In this document: positions 1 to 64,000 of the stretch, piece by piece | Layout: each line of letters starts with the position of its first letter | How positions within the stretch are numbered: the first letter of the stretch is position 1 | From: an uncultured Bacteroidales bacterium | GTDB lineage: Bacteria > Bacteroidota > Bacteroidia > Bacteroidales > Paludibacteraceae | Assembly (NCBI GenBank): GCA_902766045.1 | Contig: CACXCA010000058.1 | Location: 1-64,000, forward strand | Direction of reading: 5' to 3' | DNA: 64,000 nucleotides | The notes under the pieces: generated by a model | The model's database searches: none | What the model was told of the DNA's origin: nothing | What the model saw: only the letters and a program-made list of their open reading frames with translations | Translations under genes and position numbers: made by a program

Positions 1-118
1 TACCCATACATTCACCCGTATGAGTACATTCGCAGGGAACATATTGAATATTGTTCAAATCAGCTATCTGTTTCCTGATGGCTTTTAACGCTTCACATTT
101 TTTCTTTCCGTGATTCAT
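1..118 (-). CDS. Small Cys-containing hypothetical protein, 5' part only
   Basis: An open frame starts at the ATG complementary to 116-118 and runs off the left edge, giving 39 visible codons. The visible protein begins MNHGKKKCEALKAIRKQIAD, followed by a Cys-rich stretch ending CECTHTGEC. From memory this matches a small conserved Bacteroidales protein family whose continuation carries a CPKC-type motif. That would suggest a metal-binding protein, but the continuation lies outside the window. A good promoter precedes it (153-183). Function unknown. Confidence 0.72.
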   Translation of the reverse strand, partial: MNHGKKKCEALKAIRKQIADLNNIQYVPCECTHTGECMG

Positions 119-152
119 ACGTTACAATGATAGTTAATTAACCAAGTTCCTC

Positions 153-183
153 CAAATATACTAAATTATTCACAACCTCCAAA
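153..183 (-). promoter_or_regulatory. Bacteroidota promoter of the left-edge gene
   Basis: On the minus strand, TTTG (183-180) and TATATTTG (160-153) are separated by 19 nt. This matches the Bacteroidota sigma consensus of a -33 TTTG-like box and a -7 TAnnTTTG box. It lies 35 nt upstream of the ATG at 118. Confidence 0.6.
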
Positions 184-252
184 TTTTATCCTGCCAGCCT
201 ACCATTTTAATAAACATTCCGAGAACTTTATTGTGCTTATGCCTATTTCTAA

Positions 253-1443
253 TTAATCCCACCAGAAATACCAAAAGCGAGATCTTTCGATGGAAAGCTC
301 AATATCCTCAAGACCCATATCGCTTTGCGTGATTGACTCTTCACAATATGCCAAATGTTGCAGAGAGAGTTCATTTGCCATTTGACTTGTTTTATCAACA
401 TCCACCTGATAAACCACTTCACTGCCTGAAAAGAATACTGGGACAATGGAAAACTTATCCATCCAGTACTTAATGATACTACGATGTTCCATTGCTTCAG
501 GACTATTAGCACCACCAAACGGAATATAACATAACACATCATACGCTTTTGAGAGAGCATCAATCGGAAGAGCAATGATGGCAAGTGTATCCTCCTGGTG
601 ACCACACAAAGGAATATCGTTCATTTCGCACACCGTATTGCGTTTCCTTTGGACGAACGCTTCATCCCAATCCATATCTTCATAATTCTCTTTGATCCAC
701 TCTAATCTACTATTGAGAATATCCTCCGCATCCAAAAGCGGCATAGCCAATTTGCTTTGAAGGTAGGGCTGTAACGCCTCTCCAAGGTGAGGTTCGTACT
801 CAATCAGCAGATTGTCAACAAACAGATCATCCAAGGCAACCACAACAGAAATACGTCCTCTTTTCAGTTTTTTATTTTGATCCACTTCATAGATCTGAGT
901 TAATTTATGCGAATCAATACTATTTGCCGGACCAATAACGTTTATCTCACATCCCAACTTCCTCAAAATATACAATGCTTTTTCGTTCGAAGACAATTCT
1001 TCATAATTGAATGGCTTTTCTTGTTCTGTAGCCAATCTTTGTTCTCTTTCCTTAACTATTTGTGTTATTTCATCTTTCTTATCTTCCATCCATTTTCGTT
1101 CCTTTTCTGCCTCCCGACGTTGTTCCCGTCGTGCCATAACTATTACAATAGAGCCTATTATAAAAGAAATAGTCAAGGCAACACCAAAGAGTATTCCAAA
1201 AAACTCAGCTCCACTCATACCCTCCTCCTCATGGGCCTTAGCCATCTCACGAATACGTTGGTTGTATTCTTTAATCGTGATTGTATCAGAATCACAATAG
1301 ATAGGATAGTCGGGAATGATTTTTTCCAACCTTTGTAACCATTCTTCTTCTGTTTGTGCGTGAACAGGTGCACATAAAAAGAGCATAGTCATTGCCCAAA
1401 GGAGAACCTTAATGAATGATTTTGTAAAATCCATCTTATGCAT
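253..1443 (-). CDS. Hypothetical single-pass membrane protein at the end of the restriction operon
   Basis: A 396-aa protein with no family I recognise. It opens with a signal-like hydrophobic segment (about residues 11-29, ending APVHAQ). A second hydrophobic segment follows at about 82-103, then a strongly charged, probably coiled-coil stretch at 105-142. The remainder (about 145-396) looks like a soluble domain. Expected topology: exported N-terminus, one membrane pass, large cytoplasmic domain. A second ATG (residue 4, base 1434) sits one base after the stop of the upstream 49-aa ORF, so translation may be coupled and either start is possible. It is the last gene of the minus-strand series beginning at hsdM, but its part in restriction, if any, is unknown. 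Confidence 0.6.
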   Translation of the reverse strand: MHKMDFTKSFIKVLLWAMTMLFLCAPVHAQTEEEWLQRLEKIIPDYPIYCDSDTITIKEYNQRIREMAKAHEEEGMSGAEFFGILFGVALTISFIIGSIVIVMARREQRREAEKERKWMEDKKDEITQIVKEREQRLATEQEKPFNYEELSSNEKALYILRKLGCEINVIGPANSIDSHKLTQIYEVDQNKKLKRGRISVVVALDDLFVDNLLIEYEPHLGEALQPYLQSKLAMPLLDAEDILNSRLEWIKENYEDMDWDEAFVQRKRNTVCEMNDIPLCGHQEDTLAIIALPIDALSKAYDVLCYIPFGGANSPEAMEHRSIIKYWMDKFSIVPVFFSGSEVVYQVDVDKTSQMANELSLQHLAYCEESITQSDMGLEDIELSIERSRFWYFWWD

Positions 1444-1585
1444 AATAAGTTATTGTTCTTGTTTCAATACGATAGTCGGCATCTACTTTTTCTATTGTTT
1501 TTTTATCATTGGAATAGTTAACAACAGACTTCACTTGTCGTTTTGTCCAATTACCATGTCTATCCCATTCCACAAAACTCTTCAT
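1436..1585 (-). CDS. 49-aa ORF with a D-x-HGNWTKR motif
   Basis: An ORF of 49 codons sits exactly between its neighbours. Its ATG (1585) abuts the TGA stop of the metallopeptidase gene (1586-1588), and its TAA lies one base before the inner ATG of the membrane-protein gene. The sequence begins MKSFVEWDRHGNWTKRQ and ends ITYYA. The D-x-x-GNWT-K-R pattern followed by a terminal aromatic strand resembles the C-terminal end of YD/RHS-like Bacteroidota proteins. It may therefore be a fragment of a larger gene or a genuine mini-protein. The exact tiling with both neighbours favours translation. Confidence 0.45.
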   Translation of the reverse strand: MKSFVEWDRHGNWTKRQVKSVVNYSNDKKTIEKVDADYRIETRTITYYA

Positions 1586-2239
1586 TCACAAAGAATTACC
1601 ATATCTATCTAACCATGATTGTGCTTGTTCACAATCGGGGCAATGAGATCGAAGCAGTGTATGAAAGCGAGTTGTATGCTTCATAATTATTGTATGACAC
1701 AATTCATGAATTATGACGTAATCAATAACAAATACAGGGGATTTGATTAATCGCCAATTGATTGATATGTTTTTCTCAGAAGAACAGTTGCCCCATTTCT
1801 TCTTCTGGCTTCTGATATATAGTTTGTTATATGGTATAAGTAATGCTTTAGATAATGTCTCAACACGTCTGGCAATATATTTTTTTGCTTCAGATTTCAA
1901 CCATTTTTCTTGTATTTTCAGATCTAGCAAATTACGATTTGCTAAAATCGTCTTACTCTCATGATTCACAACAACCTTGTTCTTATATGTAGTTGAATAA
2001 TAATAAGAATAGCGATTCCCATATAGCAGAATTTCATTCCGACAGAGTTGAATTTTTGCCTTTTGTTCAAAGAATCTTAGCTTTGATTCTATCCAAGATT
2101 TTTTTCTATCCAGTAATTTTTCAACATCCTCGTCTGTAAATGCAAGTGGGATGTATAATTGTACCATTCCATTTTCATTAATACGAAGTCGAGCATTCTT
2201 CACGTCTCGACGAACTATTATAACATTCTCTTTCTGCAT
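1586..2239 (-). CDS. YgjP/DUF45-family zinc metallopeptidase
   Basis: This 217-aa protein belongs to the M48-like YgjP (WLM/DUF45, COG1451) family. The zinc motif HELCH is at residues 178-182, with a following MKH (His188) as the likely third ligand. The family signature KKKWGNCSS is at about 147-154. No signal peptide is seen, so it should be cytoplasmic. It starts one base after the hsdR stop and is clearly co-transcribed with it. Members of this family often accompany type I restriction genes in bacteria; their substrate there is not established. Length is normal for the family. Confidence 0.85.
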   Translation of the reverse strand: MQKENVIIVRRDVKNARLRINENGMVQLYIPLAFTDEDVEKLLDRKKSWIESKLRFFEQKAKIQLCRNEILLYGNRYSYYYSTTYKNKVVVNHESKTILANRNLLDLKIQEKWLKSEAKKYIARRVETLSKALLIPYNKLYIRSQKKKWGNCSSEKNISINWRLIKSPVFVIDYVIIHELCHTIIMKHTTRFHTLLRSHCPDCEQAQSWLDRYGNSL

Positions 2240-2240
2240 A

Positions 2241-5200
2241 TTACATCAGACTGAAATTCTCGACTATTGATTTCATAATTGCATCACCCAAAGGAGTGTC
2301 AAGATCCAGATTCAACGCTTCGTATTTCGGATTGGCTGCTAGCAATTCCATATCAGCTTTGATTCGATTATATTCCTGAGGTACCTCTTGCCAACCGATG
2401 TAAATCTTTGATTGAATGCGCAGTGTCTGCTCATTAGCAAATTCACGAACCAATTGTTCATCGAAATTAGCTCCTTCATTTTTGATTATTTGGTAAATCT
2501 CAAATGTCCCTTTGTTGGCAAAGCCCATTTTCATAGGAATCTCCATGACCTCATCCACTTCGGTATATAGTTCACTTAGTTTTTCCAGTAACCCTTGAAT
2601 TTCTATGGTATGAGCATTTTTCATCTGAATTAGTGCATCTAATCGCTCTTGGTATTCAATATAGATTGCACTATTGTTTTGGTTCATGCGAATCATCGTC
2701 TCTATATCACGAATGATTTTTTCTGCCTTGTCGGAAGGTGAAAGTTTCGTTTCCTGCAACTTAGTTAAGTAATCGGAATCAATGGAAATTTCGGGTAGAT
2801 GGCCACGGAAGTTAAGTAATGTAGCACTCTCTTCCAACAATTTACGTGTTTGTGCTGCATAAAACTCGGCATCAAAATTCATGCGACGAAATTCTTCCAA
2901 ATACAATTCATAAATGGTAACCAACCATTGATATTTATTACGGAAAGTCCGCAAACCAGGATTGGGACTAATAGCCTCCCACAACTGCACTACTCTATGA
3001 AAACGATTCTCAAACTGACCATGGTCGATTTCGCTTAATTTTCGGATAATAGCCATTTCACACTCGTAGCTGTCAACCAATTCAATATCTTCGAACGGCT
3101 CAAATGCTATATCCAGTTCTTTCGGGAACGTTTCCAACAACGCATCTACATCTTCAAATTCTCCAATGTCAGAGGGGTCATAATTTAATGCTTCCTTATA
3201 ATTTTGAAATACGCCTACATAATCGACAATACGACCAAATTCCTTTGAAAGTTTTGTTTCTCCCTCGCCATAATCATACGGACGATTGGTTCGTGCAACT
3301 GCCTGCAATAAATTGTGATCACGTAGCGGACTGTCTAAATACATGGTCTGCTCTATCGGAGCATCAAATCCAGTAAGAAGCATATTGCATACGATGAAGA
3401 TTTTCAAGTTGTTGCCCTTCGCAATCTCCTCGTCTGTAATTCGTTTCTTAAAATTAGCAATCAGGCGCTTGCGTTCCTTGTCATCAATATAGAATGGAGA
3501 AAAGAGATCATAATGTTCTCCCGTTTCGTATTGTCCTGTTGAGAAGATGATGCGAATTTCCGATTTGTCAAAATAGTTGAGCAATTCATTGTAATACATC
3601 ACACATGCTTCCTTATCAATGGCAACAACTTGAGCTTTGAACCCTTGAGGCTCCAATCTCTCATGGAAATCTTTGGCTATATCGGCGGCCAAGATTTTGA
3701 TACGTTCGGGTTTCTTCATCAATGTTTTCCATGGCTGTACGCGTTGTTCAACCTGACGTTTCTGATTTTCCTCTAAATCAGCAGTTACTTCATCGTATCC
3801 CTTCTTCAGGTTTTCTTTGTCCAAAAACCATTGAGAAGGTCCTAAAGTATATCGGATAGGCTTAGTGGCACCATCGTTGATGGCATCGATAACACTATAT
3901 TTGTCCAAATAATACTCCATCTTTCCATTCCCGTCTTTGGTGCCAAATTCTTGATGAGTTTTTGGAATAGGTGTTCCTGTAAAAGCGAAGCGTTTCGCAT
4001 TGGGTAATACAGCCCTTAGTTCCATTTGATAGTCTCCATATTCGGTACGATGAGCCTCGTCAATAAGAACAATCACATTGCCTCGGTCATCCTTTACATC
4101 TCCTAATTCACTAAATTTCTGAACAGTGGTGATGAACACACCTGCAGGTTGGTTTTTTAGGATACTTTTTAAATCCCCCACACTCATTATAATGCGAGCA
4201 TTTGGAAATTCGCAATCAAAAAACGTATCACCCATCTGGTCTTTTAAATCTTTACGATCTACTACGATGAAAACGGTAGGGTCATCAAGAACGTTTGTCT
4301 TTCGTAGTTTGTAGGCAGTATAAAGCATGGTGAGTGATTTTCCAGAACCTTGTGTGTGCCATATTACACCTTGTGCTTTATCAGACTGTATCACCCTATC
4401 TACTATCTTATTAGCAGCACGAAGTTGTTGATACCGTGCCACTTTTTTGATTATTTTACCGTTGTCTCGTTCAAAGACAATGAAGTGTTGTAGAATATCG
4501 AGTACTCTTTCTGGTTGCAACAAACCAATGATACCAAATTTCATCTGTTCGAGCAATTGTCCGTTGGGCAAGCGTTCCACATCAAAGTGTGTCAGTCCGT
4601 CGGTTTCGTCTTGATACACTTGGCATAGAGTATTGTCGGGATGTTGTATTGGATTGTCATATTTGTTGGCAAGAATAGAATCCTTCCATTCATTAAAATA
4701 GGAAGCGGATGCCCCAGGAATTCCATATTTGCATAACCTACCGTTACAAGCGACTCCAAATAGATGGGTGATGAACAGTTTGTCACTACGTCGATCGTAG
4801 GTTTGGAATTGTCGCACACCCTCAAGCCAATTAGTGCCACGTCGGGCACATTGTTTAGCTTCGATGGGAACTAATGGAATTCCATTAATTAACAGACAGA
4901 TGTCTGCCCTCACTTGTTGCACCGCATATTGGTTGGTGACGATAAGGCTGTTTTGCCATATATCTTCAAAGTTGATGAAGCGGATGGTACGGTCTTTATG
5001 GTCGATGGTAAGGGTAACGCCTTCGCAGAGTTGGTTGAGGAAATTTTCATTGCCCTCAATGGGTATAGGATTGTGTAGATTATTAAGTAGAACATCCACT
5101 GCCATTTTAGCCGATTGTTGGTCAATGTCGTTTAATACCATTACTTGTTCCACTAATAATGGTTCCACAATTGCATTTACTTGTAGGCGGTTATAGTGTT

Positions 5201-5300
5201 TCAAATCTTCCGCTGAGCAATAGGTCCATCCCAACTGGGTGAGCCACTCGGTGACTTTGGATTCTACGGGCTTGTTTTCGTGAAGTTGTGACATATTCAA
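2241..5300 (-). CDS. hsdR: Type I restriction enzyme, endonuclease/translocase subunit
   Basis: HsdR (1019 aa) is the motor and nuclease subunit that, with HsdM and HsdS, translocates and cuts unmodified DNA. The N-terminal PD-(D/E)xK nuclease is visible: Asp133, then Glu147-x-Lys149 in PIEAKQ. The SF2 helicase motor follows: Walker A TQGSGKS (about 316-322), the DEAH box in LIDEAH (412-417), motif III FTGTP (about 437-441) and motif VI QAVARTNRPY (about residue 680). The C-terminal third is helical, as expected for HsdM contact. No frameshift is visible, so the gene looks intact. It is separated from hsdM/hsdS by an unrelated ATPase-TOPRIM pair; the TOPRIM stop is 26 nt upstream of the hsdR start. 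Confidence 0.95.
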   Translation of the reverse strand: MNMSQLHENKPVESKVTEWLTQLGWTYCSAEDLKHYNRLQVNAIVEPLLVEQVMVLNDIDQQSAKMAVDVLLNNLHNPIPIEGNENFLNQLCEGVTLTIDHKDRTIRFINFEDIWQNSLIVTNQYAVQQVRADICLLINGIPLVPIEAKQCARRGTNWLEGVRQFQTYDRRSDKLFITHLFGVACNGRLCKYGIPGASASYFNEWKDSILANKYDNPIQHPDNTLCQVYQDETDGLTHFDVERLPNGQLLEQMKFGIIGLLQPERVLDILQHFIVFERDNGKIIKKVARYQQLRAANKIVDRVIQSDKAQGVIWHTQGSGKSLTMLYTAYKLRKTNVLDDPTVFIVVDRKDLKDQMGDTFFDCEFPNARIIMSVGDLKSILKNQPAGVFITTVQKFSELGDVKDDRGNVIVLIDEAHRTEYGDYQMELRAVLPNAKRFAFTGTPIPKTHQEFGTKDGNGKMEYYLDKYSVIDAINDGATKPIRYTLGPSQWFLDKENLKKGYDEVTADLEENQKRQVEQRVQPWKTLMKKPERIKILAADIAKDFHERLEPQGFKAQVVAIDKEACVMYYNELLNYFDKSEIRIIFSTGQYETGEHYDLFSPFYIDDKERKRLIANFKKRITDEEIAKGNNLKIFIVCNMLLTGFDAPIEQTMYLDSPLRDHNLLQAVARTNRPYDYGEGETKLSKEFGRIVDYVGVFQNYKEALNYDPSDIGEFEDVDALLETFPKELDIAFEPFEDIELVDSYECEMAIIRKLSEIDHGQFENRFHRVVQLWEAISPNPGLRTFRNKYQWLVTIYELYLEEFRRMNFDAEFYAAQTRKLLEESATLLNFRGHLPEISIDSDYLTKLQETKLSPSDKAEKIIRDIETMIRMNQNNSAIYIEYQERLDALIQMKNAHTIEIQGLLEKLSELYTEVDEVMEIPMKMGFANKGTFEIYQIIKNEGANFDEQLVREFANEQTLRIQSKIYIGWQEVPQEYNRIKADMELLAANPKYEALNLDLDTPLGDAIMKSIVENFSLM

Positions 5301-5326
5301 AATAAAGAATTACAAAAGTATAATTA

Positions 5327-6055
5327 TTATGAAAATGATTCTTTTATTTTTTCTTGCATGTGTTTAATACTATCGGATTTAAGGCAATAGCACATATCAT
5401 AAAGTTGTTTTTGACTATATTTAATAGTCCTTTCTTTTCTACCAACAATCATTCTAACAAGATGAAATAACGAATGCCCTCGCAATAATAAATCATACCC
5501 TTTTCTTAAGTATTCAATAGAATTTTGTGAAGGCTCTTTATAATCAGTTAACTTTGATGTATCCAATAAATAATCTTTTGATAGTATGTTTTCTGGCAAT
5601 TTAGTAAAATCAAATTCTTTTCCATTTTTGAATTTTTCTAACTCACATGCATAATATCGTAAAAACTCATTTAGCGATTTTTCAAACAAAAACTTGTCAT
5701 CTTTCTTAAAATAATGTTTTTCAAAAGTTTTCCCTTGGTATAAATCATTCTCAATACTATATCCTTCTGTATAGATTACATTATTATCAATAGGTGTTCT
5801 ATTAGAATAGACCAATGTGTCTTTATCAATAATAAAAATAACATTAGGATTAACAATTTCATTTCTCCTACTAATTAATGAGTTGACCCCATCACATCCA
5901 GTTCTTGGTTCCATAAGCCCCGCACAATCTATTTCATCAAGAATCCATCTATACACCATAGCATCGTCTGGCCCTTCAACAATAATATAGGGTTGAGAAG
6001 AATGGTTTATTGTAGCTATTAATTCATCATCTGACAAATACCTTCCCATATTCAT
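5327..6055 (-). CDS. TOPRIM/DUF4435-type nuclease partner of the ATPase (PARIS/OLD-like module)
   Basis: This 242-aa protein starts with a TOPRIM-like fold: IIVEGPDDAMVYRW gives Glu27 and Asp30/Asp31, and IFIIDKD gives Asp77 and Asp79, the pattern of an acidic metal-binding nuclease or topoisomerase-primase centre. The rest is helical and Lys-rich. Its start overlaps the ATPase stop by 4 nt (ATGA), which implies stoichiometric co-expression. AAA ATPase plus DUF4435/TOPRIM pairs include the anti-phage PARIS system (AriA/AriB) and OLD-like systems. This protein is short for AriB, so the exact class is open. Base composition is much more AT-rich than hsdR or hsdM. Confidence 0.72.
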   Translation of the reverse strand: MNMGRYLSDDELIATINHSSQPYIIVEGPDDAMVYRWILDEIDCAGLMEPRTGCDGVNSLISRRNEIVNPNVIFIIDKDTLVYSNRTPIDNNVIYTEGYSIENDLYQGKTFEKHYFKKDDKFLFEKSLNEFLRYYACELEKFKNGKEFDFTKLPENILSKDYLLDTSKLTDYKEPSQNSIEYLRKGYDLLLRGHSLFHLVRMIVGRKERTIKYSQKQLYDMCYCLKSDSIKHMQEKIKESFS

Positions 6056-7122
6056 TCTCCTTTATCTTCACTTAAGATTATCTCCTTATCAGCATATTTT
6101 GTGTAAATGAAAGGACTGTGAGTTGCGATAAAAAATTGATTATTATTACCTTGTTTTAATAATTTTGGAATTAAAAGCCGTTGCCAATCAGGATGTAAAC
6201 TTAATTCGGGTTCATCAATAAATATTATCTTATTTTTAGAAAAAGTGTTATAACATAGAAAACTCAACATCTGTTTTTCTCCCGCAGATAATTTATCTGA
6301 AGATATCAAATTATGTTCATCTCCAAACTTTATAGAATCCATATCAATTCCTTTTTTATGAAAAACATTAGAAATTAAATTCTGTAAAACCTCGAAAGCT
6401 TTAAATCTTTCCTCTCTTTTTTCTTCTACCATTTTTATTTCAGATTCAATCTGTTTTAGTTTTTCTTCTGGAGTTAGTTCGTTCTTCACCTTAGTTAGCT
6501 CCATTAATTTCTTAAATTGCTTTCGTTGAAGATCGTCGATATCTTTCATTATTGAAGTATATTCTTTATTGATTAATGACGTAATATCATCGGTAGAAAC
6601 AGATGCTATAAATTGATGCTTCTTTGTTGATAACTCTTTTGATAATTCGGATAGTCCTTCTTTTAATGAATAAGAAAATCGTCTAAATTGAGATATTCCA
6701 TCTATTGAAAATCCACCTTCAATACGTCTAAATGTTGGGAAAAAAATAGAACTGTCACAATATTTTTCAAATTCTTTTTTTGTTATTCCAGATATTTCTT
6801 CAGGGAAAAGATCCTCTATTTCAAATGGATATGTTTTTTGAATTTCTCTTAGTTTTCTATCTTCTATTTTTCTCCACGAAATCTTTTTGGGATTTTTACT
6901 TATCTCTATATAATATTTATCTGTCGTTAATTTTAAAACTTTAAAATTTATTTCTTGAAATAAAGAAGAAAAATTTGCACTATTAACAAACCATAATATT
7001 TTAAGAATTGTGGTTTTCCCACACCCATTTAATCCAGTGAACAAATTCAAATCGTCATTAAATTTAAATTTAAATGACCTTTTGTTTCCATTAAGTTCTT
7101 CTATGAACAATTCCTTTATCAT
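6052..7122 (-). CDS. ABC/SMC-type AAA ATPase of the nested defence module
   Basis: This 356-aa ATPase is of the AAA_15/OLD class. It shows Walker A GLNGCGKT (30-37), an ABC-like signature LSAGEKQML (about 278-286), Walker B FIDEPELSLHPDW (about 301-313) and a His-switch in THSPF (about 334-338). Between them lies a charged coiled-coil stretch (about 185-250). The head-plus-coil arrangement is that of AriA/OLD-type sensors that hold a toxic nuclease partner. The gene begins 19 nt after the hsdS stop and overlaps the TOPRIM gene by 4 nt. Very AT-rich codon use suggests separate acquisition from the flanking hsd genes. Role inferred: phage defence, possibly guarding the host restriction system. 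Confidence 0.78.
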   Translation of the reverse strand: MIKELFIEELNGNKRSFKFKFNDDLNLFTGLNGCGKTTILKILWFVNSANFSSLFQEINFKVLKLTTDKYYIEISKNPKKISWRKIEDRKLREIQKTYPFEIEDLFPEEISGITKKEFEKYCDSSIFFPTFRRIEGGFSIDGISQFRRFSYSLKEGLSELSKELSTKKHQFIASVSTDDITSLINKEYTSIMKDIDDLQRKQFKKLMELTKVKNELTPEEKLKQIESEIKMVEEKREERFKAFEVLQNLISNVFHKKGIDMDSIKFGDEHNLISSDKLSAGEKQMLSFLCYNTFSKNKIIFIDEPELSLHPDWQRLLIPKLLKQGNNNQFFIATHSPFIYTKYADKEIILSEDKGE

Positions 7123-7141
7123 ATTGTTTTGTTTAAATTGT

Positions 7142-8374
7142 TTATATTTTCACTCTCACCCTCCCCGTCAGCAAATTCTGCATCAGCGACTTCTTCAGTC
7201 TCTCAAGGACGGCGATTTTATTTTGTTTATTAATAATTTCTTGACCTATCTTACTTATTGAATTAGAAATCTGATTCTGTTCTTCCAACTTAGTTGGAAT
7301 CATTATCTTTATTTTGCATAAATCTGATTTGTTTATTTTGGGTTGGGCTGAACCATATACTATATTATCATATTTCTTTGCTTCCAAAATCATGACTATT
7401 AAGTTTATATCATAATTATCATAAACTCGCAAAATATGAGCATGATTATTTACCCAAAACTTTCCTTTTACGATAAATGCTTGGGGCACTTTTCTTGATA
7501 ACAGGTTTTCGCCATCTTCACCAAACAAAAGATATGTTCCATCAAAAAGATAATTATTTATATAATCAACAATCCCAGCTGCTCCGTAATATGGATATAT
7601 TCCTTTTATATTATCTCTATCTGTCGATTTTATTGGTTTTCTTAAATTGTCCAAATTTTCGGCTATATCTCCAACTTTCTTCACCTTCCACCCCTCGGGC
7701 ACTTTCCCGAACTTCTCATCCATATAAAATTCATCATCTTTGCGCATAGTGCCATCGGGTTTCATGCGACCTGTGAGAAGGTTCTGCATTAGACTCTTCT
7801 TCAAACATTCGGCGGTGGCTATGCTATTCTGCACAGAGGCTATCGATTCATCTACCTTTGAGAGAATATTGGCAATGGCGGTTTGCTCGTGCTTTTCAGG
7901 AAAATGAATATCCATATTCCTCAAATAACGAATATCCAAATTGCCTAATCCAGTCGTGCCTTCAGCAACAGAAGTAATTCTTTCTTGAATCGCATGAGAC
8001 GACATCCATCTGAAGAAATACTCAGGCAAAATATCAGAATCGTCTTTGGGCTTAAAAGCGGTCAAGAATGAAGCAAACAGATAATCTGTATCATCTTTGA
8101 TAAATATCGCATTGCCTATTCTTTTGCGATTTCCATTTGAACTTACCGCAATACACCAATCCTTACTTACCGCTTTTTCTTTCCTATCTTTCTCACTGAC
8201 ACCTTGCAGATATAATTCTTCCGTCAAATCCAAATCCTTTTGAATATTTGTCACAGTAAGCACCCTGACCGAATTAGGCTCTTGAGCTTTCATCTCTTGT
8301 TCCTTCGACCATGTATATCCAGACTTGTGTTGAATCTGATTCTTGAATTTATCTGTCTTCCAACCTTCCATCAT
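7142..8374 (-). CDS. hsdS: Type I restriction enzyme, specificity subunit
   Basis: HsdS (410 aa) has the usual two-half architecture: target recognition domain 1 (about 1-170), a conserved helix ending LKKSLMQNLLTGR (about 190-205), recognition domain 2 beginning at the VPEGWKVKKVGD segment (about 225-370), and a second copy of the same helix end at the C-terminus. The duplicated LKKSLMQNLLTGR element is the conserved spacer where recognition domains are exchanged by recombination. The second half is noticeably more AT-rich than the first, consistent with a swapped domain. The start lies 3 nt after the DUF1016 stop. The recognition sequence cannot be read from the protein. Confidence 0.93.
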   Translation of the reverse strand: MMEGWKTDKFKNQIQHKSGYTWSKEQEMKAQEPNSVRVLTVTNIQKDLDLTEELYLQGVSEKDRKEKAVSKDWCIAVSSNGNRKRIGNAIFIKDDTDYLFASFLTAFKPKDDSDILPEYFFRWMSSHAIQERITSVAEGTTGLGNLDIRYLRNMDIHFPEKHEQTAIANILSKVDESIASVQNSIATAECLKKSLMQNLLTGRMKPDGTMRKDDEFYMDEKFGKVPEGWKVKKVGDIAENLDNLRKPIKSTDRDNIKGIYPYYGAAGIVDYINNYLFDGTYLLFGEDGENLLSRKVPQAFIVKGKFWVNNHAHILRVYDNYDINLIVMILEAKKYDNIVYGSAQPKINKSDLCKIKIMIPTKLEEQNQISNSISKIGQEIINKQNKIAVLERLKKSLMQNLLTGRVRVKI

Positions 8375-8377
8375 AGT

Positions 8378-9562
8378 TCATTCTTTATTTTGTAACTTAT
8401 AGAACTCCTTCTGCTGTTCTATTTCACGTCTCAGTTCCTCTTGGGTGGGCATATAAGTGAGATACTTGGCGGCATAAAGTTGGTCGCTACCGTTGAGTAC
8501 CGAATAATGCGCCACATCATCGTCGGTGTCGGCGCAAAGCAACAACCCGATTGTCGGATTATGTCCTTCGGGGCGCACCAGTTCGTCGTACATCTTCACA
8601 TACATATCCATCTGTCCCACATCTTGATAGCACAACTTCTTCGTTTTCAAATCAATGAGAACAAAGCAACGCAGATGATAGTTGTAGAACACCAAATCGA
8701 TATAGTAATCCTCTTTCTCGGTATGTATGTGCTTTTGACGATCAACAAATGCGAATCCTTTGCCCAATTCCATAAGGAATGGAATAAGATGATCTATAAT
8801 GCTCTGTTCCAAACTGCTCTCCGTATAATCCGTATTGTTCTTGAAACCCAGAAACTCTGCTACGACAGGATTCTTCAAGTATTCCAGTTTGTCTTGCAAA
8901 GGCTTAGTCAACTTCTGCATTTCGTCATGCACTACTGCCTTATCATGCGACTGAAGGAGACGATAATAGTATTGTGACGAGATATTACGCTGCAAGGTGC
9001 GAGTGCTCCACATTTCGTTGGCAGCCTCGTTCTCGTACCATGCGCGGGCCTCGGCATTGGATTCTTGGAGAATGATGCTATAGTGAGACCATGACAATCT
9101 AAAGGGTTGGGTAGGTGTCAATTGTCCATACAAATCTAATTCTAAAGATAATCCCGTCGTCGCTGGGACAATTTCAGATTGTCCAGTCACTGATTGGAAA
9201 ATCTCCTCAGCAGCCCCCATCAGCAATTTTCCAGTCGCTGATTGGAAAATGTTTGAATGCTCTTTATAAAAGGATATAAAAAGATACAAGTTGCTCTTCT
9301 TGTAACCACGACCATATCTTTCAGTAAGTTGACTGGCTAAATTTGCGATGATCTGCTCTCCATATTCAGCCCGTTGGTCTTTCAACACTTCGTGCTGAAT
9401 ACGCATCCCGAGCAACCAGTTGCGCTTGATGAGTATTTCGTTCACTGCGCGGTAGGCCACCAACTGTGCCTGCTCAATTATGGCACAGGCATCCTGAAAC
9501 AGGCCTTGGCTTGAAACGAGCATTTCCTCATTTTTTTCACTATGTTTCTCCATTTCCATCAT
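8378..9562 (-). CDS. DUF1016 (YhcG-type) PD-(D/E)xK nuclease
   Basis: This 394-aa protein has a helical DUF1016 N-terminal domain (about 20-200) and a C-terminal PD-(D/E)xK nuclease domain. The core YYIDLVFYN gives Asp289 and VLIDLKTKKL gives Asp304 and Lys306, and the conserved QMDMYVKMYD helix follows. The family is common inside Bacteroidota type I restriction operons, where its function is undefined; a nuclease or methylation-dependent role is plausible. Around residues 105-128 there is a near-repeat (IFQSATG / IFQSVTG) in an insert. The start overlaps the hsdM stop by 4 nt, so it is co-translated with hsdM. Confidence 0.9.
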   Translation of the reverse strand: MMEMEKHSEKNEEMLVSSQGLFQDACAIIEQAQLVAYRAVNEILIKRNWLLGMRIQHEVLKDQRAEYGEQIIANLASQLTERYGRGYKKSNLYLFISFYKEHSNIFQSATGKLLMGAAEEIFQSVTGQSEIVPATTGLSLELDLYGQLTPTQPFRLSWSHYSIILQESNAEARAWYENEAANEMWSTRTLQRNISSQYYYRLLQSHDKAVVHDEMQKLTKPLQDKLEYLKNPVVAEFLGFKNNTDYTESSLEQSIIDHLIPFLMELGKGFAFVDRQKHIHTEKEDYYIDLVFYNYHLRCFVLIDLKTKKLCYQDVGQMDMYVKMYDELVRPEGHNPTIGLLLCADTDDDVAHYSVLNGSDQLYAAKYLTYMPTQEELRREIEQQKEFYKLQNKE

Positions 9563-11604
9563 TGTTCATTGTCAATTGTTTTCAGCAACTCCTCCAACTC
9601 TTTCTCCACTGTTGTCTCTGTTTGCATCGCTGCTTTGAAATCAGCAATGGCTTGTTTCAAATCAATCTGCTCTTCCGGTTCAAACGTATCGACATAGCGT
9701 GGAATGTTGAGGTTGAATTCGTTCTCTTCTATCTCTTCCATATCCGCAATGGAGAAATACCTTTTACGAAGCTCAGGGTCAGCAAACATCTGCATAAGTT
9801 CTTCTTCTACTTCTGCAATAGCTAGACGTTGTTTCTCAGCTTTTTCGTTGGCAGCATTTACACGTGCCGTTTTGTCGTCAACTAATTTGTTCAACGATTT
9901 CTGTGCAGTTTCTATTGCTTTCAATTCACTCGCTGTTGGCTTTTTCCCAACCTCTGTCTTCAATTGAACTGCTCGTTTGGCCTTCTCTAATTTCTCGGAC
10001 TGAAGTGCTATTACTTCTTTTGTATCATTTTCTATTTCGGAAAGTTGATAATCAAGTTCTTCTTGAATCTGATTGTATAATCGTTTCTTCTGAGTATTAA
10101 TCCAATCCTTGGCTTTCTCCACATCGCCCCAGCTTTCCAAAATAGTAGAGATACGCAACACATCTTGAGGTTCAAGAACACTCATATTGGCATCTTCTCG
10201 ATACCAACCCTTCTTTGCGGCATACACCATCAAAACCTTATCCTTGTGCTCTTTCGGTTTGTTCTTATCGAAGAAAATGATGGCTCCAGGAATGGTTGTT
10301 CCATAAAACAAATTGCTTGGCAACACCACAATGGCATCAATGATATTGATCTGTTGAGCAAAATCTACACCTTGTAAAAAACCTCGGCGTATCAAATATT
10401 CCACATCAGCCTTACGGTTCTGTCCGTCTTCCTCTTCCGTCTTTTCGGGTTGCCCACGGAATAAAACACCTTGTGGACATACAACGCCAGCCTTGCCTTT
10501 TTCGTCGAGCGAAGCAATTATATGTTGTAAATATGCAAAGTCTCCATTGGAATATGGGGGCATACCATAAATCATGCGATTGTAAGAATCTGTAAACTCT
10601 TTTTTGTATTCTATCTGTGGTTTACCATCTTTTTTGGTAACGTTTTTACCATTTTTGTCTTTTTTTGGTTCTCCGTTTTGTGCCCAATTTTCCTGTGAGA
10701 ATGGGAAATTTGCCATCACTTTGTCAAAACTTCTTAGCGTTAATTCGTTATCTTCCTCTTTGAATTTAGGATTACGAATGGTATCGCCTTGTTCAATACG
10801 AGCATCCAGACCATGTAAAATCATATTGATGTTGCAGATAGCCCATGTGTTCCACACTAATTCCTGACCAAACAGCCGAATGCTTTTTTGTGTGTCGAAA
10901 CTTTCACGAGCATATTTTGCAGCGTTCAATAGGAAACCACCAGATCCGCACGTAGGGTCATATACAGTTTCTCCTTTCTGTGGCTTCAGATAGCGAACAA
11001 TGATATCCACAACCTCCTGTGGGGTATAGAATTGACCTGCCATAGTGCCACCTTTATTTTCATCGGCAAATCGCTTTATCAGGTATTCATAGGCATCGCC
11101 TAATACATCTACAGTTACATTTTTATTGCTTAAATCAACAACACTTAGATAGTTGATAAGATTCGTAAGCACTTCGGGGTCGAGTTTTGTTCTTCCAGAG
11201 CCATCGGGTGCAGGCTCGTTCCAACGCACCGTATTGATGATGCCTTTTAAAATGTAATTTCCATTTCGATCCACATTTTGTTCAGCGATGGTATTTACAG
11301 CCTTATTCAATATCTCATTTTTTTTGTCAATGGAAGCTTTCCTTACATCTTCCCAAAAACATCCGTCAGGGATGAGAAAATCATGCATTTTCTTAGTAAT
11401 CACTTCCAATTCTTTTGGGGAAGGTTCTCTTGCATAATCTTTTATAAATTGAGCTTTCCCATTCTCAATCTCCCATTTGTAATTATCAGAAAGACGCTTG
11501 AAAAACAGTAAAGAAAGTATATATGATTTATAATCCTCCACTTTGTCGCGAAGGATATCGGCCATGCCGAAAAGAGTGTGACCTAAGGCTTGTTTTGTAA
11601 TCAT
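9559..11604 (-). CDS. hsdM: Type I restriction-modification system, methyltransferase subunit
   Basis: HsdM (681 aa) is an N6-adenine DNA methyltransferase that pairs with HsdS. The HsdM N-terminal domain covers about 1-160. The SAM-binding motif YDPTCGSGGF lies at 215-224. The catalytic motif IV reads NFPF (299-302, in MANFPFSQ) where most N6-adenine methylases have NPPF. A long charged coiled-coil tail (about 500-600) follows the catalytic domain and makes the protein longer than the classical enzyme. It is the first gene of the operon, behind a -7 box at 11628-11635. Confidence 0.94.
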   Translation of the reverse strand: MITKQALGHTLFGMADILRDKVEDYKSYILSLLFFKRLSDNYKWEIENGKAQFIKDYAREPSPKELEVITKKMHDFLIPDGCFWEDVRKASIDKKNEILNKAVNTIAEQNVDRNGNYILKGIINTVRWNEPAPDGSGRTKLDPEVLTNLINYLSVVDLSNKNVTVDVLGDAYEYLIKRFADENKGGTMAGQFYTPQEVVDIIVRYLKPQKGETVYDPTCGSGGFLLNAAKYARESFDTQKSIRLFGQELVWNTWAICNINMILHGLDARIEQGDTIRNPKFKEEDNELTLRSFDKVMANFPFSQENWAQNGEPKKDKNGKNVTKKDGKPQIEYKKEFTDSYNRMIYGMPPYSNGDFAYLQHIIASLDEKGKAGVVCPQGVLFRGQPEKTEEEDGQNRKADVEYLIRRGFLQGVDFAQQINIIDAIVVLPSNLFYGTTIPGAIIFFDKNKPKEHKDKVLMVYAAKKGWYREDANMSVLEPQDVLRISTILESWGDVEKAKDWINTQKKRLYNQIQEELDYQLSEIENDTKEVIALQSEKLEKAKRAVQLKTEVGKKPTASELKAIETAQKSLNKLVDDKTARVNAANEKAEKQRLAIAEVEEELMQMFADPELRKRYFSIADMEEIEENEFNLNIPRYVDTFEPEEQIDLKQAIADFKAAMQTETTVEKELEELLKTIDNEQ

Positions 11605-11627
11605 TCGTAGTTATTATTTATTTTACA

Positions 11628-11635
11628 CAAATGTA
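11628..11635 (-). promoter_or_regulatory. -7 box of the hsdM operon promoter
   Basis: TACATTTG on the minus strand is a perfect TAnnTTTG box 24 nt before the hsdM start. No clear -33 TTTG partner is visible at the usual spacing. Confidence 0.5.
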
Positions 11636-11675
11636 AACATATTCCCTTAAGTTAGGAAATCGAAAACGGAAAGAA

Positions 11676-11706
11676 TTGCTTATCTAAACGAAAATATATA
11701 ACTTTG
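11676..11706 (+). promoter_or_regulatory. Promoter of the CbbX-like AAA+ gene
   Basis: TTG at 11676-11678 and TAACTTTG at 11699-11706 are spaced by 20 nt, which fits the Bacteroidota -33/-7 consensus. It fires divergently from the restriction operon and leaves a long untranslated leader. Confidence 0.55.
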
Positions 11707-11955
11707 GCATAACCATTTCATGTTCTGAAATGAACATTATAGATGGGTTCTATAAATTCATTTCGTGAGATTTTTGAATTTATTTCGATTCTCTTTTATA
11801 GAGCCGATGTGCACATCGTCTACGGTGCCAAACCGACAAACAATCAGATACCGAAAGAATTCAAAACACCGAAAAGTTTATCAACCCACAATCATATTAT
11901 AATTAATTTAAAACGGTGAAGTGATAGATCTCACCTACATTTAAAGGGAAAGTAA

Positions 11956-13956
11956 ATGAGTTCTTATATCATAAATTTTAATATTAGTGAAGTGAAAGCT
12001 GGTTTGTTTCATAGCAAACCAGAGATAGATGGTACATTATTACCTTGTTTGGTTGAAACGTGTTTCTCTAACAAATTTGTCTCCACAGAACAATGTGATC
12101 CCCTATTGGTCTCATGCAAAGTGATGTCCAAAAAGAACATACAGGATGTCGCATCTACCATCGTTGAGAAATTGGAGAAGGTATATCCTCAAATCATAGT
12201 TTCACCTCTTTACGAAGATGATGAAAAAATACAATACAAACTTGGCGAGAAATCATTTGTTAGCATACTTCATATTCATGAGGAAACGAAAACAGAGAAA
12301 ATAAACAAAGAAGCTGTGGATGATTTACTCGACGATATCAACCACCTAATCGGATGGGACTCCTTTAAACGTTTTGCTAATGAATCGGTCCATATCGCCA
12401 CCGATATGCACAAAAGAGGTTCTCTAAATAGCTTGAAATCACAAAACTATCTAGTCTCTGTCAACGATGGTTGCGGACTCACTAAAATGATCAATCTATT
12501 AACCCTCTTATGGGTTGAACTAGGTATCTTCTCCAAGAAGTATTATTTCGAATATATCTTGTCTAGCGAAACGAATGGTAGAAAAATATCCATAACGGAT
12601 CTTTTGAACATCCTGTATAAAAAAGACAACTACGATAAACTCGTCTGCATAGATATCAGCGAGTATATGGAGAAATCCAAACAAAATGAGTTGAAAAATC
12701 TGTTACTGGAGATTTCCCACGTCAGCAATCAGTTCAACTTTGTTTTTCGTGTCCCTTACATTGAACCTCACGAACTCAGGAACATTGAGGCTGTTCTGTC
12801 TGATATTCTATTCATCAAGACATTCGCTATCCCTCCATACACTGACAAGGAGATTCAGCAATACGCAAAAAAGATTCTCACGCCTCTCGACTTTACGATG
12901 GAGGAGAAAGCATGGGACATTTTCTCTGCCAGAATCAGAGAAGAGAAAAGCGACGGTCGATTCTATGGACTACGGACTGTCAAAAAAGTGATTGACGAAA
13001 CAATTCTTCTGAAACACAAAGCCGATATAGAGAAAGGTGATAAAGCCTCTAGCAATGTCATACATCCGAGCGACATAAAATCACTCTCCGTCACCTATGG
13101 TACCAAAGAGAAAGATGCATTTGAAGAATTGGAAGAGATGATTGGCATGGAATCCATCAGCAAACGTATCAAAGAGATAGTTGCACAGGTAGAACTCTCA
13201 TCAAAGAACGAGAAACTTGACCGTCCATGTATGCACATGAGGTTCGTTGGTGCTCCTGGAACAGGAAAAACAACAGTGGCTCGCATCATCGGACGAATAT
13301 TTGCTGAACATAACCTTCTCAGCAATGGTTACTTCTTTGAATACAGCGCAAGAGATTTCTGTGGAGAATATATTGGTCAGACAGCTCCTAAGACAGCTGC
13401 CATCTGCCGTGATGCCTACGGATCTGTTCTCTTCATCGATGAAGCATACGACTTATACAGAGGAGGCGCAGGAGCAGAAAACGACTATGGGAAAGAAGCT
13501 CTCACCACGCTAATCTCTGAGATGGAAAATCACCGTGATAATCTTGTTGTCATCATGGCTGGCTATCAAAACGAGATGGAAAATTTAATGCAAGGCAACA
13601 CCGGACTACGAAGTCGAATGCCTTACACCATTGAGTTTCCTTCCTACACGAAGGAACAACTCTCCCAAATCTTTATGCTGATGGCTGAAAAACACTTCAC
13701 CTGCCACGAAAATCTAAAAGAGGCGGTTAGAAACTATTTCAACAATCTTAATCAATGCTTTATCAGCTCGGAAGAGTTTGCCAATGCCAGATTCGTTCGT
13801 AACCTCTATGAACGTACATGGTCGAAAGCTGCAATGAGAGTCCAACTCAACAACCTAGACGAAATAATTCTTACGGAAAAAGACTTCCTTGCAGCCAGTG
13901 CTGAAAAAGAATTCAACGAAAAAATGACCCCTTCTCGAAACAGAATTGGTTACTAA
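11956..13956 (+). CDS. AAA+ ATPase of the CbbX/SpoVK (CbxX/CfqX) class
   Basis: This 666-aa protein has a unique N-terminal region (1-120) and a degenerate AAA-like domain (about 125-360) whose P-loop has decayed to DGCGLTK (171-177). An active CbxX/CfqX-type AAA+ domain follows: Walker A GAPGTGKTT (432-440), Walker B VLFIDEAYDLY (491-501), sensor 1 MAGYQ (534-538) and a GNTGLRSR arginine-finger motif (547-554). CbbX proteins remodel Rubisco, SpoVK acts in sporulation, and EccA helps type VII secretion; none fits here by context. It is a single-gene unit facing away from the restriction operon and ending at a strong terminator. A remodelling role is likely, but the client is unknown. Confidence 0.85.
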   Translation: MSSYIINFNISEVKAGLFHSKPEIDGTLLPCLVETCFSNKFVSTEQCDPLLVSCKVMSKKNIQDVASTIVEKLEKVYPQIIVSPLYEDDEKIQYKLGEKSFVSILHIHEETKTEKINKEAVDDLLDDINHLIGWDSFKRFANESVHIATDMHKRGSLNSLKSQNYLVSVNDGCGLTKMINLLTLLWVELGIFSKKYYFEYILSSETNGRKISITDLLNILYKKDNYDKLVCIDISEYMEKSKQNELKNLLLEISHVSNQFNFVFRVPYIEPHELRNIEAVLSDILFIKTFAIPPYTDKEIQQYAKKILTPLDFTMEEKAWDIFSARIREEKSDGRFYGLRTVKKVIDETILLKHKADIEKGDKASSNVIHPSDIKSLSVTYGTKEKDAFEELEEMIGMESISKRIKEIVAQVELSSKNEKLDRPCMHMRFVGAPGTGKTTVARIIGRIFAEHNLLSNGYFFEYSARDFCGEYIGQTAPKTAAICRDAYGSVLFIDEAYDLYRGGAGAENDYGKEALTTLISEMENHRDNLVVIMAGYQNEMENLMQGNTGLRSRMPYTIEFPSYTKEQLSQIFMLMAEKHFTCHENLKEAVRNYFNNLNQCFISSEEFANARFVRNLYERTWSKAAMRVQLNNLDEIILTEKDFLAASAEKEFNEKMTPSRNRIGY

Positions 13957-13982
13957 AATTGTTGTGTATTCCACAATAAAAG

Positions 13983-14022
13983 AAGACCGCGGCGACACCT
14001 ATATTTGTGTCGCCGCGGTCTT
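13983..14022. terminator. Strong bidirectional terminator
   Basis: AAGACCGCGGCGACAC (13983-13998) pairs perfectly with 14007-14022 around an 8-nt loop. The hairpin is flanked by A-rich and T-rich tracts on both sides. It serves the AAA+ gene (plus) and the BspA-like gene (minus), which converge here. Confidence 0.9.
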
Positions 14023-14044
14023 TATCAAAAGTGGTCAAATATCG

Positions 14045-17000
14045 TTAGCGTACTATGAATTTGACTCTTTGTCCATTAATCTCTATGATGTAAACAGTTT
14101 GGCGAGGAAGTGGTATTTGCGTCACATCCTTGGCGATGCCCTCCACAACGGAAGTGCCACGCACATCATAGATGCGATATGGAGTATCGGCGGATGCATA
14201 GACAAAGAGAGAACCGTCGGACGACCAAATACGCAAATCGTCATTATCAATCGATAAGACACCCAAACTCTGAATATATAATCCTTTTACGGTAACATTC
14301 TTAGCCGGCATTGTCTCCGGTAATCCTTTCCATCCGTCAAACGTATAGCCCTTCTTCGCAGGTCCCTCTATCGGGATAATCGTATCACCGAAGGCAATGG
14401 TATCTTTCCGATAAACCTTATCATCCACCTTGTAGGTGAGAACATATTTGTTCACACTGAATAAAGCATTAAAGGTGAGGTCATGATTAGGCATTTTCAG
14501 TGGCGTACCTTTCTCTCCTATCCAACCGTTAAAAGAATAACCTGTCTTCTTTGGCGCTGGAATGCCTTCGTGCGTGATAGGAGTGCCACTAGCTAATGTA
14601 TCCGTCATATACAATTCACCATCCACCATATAGGTGATGACATGCTCATCTTTTTGCCACAAAGCGGTACACACGTACGGAACGTTGAAGAAATCCTTCT
14701 GATTGATCTTCAAAGTGGAAAGCGTGTCAAGTCTCGTGATCGAGCCACCCTCTTGTGAAACCTCCCAACCAACGAAAATATAATTTTCCTTTACAGGATC
14801 ACTAATCGTTAGTGGACAATCCCGGAACTCAAATTCTTCTACGCCTTCTTCTCCTTCTTTCCATGCACCACCATCCAAGTCATAGATGATGCTTGATTTG
14901 TTGTAGGTAAATAGTCCTCTTCTATTCTCAACACCCCAGTCTTCACTAGGTGCGCTATACCAAAGTCCTTCCTCTGTGAAGTCACTGACCACAGAACCAC
15001 GACCTCCAACCAAAGAGTTACAGTTCTTGAACATATCCCTTTGATTTGCGATTGAAACCCGATCGTAATTGTCACCTATTATAATTCTTTTCAAAGAGGA
15101 ACAATCATAAAATGTATGGCTCATAAAGAGATAGGATTGCTCGAACTTAACATGGGAAAGGTCTATATATTCAAGATTCTTACAACCATAAAACATGTAA
15201 TCCATTTTCCCAATCGCAAGACCGTCAAGTCCTTTGACACACTTTAACTTCTCGAATCCGTAGAACCAATAGTTCATCGAGCGAAAAATATTATTGGTAC
15301 ATAAATGAGTGAAAGAATCTATTATGACCGTTTCTATACATGATCTGAAATCCTTCCATGGTACAAGAGAATCACTATCAATGTTAAAAATGTTAGGACA
15401 AGGGGTGACGTTCTCAGGCAGGTATCCTCCCACACTGATTGTGAGCGTACGTGCGACGGTATCCGCCACGAAGTAATGGAAGAACGTGTCGGTTAGATAA
15501 CCTGGATTGCTGGCACCCTCATCCACATGAGCAAAGATAGCATCCGAATCGATGGATGGATCGTAAGTCGTACCCATCCTGCCCACAAGATTGTTACAAC
15601 CACCAAAGATATACTTGCTGTCAGCTCCCAGCGATTCAGTGCTCCACAATGCTTTATCCACATAGATTGCCCTTAAGTTTTCACAGCTGCCAAACATGGA
15701 GCCCATATCGGTCACCTGTTTGGTGTTGAAACTTTGTAAATTAGTATATCGAAGGTTATAGCATCTACAAAACATGGAATTCATGTCCATGACATTCTCC
15801 GTGTTGAAGTTCTTCAAATCAATCGACTCAAGTTTATTGCATGCGGAGAACATAGTTCTCATGTTGGTAACATTGCTCGTATTGAAGCCAGACACATCAA
15901 ATGACTCAAGATTTTCGCAATTCAAGAACATGCTTCTCATGTTGCGTACATTATCCGTGCGGAAGTTATCCCCGAAGTCAAGTGCTCTTAAGGAATACAT
16001 GCCTAGGAACATGCCAGTCATGTCCGTCACTTTATCGGTATGGAATTTAATGGTAAGAGAATCAATGCGGATGCAGTCGGCAAACATGAGGCTCATGTCA
16101 GTGACCTCTCTCGTATCAAAATAGAAATCCAAGGATTTGAGATTCATACAAGTGTAGAACATCGAACTCATGTCTGTCACATTGTCCGTTTCCAAATTAT
16201 TCAGATTTTCAATGTAATGAAGGTTCTCGAAATCCGCAAACATCCTCCTTGTCGTATATGGGTGAAATTTGCTCATAGACCTATCAATTACAATCAACGT
16301 GTCCTCTTTCCTGTTAAGTTTACTTCCAGAAAGGTCTGGATTTATTTTAGATTGCCAATAGTATTCTATGCCATTGTCACTATCCTGCCGCATGATGAAG
16401 GAATTGTCAGGGGCAATGCCATAGTAGAAGGTGAGTGTCTTACCTTCTCTGACGACATAGACTTGCTTTCCGTAGGAGAAATAACCAGGGAGGCTCTCCC
16501 CTTCATCGATATGGGCGTATGATTTATCTATGTGGTTCTTATCATATACTGTTCCTTTTTCTCCAACCAATGAAACACATCCTTTGAACATGTTATCATC
16601 AGTGCTAAGGGAATCCGTTCGCCAACTATCACTCACCTGAATGGTTGTCAATGAGGAATCGCCCGAGAACATAGATGTCATTTCGGTCACTTGTTGAGTA
16701 TCGAATCTAGACAAATCCAAGGTGTCAAGACTGCTACAGCCTTTAAACATGCCATTCATGTTGGTAACTTTTCGAGTGTCAAAATTAGACAATTTCAGTT
16801 TCTTACAATTACTGCAATTCGTAAACATAAATGCCATGTTCTCTACCTTCCATGTGTTGAAACAGCTTAAATCCAGTTCTTCGAGAGAGGAACAACCGGA
16901 GAACATTTGACCCATTTTCGTTACCTTTCTTGTATTAATATCCCATCCAAAATTCAACGAAACAAGAGAAGAGCAGTTTTTGAACATTCCAGACATGTTT

Positions 17001-18223
17001 GTGACCGAATCTGTCCTTAGATTTGACAATCCTTCTATCGTTTTCATCCGGGAATAGTCCTTGAACCAGTTGGAAAGGGATGTCGGATGATAAGTTTGCA
17101 TGGACGGATCAATCACGACGTTTGTAACTGTAGCGACATCAATCGTATCCGTTCCGAGAATCCATTTCCCGTCTTTAAGTATGTGTGCTCCAGGGGCATC
17201 CACTCCATAACACAATCTCAAGTCACATGAATCGACGCGGTTGTAAACATCATAATGCACATTAAAAGGTATCGCATACATTTTACGGTCAGTTGCTAAC
17301 GTGAAATAGCCAGGATCATCCTCTCCGCCATCAACGTGCGCATAGATACTACCTGAACCCTTAAAGGTTGTCCCTTTACCTCCAACTAAGTTAGGACAGC
17401 CTACAAACTGGTCCGGATATGCAGAGTCATCTGCGAAATGAGACTTGTCCCAAGTTTTGTTGACGATAATAGTACGCAATTTTTTAGTACCTCCTTCTGA
17501 TCCAAACACCCTCCACGCATCTTTCACCATATTAATGTTTATACCGCTGACATCCAGCACTTCTATATCCAGCATGGTATGGAACATTCCGGATATGGAT
17601 CTCAGTCTCGCTGTATTAATCCCTATGAGGTTCAATGATTTAAGATGTAAACATCCGGCAAACATATAGTTCATGTTGGTCACCATGGTTGTTTCGAAGT
17701 TACTAATATCCAACGATTCTAAAAAGGCACATCCCTCAAACATGGATTCCATGCTAGTTACATCTCCCGTATTCAAATACTCCAACCCCTCGATTGTCTT
17801 TGCATGTAAATGATAAAACCATCCTGCAAGAGTGATAGGATGGCATGATCTGAACGACTGGTCAATAACCACCTTTCCTGTCACCTTATGTCCGTTCAGG
17901 TATGTGTCGCCAGACTTCCAGACACTTTTAGGGATACTTGGATCATTGGGATTAGGCGCTTCCCACGCTACCTCCCAAATGTAGCCGGTAGGCAATTCCG
18001 GAGCGTAAGTGTAGGTCCCCTCTCCAGGGTCCTCCCCATACTTCAGAGTGAAGGTGGATTCACTCTCGTTGAATACTCCGTAAACTACTTTGTTGGCTGC
18101 TGCAGCCGACTGATAAAAAAAAGACAACAGGAAAAAGAGCAAGGAGATCACTTGCCATCCCTTCCGTTGCGGACCATGACTTATGCAAGGCCTTTGGGCT
18201 TTAGGGGTAAAAAAACTACACAT
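14045..18223 (-). CDS. BspA-type leucine-rich-repeat surface protein with T9SS-like tail
   Basis: This 1392-aa exported protein has a hydrophobic signal segment (about 23-42) preceded by an unusually long basic stretch. Four repeat blocks follow, built of DUF285/BspA units of the form MFxxCxxLxxLDLSxFDTxxVTxM. Three blocks close with an AHVDEGxxxPGYFT-type motif (ends near residues 305, 580 and 900). Three InlB/List-Bact-like beta repeats (about 1130-1320, with F-x-GW motifs) come next. A final 70-residue module ends QRVKFIVR, like a type A T9SS sorting domain. BspA proteins mediate adhesion and co-aggregation in oral and gut Bacteroidota; here the ligand is unknown. Monocistronic, convergent with the AAA+ gene. 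A shorter start closer to the hydrophobic segment is possible. Confidence 0.88.
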   Translation of the reverse strand: MCSFFTPKAQRPCISHGPQRKGWQVISLLFFLLSFFYQSAAAANKVVYGVFNESESTFTLKYGEDPGEGTYTYAPELPTGYIWEVAWEAPNPNDPSIPKSVWKSGDTYLNGHKVTGKVVIDQSFRSCHPITLAGWFYHLHAKTIEGLEYLNTGDVTSMESMFEGCAFLESLDISNFETTMVTNMNYMFAGCLHLKSLNLIGINTARLRSISGMFHTMLDIEVLDVSGININMVKDAWRVFGSEGGTKKLRTIIVNKTWDKSHFADDSAYPDQFVGCPNLVGGKGTTFKGSGSIYAHVDGGEDDPGYFTLATDRKMYAIPFNVHYDVYNRVDSCDLRLCYGVDAPGAHILKDGKWILGTDTIDVATVTNVVIDPSMQTYHPTSLSNWFKDYSRMKTIEGLSNLRTDSVTNMSGMFKNCSSLVSLNFGWDINTRKVTKMGQMFSGCSSLEELDLSCFNTWKVENMAFMFTNCSNCKKLKLSNFDTRKVTNMNGMFKGCSSLDTLDLSRFDTQQVTEMTSMFSGDSSLTTIQVSDSWRTDSLSTDDNMFKGCVSLVGEKGTVYDKNHIDKSYAHIDEGESLPGYFSYGKQVYVVREGKTLTFYYGIAPDNSFIMRQDSDNGIEYYWQSKINPDLSGSKLNRKEDTLIVIDRSMSKFHPYTTRRMFADFENLHYIENLNNLETDNVTDMSSMFYTCMNLKSLDFYFDTREVTDMSLMFADCIRIDSLTIKFHTDKVTDMTGMFLGMYSLRALDFGDNFRTDNVRNMRSMFLNCENLESFDVSGFNTSNVTNMRTMFSACNKLESIDLKNFNTENVMDMNSMFCRCYNLRYTNLQSFNTKQVTDMGSMFGSCENLRAIYVDKALWSTESLGADSKYIFGGCNNLVGRMGTTYDPSIDSDAIFAHVDEGASNPGYLTDTFFHYFVADTVARTLTISVGGYLPENVTPCPNIFNIDSDSLVPWKDFRSCIETVIIDSFTHLCTNNIFRSMNYWFYGFEKLKCVKGLDGLAIGKMDYMFYGCKNLEYIDLSHVKFEQSYLFMSHTFYDCSSLKRIIIGDNYDRVSIANQRDMFKNCNSLVGGRGSVVSDFTEEGLWYSAPSEDWGVENRRGLFTYNKSSIIYDLDGGAWKEGEEGVEEFEFRDCPLTISDPVKENYIFVGWEVSQEGGSITRLDTLSTLKINQKDFFNVPYVCTALWQKDEHVITYMVDGELYMTDTLASGTPITHEGIPAPKKTGYSFNGWIGEKGTPLKMPNHDLTFNALFSVNKYVLTYKVDDKVYRKDTIAFGDTIIPIEGPAKKGYTFDGWKGLPETMPAKNVTVKGLYIQSLGVLSIDNDDLRIWSSDGSLFVYASADTPYRIYDVRGTSVVEGIAKDVTQIPLPRQTVYIIEINGQRVKFIVR

Positions 18224-18415
18224 AAGCTAAACTGTATATAATTAACAATGTCATAGGCTTCATTTGAACCCATGCGTTTCTATAAATTGTGTTATATTAA
18301 TTTCAAATACCCTGTGAATGTAAAATGCTACAAATGTATTGTTTTTATGAAAAAACAATACAAATTTATTAAAAAATAAATGAAACAGGCACGAAATTAA
18401 CATTTAACATAGGTT

Positions 18416-18443
18416 GTAGAGACGCACGACCGTGCGTCTCTAC
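18416..18443. repeat. Dispersed 28-nt palindrome, copy 1
   Basis: GTAGAGACGCACGACCGTG and the following bases form a near-perfect palindrome. Related copies lie at 58900-58923, 60567-60594 and 61969-61995. It is REP-like: intergenic, self-complementary and dispersed. Confidence 0.85.
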
Positions 18444-18454
18444 AAAAAAAACGA

Positions 18455-18484
18455 GGGTGTACCAAAATGAATTTTGATACACCC
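18455..18484 (-). terminator. Terminator downstream of ackA
   Basis: GGGTGTACCAAAAT (18455-18468) pairs with 18471-18484 with a single mismatch. A nearly identical hairpin occurs at 42223-42257. Confidence 0.75.
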
Positions 18485-18532
18485 CCAAGGTTATCTATAC
18501 CAATCCATTTTAGCGGACTGTACTATTTGCTA

Positions 18533-19735
18533 TTATTTCTTAGATACCAACTCTAATGTATCAGAAGCAATTGTATATTCCTCATCGGTAGGAACAACAA
18601 TTACCGTTACTTTAGAATCCTTCGCGCTGATGACTTTCTCCTCACCATGTACGCTATCATTAATAGCCTTGTCTAACTTGATACCGAAGAACTCCATATT
18701 GCTTAGAACACCTTCACGTACCACTTCAACGTTCTCTCCGATACCGCCAGTGAAGACAATGATATCCACGCCACCCAAAGCAGCCATATAGGCACCTACA
18801 TACTTCTTAATACGATAGATAACCATATCCAATGCTAATTTAGCACGATCGTTACCCTTTGCAATGGCAGCACGAATCTCACGCATATCAGAAGAGACAC
18901 CAGAGATACCCAACATACCACTCTGCTTATTCAAGATATCTGATACCTTCTTTGCATTATATCCCTCTGTCTCCATCAGATAGGTGATAGCTCCTGTATC
19001 AATATCACCCGAACGAGTACCCATCATTAATCCTTCCAACGGTGTCATACCCATGGAAGTATCAAATGACTTACCATCTTTGATAGCAGTTACCGAACTA
19101 CCATTACCGATGTGACAGGTAATCATGCGAGTACCCTCTGGCTTAATGCCCAACACCTCAAACGCACGTTTTGATACATAACGATGACTAGTTCCGTGGA
19201 AACCATATCGACGAACTTTATCCTTCTCATACAATTCATACGGAATCGCATACAAGAAAGATTCCTTCGGCATGGTCTGATGGAATGCAGTATCAAACAC
19301 TGCAACTTGCGGACAATCAGGCAACAACTCCTCTACTGCCATGATACCCTTCAAGTTAGCTGGATTATGCAATGGACCCAATGGGAAACATGCACGGATC
19401 TGGTCTTTCACCACTTTATTGACAATACAGCTCTCTGTAAACTTATCACCTCCGTGAAGAATTCTATGACCTACAGCATCCACTTCATTCAAGGATTTGA
19501 TACAACCCTCTGTTGGATCTGTCAATACTTTAAAAATTAACTCAATACCATCAGAGTGATCTGGCATATCTTTTTCAATAACAGCCTTCTCACCATTCTT
19601 TTTGGTGAATTTGAGGAATGAACCAGGGATACCGATTTTCTCGACTCCACCCTGAGCCATCACCTCCTTAGTGCTCATATTGAACAACTTATACTTGATA
19701 GAAGAACTACCACAGTTGATTACTAATATCTTCAT
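18533..19735 (-). CDS. ackA: Acetate kinase
   Basis: This 400-aa enzyme interconverts acetyl phosphate + ADP with acetate + ATP, the last step of acetate fermentation. The ASKHA-fold signature INCGSSSIKYKLF is at residues 4-16, with HRILHGGDKF (about 91-100), VFDTAFHQTMP (about 145-155), GFHGTSHRYV (about 173-182), GTRSGDIDTG (about 240) and the adenine-binding FTGGIGEN (about 327-334). Length is typical for the family and all key motifs are present. It is the last gene of a pyrE > SRPBCC > pta > ackA run, 64 nt behind pta, and ends at a hairpin terminator. Confidence 0.98.
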   Translation of the reverse strand: MKILVINCGSSSIKYKLFNMSTKEVMAQGGVEKIGIPGSFLKFTKKNGEKAVIEKDMPDHSDGIELIFKVLTDPTEGCIKSLNEVDAVGHRILHGGDKFTESCIVNKVVKDQIRACFPLGPLHNPANLKGIMAVEELLPDCPQVAVFDTAFHQTMPKESFLYAIPYELYEKDKVRRYGFHGTSHRYVSKRAFEVLGIKPEGTRMITCHIGNGSSVTAIKDGKSFDTSMGMTPLEGLMMGTRSGDIDTGAITYLMETEGYNAKKVSDILNKQSGMLGISGVSSDMREIRAAIAKGNDRAKLALDMVIYRIKKYVGAYMAALGGVDIIVFTGGIGENVEVVREGVLSNMEFFGIKLDKAINDSVHGEEKVISAKDSKVTVIVVPTDEEYTIASDTLELVSKK

Positions 19736-19799
19736 TTTTCTATGTCATACCATCCATTCCTTATACACAAGGGACGAATGCATTAAATGATTAAATGAT

Positions 19800-20816
19800 T
19801 TAATTATTGCTTTTAGCTTCGATAGCCTGATTTACTGTGATTGCTACCATTTTAACAATGTCATCTACAGAGCAACCACGAGATAGGTCATTGATTGGAG
19901 CAGCTAAACCTTGCAACAACGGACCGATAGCCTCAGCACCAGCCAAACGTTGAACCAATTTGTAACCAATGTTACCAGCTTCCAACTCAGGGAATACCAA
20001 TACATTAGCAGTACCAGCCACTTCGCTATTAGGAGCTTTGCTCTTTGCTACAGAAGGAACGATTGCAGCATCTGCCTGCAACTCACCATCCAACTTCATA
20101 TCAGGAGCCATCTCTTTTGCAATTTTTGTAGCTTCGATCACCTTATCCACCATTTCGTGCTTAGCACTACCCTTTGTAGAGAAAGAAAGAATAGCCACAC
20201 GAGGATCTTCGAAACCGTAAATATTCTTAGCTGTCTGACCACTACATACAGCGATCTGAGCCAATTGTTCAGCATCAGGATTAGGTGTTGCAGCACAATC
20301 AGCAAACAACATCAAACCATTGTATCCGATAGATTTATCTTTAAAAATCATGATGAAACAACCAGAAACCACACCGATACCAGGTCTAGTCTTTACAATT
20401 TGGAAAGCAGGACGAAGCACATCTCCTGTGAAGTTTCTTGCACCAGCTACTTCTCCATCTGCATCACCATTCTTGATCATCAAGCAAGCCAAATACAAAG
20501 GATCTTTTACCTTTTCGATAGCTTGTTCCTCTGTCATACCTTTCTTCTGACGAAGCTTAAAGAGAAGGTCAGAATATGTCTTGCTATTAGGATTGTTAGC
20601 AGGGTCAATAATTGTTGCCTTTGAGATATTCTTCAAACCAAACTGAGAAGCCAATCCTTCTATTTCCTGTTTGTTGCCCAATAGAGTAATCTTAGCAATA
20701 CCCTGTTCAATAATTTGATCAGCGGCTTTCAACGTTCTCTCTTCTGTTCCTTCAGCAAGAACGATACGTTGAGGGTTAGCCTGAGCCCTTTTGATAACAC
20801 TTTCAATCAATTCCAT
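19800..20816 (-). CDS. pta: Phosphate acetyltransferase
   Basis: This 338-aa enzyme of the short PTA_PTB class (no N-terminal CobQ/DRTGG domain) converts acetyl-CoA + phosphate to acetyl phosphate + CoA. The start MELIESVIKRAQANPQRIVL and the motifs VAGARNFTGDVLRPAFQI, FADCAATPNPDAEQLA and VAGTANVLVFPELEAGNI are characteristic. It is paired with ackA downstream for ATP-yielding acetate formation. The SRPBCC gene lies 9 nt upstream in the same transcription direction. Confidence 0.97.
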   Translation of the reverse strand: MELIESVIKRAQANPQRIVLAEGTEERTLKAADQIIEQGIAKITLLGNKQEIEGLASQFGLKNISKATIIDPANNPNSKTYSDLLFKLRQKKGMTEEQAIEKVKDPLYLACLMIKNGDADGEVAGARNFTGDVLRPAFQIVKTRPGIGVVSGCFIMIFKDKSIGYNGLMLFADCAATPNPDAEQLAQIAVCSGQTAKNIYGFEDPRVAILSFSTKGSAKHEMVDKVIEATKIAKEMAPDMKLDGELQADAAIVPSVAKSKAPNSEVAGTANVLVFPELEAGNIGYKLVQRLAGAEAIGPLLQGLAAPINDLSRGCSVDDIVKMVAITVNQAIEAKSNN

Positions 20817-20825
20817 AGTGTATAT

Positions 20826-21257
20826 TTATATTTTATTTTGATAATTTTTATACGGTAAATTAGCCAAGGCATTCGCCAATTTATTCAGTATAGGCTGAAT
20901 CATCGGTTCCACCATCGATTTAACGATAAAATTTAGATCCGCCTTTATCGTAAGCTTAATGCGTGTGTCATTCTCTGCTACCTGTTTCAGCTGGATCCAG
21001 AAATCAAAACCAATCATTGATTGATCAGAAGTAAATTTAATCGTCTTATTCGGTTCACGATCGATAATTCTCACCCCCATATTTCCAATTGGATTAATAG
21101 AGAAATGGCAAGAATCACAATCATAGATAAGGTTTGAAACCTTATCCTGTGGAATTTTAGCCTTGATGTGTTCAACGTTTCGCATGTCAGACAAAACATT
21201 GAAAATCTCAAAATCATTGCACGCAGCCTTTGTTACTTCACTTTCAAATGTTGACAT
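20826..21257 (-). CDS. SRPBCC/START-like lipid-binding-fold protein
   Basis: This 143-aa protein has the polyketide-cyclase/START-like pattern of Bacteroidota: an N-terminal strand (FESEVTKAACNDFEIFNVLSD), a central beta region and a long C-terminal helix ending LANALANLPY. No catalytic residues can be named. The fold binds hydrophobic ligands in other proteins; nothing here identifies one. It lies between pyrE (22 nt upstream) and pta (9 nt downstream), in the same operon. Confidence 0.8.
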   Translation of the reverse strand: MSTFESEVTKAACNDFEIFNVLSDMRNVEHIKAKIPQDKVSNLIYDCDSCHFSINPIGNMGVRIIDREPNKTIKFTSDQSMIGFDFWIQLKQVAENDTRIKLTIKADLNFIVKSMVEPMIQPILNKLANALANLPYKNYQNKI

Positions 21258-21279
21258 CTTATCAGCTTATATGTAATTC

Positions 21280-21912
21280 TTATTTACCCCAAACTTCTGG
21301 AGCCTCTCTCCATTTTTTCAATGTCTCCATTTCAACCTCACCAATCTGCTTTGTGTCGAGCAGATGTTGAAGAACCGCATTGTAGTTCGATAATGTTGTT
21401 AGCTCAACATTTGCTTCAGCAAACTTCTCAGAAGCAACAGGGAAACCGTATGTGAAGATGGCAACCATACCCATCACTTCAGCACCCGCTTCACGAAGAG
21501 AAGCAACCGCCTTCAAACTACTACCTCCAGTAGAAATCAAATCCTCAATGACTACCACCTTTTGTCCGGCTTTCAAATCACCTTCAATCAAGTTACCCAT
21601 TCCGTGATCCTTTGGAGCAGAACGAACATAGATAAATGGTTTCCCAAGTAAATCAGCGACTAAAGCACCCTGTGCGATAGCACCTGTAGCCACACCGGCT
21701 ATTACATCTACACCCGCATATTTCGCACGTACAATATTGGCCAATTCTTCTTTGATCAACGAACGAATTTCAGGATAAGACAAAGTTTTACGATTATCAC
21801 AATAAATAGGTGATTTCCACCCAGATGCCCATGTAAAAGGATTCTTTGGTTGAACCTTTACAGCATGAATGCCGAGCAATTTCTCAGCCACTTTGTTTTC
21901 TACTTGGCTCAT
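21280..21912 (-). CDS. pyrE: Orotate phosphoribosyltransferase
   Basis: This 210-aa enzyme makes orotidine 5'-phosphate from orotate and PRPP in pyrimidine synthesis. It has the OPRT N-terminal pattern (AVKVQPKNPFTWASGWKSPI and YCDNRKTLSYPE), the substrate-side motif GVATGAIAQGAL, and the PRPP loop VVVIEDLISTGGSSL (about residues 119-133). Length is normal. It is the first gene of the operon, with a -7 box at 21984-21991. Confidence 0.97.
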   Translation of the reverse strand: MSQVENKVAEKLLGIHAVKVQPKNPFTWASGWKSPIYCDNRKTLSYPEIRSLIKEELANIVRAKYAGVDVIAGVATGAIAQGALVADLLGKPFIYVRSAPKDHGMGNLIEGDLKAGQKVVVIEDLISTGGSSLKAVASLREAGAEVMGMVAIFTYGFPVASEKFAEANVELTTLSNYNAVLQHLLDTKQIGEVEMETLKKWREAPEVWGK

Positions 21913-21983
21913 AATTCCTAACTAAGTTTAATTTATCTTTCGTTTCTAAAATGTCATCTTTGCATATAACACCGAAGTTGCAA

Positions 21984-21991
21984 CAAAGTTA
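21984..21991 (-). promoter_or_regulatory. -7 box of the pyrE operon
   Basis: TAACTTTG on the minus strand, 71 nt before the pyrE start. The -33 partner is not clear. Confidence 0.45.
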
Positions 21992-22028
21992 GTAGAAATT
22001 TATCACTTTATTATAGGTTTAAGCAAAA

Positions 22029-22064
22029 AAATGGGACTATTCTTTTTTTTGAACAGCCCCATTT
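22029..22064 (-). terminator. Terminator downstream of the GH5 gene
   Basis: AAATGGGACTATTC (22029-22042) pairs with 22051-22064 around a T8 loop, with two weak pairs. It sits 40 nt after the GH5 stop. Confidence 0.65.
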
Positions 22065-22103
22065 AATACTCCTTATGAATTTAAAGAAAATCCAAACACT
22101 TTT

Positions 22104-23252
22104 TTATTTCCTTGTCAAGATAGCAGGTAATTCATTGGCAGAGCCATCCTCTTTTTTCACAACAGGGAAATCTCCTTTATAGCACCAGTGTGCATTTGCT
22201 ATGTTATGTTTACGGAATATCGTTACAATATCATCATACCATCTTAGACGGATCTCCTTGTCTATGTATCGAGGATAAGCGCCAAATTCACCACAATACA
22301 ATTGCAGACCTAAAGAATCTGCTAAATGAATAGCTGGTTCTAACTCATTCTCCAACGTCTCAATGTTCACAACAATATTATTTGTGCGCATCTGTGCACG
22401 TTGCTCCTCCGTCAAATCCTTGTAACTAGTCGTATCTTGCACAATCAAACCAGGATAATTCACTCCTCCTGTATAATATTTAGTACTCTCGCTCCATGGC
22501 GCACGATAATGTGTAATCAACAATGGAGAGTAGAAATGGAAGCTAAGTATCAAGTTCTTATCATTTTCTGGAACCGATAAATAGGCGAAAGAAGAAGGAA
22601 CCTGCCAATAGTTTGCTCCGATAACCAACATTCTGTTAGGCTCCTCTTTTCTTATTGTTTCTATGAATTTAGCTACAAATTTATTCCATACCTCAAATGA
22701 TGGTGCGTTCGGTTCATTCAATATTTCATAGGCTACACGCTCATTTGGATAAGCCTTCAATTCTTTTTGAAGATCCAACCAAATAGACAGGAATTTCTCC
22801 TGATCCTCTTTGTTTTCAAACAATGAATTAGGCTTGGCATTTTCGCTGTTAAAATGATAAGAGCGAAGAATATGAAGATCCACAATAATATTCAAATTAT
22901 TCTCCAAAGACCACTGAATAGCATTATGCAACAGTTTGAATCCACTTTCATCATGATTCATCTGTTCATCATACAACTGCTCCTCGTCAATTGGGAGACG
23001 AACATGATTGAATCCCATGGCAGCAATAGAGTCAAAATCTTTCTTGGTAATCATACTATCTCTCTCTGCACCTCTGAAAGGAGATTGTGATAACCAGTGA
23101 CTTACATTCACTCCATTACCTAAATTAAAAACTGTAACAGAAACAGAATCTGTTGTATTTTCCTCTGATTGATTGAGTTTTGCATTCTTATTGCATGATG
23201 CAAAACCTAATGCTGCAATCACAACAGCTGCTAAATAAAATTTTACCCTCAT
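22104..23252 (-). CDS. Glycoside hydrolase family 5 lipoprotein
   Basis: This 382-aa secreted or surface lipoprotein has signal peptide II with lipobox LGFASC (Cys20). The GH5 (beta/alpha)8 domain shows the substrate-side FNHVRLPIDE (about 81-90), the acid/base Glu180 in LNEP, and the probable nucleophile Glu322 in CGEFGAYP. An endo-beta-glycanase (cellulase, mannanase or xyloglucanase type) is expected; the specificity cannot be read from the sequence. The gene stands alone, with its own promoter (23289-23318) and terminator, not in a polysaccharide utilisation locus, as no SusC/SusD genes are present in the window. Confidence 0.92.
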   Translation of the reverse strand: MRVKFYLAAVVIAALGFASCNKNAKLNQSEENTTDSVSVTVFNLGNGVNVSHWLSQSPFRGAERDSMITKKDFDSIAAMGFNHVRLPIDEEQLYDEQMNHDESGFKLLHNAIQWSLENNLNIIVDLHILRSYHFNSENAKPNSLFENKEDQEKFLSIWLDLQKELKAYPNERVAYEILNEPNAPSFEVWNKFVAKFIETIRKEEPNRMLVIGANYWQVPSSFAYLSVPENDKNLILSFHFYSPLLITHYRAPWSESTKYYTGGVNYPGLIVQDTTSYKDLTEEQRAQMRTNNIVVNIETLENELEPAIHLADSLGLQLYCGEFGAYPRYIDKEIRLRWYDDIVTIFRKHNIANAHWCYKGDFPVVKKEDGSANELPAILTRK

Positions 23253-23288
23253 AAAATATAATTTTATACTTTATACTTTAAAATCTTA

Positions 23289-23318
23289 CAAAAATAACTT
23301 TATTTCCCGAAAAACAAA
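23289..23318 (-). promoter_or_regulatory. Promoter of the GH5 gene
   Basis: On the minus strand TTTG (23318-23315) and TATTTTTG (23296-23289) are 18 nt apart, 36 nt before the start codon. Confidence 0.6.
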
Positions 23319-23402
23319 ACGATTGCAGTAATATTTGACACAAAATACCCCTAAAAGGATGTTATCCATCAAACGAAATTTATAGAACCCATCTAAAACA
23401 AA

Positions 23403-23430
23403 AAAGCGTTACCCAAAAGGATAACGCTTT
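23403..23430 (-). terminator. Terminator of the rpmB-rpmG-DUF4295 operon
   Basis: AAAGCGTTACCC (23403-23414) pairs with 23419-23430 (one mismatch) around AAAA, 18 nt after the DUF4295 stop, with a T-rich exit on the minus strand. Confidence 0.75.
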
Positions 23431-23447
23431 ATATAATAAAGCTAAAA

Positions 23448-23600
23448 TTATTTAGCCAAATGTGCTTTTACATCATCGTTGTGAACGATCTTCTCATCAA
23501 AACAGTAAGCACCTGTCTTAGGAGACTTAACCATTTTAATAACCTTTGCATAAGAACGTCCCTCACCTTTTTGAAGGGATGCAACTGCTTTCTTTGCCAT
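23448..23600 (-). CDS. DUF4295 small basic protein of the ribosomal operon
   Basis: An ORF of 50 codons (ATG complementary to 23598-23600) starts MAKKAVASLQKGEGRSYAK and ends AHLAK. This is the DUF4295 family, a small basic protein found next to rpmB and rpmG throughout Bacteroidota. Position and composition suggest a ribosome-associated role, which is inferred only. It lies 26 nt downstream of rpmG. Confidence 0.9.
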   Translation of the reverse strand: MAKKAVASLQKGEGRSYAKVIKMVKSPKTGAYCFDEKIVHNDDVKAHLAK

Positions 23601-23626
23601 AATCTATTCTCTTTTAAAAGTTTAAA

Positions 23627-23815
23627 TTACTTAATTTCCTTGTGAATAGTGTATCTTTTCAAGATTGGGTTATACTTCTTCAATTCCAATCTATCTGGAG
23701 TATTTTTTCTATTCTTAGTTGTGACATAACGAGATGTTCCAGGCATACCACTATCTTTATGCTCGGTGCACTCCAAAATTACTTGCACACGATTTTCTTT
23801 TCCTTTTTTTCCCAT
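23627..23815 (-). CDS. rpmG: 50S ribosomal protein L33
   Basis: This 62-aa protein starts [20 protein letters not shown] and has the [20 protein letters not shown] core of bL33. Only one cysteine is present, so this is the zinc-free (C-) form. It sits between rpmB and DUF4295, the standard Bacteroidota order. Confidence 0.97.
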
Positions 23816-23830
23816 TTTTCTAGTCCTCCA

Positions 23831-24064
23831 TTAAATGTTACCTTTCTTTGCTGCATCAATTAAAGCCGCATTAAGACCCTTTTTGTTAATTGTACGAAGC
23901 CCCTTAGCAGACAACTTCAAACTAATCCAACAATCCTGCTCTGGCCAATAAAACTTTTTAGTAAACAAATTAACATCAAATGTTCTCTTAGTTCTTCTTT
24001 TAGAGTGAGAAACATTATTTCCATTTAATGCTGTTTTACCAGTAATTGCACAAATTTTTGACAT
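23831..24064 (-). CDS. rpmB: 50S ribosomal protein L28
   Basis: This 77-aa bL28 protein has [20 protein letters not shown] at the start and the basic [14 protein letters not shown] motif. The paired CxxC zinc motifs are missing, so it is the C- form. It is the first gene of the rpmB-rpmG-DUF4295 operon, 15 nt before rpmG. The promoter box lies at 24230-24237, leaving a leader of about 165 nt that contains a small TTCGGAT/ATCCGAA hairpin near 24192-24213. That is possible room for autogenous control. Confidence 0.97.
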
Positions 24065-24229
24065 CGCTGTATAAAATCTAAAAGTTATTACTCATAAAGC
24101 AAGGTTCCCATTTTTTCCTGATCTTCTTATCGAAGCAGCGTAACTATCAGAAAACTAACCAAATGTCACCTTTCCTTCCTAAAAAAATTAGTTTCGGATT
24201 CACCAATATCCGAATAAATTTCTGAGGTG

Positions 24230-24237
24230 CAAAATTA
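24230..24237 (-). promoter_or_regulatory. -7 box of the rpmB operon
   Basis: TAATTTTG on the minus strand, immediately downstream of the cinA-like stop codon. Confidence 0.45.
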
Positions 24238-24240
24238 CAA

Positions 24241-25494
24241 TCATTTTTTATTTTCTACAAATTCTTTTGCTAAAAAAATCGCTTCGACTGTCGCTTTTTC
24301 AATATTTTTTTCTCTCAAATTGCCCAACTGCAACTTCCTAGACGCTACTCGTTCTGCATCTGCAACTGCTATCCATACAGTTCCTACTGGCTTCTCTTTC
24401 GTTCCGCCGCCAGGACCCGCAATTCCTGATACTGATATCCCAATATCTGTTTTCAATAAACGTCTAACTCCCTTTGCCATCTGCTCTACTGTTTGCTGAC
24501 TAACCGCACCTACCGTATCCAATACCTCTTGTTCAACTCCCAATATAGCATGTTTTACCTCATTACAATAGGCAACCACCGACCCAATATAAAATGTGGA
24601 ACTTCCCGGATGCTTAGCTAAATACGAGGCAATGGTTCCTCCCGTACAACTTTCTGCCGTAGATATCGTTAATCCTTTTTCCTGCAATAGATTGGTCAAA
24701 ATCTTTTCTGGCGGAATATCTTCATCTGCTAAGATGTTATCACCCAATATAGCACGAATCTGTTCTACTTGCCTATCCATCTCTTTCTGCAGCTCCACCC
24801 GGTCGTCGGACTCCCCTGTCAACCGTAACTGTATATATCCCGACCGATGGGATAGCGCGACACGAATATTATCTGGCAAATGTGTTTTCCACTTCTCTAT
24901 CTGAACGGATAACGCAACAGCTCCTCTCTCACGAACTATAAGCGTTCTTCTCTCGATTATTGCCTGCTCCAGAAAATCTATCATCTTAGGAAGAACGTCA
25001 TTTTGCATAATACCTTCCAACTCATCCCGATAGCCAGGTAACCAAATCAGCACTTTATCCATTCGTTCAAACCATAAAACAGGCATGATACTCCCCTGAT
25101 TGAGGATCGGAGTACATATCTTTGGAAGCATAGCTTGTCTTTTGCACCACTCGGCTGGCACATCTGTACTGTTCTTCATGATTGAAAGCACATTCTCGTA
25201 AGTTGCTTCATGAAAAATCAACTCTGTACAGAAGATTTCACATAAACATCTTTTTATAAAGTCTCCTTCATCTATTCCAATCCTACCCGTTAATAAAACA
25301 GCGTCGGCTTGATTGAAGGCTGATGCAACAGATGATAAAATCTGAGATTTATTACTGGGTATTGTTGTGATTTGCTGGACTGCAAACCCCTTTTCACTCA
25401 AACATTTTCCTAACCAAGCCAAGTTGAAATTCTTATTGTTTCCAACCAGAATCTCATCGTCAATGGTTACTATCTCTATTCTATTTTTCATCAC
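24241..25494 (-). CDS. CinA-family protein with eroded N-terminal domain
   Basis: This 417-aa protein has the CinA two-domain layout. The C-terminal nicotinamide-nucleotide amidase (PncC) domain (about 255-415) is intact: TAESCTGGTIASYL, the GSVVAYCNEVK segment, GAVSQQTVEQMAKG and SGIAGPGGGTKEKPVGTVW. The N-terminal COG1058/MoCF domain is recognisable but altered. The usual GDELLxG is DDEILVG, and the conserved GGLGPTxDD reads GRIGIDEGD (about 95-103). Known role: NMN recycling and ADP-ribose pyrophosphatase activity in the NAD salvage pathway. Here only the amidase looks dependable. The gene borders the large iteron region. Confidence 0.88.
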   Translation of the reverse strand: MMKNRIEIVTIDDEILVGNNKNFNLAWLGKCLSEKGFAVQQITTIPSNKSQILSSVASAFNQADAVLLTGRIGIDEGDFIKRCLCEIFCTELIFHEATYENVLSIMKNSTDVPAEWCKRQAMLPKICTPILNQGSIMPVLWFERMDKVLIWLPGYRDELEGIMQNDVLPKMIDFLEQAIIERRTLIVRERGAVALSVQIEKWKTHLPDNIRVALSHRSGYIQLRLTGESDDRVELQKEMDRQVEQIRAILGDNILADEDIPPEKILTNLLQEKGLTISTAESCTGGTIASYLAKHPGSSTFYIGSVVAYCNEVKHAILGVEQEVLDTVGAVSQQTVEQMAKGVRRLLKTDIGISVSGIAGPGGGTKEKPVGTVWIAVADAERVASRKLQLGNLREKNIEKATVEAIFLAKEFVENKK

Positions 25495-25686
25495 GTTTTG
25501 TTTTCTTATTTTTTTATTGCAAATATATCACATATTACTATTGATTTTTCATTGCAATTTTATTTAAAAAAAATAAAATCAAAAATTTCTGCTTTTATTT
25601 TATGTATGTATTTTACATATATATTTTATTTCTTATTTTACAAACTTCTGAAATCCCTTTGTTTTTGCTGACTTTAGCTGTTTTTC

Positions 25687-27048
25687 TGCGGAAAGATTGT
25701 AAGATTAGTGCGGAACTTTTGATACCCTCAGTGCGGAAAGAATGAAACAACTATGTGGAAAAATTGTAGGCTTCTATTTCCTTAGAAAAATAACAATTTT
25801 TCCGCACCAATATTTATGTGACTGATAGTCAGTAATCTAATAAAACAGTGCGGAACTTTTGTTCTCTTTTTTATCTTTTAATCCACTCAAAAAGCCTCGA
25901 AAAGATTACATTTTTTCCGCATCGTTAACCTTTACTGACATCTCCTGTGCGGAACTTTTGTTCTCTTTTCATTTCGTCTATCTTACTTTTGTTTTATTGT
26001 AATTTTTTGATTTTCAGTGTACTATACTTATTGTTTACTTCTATTGCTTCTTCTTTTTCTTTATATTTGTCTTTCCAAGAAAGATAACAATTTTTCCGCA
26101 CCAATATTTATGTGACTGATAGTCAGTAATCTAATAAAACAGTGCGGAACTTTTGTTCTTTTTTTTATCTTTTAATCCTCTCAAAAAGCCTCGAAAAGAT
26201 TACATTTTTTCCGCATTGTTAACCTTTACTGACATCTCCTGTGCGGAACTTTTGTTCTCTTTTCACCCCGTCCATCTAACTCTTTATATTATTATAAATT
26301 TTTGATTTTCAATATCTTATAATTGTAGTTTTGTTTTTATTGCTTCTCCGTCTTCCTTATATTTGCTTTTCCAAGAAAGATAACAATTTTTCCGCACCAA
26401 TATTTATGTGACTGATAGTCAGTAGTCTAATAAAACAGTGCGGAACTTTTGTTCCTTTTTCATGCTTTTATCCCCTCAAAAAGATTACATTTTTTCCGCA
26501 CGAGCTGTCCATAGAAGGACTATTCTTCTATATTTTTACGCTATTGCGTTGATCTAGTCATAATAAAATATTGTAATGTATTAAAATACAGATGTTTACA
26601 ATTATGCTATTATTTTATCGTTTCAACTATCTTATCCGTACGATGGATATAAAACAGAACATTTTTTCCGCACTCCTTTTCCTGTTTTAAAAAAAAGAGA
26701 ACATTTCTTCCGCAGATATACTCTTACTATTTCAATGCGGAAAAATTGTTATCTTTTTTATATTCCTTCGCTTAAATCTTACAATCTTTCCGCACTTGCG
26801 ATTCAAAAGAGAACATTTCTTCCGCACATTCTTTTTATATGAATAAAAATTTTTTGTCCTTCTATATTTTATTTATCTATTTTTTTATTAATTTTATTTT
26901 CTATTTTGTATAATTTCATAACTTATTGAACTTCAATATTCTAAGTTAGATTTATAGACTATTTTGCGGAATAAATGAAAAGATATTGCGGAACTTTTGA
27001 AAAAAAAATGCGGATAAAATGATAGATTATTTCGGAAAGTTTGTTATC
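25687..27048. repeat. Array of 22 iterons, core TGCGGA, both orientations
   Basis: Plus-strand copies start at 25687, 25709, 25732, 25849, 25948, 26143, 26242, 26439, 26736, 26965, 26987 and 27009. Minus-strand copies (TCCGCA) end at 25806, 25921, 26100, 26215, 26396, 26500, 26672, 26714, 26794 and 26826. The consensus is TGCGGAAnnnnTGnnn; typical members are TGCGGAACTTTTGTTCTC, TGCGGAAAAATTGTT and TGCGGAAGAAATGTTCTC. Degenerate copies lie at 25754 and 27031. Spacing is irregular and orientations alternate in the middle, unlike simple direct-repeat iterons. Confidence 0.9.
25792..26500. repeat. Three tandem units of about 295 bp within the iteron array
   Basis: Units begin at 25792, 26086 and 26382; the third is cut short at about 26500. 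Each full unit carries four iterons in the order minus, plus, minus, plus. Each also has a conserved ACTGATAGTCAGT inverted repeat between the first two iterons and a pyrimidine-rich spacer. Units 1 and 2 differ at only a few positions in the iteron-bearing part, which indicates recent or homogenised duplication. Confidence 0.88.
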
Positions 27049-27052
27049 TTTG
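27045..27052 (+). promoter_or_regulatory. -7 box of the rep gene, adjoining the last iteron
   Basis: TATCTTTG is a perfect TAnnTTTG box 19 nt before the ATG at 27072. It overlaps the degenerate terminal iteron (27031-27048), so initiator bound there would block its own promoter. No convincing -33 box is seen. Confidence 0.55.
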
Positions 27053-36894: not shown

Positions 36895-37857
36895 ATGAAA
36901 GAAAATATTTTCGTCAGACAAAATAAGAAAAAATGGCTGAAATATGAAAAGGAAATAAAACATCTCGGTACATTATCTACGCAACGCATTGCGGATTTGT
37001 ATCAGGATGTTACGGCGGACTTATCATATTCACAAAGTCAGTTTCCTGAAGGTCGCGTCACGTCCTATTTAAATAATATGGCGCTTTCTCTTCATGACTA
37101 TGTCTATACGCCACGTAAGACTGACTTTATTCATTCGACGATACATTTCTTTTCATACGTTATTCCTAAATATGTGGCAGAAGCCCGTTTTGAATTTCGA
37201 TTGTCCTTCTTTATATTCCTGGCGTTCACTATCGCTGGTGTTATTTTAGCTGTTCAGGACATGGAAAATATTATTAATACATTAGGTCCTAGTTATGTTA
37301 ATATGACGCTTGAGAATATAAAAAACGGGGTACCGACCGATGTATATGGAAACACTGATGAGACGGATATGTTTTTGTTCATTGTCTTAAATAACTTAAG
37401 GGTAGATATAATAACGTATTCATACGGGGTGATACCGATTTTGGGTCCTGGATATATTATGATGAAAAACGGAGTCATGTTAGGAGAGTTTCAGACCTTA
37501 TTCTTCCTGAATGGTGTCGGATTCCAGTCTATGACGGCTATCTGGATTCATGGAACGATTGAAATCTCCACTATCATCATCGGTGGTGCTGCTAGTCTTG
37601 CATTAGGATTGGGCTGGGTATTTCCTAAGACATATTCGCGTAAAGAGGCGCTGAAGAGAAGTGCGCTTCGAAGTATCAAAATATTCATATCAATTATTCC
37701 TCTGACTATCTTGGCAGCTTTCTTTGAAAGTTTCCTTACTAGGCATACGGAATATCCATTATTTGTCAAGCTCTTAATCATCTTCGGATCATTGGCATTT
37801 ATTATTTTTTATTATGTGATTCTCCCTAATAAAATAAGGAAGGAGGAGGAACTATGA
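36895..37857 (+). CDS. SpoIIM-type (stage II sporulation protein M) membrane protein
   Basis: I start this 320-aa protein at the ATG at 36895 (MKENIFVRQNKKKWLKYEKE). The open frame extends back to 36802, but that would overlap the RDD gene and cover the promoter boxes. It has a helical N-terminal region and about five membrane segments, with SpoIIM features such as GPGYIMMKNGVMLGEF and WIHGTIEISTIIIGGAASLAL (about residues 230-250). The same protein type is widespread in non-sporing bacteria in MoxR/DUF58 clusters. It overlaps the next gene by 4 nt. Confidence 0.85.
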   Translation: MKENIFVRQNKKKWLKYEKEIKHLGTLSTQRIADLYQDVTADLSYSQSQFPEGRVTSYLNNMALSLHDYVYTPRKTDFIHSTIHFFSYVIPKYVAEARFEFRLSFFIFLAFTIAGVILAVQDMENIINTLGPSYVNMTLENIKNGVPTDVYGNTDETDMFLFIVLNNLRVDIITYSYGVIPILGPGYIMMKNGVMLGEFQTLFFLNGVGFQSMTAIWIHGTIEISTIIIGGAASLALGLGWVFPKTYSRKEALKRSALRSIKIFISIIPLTILAAFFESFLTRHTEYPLFVKLLIIFGSLAFIIFYYVILPNKIRKEEEL

Positions 37858-38570
37858 GGGTCCTTTTCAGAAATATTTTCCTTTTTATATTTTGCCTTGT
37901 TAGCTACAACAGTTATGGGGAGGATAGCATATCTGATATCCCCAAGGATTTGAGCGTCGAGGAAGTTATCGAGGAAGAGTATGACGATGACGACGAAGAT
38001 GTTGAACCAACCAGTGATAGTCTATCGCATGATAATGTAAAAAAATATCTATCTGACTATGAATATGAAAATTATTATGGTCCGGGGAAGAAGATGGAAC
38101 CCTATAGACCTGATGAAGGTCTGCCTTTTTTTGATATGGCAAATATTGCCGGTCCTATTTTTTATTTGATTATTGGACTAGTTATTTTCTTGATTGTCAT
38201 TGTATTGCTAGTTGTTTTGAGTCAATATAGGAGAAAAGGGAAACGAAAAGAAGAGCTTGTTAGGGTAAAAAGGGGAGAAAAACTAGAAGGCGGAAATTTG
38301 AATGAGGCTTTGAATAATCAAAATTATAAGGAAGCTATCCGTATTGTATATGTGGAGACATTAATCTGGTTGAATGATCATAAGCTGATAACATGGGAAA
38401 AATCAAAGACGCCTATTGAGTATTATTATGAGATGTCTGATGTGAAGAAAAAGGAATGTTTCAAGGAGTTAACTCGTATCTTTTTGATAGCCCGTTACGA
38501 TAAGGGAGTAGTAGATCGTATGTTGTTTGATAATGCACAAGAGAATGCGCTATTAATTATAAAGAAATGA
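37854..38570 (+). CDS. DUF4129-domain membrane protein
   Basis: This 238-aa protein has a signal peptide (about 1-22), an acidic periplasmic stretch (EEEYDDDDEDVEP, about 41-53), one membrane helix (about 97-123) and a cytoplasmic DUF4129 helical domain (about 140-238). It matches the usual small component between SpoIIM/DUF4350 and MoxR genes. It overlaps both neighbours by 4 nt (ATGA), so it is tightly co-translated. Function unknown. Confidence 0.82.
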   Translation: MRVLFRNIFLFIFCLVSYNSYGEDSISDIPKDLSVEEVIEEEYDDDDEDVEPTSDSLSHDNVKKYLSDYEYENYYGPGKKMEPYRPDEGLPFFDMANIAGPIFYLIIGLVIFLIVIVLLVVLSQYRRKGKRKEELVRVKRGEKLEGGNLNEALNNQNYKEAIRIVYVETLIWLNDHKLITWEKSKTPIEYYYEMSDVKKKECFKELTRIFLIARYDKGVVDRMLFDNAQENALLIIKK

Positions 38571-39808
38571 AAAATAAGAAATTACATATAATAGTGCTGA
38601 TATGTTCTGTATTGATCTTGGGAGCATGTGATAGGCGTTATATGGATTGGTCATGTTCCTTTGATGACAATGGTGGTGATCCGTTTGGTGTCTCTGTCTT
38701 TGAAGCGGTAATCTTTTCGGACAATAATGTATTATGGGATGCTGAATTCGACAAGTATAGTGATCGGTTGGATACGATTAATTCTGCACTTTTGTGTGTT
38801 GGACAATGGAATGAACCACATAAGATTTGTTACAATAAATCCGTATATGAGAGAAGTCAGAATAAGTTGGCAACGATTCTTGCTAAGGATGAGTTTTGGG
38901 ATAAAAAGAATAGCCATCCATTTGATGTGGATAAATTTGCAGAGGAGATAAAGAGGAAGCATCATCATAAAGTATCAAAGATCTATATAAAAAAGACAGG
39001 AAAGTATTATTATTTTCCTACGGAGATGTGTCGTTCACGTATTTATCCTGTGAAAAATCAATTTTTATGGCAGTATGATTCTGTTCAGGTTATTGCGACG
39101 ATTGATGATGAGCCTGTAGCGGTGAAGTATGTTAAAAACGATGGGGCACCATTATTGCTGGTATCTATTCCTCTCCTCTTCACTAATTATGGTAGTACAT
39201 ATGTTTATGACAATACCTATTGCTGTGATTTGATAGTTGACCTTATGAATGAGGTAAGTGGGTTTGGCAATTCTTGGCTTCTTCATTACGAAAGGGATTT
39301 ACGAAATTCATGTTTATACGAGACAGAGGATACGCGTGTTCGACATAAAAGTTCTTCTAAATCTCCTTCAGTTGATCTTTCATCGTACTTGCAGGATATC
39401 CGTAATTTGTTGATTATTGCGATGTTCATTGGATTTTTGTTGTATTATACCAAAAGAAGACAGCGTATTATACCTGTTATTAAAAAGCCAAAGAACAGAA
39501 CGGTTGATTTTGCTCAGCAGGTAGGGAAAAACTATTATTGGAAGAAAGAGACATCTGTCATTCTAAGAAAGAAAATTGTAATATTTTTGGAATTAATTAG
39601 AGAAAGAACGAATCTCAAGTTTGAAAATGGGGATTCGTTACATGATGATATAGTTTATCTTAGTAAATTAATTGGAGAGAAAAATGAAGACCTTGACAAA
39701 CTGTTTATCAAGTTGATTGAAATTCAGCGAAACAAGTCCGATGTCTCATTAGATTTAATGAAAGACTATATTAATAAAATGAATCAGATAATCAATAAAT
39801 TAAAATAA
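38567..39808 (+). CDS. DUF4350-domain lipoprotein-like membrane protein
   Basis: This 413-aa protein begins with a lipoprotein-type signal (LILGACDRR, Cys21). It has a DUF4350-like extracytoplasmic domain (about 40-270), one membrane helix (about 283-298, LLIIAMFIGFLLYY) and a cytoplasmic helical tail. Lipidation together with a later membrane helix is unusual, so the first segment may simply be a signal anchor. It belongs to the SpoIIM-DUF4129-DUF4350-MoxR-DUF58 unit. Confidence 0.75.
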   Translation: MKNKKLHIIVLICSVLILGACDRRYMDWSCSFDDNGGDPFGVSVFEAVIFSDNNVLWDAEFDKYSDRLDTINSALLCVGQWNEPHKICYNKSVYERSQNKLATILAKDEFWDKKNSHPFDVDKFAEEIKRKHHHKVSKIYIKKTGKYYYFPTEMCRSRIYPVKNQFLWQYDSVQVIATIDDEPVAVKYVKNDGAPLLLVSIPLLFTNYGSTYVYDNTYCCDLIVDLMNEVSGFGNSWLLHYERDLRNSCLYETEDTRVRHKSSSKSPSVDLSSYLQDIRNLLIIAMFIGFLLYYTKRRQRIIPVIKKPKNRTVDFAQQVGKNYYWKKETSVILRKKIVIFLELIRERTNLKFENGDSLHDDIVYLSKLIGEKNEDLDKLFIKLIEIQRNKSDVSLDLMKDYINKMNQIINKLK

Positions 39809-39811
39809 TAT

Positions 39812-40783
39812 ATGATGGAAGGCGAACAGATTATAACGGATTTAAAGTTTCAGGAGAAAGTACAATTATTAAAGGAGAAGGTATCTTCTATAATTATTGG
39901 ACAGGAAAAGATGCTGGATCTCCTGTTAACGGCGGTATTGGCAGATGGACATACTTTGATAGAGGGTGTCCCAGGAGTCGCTAAGACCTTGACAGCACGC
40001 TTGTTAGCTAAGCTAATCAGTGCAGATTTTTCACGTATTCAGTTTACATCGGATTTGATGCCTTCGGATGTGTTGGGAACGAATGTTTTTAACATGAGTA
40101 CCAATCGATTCGAGTTTCATAAAGGACCTGCATTCGGAGATATTATTTTGGTGGATGAGATCAACCGTGCTCCCGCTAAAACCCAATCGGCTTTGTTTGA
40201 GTTGATGGAGGAGAGACAAACCACCATTGATGGAGAGTGTCACAAGATGAGTGATGTGTATTCGATTGTTGCGACACAAAACCCTATTGAACAAGAGGGG
40301 ACATATCGTTTGCCGGAAGCTCAGTTAGACCGTTTCTTATTCAAGATAATGGTTTCATATCCTTCTGTCGATGAAGAGGTGAAAATCATTCAAGCTCATA
40401 ATTCCAACATGAAATATACAAAGTTGGAGAGTATTGAGCCGATTCTTACGAAGGAAGAGTTGCTATCTTTAAGAGAATTAGCACATTCTATTTTCATTGA
40501 TGAAAAATTAATGAAGTATATTGCTTTGTTAATTCAAGAGACTCGTACCAATAAGTCTATTTATATTGGTGCATCTCCTCGTGCATCTATCGCTTATCTA
40601 CATGCGGTAAAGGCTTATGCGCTAATTCAAGGAAGAACATTTGTTATACCGGATGATATTAAGGTATTAACCTACCCTATTCTATGTCATCGTATTATAT
40701 TAACAGCAGAAGCTGAGATGGAGGGTATGTCCATCGAATCTGTGATTGAGGATATCATATCAAAAGTGGAAGCTCCTAAATGA
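39812..40783 (+). CDS. MoxR-type AAA+ ATPase
   Basis: This 323-aa MoxR ATPase has Walker A EGVPGVAKT (51-59), Walker B IILVDEINRAP (111-121), sensor 1 ATQNPIEQEGTYRLPEAQLD (about 153-172) and sensor 2 GASPRASI (about 253-260). MoxR proteins act as chaperones with VWA or DUF58 proteins; the DUF58 partner follows 18 nt downstream. The first of two adjacent ATGs was taken as the start. Confidence 0.95.
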   Translation: MMEGEQIITDLKFQEKVQLLKEKVSSIIIGQEKMLDLLLTAVLADGHTLIEGVPGVAKTLTARLLAKLISADFSRIQFTSDLMPSDVLGTNVFNMSTNRFEFHKGPAFGDIILVDEINRAPAKTQSALFELMEERQTTIDGECHKMSDVYSIVATQNPIEQEGTYRLPEAQLDRFLFKIMVSYPSVDEEVKIIQAHNSNMKYTKLESIEPILTKEELLSLRELAHSIFIDEKLMKYIALLIQETRTNKSIYIGASPRASIAYLHAVKAYALIQGRTFVIPDDIKVLTYPILCHRIILTAEAEMEGMSIESVIEDIISKVEAPK

Positions 40784-40801
40784 TTGTATAATAGCTGAAT
40801 T

Positions 40802-42115
40802 ATGTTTTTAACGAAGCGTTTTCTAATTCTGTTGACTGCCACCGTGGTCTTGACGGCAATGGGTGTGCTTTGGCCTATATTTTATTCAATAGGGACTGGA
40901 GCTATTGTCATATTGCTGCTTGCCTTTCTCGTAGATCTTTTTTCTGTTTTCTCAAAAGATTCTGATATAGAGTGTGAAAGAATCATGTCAGAGCGTTTTT
41001 CCAATGGTGATAGTAATCCTATTACGCTTGTTATAAAAAGCTTATATTCTCGTCCTATTGATATTAAGATTATTGATGAGATTCCTGTCGAATTCCAGAT
41101 GAGGAACTTTGGACTTCGTACTCATATCCTTCCGAAGGAAGAAAAGAAGTTGATATATAATCTAATTCCTCAGCGACGGGGAGAATATCTATTTGAGAAG
41201 ATTCATCTCTATGTTAGTTCTAAGTGGGGATTGGCAGAGCGTCATTTTATGGAGGATACTCCTGCTCGTGTTAAAGTCTTCCCATCATTTCTTTTCATTC
41301 GCAATATGGAGTTGCTATCTATCGAGAATAAGACAAGAGAATGTGGAATAAAACAGGTTAGAAGAATCGGTAGTAGTACGGAGTTTGATCAAATTAAGGA
41401 GTATGTCATAGGTGATGATTACCGAATGATCAACTGGAAGGCAACGGCGCGTAAACATCAGTTGATGTTGAATTTATATACAGATGAACAGTCACAGCAG
41501 GTTTTTAATGTGATTGATAAAGGAAGAGGTATGCAGCATACATTTCAGGATATGAGTCTGCTTGACTATTCAATCAATGCAACCTTGTCTCTTTCTTATA
41601 TGGTAATTCAACATAGAGATAACGCTGGATTGATAACGTTTGAACGCAAGGTGGATAGTTATATTCCTGCTTCGAGAAAAATCAATCAGATGGAACTCTT
41701 GATGGAGAATTTATATAAGCAGTCTTCTACGTATATCCAGAGTGATTATTCTACTTTATATGAATGGGTACGTGCCAAGGTGAATAAACGTAGTTTGTTC
41801 ATTATATATACAACATTTGATACAAATGTGAGTATGGAACGTCAGCTCCCCTATCTTCGTAAGTTAGCATCCAATCATGTTGTCTTGGTTGTTTTCTTCA
41901 AGGATGAGGAACTTTCGGCTATGGCAAAGAAAAGACCTATTACAGATGAGGAATACTTTTTGCATGTCACAGCAGAGAACATTGAGTTCGAAAAACGTAT
42001 GATTGTGAAAAATTTACGTCGTTATGGTATTCAAAGTCTTCTATGTCGCCCTCAAGATCTAAGAGTAAATGTTATTAACAAATACATTGATTTAAAGGCA
42101 CATAGAGTGATTTAA
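40802..42115 (+). CDS. DUF58 (VWA-like) membrane-anchored protein
   Basis: This 437-aa protein has two N-terminal membrane helices (about 5-48), a beta-rich segment and the DUF58 core RRIGSSTEFDQIKEYVIGDD with NWKATAR (about 186-216), followed by a VWA-like fold. It is the expected partner of the upstream MoxR ATPase; in Bacteroidota such units support envelope stress resistance (the Bat operon is a relative). Last gene of the cluster, with the terminator at 42223-42257. Confidence 0.92.
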   Translation: MFLTKRFLILLTATVVLTAMGVLWPIFYSIGTGAIVILLLAFLVDLFSVFSKDSDIECERIMSERFSNGDSNPITLVIKSLYSRPIDIKIIDEIPVEFQMRNFGLRTHILPKEEKKLIYNLIPQRRGEYLFEKIHLYVSSKWGLAERHFMEDTPARVKVFPSFLFIRNMELLSIENKTRECGIKQVRRIGSSTEFDQIKEYVIGDDYRMINWKATARKHQLMLNLYTDEQSQQVFNVIDKGRGMQHTFQDMSLLDYSINATLSLSYMVIQHRDNAGLITFERKVDSYIPASRKINQMELLMENLYKQSSTYIQSDYSTLYEWVRAKVNKRSLFIIYTTFDTNVSMERQLPYLRKLASNHVVLVVFFKDEELSAMAKKRPITDEEYFLHVTAENIEFEKRMIVKNLRRYGIQSLLCRPQDLRVNVINKYIDLKAHRVI

Positions 42116-42222
42116 ACCTTATTTTAACGCCTTCAGATTTTAATATTCTTATATCTTATACAGACAGAGTGTCAAATATTCGATTCTCAGAGAGTTAACC
42201 AACACTCTTTTATAAAAAGAAT

Positions 42223-42257
42223 GAGGGTGTATCAAAATTTAGTTTTGGTACACCCTC
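42223..42257. terminator. Bidirectional terminator, repeated type
   Basis: GAGGGTGTATCAAAA (42223-42237) pairs with 42243-42257 (one G-T position). It serves the DUF58 cluster and the opposing transferase gene. It is nearly the same sequence as the ackA terminator at 18455-18484. Confidence 0.8.
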
Positions 42258-42311
42258 ACTTTCATGTGATGTTATTGATACGTTTTTTATAACGTTATCG
42301 ATTAAGAGAAA

Positions 42312-43436
42312 TTACCACTCAATATTTTTTTCTTTAATCTTTTTGGATAACCAACAATTGCCAACAGTGTAGGCGGCGATAACGAAGATATACAAAATAT
42401 TGACATTAATAATTTTCGAGCCTAATGCAACTAATAAAGTACAGAATACAGAGATGCTGATGATCGTAAGCATGGCTGCACGTTGGTTCATCCCAACTTT
42501 CAAAAATTTGTGGTGGATATGACTCTGATCGGGTAAGAACGGACTCTTTCCACTTTTTAGTCTGTGTAAAAATACTCGAACCACATCCATGCAAGGAACT
42601 AATAGAGGTGCAAATCCTATTGCAATCGGGTTACAATTCGTACAATCTTCTACAGGTGAGTTGGCAAGTTTTATGCTGAGTAAGCATAAAATGATTCCGA
42701 TTGTAAGCGAACCCGTATCGCCCATAAATATCTTTTTCTGTTTTTCTGCTATTCCGAACACATTGTAGTAGAAGAACGGAATAACTGTTCCAAGTGTTGA
42801 GAACGCTATGATTGAGTAAGCGTATTGTTCGATTGTAAAGAAAAAGAATCCATAGTAGAATAAAGCTACTCCACTAAGACCGGAAGCTAATCCATCAATA
42901 CCATCAATCAGATTCATGGCATTGATGATGAACACAATTAAAATAACAGACAAAGGAATGGCAAACCATGCCGGTACGTTGTGTAGGAATAATAGTCCAT
43001 GAAAATCACTGACATATAGTCCTGCCATTACAAATAGAAGTCCGCATACAATCTGTATGGCAAACTTAGCACGATATTTTACTCCGATTAAGTCATCGGC
43101 GATTCCTATTAGATACAATAATATGAGTCCACAAATGCCCGAAGAAATCTCAATGACATTCTTACTGAATTCATTTAAAAGCAAATCCTGCCCCGAGAGT
43201 AAATCAACCATGAGAAGGAAAAAGACACAAAAGATGATTACGGGTTCAAATGCGATACCTCCTAATCTTGGAACTGTGCTATGATGTATCTTCCTTTCAT
43301 CTGGTTCATCGAATAATTTACGACGAAATGCTATTAATAATATTTTTGGTATTAATACGCCCGCAAATATTGCACTTAATAAAAAGGCAACGAAAGCATT
43401 AATTTGCCAATATGATATGGTTAATAGTGCTATCAA
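42312..43436 (-). CDS. WecA/TagO-like undecaprenyl-phosphate sugar-1-phosphate transferase
   Basis: This 374-aa polytopic enzyme (about 10-11 helices) of the MraY/WecA family has DEPDERKIHHSTVPRLGG (about 39-56), IADDLIGVK (about 111-119), NAMNLIDGIDGLASGL (about 171-186), FMGDTGSLTIG (about 237-247) and a basic loop DQSHIHHKF (about 301-309). It transfers a HexNAc-1-phosphate to the lipid carrier C55-P to start an O-antigen, capsule or glycoprotein glycan. Conserved Asp and His positions are present. Promoter box at 43534-43541. No other glycan-assembly genes are adjacent. Confidence 0.93.
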   Translation of the reverse strand: MIALLTISYWQINAFVAFLLSAIFAGVLIPKILLIAFRRKLFDEPDERKIHHSTVPRLGGIAFEPVIIFCVFFLLMVDLLSGQDLLLNEFSKNVIEISSGICGLILLYLIGIADDLIGVKYRAKFAIQIVCGLLFVMAGLYVSDFHGLLFLHNVPAWFAIPLSVILIVFIINAMNLIDGIDGLASGLSGVALFYYGFFFFTIEQYAYSIIAFSTLGTVIPFFYYNVFGIAEKQKKIFMGDTGSLTIGIILCLLSIKLANSPVEDCTNCNPIAIGFAPLLVPCMDVVRVFLHRLKSGKSPFLPDQSHIHHKFLKVGMNQRAAMLTIISISVFCTLLVALGSKIINVNILYIFVIAAYTVGNCWLSKKIKEKNIEW

Positions 43437-43533
43437 TTTAATACAATTTAGTTTTTTCTATGTTGTCTTAAAATGCTTTTGATAATGAAGTTTCTCTCTT
43501 TTTTTGTTCAAAAAAAATATCCATAATCGAAGA

Positions 43534-43541
43534 CAAATGTA
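43534..43541 (-). promoter_or_regulatory. -7 box of the WecA-like gene
   Basis: TACATTTG on the minus strand, 97 nt before the start codon. The leader is AT-rich and otherwise empty. Confidence 0.45.
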
Positions 43542-43639
43542 ATTAAAATATTCTGAAAGATAAAATTTTGTAGGGTAAAAAAAGATTTATAAACATCTAT
43601 TTTTTTTTACTGTTTTGATAAATAATGCGACTCTTCTGC

Positions 43640-46600
43640 TTATCGTATCAGTGTAAAATGTCCGTTATATACGAGATCTAATTCTCCAATGGAAACAACA
43701 TACCAATAATCTGTGGATGGTAGTTTCTCTCCGTTATAGGTGCCGTCCCATCCTTCTGTATTACTTTCATTCCATTCTGCCAGTTTCTTTCCAAATCTAT
43801 CAAAGATTTTTACATTGCATTTTCCGTATCGTTCCAAGTTGTTGATTCTCCAGTTTTCTATCTCTGGGTGGAAGTACTCTGGTATGTATATATCATAGAG
43901 AGGTGTCTCCATCTTATAGGTGGATGAACAGCCATATTCGTTGGATATGCTGATAGTATATGTTTCCCCATATAAAACATTCTCGATTATATCTGACGTG
44001 GTTTCTTCTCTACCGTCTCCGTAGTTGAAATATACAGGATAATTATCAGTCTCGTAGGTTAGTTTGTATGTCTTGTTGCTGATTTCTTCGTGTGCTACAA
44101 TGCTTGGTGTAGTGACGATAGTTACTTTTATGGTTGTATCTGCTGTGCATACACCGTTTTCAATATGCAAGGCATAGGTTGTTGTGGCTTCTGGGGATAT
44201 AGGGAGTTGGGTAACATCGGTTGCAATGATGTCTTCCTCTTGATTCTTCCAAGCTATGGATGTATAGCTACTTAGATTTTTAATTTTTAATTCTGTCGAG
44301 TCGCCTTCACAGATGTTCTGATCATCGATAGTGAACGTGATAGGTTGGTTCACGTTGATGGTGATGTTTCCTTCTGTGGTGGGACAGTTGTACATAGTGC
44401 TACCGATAACGTTGAAAGTAGTTGTTTCTGTTGGGGCGTAAGAAACCTCCCCTACACTATTCCCAATGATCTGCTGTTGTCCGTTGATCGTAGCATACCA
44501 TGTGAGTGTATTAGCGAGTAAATAGTTCGATGAAAGGGTGACGGATTCTCCTTTGCATATCTCATTTTTGTCTGATGTGATCTCTATGGTAGGTGTCTCA
44601 TCAATATTGACGGTTAGTTTCTGCCACTCTGTTTCACAATATTTATGTTCAACTGCTACCTCAATGATTGTCGTTTCTGATGGTGCAAGAGATAGATTGA
44701 CTCTTCCGGTGGACCATTGTGTGGTTAGCTCTGTTGCTGGGGTCGTCTTATACAAGAATTGATCCTCTTTTATGCCATTGTGTATCAATTTAATTTCTGC
44801 ATTTGTGTTGGGACAAATCGTCAAATTATCCGATGGAAGGATGATTTCTCCTTTCTTTTCGACCATGACATGCTTCTCTTCTGAATATGCGGTAGGACAT
44901 GCCTCATTGTATTTTGATACGATTCGATATGTGGCAGGTTCTGATATCTTATCTGTATATGAGTTTCCCATGAACGAAGTTATCTCATGATATTCTGTTT
45001 CATAGTCATATTTTCTTTGCCAGGAGAGTCCGTTGCAATCTTCTGCTTCAACGTATAATGTAATATCTCCATCGTTGCATATTCCTTCTTTTTCGATGGA
45101 AAGGGCTATTTTAGGTTGCCTTTCAACCCATACATAATTGAATAGGGTTAGTGTTCCACATGCATTCTTTATGGTAAATATATACTCGTTTTCTTCCTCT
45201 TGGGGTGTGTCATGAATGGTAAGTGTATTTTCAGCAAAGAGAGCGCCATTTTTTGTCCATTGGATGGTATTGTTCTTTCCTGAATATAGTTTTGCCCCAA
45301 GTTGAATTTCAGAACCATAGCAAATGAATAGATCCTCATTGACTGTCAGTTCTGCTAAGATACTTTCTTCCACCTCCACAAAAAGAGGGTCGGAGAAAAT
45401 TTGAGGGCAGTAGGAGCCTTTTGTTTTTAGTCTGTAATAGGTATTCGTTTCTGGCGTGACTTCCAGGTTGGCTTTCAGTTCGTTGTCGAATACAGTATAG
45501 TTAACGCCATCCGATGAACTCTCCCATTCCAATGTGTTGGAATCTCCGTAGGATGCGGATAGTATAATGCTTGTGTTTGGACAGATCTTTGTGTTTGGTG
45601 TTGATAATGTTAAGTCGGATGCTTTTTCAACCTCCACGGATATTGTTTTATGCACATCCGGGCAAACCTCCCCTTGAATGATAAATTCATACAGGGTATT
45701 GTCTGTCGGTGTATCTGTTGTTTGGAAAAAGTGACTTAGTGTATCTCCATTCTTTGTCCATACTCCTTCTGTGGAGCTACCTCTTGTTTGTATGGCTGAA
45801 AGGTTGACTTCTGTACCTGCGCATAGTATTGAGGGTACTTCATTGAGTGTAAATTCTATAGGCTCTTCTACTGTTACTTCGATGAAATCGGAATAAATTG
45901 TGTTGGGACATACATTGTCTCCTGGGTACTCAAGCCAGTACATTGTTGAATGGGATGGTGTATCTGTGAGTTTTGATGTTAACTCAGAAGAGATCTCTTT
46001 ACGACCTGAGTCGTCAGATAAATCTACGGCAACCCATACGAGAGAGGTCGCTGTTCCATAATCAGCAGAAAATTCAATTGATTCACCGGAACAGATTTTC
46101 TCTTTATCTACGTTTAGTGTTAACTCTACTGGTTGTTGTACGTCGATCGTGTAGGTGTGTATAAGGTCTGGGCAGACTCCATTGGATATGGTTATTGAAT
46201 AATCTGCCGTTTTCTCCAAGAAGATTGTAGTTTCTAATTGGTTGTCGAACTCTACTCCATCTTTTTTCCATGAAATGGTATGATTTTGTAGTTCCTCTTC
46301 ATCTATACCAGAGAATGTGAAGGAGATTTCGGTGCCTGCACATAATGTAGGTATTGTCCCCCACTCTATTGATAAGCTGAAGTCAACATCAACGCTGACA
46401 GTTGGAGAGAATATGGTAGGACATGCGCCTGTTCCGGTTGTCTTTAATTTAAAGTAATAATGTTCATATTGTTTTATTGGGAATGTTTGAGTGGAAGTGA
46501 GTTCCGTAGAAAATGTTGTGAAATCAATATTGTCAGTCGAATATTGCCATTCTAATGAGGTTGCATCTCCATATTCGGCTGATAATGTGATGGTTTCTCC

Positions 46601-49528
46601 TTGACAGACCTTCGTTTGTGATGTTGAGATATTCAGTTCAGATGAAGTTTCTACTGTTACGTCAAATGTCTTAATAAACTCAGGACATACATTTCCTTTT
46701 GCTCTGAATTCATAGGTGGTATTCTCTGTTGGATAATCAGTTGTTGATGCAGTAGTGCTAAATGCCACATTGTTTTTACTCCATGTCTCTGTTGCTGTGC
46801 TGGACGATGAAGATGAGATGGCAGTAAGGGCTATAGGATTGCCAGCGCAGATAGTTTGATGATCGATTGTTACCTCATAATCGAGTTGCTCTTCCACATC
46901 TATTTTGATAGTTTGTTTCTGAGATTCACATACCTTATCGTTGGCATAGAAAGTGATGGTTTGGTTGGCGCTTACGTTCTCAATTGTTAATTGATTTTCT
47001 GTTGAAGGGATATCGTTCCAAACGTAGTAGATTGGATGACCACTTTTCAGAATTGGTTTATAAGTTATGTCACTACCAGCGCATAGAATCGTGTCGGGTA
47101 TCTCTTCTATGACAATTGGTGTATGTATGTTCAAGCGGAATAATACGCTGTCGGAGTAGCAAGTATCTTTTTTTGCAATGAACAGATAATCTGTTGAATC
47201 AGCAGGATAATCGATTATTGTTAGTGTCTCGTTGGTCTCTCCGGGGAGTGCTTCCCAGGAGGATTCATTGTATAGTTTTGAGTACCATTGTCGTTCATCT
47301 ACGTTGACAGAATTCAGTTGTTTAGCGGTAATGGTTATGACTTTTTCTTCGTCTGTACAGATCTCCATTACGGTGTCTCCATCTATTTTGTACGAAGGCT
47401 TTTTGCAACCAGAAGGGTGACAATTCAATCCAACCACATTGGAGTAACTATAGATGATACAAGGGTCGGAAGGAGCTCCCTTTGTTGCGATTTCTACAGC
47501 ATCCGATAAGGTTTCAGCGAAGATCGCTCTGTATTCGAAAATACCCTCTTCATCACTTTCATGAGAGAGAATCTTATCTGTTGATAGATATGACCATGAG
47601 TTCCCCCCATCTTTGGATATCTGCCATGCATATCCGAAGGATGGATAAGTTGCTTCCCATTCAGATGTGCCGAGGGGTGTTATTGTATGAGGAGGTTCGT
47701 CATTACAGTCAAATCCAGTTAAATACGTTTGAGATGTATTATCTATACCAATGATAGGATCAGCTGGTGTTAAGTCACCGCAGACGGCTATAACCATATC
47801 ATCAATACCCATTCGGGCATACTCTTCCTGACCTTCGTTTATAAGTTGAATATGGATATTACCAGTATAGTTCTTCTCCACATCAAAAGGGATGATATGT
47901 TGAACCCATGTAAGAGCATCGTTTCCTCCGTTGTGAGTGAAAGACTCTTCACCTAGGATGTCGCCATTGTCATTGGTTATCTGAGCTTTAATTTTTATGG
48001 TTCCCCAACCAGATGTGTTTATCTCATTAAAAGAGAACAATAGTGATTTGCAGTTACAGAACGGACCACTTATGGTTTTATCCAATAAAATATCTTTTTG
48101 GGAGGAAGTAGCCGCTCCAAATCGCAGGTACAGATACGCATCGTTGCTTGTGTGAGCGATACTTTTGGCGTTATTTTCTGGGTATTTATTCCATGAGTTG
48201 GGTACATATATGGATGTATCCGCATCGGAAGTTACCACATAGTGAGATGCGTCAAACTCCTCACCATCAGACGGGTTGTAAAGTTTCATGCTTGTACCTA
48301 CCCCATCATATCCTTTTACTGAGAAAGAATCAATGACACCGAAGTCCTCTGTCCATATTTTTTTAAGATTACGGTTGAAGGAGCAATCAGCCTGTAACTT
48401 ACCTGATGCGAGTGTATTAGAGATTGCAAATTTATAGCATCCATCATCAGGTCCGCCGTTTGCAGCAATCTGCAATGCCACATTTTCACCTTCTGATTCT
48501 GTCATTCCTCCTGTTATGATGACACGATAGCGGGTGGACTGAGTTGCATCCACTTCCGTCTCCATTTCGCGTTTGTTCACACCACTTTTATCCATCATGT
48601 TTGTCCATTCGTATCCGTTGGGACTGCTTTGCCATAGGATATAAATGCTTGGGTAGATTTTTTGCCATGCTTCTAATACAGAAGAAGGGATATTATAACT
48701 AGACGTATATATACAATTACTATTCAATTGAGCCTCTTGCGTAATAGTGGTTGATGTAACCTCTGCTTCAGGAACTTCATCTTGATCGTATCGGTAGAGA
48801 GAAATGTCATCTAAGACAAAATCATTTCCTGCGCCGCAGCTTTCCCATGATTCCAGTGTTTTAGGGTCTCTTTCCACATCATTCACTATACATTTAGCTT
48901 CATTTATGATTTGTATTGTAATGGTTTTATATCCTTCTGAGTTAAAATCAAAACCATATTCGGTCCATTTCCGTATGCTCTTAGGATCATCGTATGTCCC
49001 TGAGACTAGATCCCACCAAGGAATATCTTTTGTCTCTATTGAATTTAGCTCATCTGTACCATCTCCGAGGACGATTAATTTCAGAGAAGCTTGCTGACAG
49101 GTAAAGGAGGTTATGCTTGCTGTAAACATGCTTATATGGTATTTATTGGCAGAACACAGCGGGAAGTCTATTTTCTGTTCATAAATCACCTCTCCCACCA
49201 TGCTTCCCATTGTATTGACCACCAGCATAGCACCATCTTTATTTCCAGTATGGTCTCTTCCTAGGTTAAAATATCTTTGTGATGGATTAGCCTCGAAAGC
49301 ATATGCAGTACTATTCATGATAGCATACGAGCCGTCCTGTACGGATACGGAGGTGTCTAATTGACAGAAGTGACCGGGCATTGTATGTTCTGGGTCTGCA
49401 AAATCCATTCTGACAGAATCGGCGGCGACACCAAAGTCTTCTTTCCACACTAAATTCTTGTTTTGTGCATATATAGACAGCAGAGAGCATATCAATGAAG
49501 CTATGGTTATTAGTATTTTTTGATGCAT
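43640..49528 (-). CDS. Giant surface protein with Ig-like repeats and T9SS type B sorting domain
   Basis: This 1962-aa exported protein has a signal peptide at 1-21 (ending SIYAQ). Two jelly-roll-like domains each include a DDISL/DDMVI strand (about 50-250 and 390-590). About a dozen repeats of roughly 90 residues follow, opening with C-G-E/T-x-L-x-A (e.g. ICAGNPIALTA, VCQGETITLSAEYG, ICKGESVTLSS), each an Ig/PKD-like fold. The last 85 residues (YIPEYFHPEIENWRINNL to NGHFTLIR) match the gliding-motility-associated type B sorting domain, including KIFDRFGKKLAEW and WDGTYNGEKLPS. Secretion through T9SS and surface attachment are expected; adhesion is the likely role. Monocistronic. Confidence 0.9.
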   Translation of the reverse strand: MHQKILITIASLICSLLSIYAQNKNLVWKEDFGVAADSVRMDFADPEHTMPGHFCQLDTSVSVQDGSYAIMNSTAYAFEANPSQRYFNLGRDHTGNKDGAMLVVNTMGSMVGEVIYEQKIDFPLCSANKYHISMFTASITSFTCQQASLKLIVLGDGTDELNSIETKDIPWWDLVSGTYDDPKSIRKWTEYGFDFNSEGYKTITIQIINEAKCIVNDVERDPKTLESWESCGAGNDFVLDDISLYRYDQDEVPEAEVTSTTITQEAQLNSNCIYTSSYNIPSSVLEAWQKIYPSIYILWQSSPNGYEWTNMMDKSGVNKREMETEVDATQSTRYRVIITGGMTESEGENVALQIAANGGPDDGCYKFAISNTLASGKLQADCSFNRNLKKIWTEDFGVIDSFSVKGYDGVGTSMKLYNPSDGEEFDASHYVVTSDADTSIYVPNSWNKYPENNAKSIAHTSNDAYLYLRFGAATSSQKDILLDKTISGPFCNCKSLLFSFNEINTSGWGTIKIKAQITNDNGDILGEESFTHNGGNDALTWVQHIIPFDVEKNYTGNIHIQLINEGQEEYARMGIDDMVIAVCGDLTPADPIIGIDNTSQTYLTGFDCNDEPPHTITPLGTSEWEATYPSFGYAWQISKDGGNSWSYLSTDKILSHESDEEGIFEYRAIFAETLSDAVEIATKGAPSDPCIIYSYSNVVGLNCHPSGCKKPSYKIDGDTVMEICTDEEKVITITAKQLNSVNVDERQWYSKLYNESSWEALPGETNETLTIIDYPADSTDYLFIAKKDTCYSDSVLFRLNIHTPIVIEEIPDTILCAGSDITYKPILKSGHPIYYVWNDIPSTENQLTIENVSANQTITFYANDKVCESQKQTIKIDVEEQLDYEVTIDHQTICAGNPIALTAISSSSSSTATETWSKNNVAFSTTASTTDYPTENTTYEFRAKGNVCPEFIKTFDVTVETSSELNISTSQTKVCQGETITLSAEYGDATSLEWQYSTDNIDFTTFSTELTSTQTFPIKQYEHYYFKLKTTGTGACPTIFSPTVSVDVDFSLSIEWGTIPTLCAGTEISFTFSGIDEEELQNHTISWKKDGVEFDNQLETTIFLEKTADYSITISNGVCPDLIHTYTIDVQQPVELTLNVDKEKICSGESIEFSADYGTATSLVWVAVDLSDDSGRKEISSELTSKLTDTPSHSTMYWLEYPGDNVCPNTIYSDFIEVTVEEPIEFTLNEVPSILCAGTEVNLSAIQTRGSSTEGVWTKNGDTLSHFFQTTDTPTDNTLYEFIIQGEVCPDVHKTISVEVEKASDLTLSTPNTKICPNTSIILSASYGDSNTLEWESSSDGVNYTVFDNELKANLEVTPETNTYYRLKTKGSYCPQIFSDPLFVEVEESILAELTVNEDLFICYGSEIQLGAKLYSGKNNTIQWTKNGALFAENTLTIHDTPQEEENEYIFTIKNACGTLTLFNYVWVERQPKIALSIEKEGICNDGDITLYVEAEDCNGLSWQRKYDYETEYHEITSFMGNSYTDKISEPATYRIVSKYNEACPTAYSEEKHVMVEKKGEIILPSDNLTICPNTNAEIKLIHNGIKEDQFLYKTTPATELTTQWSTGRVNLSLAPSETTIIEVAVEHKYCETEWQKLTVNIDETPTIEITSDKNEICKGESVTLSSNYLLANTLTWYATINGQQQIIGNSVGEVSYAPTETTTFNVIGSTMYNCPTTEGNITINVNQPITFTIDDQNICEGDSTELKIKNLSSYTSIAWKNQEEDIIATDVTQLPISPEATTTYALHIENGVCTADTTIKVTIVTTPSIVAHEEISNKTYKLTYETDNYPVYFNYGDGREETTSDIIENVLYGETYTISISNEYGCSSTYKMETPLYDIYIPEYFHPEIENWRINNLERYGKCNVKIFDRFGKKLAEWNESNTEGWDGTYNGEKLPSTDYWYVVSIGELDLVYNGHFTLIR

Positions 49529-49672
49529 ATACTATTTATTCAGTTTTTTATTTTTCAGTTTTATTTATGGTTTTCTTCGTGTTGATGGTATCAACTCTTT
49601 TTATTTCTGCTGTAAAGTTACTTGTTTTTCAATAAAAAAAAGAGAATATGATGAAAAATTACCAAAATCCTA

Positions 49673-49680
49673 TATCTTTG
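49673..49680 (+). promoter_or_regulatory. -7 box of the yifB gene
   Basis: TATCTTTG, a perfect TAnnTTTG box, about 108 nt before the chosen ATG at 49788. Confidence 0.5.
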
Positions 49681-49787
49681 CATTACATAGATTGCTATAG
49701 CAAAGATCTACCTTTAATCAGTGAATATTGAACGATTTTTCTATTAGCTATCTGTTAATTATCTGTTTTTGTCAAAATTTATTAAAT

Positions 49788-51326
49788 ATGTTAGTAAAAA
49801 CTTTCAGTGCATCCGTTCAAGGGATTCATGCCGAAACCATTACCATTGAGGTGAATGTCACCCAGGGGTTTCGTTTCATGTTGGTAGGGTTACCCGATAG
49901 TGCGATAAAAGAGAGTCATGAAAGGATTATCTCCGCATTAGAGTTTTGTGGAATGAAATTTCCTCATTATCAGGTTATTGTTAATATGGCACCTGCAGAT
50001 ATCAGGAAAGAAGGTGCCTCGTATGATTTGCCGTTGGCTATTGGTATTATGGCGGCAGCAGGTGATGTTTTATATGAGGAGTTACACAAATATATCATCA
50101 TGGGAGAGTTGTCTCTTGATGGTACGTTACAGCCGATAAAAGGAGCTTTGCCGATTGCGATAAAAGCCCGTGAAGAGGGGTTCATGGGCTTGATTCTTCC
50201 GGAGGAAAATGCGAATGAGGCCGCGGTGGTGAATAATCTAAGTGTATATGGAGCCAAGAATTTAAAACAGGTGATAGATTTTCTGAACAAAAAGGAAACA
50301 ATTGAGCCTACATTTGTGGATACAAGATCCGTATTTTTTGCCAATCAAGGACATTTTGATATTGATTTCTCGGATGTTAAGGGACAAGAAAATGTAAAAC
50401 GAGCTTTTGAGGTAGCAGCTGCGGGTGGACATAATATCATTCTGGTGGGACCTCCAGGTGCAGGTAAATCAATGTTAGCCAAACGAATACCAACGATTTT
50501 GCCACCTTTGACACTATATGAAGCTCTTGAAACGACAAAGATTCACTCTGTTGCGGGTAAGATTGGTAAGGAGACATCGTTGATGACACAACGTCCTTAC
50601 CGAAATCCTCATCATACGATATCAGATGCTGCACTGTGTGGTGGTGGAGGTTATCCGCAACCGGGGGAGATATCATTGGCCCATAATGGAGTGTTATTTT
50701 TGGATGAGTTACCTGAGTTTAAGCGGACTGTTTTGGAGGTGATGAGACAGCCGTTGGAAGATCGAAAAATCACGATTTCAAGAGCTCGGTCAACGGTAGA
50801 ATTTCCTGCTAGTTTTATGCTGGTTGCCGCCATGAATCCTTGTCCGTGCGGGTATTATAACCACCCCACACGAGAATGTGTGTGTCCATCAGGAGCTGTT
50901 CAGAAATACATGAGTAAGATATCTGGTCCTTTGTTGGATCGAATTGATATACAGGTGGAGATTGTTCCTGTCCCATTTGACAAATTATCTGAGTGTACGA
51001 ATGCAGAAACAAGTGAACAGATTCGTTCAAGGGTGATAGAAGCCCGAAATATACAACTAGAGCGATTTAAGGGAGAAAGGGGGATACATTGCAATGCACA
51101 GATGACGTCTCGCCTTCTTCATAAATATACGCAATTGAACGAAGAAGCAAGTGCCAGGTTAAAGTCTGCCATGCTTAAGCTGAATCTTTCTGCCAGAGCC
51201 TATGACCGTATTCTGAAGGTAGCCCGTACGATAGCTGACTTGGATCACTCAGAAAATGTGGAGACCAGACATATCAGTGAGGCTATTAATTATCGGAACT
51301 TAGACCGTGAAGGTTGGGCGGGATGA
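49788..51326 (+). CDS. YifB/ComM-type Mg-chelatase-like AAA+ protein
   Basis: I start this 512-aa protein at MLVKTFSASVQGIHAET (49788), the family-typical beginning; the frame opens 20 codons earlier without a matching N-terminus. It has a Lon/ChlI-like N-terminal domain (about 1-160), Walker A GPPGAGKS (221-228), Walker B VLFLDELPEF (about 301-310) and a Cys cluster NPCPCGYYNHPTRECVCPSG (about 345-364). ComM drives branch migration during transformation; YifB in Bacteroidota is uncharacterised. Stand-alone gene with its own terminator. Confidence 0.93.
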   Translation: MLVKTFSASVQGIHAETITIEVNVTQGFRFMLVGLPDSAIKESHERIISALEFCGMKFPHYQVIVNMAPADIRKEGASYDLPLAIGIMAAAGDVLYEELHKYIIMGELSLDGTLQPIKGALPIAIKAREEGFMGLILPEENANEAAVVNNLSVYGAKNLKQVIDFLNKKETIEPTFVDTRSVFFANQGHFDIDFSDVKGQENVKRAFEVAAAGGHNIILVGPPGAGKSMLAKRIPTILPPLTLYEALETTKIHSVAGKIGKETSLMTQRPYRNPHHTISDAALCGGGGYPQPGEISLAHNGVLFLDELPEFKRTVLEVMRQPLEDRKITISRARSTVEFPASFMLVAAMNPCPCGYYNHPTRECVCPSGAVQKYMSKISGPLLDRIDIQVEIVPVPFDKLSECTNAETSEQIRSRVIEARNIQLERFKGERGIHCNAQMTSRLLHKYTQLNEEASARLKSAMLKLNLSARAYDRILKVARTIADLDHSENVETRHISEAINYRNLDREGWAG

Positions 51327-51372
51327 TGAATGTTTGTTTTCAGATGATGGATATGATAAGGTGTGTCATATT

Positions 51373-51405
51373 ATAGGGGATAGATTATGAAAATCTATCC
51401 CCTAT
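51373..51405. terminator. Bidirectional terminator after yifB
   Basis: ATAGGGGATAGATT (51373-51386) pairs perfectly with 51392-51405 around a 5-nt loop, between the convergent yifB gene and the 106-aa gene. Confidence 0.88.
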
Positions 51406-51413
51406 TTTGTTTG

Positions 51414-51734
51414 TTAAACAACTTCTTGCAGTGAGGCAGTGCTTTTGTAAAATTTAAATCCTGTCGAGACAGTGGAGAGAGCATCTTGCACAAGATAGAG
51501 TGCTTCGTTTAGTTGTTTCTCTGCAGAGGTTAGTCTTGCAACCATATCCCCTACTACTATCTGTGAATTGGATTCCATGTCAGCCGCTGCTGCCAGAAGA
51601 TTTTCTAAGCATGGACGAACACCTTTAACTGATAATTCAAGAAAGAGTCCCCCCTCTTCCATCTTTGATAATAATCGGTCTAATGAAACAGTTACTTCGT
51701 CATTTCCATCATAAAGTGTGAATGTATTTTCCAT
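51414..51734 (-). CDS. Hypothetical 106-aa protein
   Basis: This acidic, mostly helical protein has no motif I recognise. It starts MENTFTLYDGNDEVTVSLDR and has a likely amphipathic helical bundle at about 35-95. No signal peptide or membrane segment. Codon use and length look like a real gene; it stands alone between two terminators (51373-51405 and 51853-51882). Confidence 0.6.
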   Translation of the reverse strand: MENTFTLYDGNDEVTVSLDRLLSKMEEGGLFLELSVKGVRPCLENLLAAAADMESNSQIVVGDMVARLTSAEKQLNEALYLVQDALSTVSTGFKFYKSTASLQEVV

Positions 51735-51852
51735 GTCTATTTATTTTTAAATTGCGATGCTAATGTATGGGATAGAATCTTAAATAAAAAATTTATCCTT
51801 TCTTTTTTATTAACAATCTTGTCTCTGTTGTTGATAATCAGTTAAATAAAAT

Positions 51853-51882
51853 GAGGGTGGCGGTAAATATCCCGTCACCCTC
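51853..51882 (-). terminator. Terminator of the parA operon
   Basis: GAGGGTGGCGG (51853-51863) pairs with 51871-51882 (one mismatch), 25 nt after the stop of the parA partner gene. Confidence 0.75.
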
Positions 51883-51907
51883 GAATTGTAGTGTATATTG
51901 TTATAGA

Positions 51908-52318
51908 TTATAGCTCAAATACCTTGGAAGCATCACCTTTTTTGACATTTTTGATTCTTATTGGACCATTTTTTTCTTCATATTTTTTGATAACAAAATC
52001 GAAAGCGATGTTCACAATATCTTTGATAGGAATATATTCTTTATCAGCAATGGCTTTTATTTTTTCCACTTTATCTATATCAGCAACGGTACAGAAATGG
52101 ATTGTTTTTGATTTCCCTTCCTCTTCTTTTTTTGTTGTTTTAGCGGTGTTTTTAGCCTCAATATTTCTTTCAATTGAATCATTTTTTGTCTCATCGTTTC
52201 CTGATTCAACATTGTTTGAAGAGTCAAAGTTGTCGTTTTTTTCTGACTTGTCTGAGATGGGATTTTTGGTTAGTCCGCCAAAAAGCGCATTCATTTTATC
52301 GTTATTCACTTTTCCCAT
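51908..52318 (-). CDS. Small ParA partner, DUF3408/ribbon-helix-helix-like
   Basis: This 136-aa protein has a disordered, highly charged N-terminal half (about 20-75, rich in N, E, K, S and T) and a compact C-terminal part. The C-terminal part includes KTIHFCTVADIDKVEKIKAI and IPIKDIVNIAFDFVIKKYEE (about 70-120), with the strand-helix-helix pattern of ribbon-helix-helix DNA-binding partners. It begins 3 nt after parA, so the two form a plasmid-type partition pair. DNA binding is inferred from position and pattern, not from a strong motif match. Confidence 0.65.
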   Translation of the reverse strand: MGKVNNDKMNALFGGLTKNPISDKSEKNDNFDSSNNVESGNDETKNDSIERNIEAKNTAKTTKKEEEGKSKTIHFCTVADIDKVEKIKAIADKEYIPIKDIVNIAFDFVIKKYEEKNGPIRIKNVKKGDASKVFEL

Positions 52319-52321
52319 GGC

Positions 52322-53083
52322 TTATTCTTTTTTTAGTTTTTTTATCAACTCATTCACCAAAGCTCTGTAGTCTTCTGCCCCACTACTTTTAGGAGCATAC
52401 TCAGCGATGTTTTTATTTTCAAGAGGAGCTTCTGCTAGACTTACATTTTTTCTGATCTTGGTTTTGAAAACTATATCACCAAGGTTTTCTCTCAGTTTTT
52501 CTTCTATCGTTTTGGACAGATTTGTTGTTTCCCAACGTGTGATGATGATGCCAGAGACATGAGCATTAGGATTAAGTCTTTGTTGAACCATGGATACGAA
52601 ATCATTGATCATGGTTAATCCTTTGAATGGAAGTATCTCTGCCACCATTGGTATGATGATATCGGTTGATGCAGTCAGTGCATTTAGTGTCAAGAGTCCC
52701 AATGAAGGAGGACAATCTATCAAGATGTATTCGTATTTATCAGCTACTTTTTCGAGAAGTTCTGATAATATTTTTTCTCTTGCCATTACAGAAGCAAGTT
52801 CTAGATCTGCCATGGCTAATTGAAGTGAGGCAGGCACTAAATCCAGATACTTGTTTAGTTTGATGATGGGTAGTTCGCTTTTCCCAATCAAAGCAGTATA
52901 AATGGAGTTTTCCACTTCGCCGTCATACAGACTGGCCGTTAAGTTTGCTTGTGCATCAAGGTCGATTAATAAGACATTGTGTTTTTTTGATGCCAATATA
53001 GTACCAACACTTGCGGTAGTGGTTGTCTTGCCTACTCCACCCTTGTGATTGGAAAAGCTGATGATTCTTGTTTTGAGTGCCAT
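52322..53083 (-). CDS. parA: ParA-type partition ATPase
   Basis: This 253-aa protein has the deviant Walker A KGGVGKTTT (14-22), DLDAQANL (41-48), Walker B LIDCPPSLG (about 119-127) and the C-terminal switch region. It has no N-terminal helix-turn-helix, so it is a small (type Ib-like or Soj-like) ParA. The partner is a tiny ribbon-helix-helix-like protein, not a full ParB, which is a plasmid-type arrangement. It moves DNA bound by its partner along the nucleoid. It has a clear promoter (53109-53140), upstream of which is a 0.6-kb ultra-AT-rich stretch. Confidence 0.92.
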   Translation of the reverse strand: MALKTRIISFSNHKGGVGKTTTTASVGTILASKKHNVLLIDLDAQANLTASLYDGEVENSIYTALIGKSELPIIKLNKYLDLVPASLQLAMADLELASVMAREKILSELLEKVADKYEYILIDCPPSLGLLTLNALTASTDIIIPMVAEILPFKGLTMINDFVSMVQQRLNPNAHVSGIIITRWETTNLSKTIEEKLRENLGDIVFKTKIRKNVSLAEAPLENKNIAEYAPKSSGAEDYRALVNELIKKLKKE

Positions 53084-53694
53084 TACTGTTAATATTTATT
53101 ATTGTATGCAAATATATCCTTATTATGTGTAATATGCAAATATATATTCATATATTTTTAGTATTCTGTATTTCGAATAATAGATATTATATTTAATACG
53201 TAATTATATGCTTACAAAAATATATATTTTTATTCATATATCATCATGTATTTCCTAAAATATGTATTTTAGTATTATTTATAGTATGTATTATTCTATT
53301 TGTATATTATTATATTTTATATATACCATATTTTAGTATTTATGTATTATTATATTTATAATAATATTATATGTTGTATTACAATATTTGTTTGATGTTG
53401 TATATTTGTATTACTATATTTATGTATTATATATTTCTGTATTCAAATATTATTATTTATACGTATGTGTGTATGATTGTATTTTTGTATTTCTATATAT
53501 ACATATGTATGTATGGCATATAATATATATTTTTGTATGTGTATAAATATGTATGGTATATAATATGATAGTATGTATGCATGTGTTAATTTTAATACAT
53601 ATCATCATAAATATATATTGGATATAATATGGTTATATTGTGTAATGGATATACGTGAATATTTCTTTTGTGTAATATAGATTGATGTATAAAT
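53084..53694. other. 611-bp ultra-AT-rich non-coding stretch between parA and GH25
   Basis: The stretch is almost wholly A/T with scattered single G/C, dominated by TGTAT, GTATT and TATATA words. The pair ATGTATGGCATATAATAT (53509) and ATGTATGGTATATAATAT (53549) lies 40 bp apart, with a related GGATATAATATGG near 53620. No ORF is apparent. It is a candidate centromere-like (parS/parC) site or DNA-unwinding element beside parA; no function is shown. It also holds the parA promoter. Confidence 0.55.
53109..53140 (-). promoter_or_regulatory. Promoter of the parA operon
   Basis: On the minus strand TTTG (53140-53137) and TATATTTG (53116-53109) are 20 nt apart, 25 nt before the parA start. The -33 element is itself part of a second TATATTTG (53144-53137). 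Confidence 0.65.
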
Positions 53695-54549
53695 CTATTT
53701 TTGGGTAGTTTGTAGTTTAAGTTTGTTTAGTTCTCTTCTGCTTCCTTGAAAAATATCAATATCGACATACCCTGTTATTCCATATACGACTCCTTCTTCC
53801 GTAAATTGCCAGAATTTACATTCATTCTTGGGTTGGTTGACTCCGTAGTGTGCCAACCAGAAGTAATAGTTTTTAAATTCTTCGGTATCAAATATGTTGT
53901 CTTGAAAGTTGACGTATGTGTAAATGATTGGTTTACAGTTATATTTGTTCTCTACGGTGTGAAGCCATATCAAAACTCTCTTTCGTAATTCTTCCTTGCT
54001 TAGTTTCCCTTGGTATTCTACATCCAGAACAGGAATTAGATTTCCTTCCTTTAAATCGGATGTTTCTATATAGTGTAAAGCTTGTTGTTTAGCGTCTGAT
54101 GTTACTGAAAAATAGTGGTATGCACCAAAAAGATATCCGTTTTCCTCTGCTCCTTTTTTGTTTTGCAGATATTTAGGGTCTTTTATGGTTATTCCTTCGG
54201 TGGCTTTAGCCAAAACGAACTCTACTTTTCTGTTTTCTCCGTTAGGATCCTTTGTCAGTCTCTTTGTTTCTGGGTTTATCTTAAAAGTAACGCTATCCCA
54301 GTTTATATTATTCTGATAAGTTGAAATATCTATTCCGACGATTTCATTTTCTGGGAAAGTCACACTACTGTTTTGTGGGTTTTTGAATATAGCTCGCTCA
54401 ATCTTGTGATAAGCGGTACGGAATGATTGAGGTTTGATCATCCCGATGATTACAATAATCATCAGTAGGGTAGAGCATAATCCTATGATATATAGTCTTT
54501 TGCTCTTTCCTTTTGATTTGTTTGGGGATGATTTCTTCCTTCTTGTCAT
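53695..54549 (-). CDS. Glycoside hydrolase family 25 lysozyme-like protein
   Basis: This 284-aa protein has a basic N-terminus and a signal anchor (about 18-40), then a GH25 muramidase domain (about 65-275). Catalytic features: IVGIDISTYQ (Asp at about 73) and IPVLDVEY with the acidic DVE triad (about 175-180). It also has AYHYFS and the closing ITGYVDIDIF. It should cleave peptidoglycan on the periplasmic side while tethered to the inner membrane. It is the last gene of the sigma-purE-folK-ybeY series. Confidence 0.9.
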   Translation of the reverse strand: MTRRKKSSPNKSKGKSKRLYIIGLCSTLLMIIVIIGMIKPQSFRTAYHKIERAIFKNPQNSSVTFPENEIVGIDISTYQNNINWDSVTFKINPETKRLTKDPNGENRKVEFVLAKATEGITIKDPKYLQNKKGAEENGYLFGAYHYFSVTSDAKQQALHYIETSDLKEGNLIPVLDVEYQGKLSKEELRKRVLIWLHTVENKYNCKPIIYTYVNFQDNIFDTEEFKNYYFWLAHYGVNQPKNECKFWQFTEEGVVYGITGYVDIDIFQGSRRELNKLKLQTTQK

Positions 54550-54561
54550 TGCTCGTGCTTA

Positions 54562-54978
54562 TTAGAATGTACGTATTGCTAGAGCTTGATTCTCGTGCTG
54601 TTCCATTATTTCTCTTTCTCCTTCTCCTTTGTCATTTATACCGCATAGATGTAGTATGCCATGGATGACGACACGATAAAACTCCTCTTTATATTCTGTT
54701 CCAAACTTTTCAGCGTTGCTTTGAACGGTATCCAGACTAATATACATATCTCCGCTGATGGTTTTCCCTTCAGTATAATCAAATGTTATGATATCTGTAT
54801 AATAATCGTGATGAAGATAGGTTTTATTAACTTCGAGAATTTTATTGTCGTCACAGAAGATATAGGATATATCTCCTACGCTATATCCATGTAGTTTTGC
54901 TACCTCCTTAATCCAGGCGTTGACCTTCATTTTAGGAAGTTTAGGCATTGCTATATTCTCAGATTGATAGTATATCAT
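54562..54978 (-). CDS. ybeY: Endoribonuclease YbeY
   Basis: This 138-aa UPF0054 metalloprotein is needed for 16S rRNA 3'-end maturation and late 30S quality control. The YbeY core YYTDIITFDY (about 59-68) and the metal motif HGILHLCGIND (about 110-120) are present. The third His of the Proteobacterial HxxxHxxxxxH motif is absent here (IND-KGEGE), as I recall for other Bacteroidota members. Followed 12 nt later by the GH25 gene. Confidence 0.92.
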   Translation of the reverse strand: MIYYQSENIAMPKLPKMKVNAWIKEVAKLHGYSVGDISYIFCDDNKILEVNKTYLHHDYYTDIITFDYTEGKTISGDMYISLDTVQSNAEKFGTEYKEEFYRVVIHGILHLCGINDKGEGEREIMEQHENQALAIRTF

Positions 54979-54988
54979 AATATTCTTC

Positions 54989-55456
54989 TTATTTTTTCTC
55001 TAGTTCTTCTAATAAATCTTTTATAGGTTTATTGAGAACGGGATGTATAAGTTCTGGTGCAATTTCTGAAAGTGGTTGTAAGACAAACTTTCTCTCTTGG
55101 ATAAGAGGGTGGGGGATTGTCAGCTTTTCCGTATGGATAGTTATATCATCATATAGTAATATGTCTATATCTATTACTCTGTCTTCATATCGTTCATGAT
55201 GAGCGTATGTGCGTCCCATTTCTTCTTCAATCCTTTTGGCCATTTGGAGACAAGTCTCTGGTGTACAATCTGTTTCTATTAGGATAACTGCATTAAGAAA
55301 TAGATTATCAGATGAAAATCCCCATGGTTTTGTTTCGTAGATTGAAGATAGAATTTTTATATCCCCCATGACAGAGCCTAATATCACGGTAGCATTGGTG
55401 ATATTCTTTTTCCTGTCACCCAGATTGGAACCTAATCCTATATAGACATTCGCCAT
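54989..55456 (-). CDS. folK: 2-amino-4-hydroxy-6-hydroxymethyldihydropteridine pyrophosphokinase
   Basis: This 155-aa HPPK is a folate-pathway enzyme that pyrophosphorylates hydroxymethyldihydropterin. Motifs: VYIGLGSNLGDRKKN at the start, ETKPWGFSSDNLFLNAVI (about 41-58), and RYEDRVIDIDILLYDD and IPHPLIQERKFVLQPL (about 89-130). Complete; 10 nt before ybeY. Confidence 0.96.
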   Translation of the reverse strand: MANVYIGLGSNLGDRKKNITNATVILGSVMGDIKILSSIYETKPWGFSSDNLFLNAVILIETDCTPETCLQMAKRIEEEMGRTYAHHERYEDRVIDIDILLYDDITIHTEKLTIPHPLIQERKFVLQPLSEIAPELIHPVLNKPIKDLLEELEKK

Positions 55457-55498
55457 ATTGCTATAGATGGGCGAAGATAACTTCGCCCTCTGTCTGAA

Positions 55499-56014
55499 TT
55501 AGTTTGTCTTGAACTTGTATTTCACGTCAGCCAATTCTGCGTTGGCTTTCACTATTTTGTCTTTGAGTCCTGCTTTGTAGCTGGCTAATTTCTGAGCTAA
55601 TTGAGCATCCGATAACGCCATCATCTCTACTGCAAGAATAGCTGCATTCTGTGCTCCGTTTACCCCGACGGTGGCAACAGGAATTCCTGGAGGCATTTGA
55701 ATGATGGATAACATTGCATCCAAGCCATCTAACATTCCCTTGATAGGAACACCAATCACGGGTAGGGTAGTGCTTGCTGCAATCACACCAGGTAGTGCTG
55801 CTGCCATGCCTGCACCGGCTATAATTACTTTTATTCCACGTGCAGCTGCATTTTTAGCAAATGACTCCACTTCATTGGGTGTCCGATGGGCAGAGAGTGC
55901 GTTCATCTCAAATGGAACTTCCATCTCTTCCAAGAATTTGGCAGCTTTCTCCATCACTAGAAGATCGGAGGTGCTACCCATTATAATGCTTACTAGTGCT
56001 TTCATTGTTTTCAA
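55499..56014 (-). CDS. purE: N5-carboxyaminoimidazole ribonucleotide mutase
   Basis: This 171-aa purine enzyme rearranges N5-CAIR to CAIR. Motifs: VSIIMGSTSDLLVMEKAA (about 8-25), SAHRTPNEV (about 40-48), IIAGAGMAAALPGV and GLDAMLSIIQMPPGIPVATV (about 91-110). Either MKTM or the inner MKALVS can be the start; the inner one is closer to the family. It lies only 5 nt after the sigma-factor stop, an operon link between transcription and nucleotide supply genes. Confidence 0.97.
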   Translation of the reverse strand: MKTMKALVSIIMGSTSDLLVMEKAAKFLEEMEVPFEMNALSAHRTPNEVESFAKNAAARGIKVIIAGAGMAAALPGVIAASTTLPVIGVPIKGMLDGLDAMLSIIQMPPGIPVATVGVNGAQNAAILAVEMMALSDAQLAQKLASYKAGLKDKIVKANAELADVKYKFKTN

Positions 56015-56019
56015 TATTC

Positions 56020-56889
56020 TTATCCTAAGAAACTCTTTAACAGACTGTTGGAAGAGTTTTGTCTCAATTTAACAATTGCTTTCTCTTTGATTTGTCTAAC
56101 GCGTTCACGTGTCAAATCAAAGCGAAGACCGATTTCGTCTAGGGAAAGTTCTTGACTGTCTCCTAGCCCAAAACTCATCTTTAATACTTCTCTTTCTTTC
56201 TCTGTCAGGGTTGAAAGAGCTCTGTCAATTTCTCTACGCAGTGAATCTTTCATTACACTGCTGTCTGCTCGTGGTGAATCGGTATTTTCTAAGACATCTC
56301 CAAGACTTCCGTCTCCATCCTCTCCAAATGGTGCATCCAATGATTTTATCTGATCTGGAATATCCAATACTTCAGATATCTTATCCTCCGGTACATCCAT
56401 TTGCTCTGCTAACTCCTCTACAGATGGCTTACGACCGTTTTCTTGCTCAAATGATGAGATAGCTCGCTTAATCTTGTTTTGCAATCCTACTTGATTAAGC
56501 GGAACACGAACGATGCGTGATTGTTCTGATAGGGCTTGTTGGATGGATTGACGAACCCACCATACAGCAAATGATATGAATTTGAAACCTCTGGTTTCGT
56601 CAAATCTTTCTGCGGCTTTGATAAGACCTAAGTTACCTTCATTGATTAAATCGGTCAAACTCATACCTTTATTCTGGTACTGCTTAGCAACTGAAACCAC
56701 AAAACGTAGGTTTGCTCTTACTAGTTTGTCTTTAGCTCTTTCTCCTTCTGAACCGCCATTCCGGATGCGTTGAGCTAGTTCAACCTCTTCTTCTGTCGTG
56801 ATGAGCTCTTCTTTAGATATATCTTGCAAGTACTTCTCCAAAGAAGCATCGCGCACTGTAATGGAATTGGTAATCTTTAATTGCCTCAT
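56020..56889 (-). CDS. rpoD: Primary sigma factor (RpoD/SigA type)
   Basis: This 289-aa Bacteroidota housekeeping sigma lacks region 1.1 and the non-conserved insert. Region 1.2 is near the N-terminus; region 2 has LVRANLRFVVSVAKQYQNKG and the core-binding/-10 part FKFISFAVWWVRQSIQQAL. Region 3 has SRIVRVPLNQVG. Region 4 has LTEKEREVLKMSFGLG and the helix-turn-helix ending LTRERVRQIKEKAI. It recognises the -33 TTTG/-7 TAnnTTTG promoters found across the window. Own promoter at 56915-56946. Confidence 0.96.
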   Translation of the reverse strand: MRQLKITNSITVRDASLEKYLQDISKEELITTEEEVELAQRIRNGGSEGERAKDKLVRANLRFVVSVAKQYQNKGMSLTDLINEGNLGLIKAAERFDETRGFKFISFAVWWVRQSIQQALSEQSRIVRVPLNQVGLQNKIKRAISSFEQENGRKPSVEELAEQMDVPEDKISEVLDIPDQIKSLDAPFGEDGDGSLGDVLENTDSPRADSSVMKDSLRREIDRALSTLTEKEREVLKMSFGLGDSQELSLDEIGLRFDLTRERVRQIKEKAIVKLRQNSSNSLLKSFLG

Positions 56890-56914
56890 TTTTGTAACAA
56901 AAATTTTTAGTCTG

Positions 56915-56946
56915 CAAAAATACCCATTGTTTCTTATTTTTGCAAA
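56915..56946 (-). promoter_or_regulatory. Promoter of the sigma-factor operon
   Basis: On the minus strand TTTG (56946-56943) and TATTTTTG (56922-56915) are 20 nt apart, 25 nt before the start codon. It is itself a housekeeping-type promoter, so autoregulation is expected. Confidence 0.65.
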
Positions 56947-57070
56947 TATAAAATGTAAATTTTTGCAAATTTAATCGCCTTGTTTTATTCCCTATTTATT
57001 CTGCTTTATCATTTTTGTTTGCTTTTATCCTATCTATTTTATTTCTTTGTGTGAGATAAATGATTTTCGT

Positions 57071-58780
57071 ATGAAACAGATCCTTTTTTTATTGTCTTGC
57101 CTTTTTCTGACTTTTGCATCTCAGGCAACTTCTGTTGCTCAGAAGTTGGTCTATACGGATTCCTTAGAATCTCTTCAAAATCCAGGTATCGGCTTTTATC
57201 GAACTCAGGGGTTGCACTTGAAACCAGAGGGGAATAAACCGACGGGGACATGGGGTAATATCTCTCATCTTCGCATGGATATCTCTGAATTTTCGGATAA
57301 GGCTGTTCTCAGTGTTAATGAGACAACTCACGATACATTATTCGGTCATTCTCAGCCTCTTACGGAAGATGCTCTGGATGCGTTTGAAGCTACGTTAGAT
57401 GCTGTTAGGAAAAGAGGGAAAACAGCAATCGTGAGGTTTTGCTATGATCCTTATTTTAACGGATCGGTGAAATGTGACCCTGACCAGTCGGTGATTCTGG
57501 GGCATCTAAAACAACTTGCGGAGGTTTATGCCCGAAATACGGATGTCATAACCTTCGTGGAACTGGGTATGTATGGCAGTTGGGGCGAAATGCATTCTAG
57601 TAATGTCGGAACAAATGAAAACATTGCAGAGGCGCTTCAAACCTTATTGATGAATACTCCTCCGGAGATAAAAATTGGCGTTAGACGTCCTGATATTGTA
57701 GCTACTTGGCTGGGAGTAAATCAGGGGGCTAATTATTCTGGTTTCGATATCCACTCCGACCTGTTCGCTAAAGCTTGTGAGGCGAAAGGGGATACGATCT
57801 TTCGTGTGGGAATGTATAATGATGGATACCTTGGTTCTTATAGTGACTTGGGTACTATCGGGATGGGGGAGACGAATCATCAGATGACACGAGAGATGAT
57901 GGTACAATGGCTCGAAACATACTCTTTGCATACTCCTTATGGTGGGGAATTGGTAGCCAATTATAATGGTGATCATCCTATAAATACCCCTTCTTATCTT
58001 TCGTATGAGGGATTCAGAACACATACTTCTTATCTGAACTATGAATGGCATCAAGCAACGATTCTAGGGTGGAAGGACTCTATTTTTACTGGTGATGACT
58101 TAGAATACAAGGGTGTGGATGGTTATACTTATGTTGAAAATCACTTAGGTTATCGGTTTATCTTGCGTGAATCTTCTATGTCGGATACTGTGATGAAGGA
58201 TTGTAAATTAGATCTTTCCCTGAAGATTCAAAATGTAGGATTTGCTAATTTATCCAAACGGTCTATTGTTTCGTTTATTCTAAAGAGAGGCGACATGGTA
58301 CTCGAATTATTCCCAGATTCTCTTATTGATCCTTTTCAATGGTTGTCTAATCAAACGTCCGAAGTCTCTGCTTCATTATCACTGCCTCAGGATTTAGAGG
58401 AGGGCGAATATGATCTCTTTATTCGATTGTCAGAATATGGGGATATTCTTCATGATCAAAATTATCATTGTATTCAGTTTGGAAATCCATCTTCTCAGTA
58501 TGATGCCTCTATTGGGGCAAATAAGATTGGACAATTTGTGTATGTTCCAACAGAATCTACAGATTTGATTGATTTTCAACATCAACCAAGTCTTATTTGT
58601 GATGGATGTTTATTGCTTGAACCTGATGAGTTTGTTACTCTTTTTTCTGTTAATGGACAGAAGTTAGCAACCATACGAGATATGAGATGTATTGATTTAT
58701 CTCTGTACAAGGGAGAAGTCATATTGGCAATCATTCAGAACAAGACGAGTAAAAGGGGAGTGAAGTTGATGGTGAGATAA
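57071..58780 (+). CDS. Secreted DUF4832/DUF4874 protein with T9SS-like tail
   Basis: I start this 569-aa protein at MKQILFLLSCLFLTFASQA (57071), a clean signal peptide; the frame opens 8 codons earlier. The body matches the DUF4874-DUF4832 pair: LESLQNPGIGFYR (about 30-42), AIVRFCYDPYF and ITFVELGMYGSWGEMH (about 155-170) resemble a glycosidase-type TIM barrel with acidic residues. The last about 70 residues end SKRGVKLMVR, like a type A T9SS sorting domain. A carbohydrate-active role is plausible; the substrate is unknown. Single gene with terminator 58802-58831. Confidence 0.82.
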   Translation: MKQILFLLSCLFLTFASQATSVAQKLVYTDSLESLQNPGIGFYRTQGLHLKPEGNKPTGTWGNISHLRMDISEFSDKAVLSVNETTHDTLFGHSQPLTEDALDAFEATLDAVRKRGKTAIVRFCYDPYFNGSVKCDPDQSVILGHLKQLAEVYARNTDVITFVELGMYGSWGEMHSSNVGTNENIAEALQTLLMNTPPEIKIGVRRPDIVATWLGVNQGANYSGFDIHSDLFAKACEAKGDTIFRVGMYNDGYLGSYSDLGTIGMGETNHQMTREMMVQWLETYSLHTPYGGELVANYNGDHPINTPSYLSYEGFRTHTSYLNYEWHQATILGWKDSIFTGDDLEYKGVDGYTYVENHLGYRFILRESSMSDTVMKDCKLDLSLKIQNVGFANLSKRSIVSFILKRGDMVLELFPDSLIDPFQWLSNQTSEVSASLSLPQDLEEGEYDLFIRLSEYGDILHDQNYHCIQFGNPSSQYDASIGANKIGQFVYVPTESTDLIDFQHQPSLICDGCLLLEPDEFVTLFSVNGQKLATIRDMRCIDLSLYKGEVILAIIQNKTSKRGVKLMVR

Positions 58781-58801
58781 CTGCGTTGGATATTATAATC
58801 G

Positions 58802-58831
58802 GGGGATGACACTAACAATGATGTCATCCCC
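58802..58831 (+). terminator. Terminator after the DUF4832 gene
   Basis: GGGGATGACA (58802-58811) pairs perfectly with 58822-58831, followed by T-rich sequence. Confidence 0.8.
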
Positions 58832-58899
58832 TTGAATTTTATTATCTTAAAACTGCCTCTACCACAGCCACCACTTTCACATCGTCCTCTTCGTGTAGA

Positions 58900-58923
58900 A
58901 GAGACGCACGGCCGTGCGTCTCT
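58900..58923. repeat. Dispersed palindrome, copy 2
   Basis: A perfect 24-nt palindrome centred on GCACGGCCGTGC. It lies immediately before a duplicated ATPase tail, the same arrangement as copy 3. Confidence 0.88.
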
Positions 58924-58943
58924 ACGATGACGATAAATAGATT

Positions 58944-59022
58944 CTACACCCCCAAATACTCCCCAAAATTCTTCTTGTTCACTACGTTGAATTTTGCGTT
59001 GGGATATGCGCCAGCAAAACTT
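58944..59022 (-). pseudogene. 3' remnant of a DUF4143 ATPase gene
   Basis: Read on the minus strand this encodes AGAYPNAKFNVVNKKNFGEYLGV and a TAG stop. It matches the last residues of the full ATPase at 60613-61752 (ADAYPNAKFNVVNKENFWEYLGV). The similarity continues through the stop codon and 3' flank into the palindrome, giving about 100 bp of direct repeat (58921-59020 versus 60591-60690). Upstream of about 59022 the similarity stops abruptly, so only the tail remains. Confidence 0.85.
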
Positions 59023-59147
59023 GCTCCAGGGAATCGAGGAAAGTGGGTATGTCTGTCCTTACTACTCCCGGTTAATCTTCTTTACGGCGGTTTCGTTTAC
59101 TTTGTGGTGTTTTCATCGTGAAGTGGCTTTTGGGGTAGGCAAATAGT

Positions 59148-59209
59148 ATGATAAAATAAACTTGTACTTTAGATTATCATGATAAAATAAAGTTGTACTT
59201 TGGATTGTC
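59148..59209 (+). repeat. Two 31-bp tandem repeats before the nucleotidyltransferase-like gene
   Basis: ATGATAAAATAAACTTGTAC.. (59148-59178) is followed directly by ATGATAAAATAAAGTTGTAC.. (59179-59209). The second copy overlaps the -33 box of the downstream promoter, so it may be an operator. Confidence 0.8.
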
Positions 59210-59228
59210 ATAAAAAATGTTATGTTTG
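59199..59228 (+). promoter_or_regulatory. Promoter of the nucleotidyltransferase-like gene
   Basis: TTTG (59199-59202) and TATGTTTG (59221-59228) with an 18-nt spacer, 13 nt before the ATG at 59242. Confidence 0.6.
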
Positions 59229-59241
59229 CAACGTTGAAATA

Positions 59242-60570
59242 ATGTTAAGTACAATGACAGATAAAACCGATATGTGCTCCAAAAAGGAATCCGAAGAAAC
59301 ACCCTCCGCATATATTGACACCGTTCTGTTGATATTGGCCTCCCACTGCCAGGAGAGAGCTTGGTATCCGATCGGTTCCGAGAAGTCGTTGCTGATGGAT
59401 TATTCGATTATGTTTGCTGCGGAAGCTGGTTGCAGAGAGGCGGTTGTCGTCTTTTTTCGGGACGAAAAGAAGGAAAATTTGGCTCGCCTCAATAAAAAGC
59501 ACAAAATCCCCGTGAGTGTCGTAAGTGTATCCCCTGACCAAAAAGGCACGGCAGACCAGTTTCTCTCGGCAATGAGGAAGCTCAAAGTCTGTAATGTGAT
59601 TGTTATATCAGGCGACTGCTATTACAACAAGGAGATGTTCGATGAAATTGCGGCACGGCTTTCGTCTGCACAGACATCGGATGGACGAGCAAATCATCGT
59701 AACCTATACATGGCAGGTTCGCTCCCGAAGGATGCCCTCAATAGCATTGAGGAGGACAACGACACCCCGACCTTTCCGGTCATAGTCCATTCAAAAACAG
59801 GCTTAAAACGTAAAGTGGATGTATTCTGCGACTGGCGTATAAAAAACAATATGTTTGGCATACCATGCGGGTCTTGGGGGATACTGGAGGAGAACAGCGA
59901 TAAAGAGAGTCTGGCCGTCTTCAATTGTGAGCGGACACTGTCTGCTCTCCTGATGCGGAGTCCTCTGGATATGGAGTATCTGAATGTTTTTGACGAACGT
60001 TTCTGTGTATGGAGTTTCAAAGACTCAAGATATGTTTTCTCATCGGGTTGTGGACTTTCTAAAGGTCAGTCGGAGAAATCATTCTGCGAATCCGCGAATA
60101 TTTTTCTGTACCTGACAGACCATAATACGGTTGCCGTCAATTTTGATGCCTATTCACGTTCTTCTCATGGAAGAATATTTCACTTTTTTCTTGATAAACC
60201 TGTGGATATTGGCGTGGATCCGGAAAAGTTCAGCCTGATGTGCGGAGCGACTTTTGGGTGGAAGGAGAACACATACATGCCGGGAGCGTTCTCGGGAGAT
60301 AAATGTTCGTGTAAGATGTTCATCGATGTGGAATGCTGTAGAGAGGCATGGATAAGTTTTGAAGGCAGATGGGAAGAGATATGCCCCTCGGAGAAATATC
60401 CGATGGACATGGATGTTGAGTTTTCCGGCCATGCCCCCATTGACCATATGCGGAACCTGCCGTCTGGTCAATATTCGGGGAAACCGTTGCTCAAATTTGA
60501 CTGGAACACAGCCTTAGATAAACCCTTGGATATGGATGAATTATTTAAGGGTGAATTGAAGGACGAGTAG
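59242..60570 (+). CDS. Degenerate nucleotidyltransferase-like protein, function unknown
   Basis: I use the ATG at 59242 (MLSTMTDKTDMCSKKESEE; 442 aa) because an earlier ATG at 59200 lies inside the promoter boxes. The first about 170 residues follow the NDP-sugar nucleotidyltransferase fold: LLILASHCQERAWYPIGSEK stands where the GxGxRxxPxTxxxPK loop belongs, and GTADQFLSAMRK plus VIVISGDCYY matches the GTAD..L and GD motifs. The glycine-rich loop is largely lost, so activity is doubtful. The C-terminal about 270 residues (Cys-rich, e.g. CSCKMFIDVECC) are unrecognised. GC content is clearly higher than in neighbours. The stop codon TAG is part of palindrome copy 3. Confidence 0.55.
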   Translation: MLSTMTDKTDMCSKKESEETPSAYIDTVLLILASHCQERAWYPIGSEKSLLMDYSIMFAAEAGCREAVVVFFRDEKKENLARLNKKHKIPVSVVSVSPDQKGTADQFLSAMRKLKVCNVIVISGDCYYNKEMFDEIAARLSSAQTSDGRANHRNLYMAGSLPKDALNSIEEDNDTPTFPVIVHSKTGLKRKVDVFCDWRIKNNMFGIPCGSWGILEENSDKESLAVFNCERTLSALLMRSPLDMEYLNVFDERFCVWSFKDSRYVFSSGCGLSKGQSEKSFCESANIFLYLTDHNTVAVNFDAYSRSSHGRIFHFFLDKPVDIGVDPEKFSLMCGATFGWKENTYMPGAFSGDKCSCKMFIDVECCREAWISFEGRWEEICPSEKYPMDMDVEFSGHAPIDHMRNLPSGQYSGKPLLKFDWNTALDKPLDMDELFKGELKDE

Positions 60571-60594
60571 AGACGCACGGCCGTGTGTCTCTAC
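60567..60594. repeat. Dispersed palindrome, copy 3 (supplies a stop codon)
   Basis: A 28-nt near-perfect palindrome opening GTAGAGACGCACGGCCGTG. Its first TAG (60568-60570) is the stop codon of the upstream gene. The 3' flank of the DUF4143 ATPase follows directly, as with copy 2. Confidence 0.88.
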
Positions 60595-60612
60595 GATCAC
60601 GATAAATAGATT

Positions 60613-61752
60613 CTACACCCCCAAATACTCCCAGAAATTCTCCTTGTTCACCACGTTGAATTTCGCATTGGGATATGCGTCCGCAAACGCTTTGGGAGCC
60701 TTAGGGTTCTTCTTCCCGGCTTTCATTTCGAATGCGGTAAGGTTGTTGTTATTCTCTTCTATCAGGTCTATCTCTTGCTGATCGTATGTTCGCCAGAAAA
60801 ACATGTTGGTGCTCGCTAAACTATTGTGTTTCATCTTCATCCGTTCACTGATGATGAAATTTTCCCACAATGCGCCTCTCTCTTCGCTCGATCTGTCGGC
60901 GAATGGACGAAAATCATTCAACACGGCGTTGCGGATGCCGTTGTCTTGGAAATACCATTTGGATGATTTGGTGACCTCTTTACGTAGATTATTGGAATAT
61001 CCTCCCAAACGGTACAATACGAACACTTTTTGCAACAGATCGAGATAACGCTCTGTTGTGTTGCGGCTAATGCCCAACTGCTTGCCCAGCTCGTCAATGG
61101 ATACTTCACTGCCGACTTGATATGCTATCAATCGCAACAGATCGTGCATCTTCTGTGCATTCTTTATTCCATCGACGGCGAGAATGTCCCTTAATAGATA
61201 GGAGTCCACAATCTCCGTAAGATAACGAGCTTGCTCTTCCGATGACTCTATGCTGATTAATTCCGGATAGCATCCGTATATTAAATGACTGTCTATGTTC
61301 GATATGGTCTCAAATACTGAATTATGGTCGCTCAACTCTTTGAAAGAAAATGGGGTCAGGAAAAAACGTGTACATCGTCCAACTAATGGCTCCCCCGCTT
61401 GATTCTGAAGGTCAAACGAGGAGGACCCCGTTGCTATAATCGCCAAGCCTGGTATTTCATCAACCATTAATTTTAGTTTCATCCCAATGTCGGGGATGTG
61501 TTGCGCCTCGTCGATCGCCAACAAGTCTATTCCCGCAAATAAACGTTTGTAGTTGCTTATGGATTTGTCAGCGATCATACGTGTCGTGTCGGCGCTTTCT
61601 CCATTCAATAGAAGTTTCTTCCCCTTGAACTCGTCAAGGATCTCGCGTAGCAGTAGCGTCTTCCCGACACGTCGAGCCCCAAATATTAGCATCACTTTTT
61701 GTGGCTTGATTCTTGCTGCTATCTGGTGTTTTAGTGTTCTTTCTATTGCCAT
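60613..61752 (-). CDS. AAA_14/DUF4143 ATPase
   Basis: This 379-aa protein of the archaeal-ATPase-like family is widespread and multicopy in Bacteroidota. It has Walker A GARRVGKTLL (about 25-34), Walker B LLAIDEAQH (about 76-84), sensor IIATGSSSFDLQ (about 104-115), a winged-helix middle part (ELGKQLGISRNTTERYLDLL, about 220-239) and a DUF4143 C-terminal domain with a PD-(D/E)xK-like segment (WRTYDQQEIDLIEE and FEMKAGKK). Biological role not established. Intact. It is flanked by palindromes at 60567 and 61969, and its 3' end is duplicated at 58944-59022. Promoter at 61779-61810 under an array of 33-bp repeats. Confidence 0.93.
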   Translation of the reverse strand: MAIERTLKHQIAARIKPQKVMLIFGARRVGKTLLLREILDEFKGKKLLLNGESADTTRMIADKSISNYKRLFAGIDLLAIDEAQHIPDIGMKLKLMVDEIPGLAIIATGSSSFDLQNQAGEPLVGRCTRFFLTPFSFKELSDHNSVFETISNIDSHLIYGCYPELISIESSEEQARYLTEIVDSYLLRDILAVDGIKNAQKMHDLLRLIAYQVGSEVSIDELGKQLGISRNTTERYLDLLQKVFVLYRLGGYSNNLRKEVTKSSKWYFQDNGIRNAVLNDFRPFADRSSEERGALWENFIISERMKMKHNSLASTNMFFWRTYDQQEIDLIEENNNNLTAFEMKAGKKNPKAPKAFADAYPNAKFNVVNKENFWEYLGV

Positions 61753-61778
61753 ATCTTTTTTTGATCCGATTTACCCTG

Positions 61779-61810
61779 CAAATGTAAAATTTATAAGTGG
61801 ATAATCCAAC
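61779..61810 (-). promoter_or_regulatory. Promoter of the DUF4143 ATPase gene
   Basis: On the minus strand GTTG (61810-61807) and TACATTTG (61786-61779) are 20 nt apart, 26 nt before the start codon. The 33-bp repeats begin 6 bp further upstream. Confidence 0.6.
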
Positions 61811-61815
61811 TAAAA

Positions 61816-61947
61816 ATGTAAATTCTTTCAGTCTTATTGAATGAATTAATGTAAATTCATTCAGTTGTATTGAACGAATTAACGTAAATTCATTCAGTTG
61901 CATTGAACGAATTAATGTAAATTCTTTCAGTTGTGCCTTTTTTTAAG
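61816..61947. repeat. Four tandem copies of a 33-bp repeat
   Basis: Copies start at 61816, 61849, 61882 and 61915. The unit begins ATGTAAATTCATTCAGTTG and contains an imperfect inverted repeat, TTCATTCA / TGAACGAA, around a 7-nt spacer. It lies just upstream of the ATPase promoter, so it is a candidate operator array. Confidence 0.88.
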
Positions 61948-61968
61948 TCGTTTGTTAATCGGTCACCA

Positions 61969-61995
61969 TAGAGACACACGTCCGTGCATCTCTAC
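61969..61995. repeat. Dispersed palindrome, copy 4 (degenerate)
   Basis: TAGAGACACACGTCCGTGC and the following bases keep the arms of the palindrome with several mismatches relative to copies 1-3. Confidence 0.75.
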
Positions 61996-62148
61996 AAAAA
62001 AATGTTACATTACCACAAAATACATCTGATGAAAATAAAGTTGATTTAGTGATGCTATATTCTCGATTTTTCGTAAATTGCCTTGATTATTGGTAAGGAA
62101 ATTACGCATTTCTTTTTTCTTGAAAATGAATAACTTAATTAATACAAT

Positions 62149-64000
62149 ATGGAAAATAAAGAAATAGGATTCGTTCGCGTTGCCAGTGCTATCCCAGTGG
62201 TGGAGATAGCTAATCCTAAAGTGAATGCCGATAGAATCATATCGCTGATAGAAAAAGCAGCACAAGAGAATGTTAAAGTTGTATGTTTCCCAGAACTTTG
62301 TCTTACGGGTTATACTTGTTCCGACCTCTTTTACCAACGCACTTTGATTGAAGAGACGCAAAGACAGCTCCTTAGAATAAATGAGGCGGCTGGTCGGCAT
62401 GGACTCTATGCCATTGTGGGGGCACCCTACTATCGTGAGGGTAAACTATATAATGCCGCTTTCGTGGCTGGTACGGGCGAACGCTTCTTCCATACAGAGG
62501 TGGATAAACAATACTTGCCAAGCAATAATGAGTTTTACGAGAAGCGTTGGTTCACACCTGGATTCGGTGAGAAGAGACAGATCTTTGAGGTCGATGGACT
62601 AAGATTCGGCATCGAGATCTGCGAAGACTTATGGATGCCTGCATCCCCAAGTGACGAGCTCTGTCTGGCGGGTGCGGAGATTATCTTCAACCTCTCTGCC
62701 AGTGATGAACTGATTGGCAAGGAGGCTTACCGCCGTCAATTGGTGAAGCAGAAGTCTGCCACGAATGTGTGTGCCTACATCTATACGGGCTCTGGGTTCG
62801 GAGAGAGCAGTACCGACCTTGTTTTCTCTGGCACTGCCATCATCACTGAAAATGGTAGTCTGTTGGCTACGTCGGAACGTTTCTCTTTCAAAGAACAGCT
62901 CACCGTTGCCGATATTGACGTACAGCGATTGCAGGCGGATCGTCTGCGCAACTCCGCTTTCATCATCGGTAATCAGAATCCTAACAAGAAAAACGAGATT
63001 GAAATCACGCACCTTGATTCAATCGAGATATATGCCAATCCATCGGATGTGACACGCACATTCGCACCTCATCCGTTCGTTCCGCCAGAGGACGAGATGA
63101 AGACTCGTTGCAACGAGATCTTTTCCATCCAAGTGGGTGGACTGGCAACACGCTTGTATCACACCGGCATCCAAAAGGCGGTTGTGGGCATTAGTGGAGG
63201 TCTCGACTCTACACTCGCACTGCTTGTGATGGTGAAGACATTCGACAAACTAGGTCTTCCGCGTAAAAACATTGTCGGCATCACAATGCCTGGTTTTGGT
63301 ACTACCGGTCGTACCTATCACAATTCACTCAATATGATGAAGAGTCTGGGTATCTCTATCAAGGAGGTAGATATCAAACCGGCATGCTTGCAGCACCTAA
63401 AGGATATTGATCATGACCTTTCCGTGCTGGATGTCACTTACGAGAATACACAGGCGCGTGAGAGAACACAGATCTTGATGGATTATGCCAATAAGATTGG
63501 TGGATTGGTGGTTGGAACGGGCGACTTGTCTGAGTTGGTGTTGGGTTGGGCAACCTACAACGGCGACCACATGAGTATGTATGCTGTCAATACATCGATT
63601 CCGAAGACATTGGTGAGATACTTGGTGAAATATGCCGCTCTTTATGAGATGGATGAGGCTGCAAAGGAGACGTTGTTGGATGTCTGCGACACACCCGTCA
63701 GTCCGGAACTTCTTCCTGCCGACGATAAAGGAGAGATTGCACAAAAGACAGAAGATTTGGTGGGACCTTACGAACTACATGATTTCTTCATCTACTACAC
63801 CCTTCGTTTCGGTTTGTCACCTACAAAGATTTACTTTATGGCACGCAAGGCGTTTGAAGGTAAATATGATAATGCGACGATATTGAAGTGGATGCGCACG
63901 TTCTATTGGCGTTTCTTTGCACAACAGTTTAAGAGAAGCTGTATGCCAGATGGTCCGAAGGTAGGTAGTGTCAACCTCTCACCACGAGGTGATTGGAGAA
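62149..64000 (+). CDS. nadE: Glutamine-dependent NAD+ synthetase, 3' end cut by the window
   Basis: 617 codons are visible from the ATG at 62149 (MENKEIGFVRVASAIPVVEI) with no stop before the edge. The N-terminal nitrilase/glutaminase domain has the catalytic Glu49 in FPELCLTGY, Lys in VDKQYLPSNNEF (about 117) and Cys in GIEICEDLWMP (about 160). The C-terminal synthetase domain has the P-loop GISGGLDSTLAL (about 348-359), the GDLSELVLGWATYNGDHMSMY motif and DTPVSPELLP. It makes NAD+ from deamido-NAD+, ATP and glutamine. About 650 residues are normal for the family, so little is missing. GC content is higher than in many neighbours. Confidence 0.97.
   Translation, partial: MENKEIGFVRVASAIPVVEIANPKVNADRIISLIEKAAQENVKVVCFPELCLTGYTCSDLFYQRTLIEETQRQLLRINEAAGRHGLYAIVGAPYYREGKLYNAAFVAGTGERFFHTEVDKQYLPSNNEFYEKRWFTPGFGEKRQIFEVDGLRFGIEICEDLWMPASPSDELCLAGAEIIFNLSASDELIGKEAYRRQLVKQKSATNVCAYIYTGSGFGESSTDLVFSGTAIITENGSLLATSERFSFKEQLTVADIDVQRLQADRLRNSAFIIGNQNPNKKNEIEITHLDSIEIYANPSDVTRTFAPHPFVPPEDEMKTRCNEIFSIQVGGLATRLYHTGIQKAVVGISGGLDSTLALLVMVKTFDKLGLPRKNIVGITMPGFGTTGRTYHNSLNMMKSLGISIKEVDIKPACLQHLKDIDHDLSVLDVTYENTQARERTQILMDYANKIGGLVVGTGDLSELVLGWATYNGDHMSMYAVNTSIPKTLVRYLVKYAALYEMDEAAKETLLDVCDTPVSPELLPADDKGEIAQKTEDLVGPYELHDFFIYYTLRFGLSPTKIYFMARKAFEGKYDNATILKWMRTFYWRFFAQQFKRSCMPDGPKVGSVNLSPRGDWR

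Follow-up and report, generated by a model that had tools for sequence, protein, structure and literature searches.

The window, a 64,000-nucleotide stretch of DNA from an uncultured Bacteroidales bacterium, carries on its minus strand a seven-gene operon that, according to the ORF coordinates, runs hsdM, DUF1016, hsdS, ATPase, TOPRIM, hsdR and ygjP. Coordinates and family matches confirm the order from hsdM to hsdR that had been proposed in a sequence-only reading of this DNA, and the type I subunits as well as the DUF1016 protein are clearly identified by both Pfam and PADLOC. The operon comprises the following features:

11627..11635, minus strand: candidate -7 promoter box of the Bacteroidetes type, TACATTTGT, just before hsdM (pattern TAnnTTTGY)
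9559..11604, minus strand: hsdM, methyltransferase subunit (N6_Mtase, Pfam)
8378..9562, minus strand: DUF1016/YhcG PDDEXK nuclease gene between hsdM and hsdS (YhcG_C; PADLOC candidate PDC-S02)
7142..8374, minus strand: hsdS, specificity subunit with two Methylase_S stretches (Pfam)
6052..7122, minus strand: AriA-like OLD/ABC-type ATPase, putative sensor, 356 aa (AAA_15/AAA_21, PADLOC, PDB, predicted fold)
6052..6055, minus strand: 4-nt stop/start overlap coupling the ATPase and TOPRIM genes (ORF coordinates)
5327..6055, minus strand: AriB-like TOPRIM (DUF4435) predicted nuclease, 242 aa (DUF4435, PADLOC, PDB profile, predicted fold)
5312..5320, minus strand: candidate -7 promoter box of the Bacteroidetes type, TACTTTTGT, in the gap before hsdR (pattern TAnnTTTGY; no good -33 box)
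2241..5300, minus strand: hsdR, restriction/translocase subunit, likely ATG start at 5294 (SWI2_SNF2/HSDR_N)
1586..2239, minus strand: ygjP, YgjP-like metallopeptidase, the last gene of the operon (kept after hsdR in sister operons)

From hsdM to ygjP the intergenic distances are -4, 3, 19, -4, 26 (32 if hsdR begins at the ATG) and 1 nt. The overlap of 4 nt within the pair and the gap of 19 nt before it are thus exactly as first reported, while the reported gap of 26 nt after the pair holds with a TTG start of hsdR but not with the likelier ATG at 5294. Because homology places the start at this ATG (MSQLHENKP in the window, MSKLHEQKP in the sister operon L009), the gap is better taken as 32 nt. 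The GSGKS, DEAH and EAK motifs of HsdR are intact. The pair is, as had been noted, more AT-rich than its neighbors, with a GC content of 27.6% compared to 36.3% in hsdS, 39.5% in hsdM and 40.1% in hsdR. Beyond the boxes before hsdM and hsdR, the operon strand contains only one further -7 box, inside DUF1016. Because a -7 box precedes hsdR, it is not certain that one transcript runs through this gene; hsdR may have its own promoter, for which the box is a lead only. Adjoining the operon, at 14045-18223 of the window, lies a gene for a repeat-rich protein of 1392 aa, in which a ‘NVTNMSGMFxxC’-like unit occurs many times and which appears to be a surface protein of the BspA-like (DUF285) type.

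In the ATPase the Walker A motif (GLNGCGKTT), the ABC signature (LSAGE) and the Walker B motif (FIDEPE) are all intact, and the subfamily motif is FFPTFRRIEGGF. Both AAA_15 (78.2 bits) and AAA_21 (72.4 bits) score over the Pfam cut-off, the top PADLOC model is AriA (1.8e-26), and AriA is also the closest sequence in the PDB (1.5e-15). A profile built from relatives of the ATPase retrieved AriA from the PDB at 7.5e-32, with the next family at 2.6e-17. According to Foldseek and VIA-align, the AlphaFold2 model (pLDDT 84.9), which features a two-helix hairpin of the coiled-coil kind (helices 177-211 and 218-253), best matches AriA with a Z of 25.1 over 311 residues, followed by Septu with 16.6. 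Septu and Gabija were considered for the ATPase and rejected: the PtuA models score high, yet the partner gene and the fold ranking weigh against this assignment. For Septu (PtuA/PtuB), moreover, the partner here is a TOPRIM/DUF4435 gene and there was no HNH match.

The catalytic residues E27, D77, D79 and E102 are present in the TOPRIM protein and, together with N103, are invariant in 64 TOPRIM proteins. DUF4435 is a near miss by the strict Pfam score (26.6 bits vs. a cut-off of 27, 0.4 under), and the TOPRIM protein of the sister pair L009 clears it with 30.1 bits. AriB is the sole family matched in PADLOC (1e-7), it is matched by 60 of the 64 relatives, and it is the only match when a profile of the TOPRIM proteins is run against the whole PDB (1.1e-4). 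In the profile alignment E27 is equivalent to Glu26 of AriB, D77/D79 to the acidic pair, and SIEN to the SLEN motif. The AlphaFold2 model (pLDDT 94.6) has its best match in AriB with a Z of 15.1 over 230 of 242 residues, compared to 9.3 for OLD and 5.9 for Gabija (GajA) (Foldseek, VIA-align). With an identity of only ~14% to the solved AriB over the structurally aligned residues, and a length reduced by some 65-75 residues, the protein may have a different RNA target from AriB.

Sequence, profile and fold searches all rank AriA/AriB first, well before Septu, Gabija and OLD, so that the link to PARIS first suggested for this locus holds at each of these levels. The pair has the gene content by which PARIS is recognized, an AAA_15/AAA_21 ATPase gene next to a DUF4435 gene, as well as the predicted AriA/AriB folds and the catalytic residues (Walker A/B, ABC signature, TOPRIM Glu and acidic pair). 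The model matches and the aligned catalytic residues argue for folds and active sites of the PARIS kind in shorter proteins. We conclude from sequence and predicted structure that the two genes encode a putative short, divergent PARIS-type AriA/AriB module, in line with the earlier remark that the TOPRIM protein is shorter than AriB; the pair belongs to a divergent subgroup. A housekeeping identity was rejected, as the strong matches of the pair are to defense ATPase and DUF4435/AriB models and to no housekeeping family.

Relatives of the pair were gathered by scanning a sampled genome collection for a motif of the middle region of the ATPase (FFPTFR). In ~89 distinct places the ATPase and TOPRIM genes stand next to each other, usually no more than a few bases apart (median spacing 0); their products have median lengths of 375 aa and 252 aa, respectively. 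These pairs occur in Bacteroidota, Pseudomonadota, Bacillota, Chloroflexota, Poribacteria, Acidobacteriota, Verrucomicrobiota and viral contigs, and this spread is a sign of the mobility of the pair. Because the genes are kept as an adjacent couple in ~89 other places, and because the nested order is repeated in L009 and L064, the pair is not a chance arrangement. Type I genes lie near the pair, within the DNA stretch examined, in 3 of 92 loci, and in 2 the pair sits in the hsdS-hsdR slot. Among the immediate neighbors of 32 other pairs no defense family was common to more than one member, the Specificity_I matches all coming from the hsdS of L064. Scanning the genome collection directly with the single TOPRIM protein gave no relative, phage records gave no match, and a phylum-wide profile search from two TOPRIM sequences added one doubtful match only.

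Poribacteria genomes (L056 and L042) carry the ATPase-TOPRIM pair in tandem copies. A four-gene system in Poribacteria was considered and rejected, since the neighboring genes, of 559 and 275 aa, are an unknown and an epimerase-like gene. Pseudomonas poae and a viral contig (L029 and L091) share an identical pair, which may therefore ride on a prophage or satellite there.

The survey of hsd operons covered nine operons in sampled genomes including that of the window; L009 came from the ATPase scan and seven more from HsdR-based searches in Bacteroidota (same core, ygjP after hsdR). The same type of pair was found in one of the eight related operons, and their hsdS-hsdR gaps contain:

L009 (another Bacteroidales): the same type of ATPase-TOPRIM pair
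L104: 454 bp, nothing recognized
L105 (G043 C2), 5125-8048: a 688-aa protein and BroN-Fic
L108 (G846 C4): two caspase-domain proteins, a Schlafen/AlbA_2 protein and a four-helix (IVP) protein
L109, 5392-9969: HigB/HigA-like genes and McrBC
L113: RhuM with IVP genes on both sides
L114, 10492-13546: McrBC
L115: GmrSD

The HsdR proteins of these operons are 55-86% identical to that of the window, yet the contents of the gap differ, which indicates that the operon is stable while its cargo changes. The hsdS-hsdR gap is a cargo slot that holds different defense genes in related operons, and in the window the defense genes lie on the same strand between an intact hsdS and an intact hsdR. Between hsdM and hsdS lies another, smaller slot, which is occupied by DUF1016 in the window and in L104, and by an AlbA_2 protein in L108; in L104 the DUF1016/YhcG gene is doubled. 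The 688-aa protein of L105 belongs to no clear Pfam family and has a candidate PIN-like stretch. At 7987-9427 of L108 the two Peptidase_C14 genes stand beside the AlbA_2/Schlafen gene, possibly a protease-based suicide layer within an hsd operon.

Identities and a tree bear on whether the pair entered the slot in one event or in more. HsdR is 80.4% identical between window and L009, but the ATPase only 59.3% and the TOPRIM protein only 45.7%. The window pair has similar identities to the non-embedded pair of L010 (58.5% and 44.2% for ATPase and TOPRIM), and L009 is nearer to L010. In the tree the L009 pair groups with L010 (99/94) and not with that of the window, although forcing window and L009 together was rejected only marginally in the tree test (p-AU 0.047). 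From this, two insertions, or one insertion followed by a move out, are both possible. The nested order recurs separately in the Akkermansiaceae locus L064. At this locus the ATPase gene shares 4 nt with a partial hsdS. After the TOPRIM gene comes an HSDR_N fragment that scores slightly below the Pfam cut-off and is split by an AlbA_2 gene. L064 is distant from the window in the tree, where it forms a long branch, and a joint clade with window and L009 was rejected (p 8e-6); judged by these sequences, its nesting is an apparently independent case. As a rough estimate, if a genome has some 3,500 gene junctions and only one or two of them are of this kind, chance alone would place far fewer than one pair in the slot.

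PARIS is characterized by an AriA6:AriB3 complex from which AriB is released on a trigger. It has been established that the AriA complex holds AriB until Ocr or another phage trigger frees it, and that the anticodon stems of tRNA-Lys, tRNA-Thr and tRNA-Asn are then cut by the freed AriB (PMC12409363, PMC9122126). In the AriB mutant E26A, tRNA cleavage is lost (PMC12409363). We hypothesize, with a probability of roughly 0.55, that the pair in the window is a short PARIS-type abortive-infection module, carried as cargo between hsdS and hsdR and serving as a backup to restriction. By analogy with the characterized systems, a complex of the AriA-like ATPase would hold the TOPRIM nuclease inactive. 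Once a phage protein (plausibly an anti-restriction protein or a DNA mimic) bound to the ATPase, the TOPRIM protein would be released, dimerize and cut host tRNA, which would stop translation and the phage. Nesting in the hsd operon would keep this second layer moving and expressed together with the first, and physical contact with HsdRMS would not be required. The conserved elements that PARIS action requires are present in the pair; what triggers it in this host, and which RNA it would cut, we infer from the analogy. On the other hand, to our knowledge most PARIS systems have no known trigger, and we know of no Ocr-like inhibitor in phages of this host; both points count against the backup reading. 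The same holds for the BREX-nested PARIS of Salmonella, which did not respond to Ocr and stopped none of the tested phages (PMC11341690).

Alternatively, the pair could be a self-sufficient PARIS-like module that responds to something other than anti-restriction, such as a phage structural or replication protein. It could owe its place in the hsd operon solely to the gap, a site that is prone to recombination, is transcribed already and gathers defense genes. The unrelated cargo of the sister slots, the rarity of type I genes near the pair (3 of 92 loci) and the grouping of the L009 pair with a non-embedded one (99/94) all fit this explanation. It is nevertheless somewhat unlikely, considering that the nested order has at least two origins (Bacteroidales, Akkermansiaceae), which exceeds random placement, and that an anti-restriction protein does trigger characterized PARIS. 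We regard as rather unlikely a further proposal, in which the short PARIS lineage, marked by the FFPTFRRIEGGF motif and by size, would in its hsd-embedded form have specialized in sensing inhibitors of the type I enzyme encoded around it, as one of several interchangeable backups exchanged through one hsdS-hsdR slot.

The sequence-only reading had also raised a guard of the restriction enzyme against anti-restriction proteins. As a dedicated guard, the ATPase would bind HsdRMS directly and free the nuclease upon inhibition, comparable to PrrC silenced by EcoprrI. The shared operon with its short gaps suits such a guard, as does the precedent of PrrC, a tRNA nuclease gene in an hsd locus (PMC12707154), but PARIS is active with no type I enzyme present and is not regarded as a guard of EcoKI (PMC9122126). 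In addition, hsd neighbors are absent from most of the closest relatives of the pair, nearly all of which lie outside hsd operons, and the pair has apparently been exchanged independently of hsd. Because of the independence of PARIS, the diversity of the cargo and the many free-standing relatives, a private guard is less likely than an independent second layer, and we consider it distinctly improbable. Least probable of all is an OLD- or Gabija-like DNA nuclease, of which the OLD-like form had been proposed earlier and whose TOPRIM protein would cut phage DNA under ATPase control: OLD and GajA are the next structural matches to the TOPRIM fold and OLD-like_TOPRIM is weakly matched by 18 of the 64 relatives, but AriB is clearly the best match in every search and over the whole length, and the two domains lie on separate genes, as in PARIS, in an operon without a UvrD-like (GajB-type) helicase gene.

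Our analysis extends PARIS-type modules to type I restriction operons of Bacteroidales, and shows that very different second-line systems (PARIS-like, McrBC, GmrSD, Fic, caspase-like, RhuM) are exchanged through the same gap within a single lineage of hsd operons. This swapping makes a clean test possible, in which the restriction enzyme is constant and the backup layer differs. The hsdS-hsdR gaps of other genomes are suggested as places to find defense genes.

The comparison with PARIS (AriA/AriB of E. coli P4 satellites; Rousset et al. 2022, PMC9122126; structures 8ux9, 8v45-8v49) shows the same adjacent OLD/ABC ATPase followed by a DUF4435 TOPRIM gene, with shared catalytic motifs and, in the models, shared folds over nearly the full length. 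In contrast to solved PARIS, the proteins are shorter (ATPase 356 vs. 464 aa, TOPRIM 242 vs. 316 aa) and of very low identity, and in contrast to the systems of PMC9122126 the DUF4435 score lies just below the 27-bit rule of that paper and the pair is located in a type I operon. The broad published definition of PARIS (AAA_15/AAA_21 plus DUF4435) already takes in pairs of this kind, which leaves the distinct subtype suggested earlier as a candidate only. Within the open-access literature we found no paper that places a pair of the PARIS type among type I restriction genes. In Salmonella D23580, an AriA/AriB-type pair described as a PARIS homologue is likewise nested in a DNA-modifying defense operon, which is BREX and not type I (PMC11341690), and PARIS-like modules are present in many BREX operons (PMC12839542).

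The hsdS-hsdR slot itself has a counterpart in the EPEC RRDM island, where DarTG2 occupies the same position in the same gene order, with a metallopeptidase (M48) gene after hsdR; the differences are that the cargo is a toxin-antitoxin system and that the RptR repressor gene heads the operon (PMC12255303). This site has been proposed as a potential recombination hotspot for defense systems (PMC12255303). In Vibrio VPI-2, TgvAB is likewise nested in a type I operon, with a GmrSD-type modification-dependent enzyme as cargo, comparable to the sister operon L115, and RloF is located between hsdR and hsdS (PMC11411939). PrrC in EcoprrI resembles the pair in being a candidate tRNA nuclease encoded in an hsd locus, but belongs to another protein family and becomes active upon inhibition of the type I enzyme. 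The nested pair is a new example of a known arrangement and not a new kind of system.
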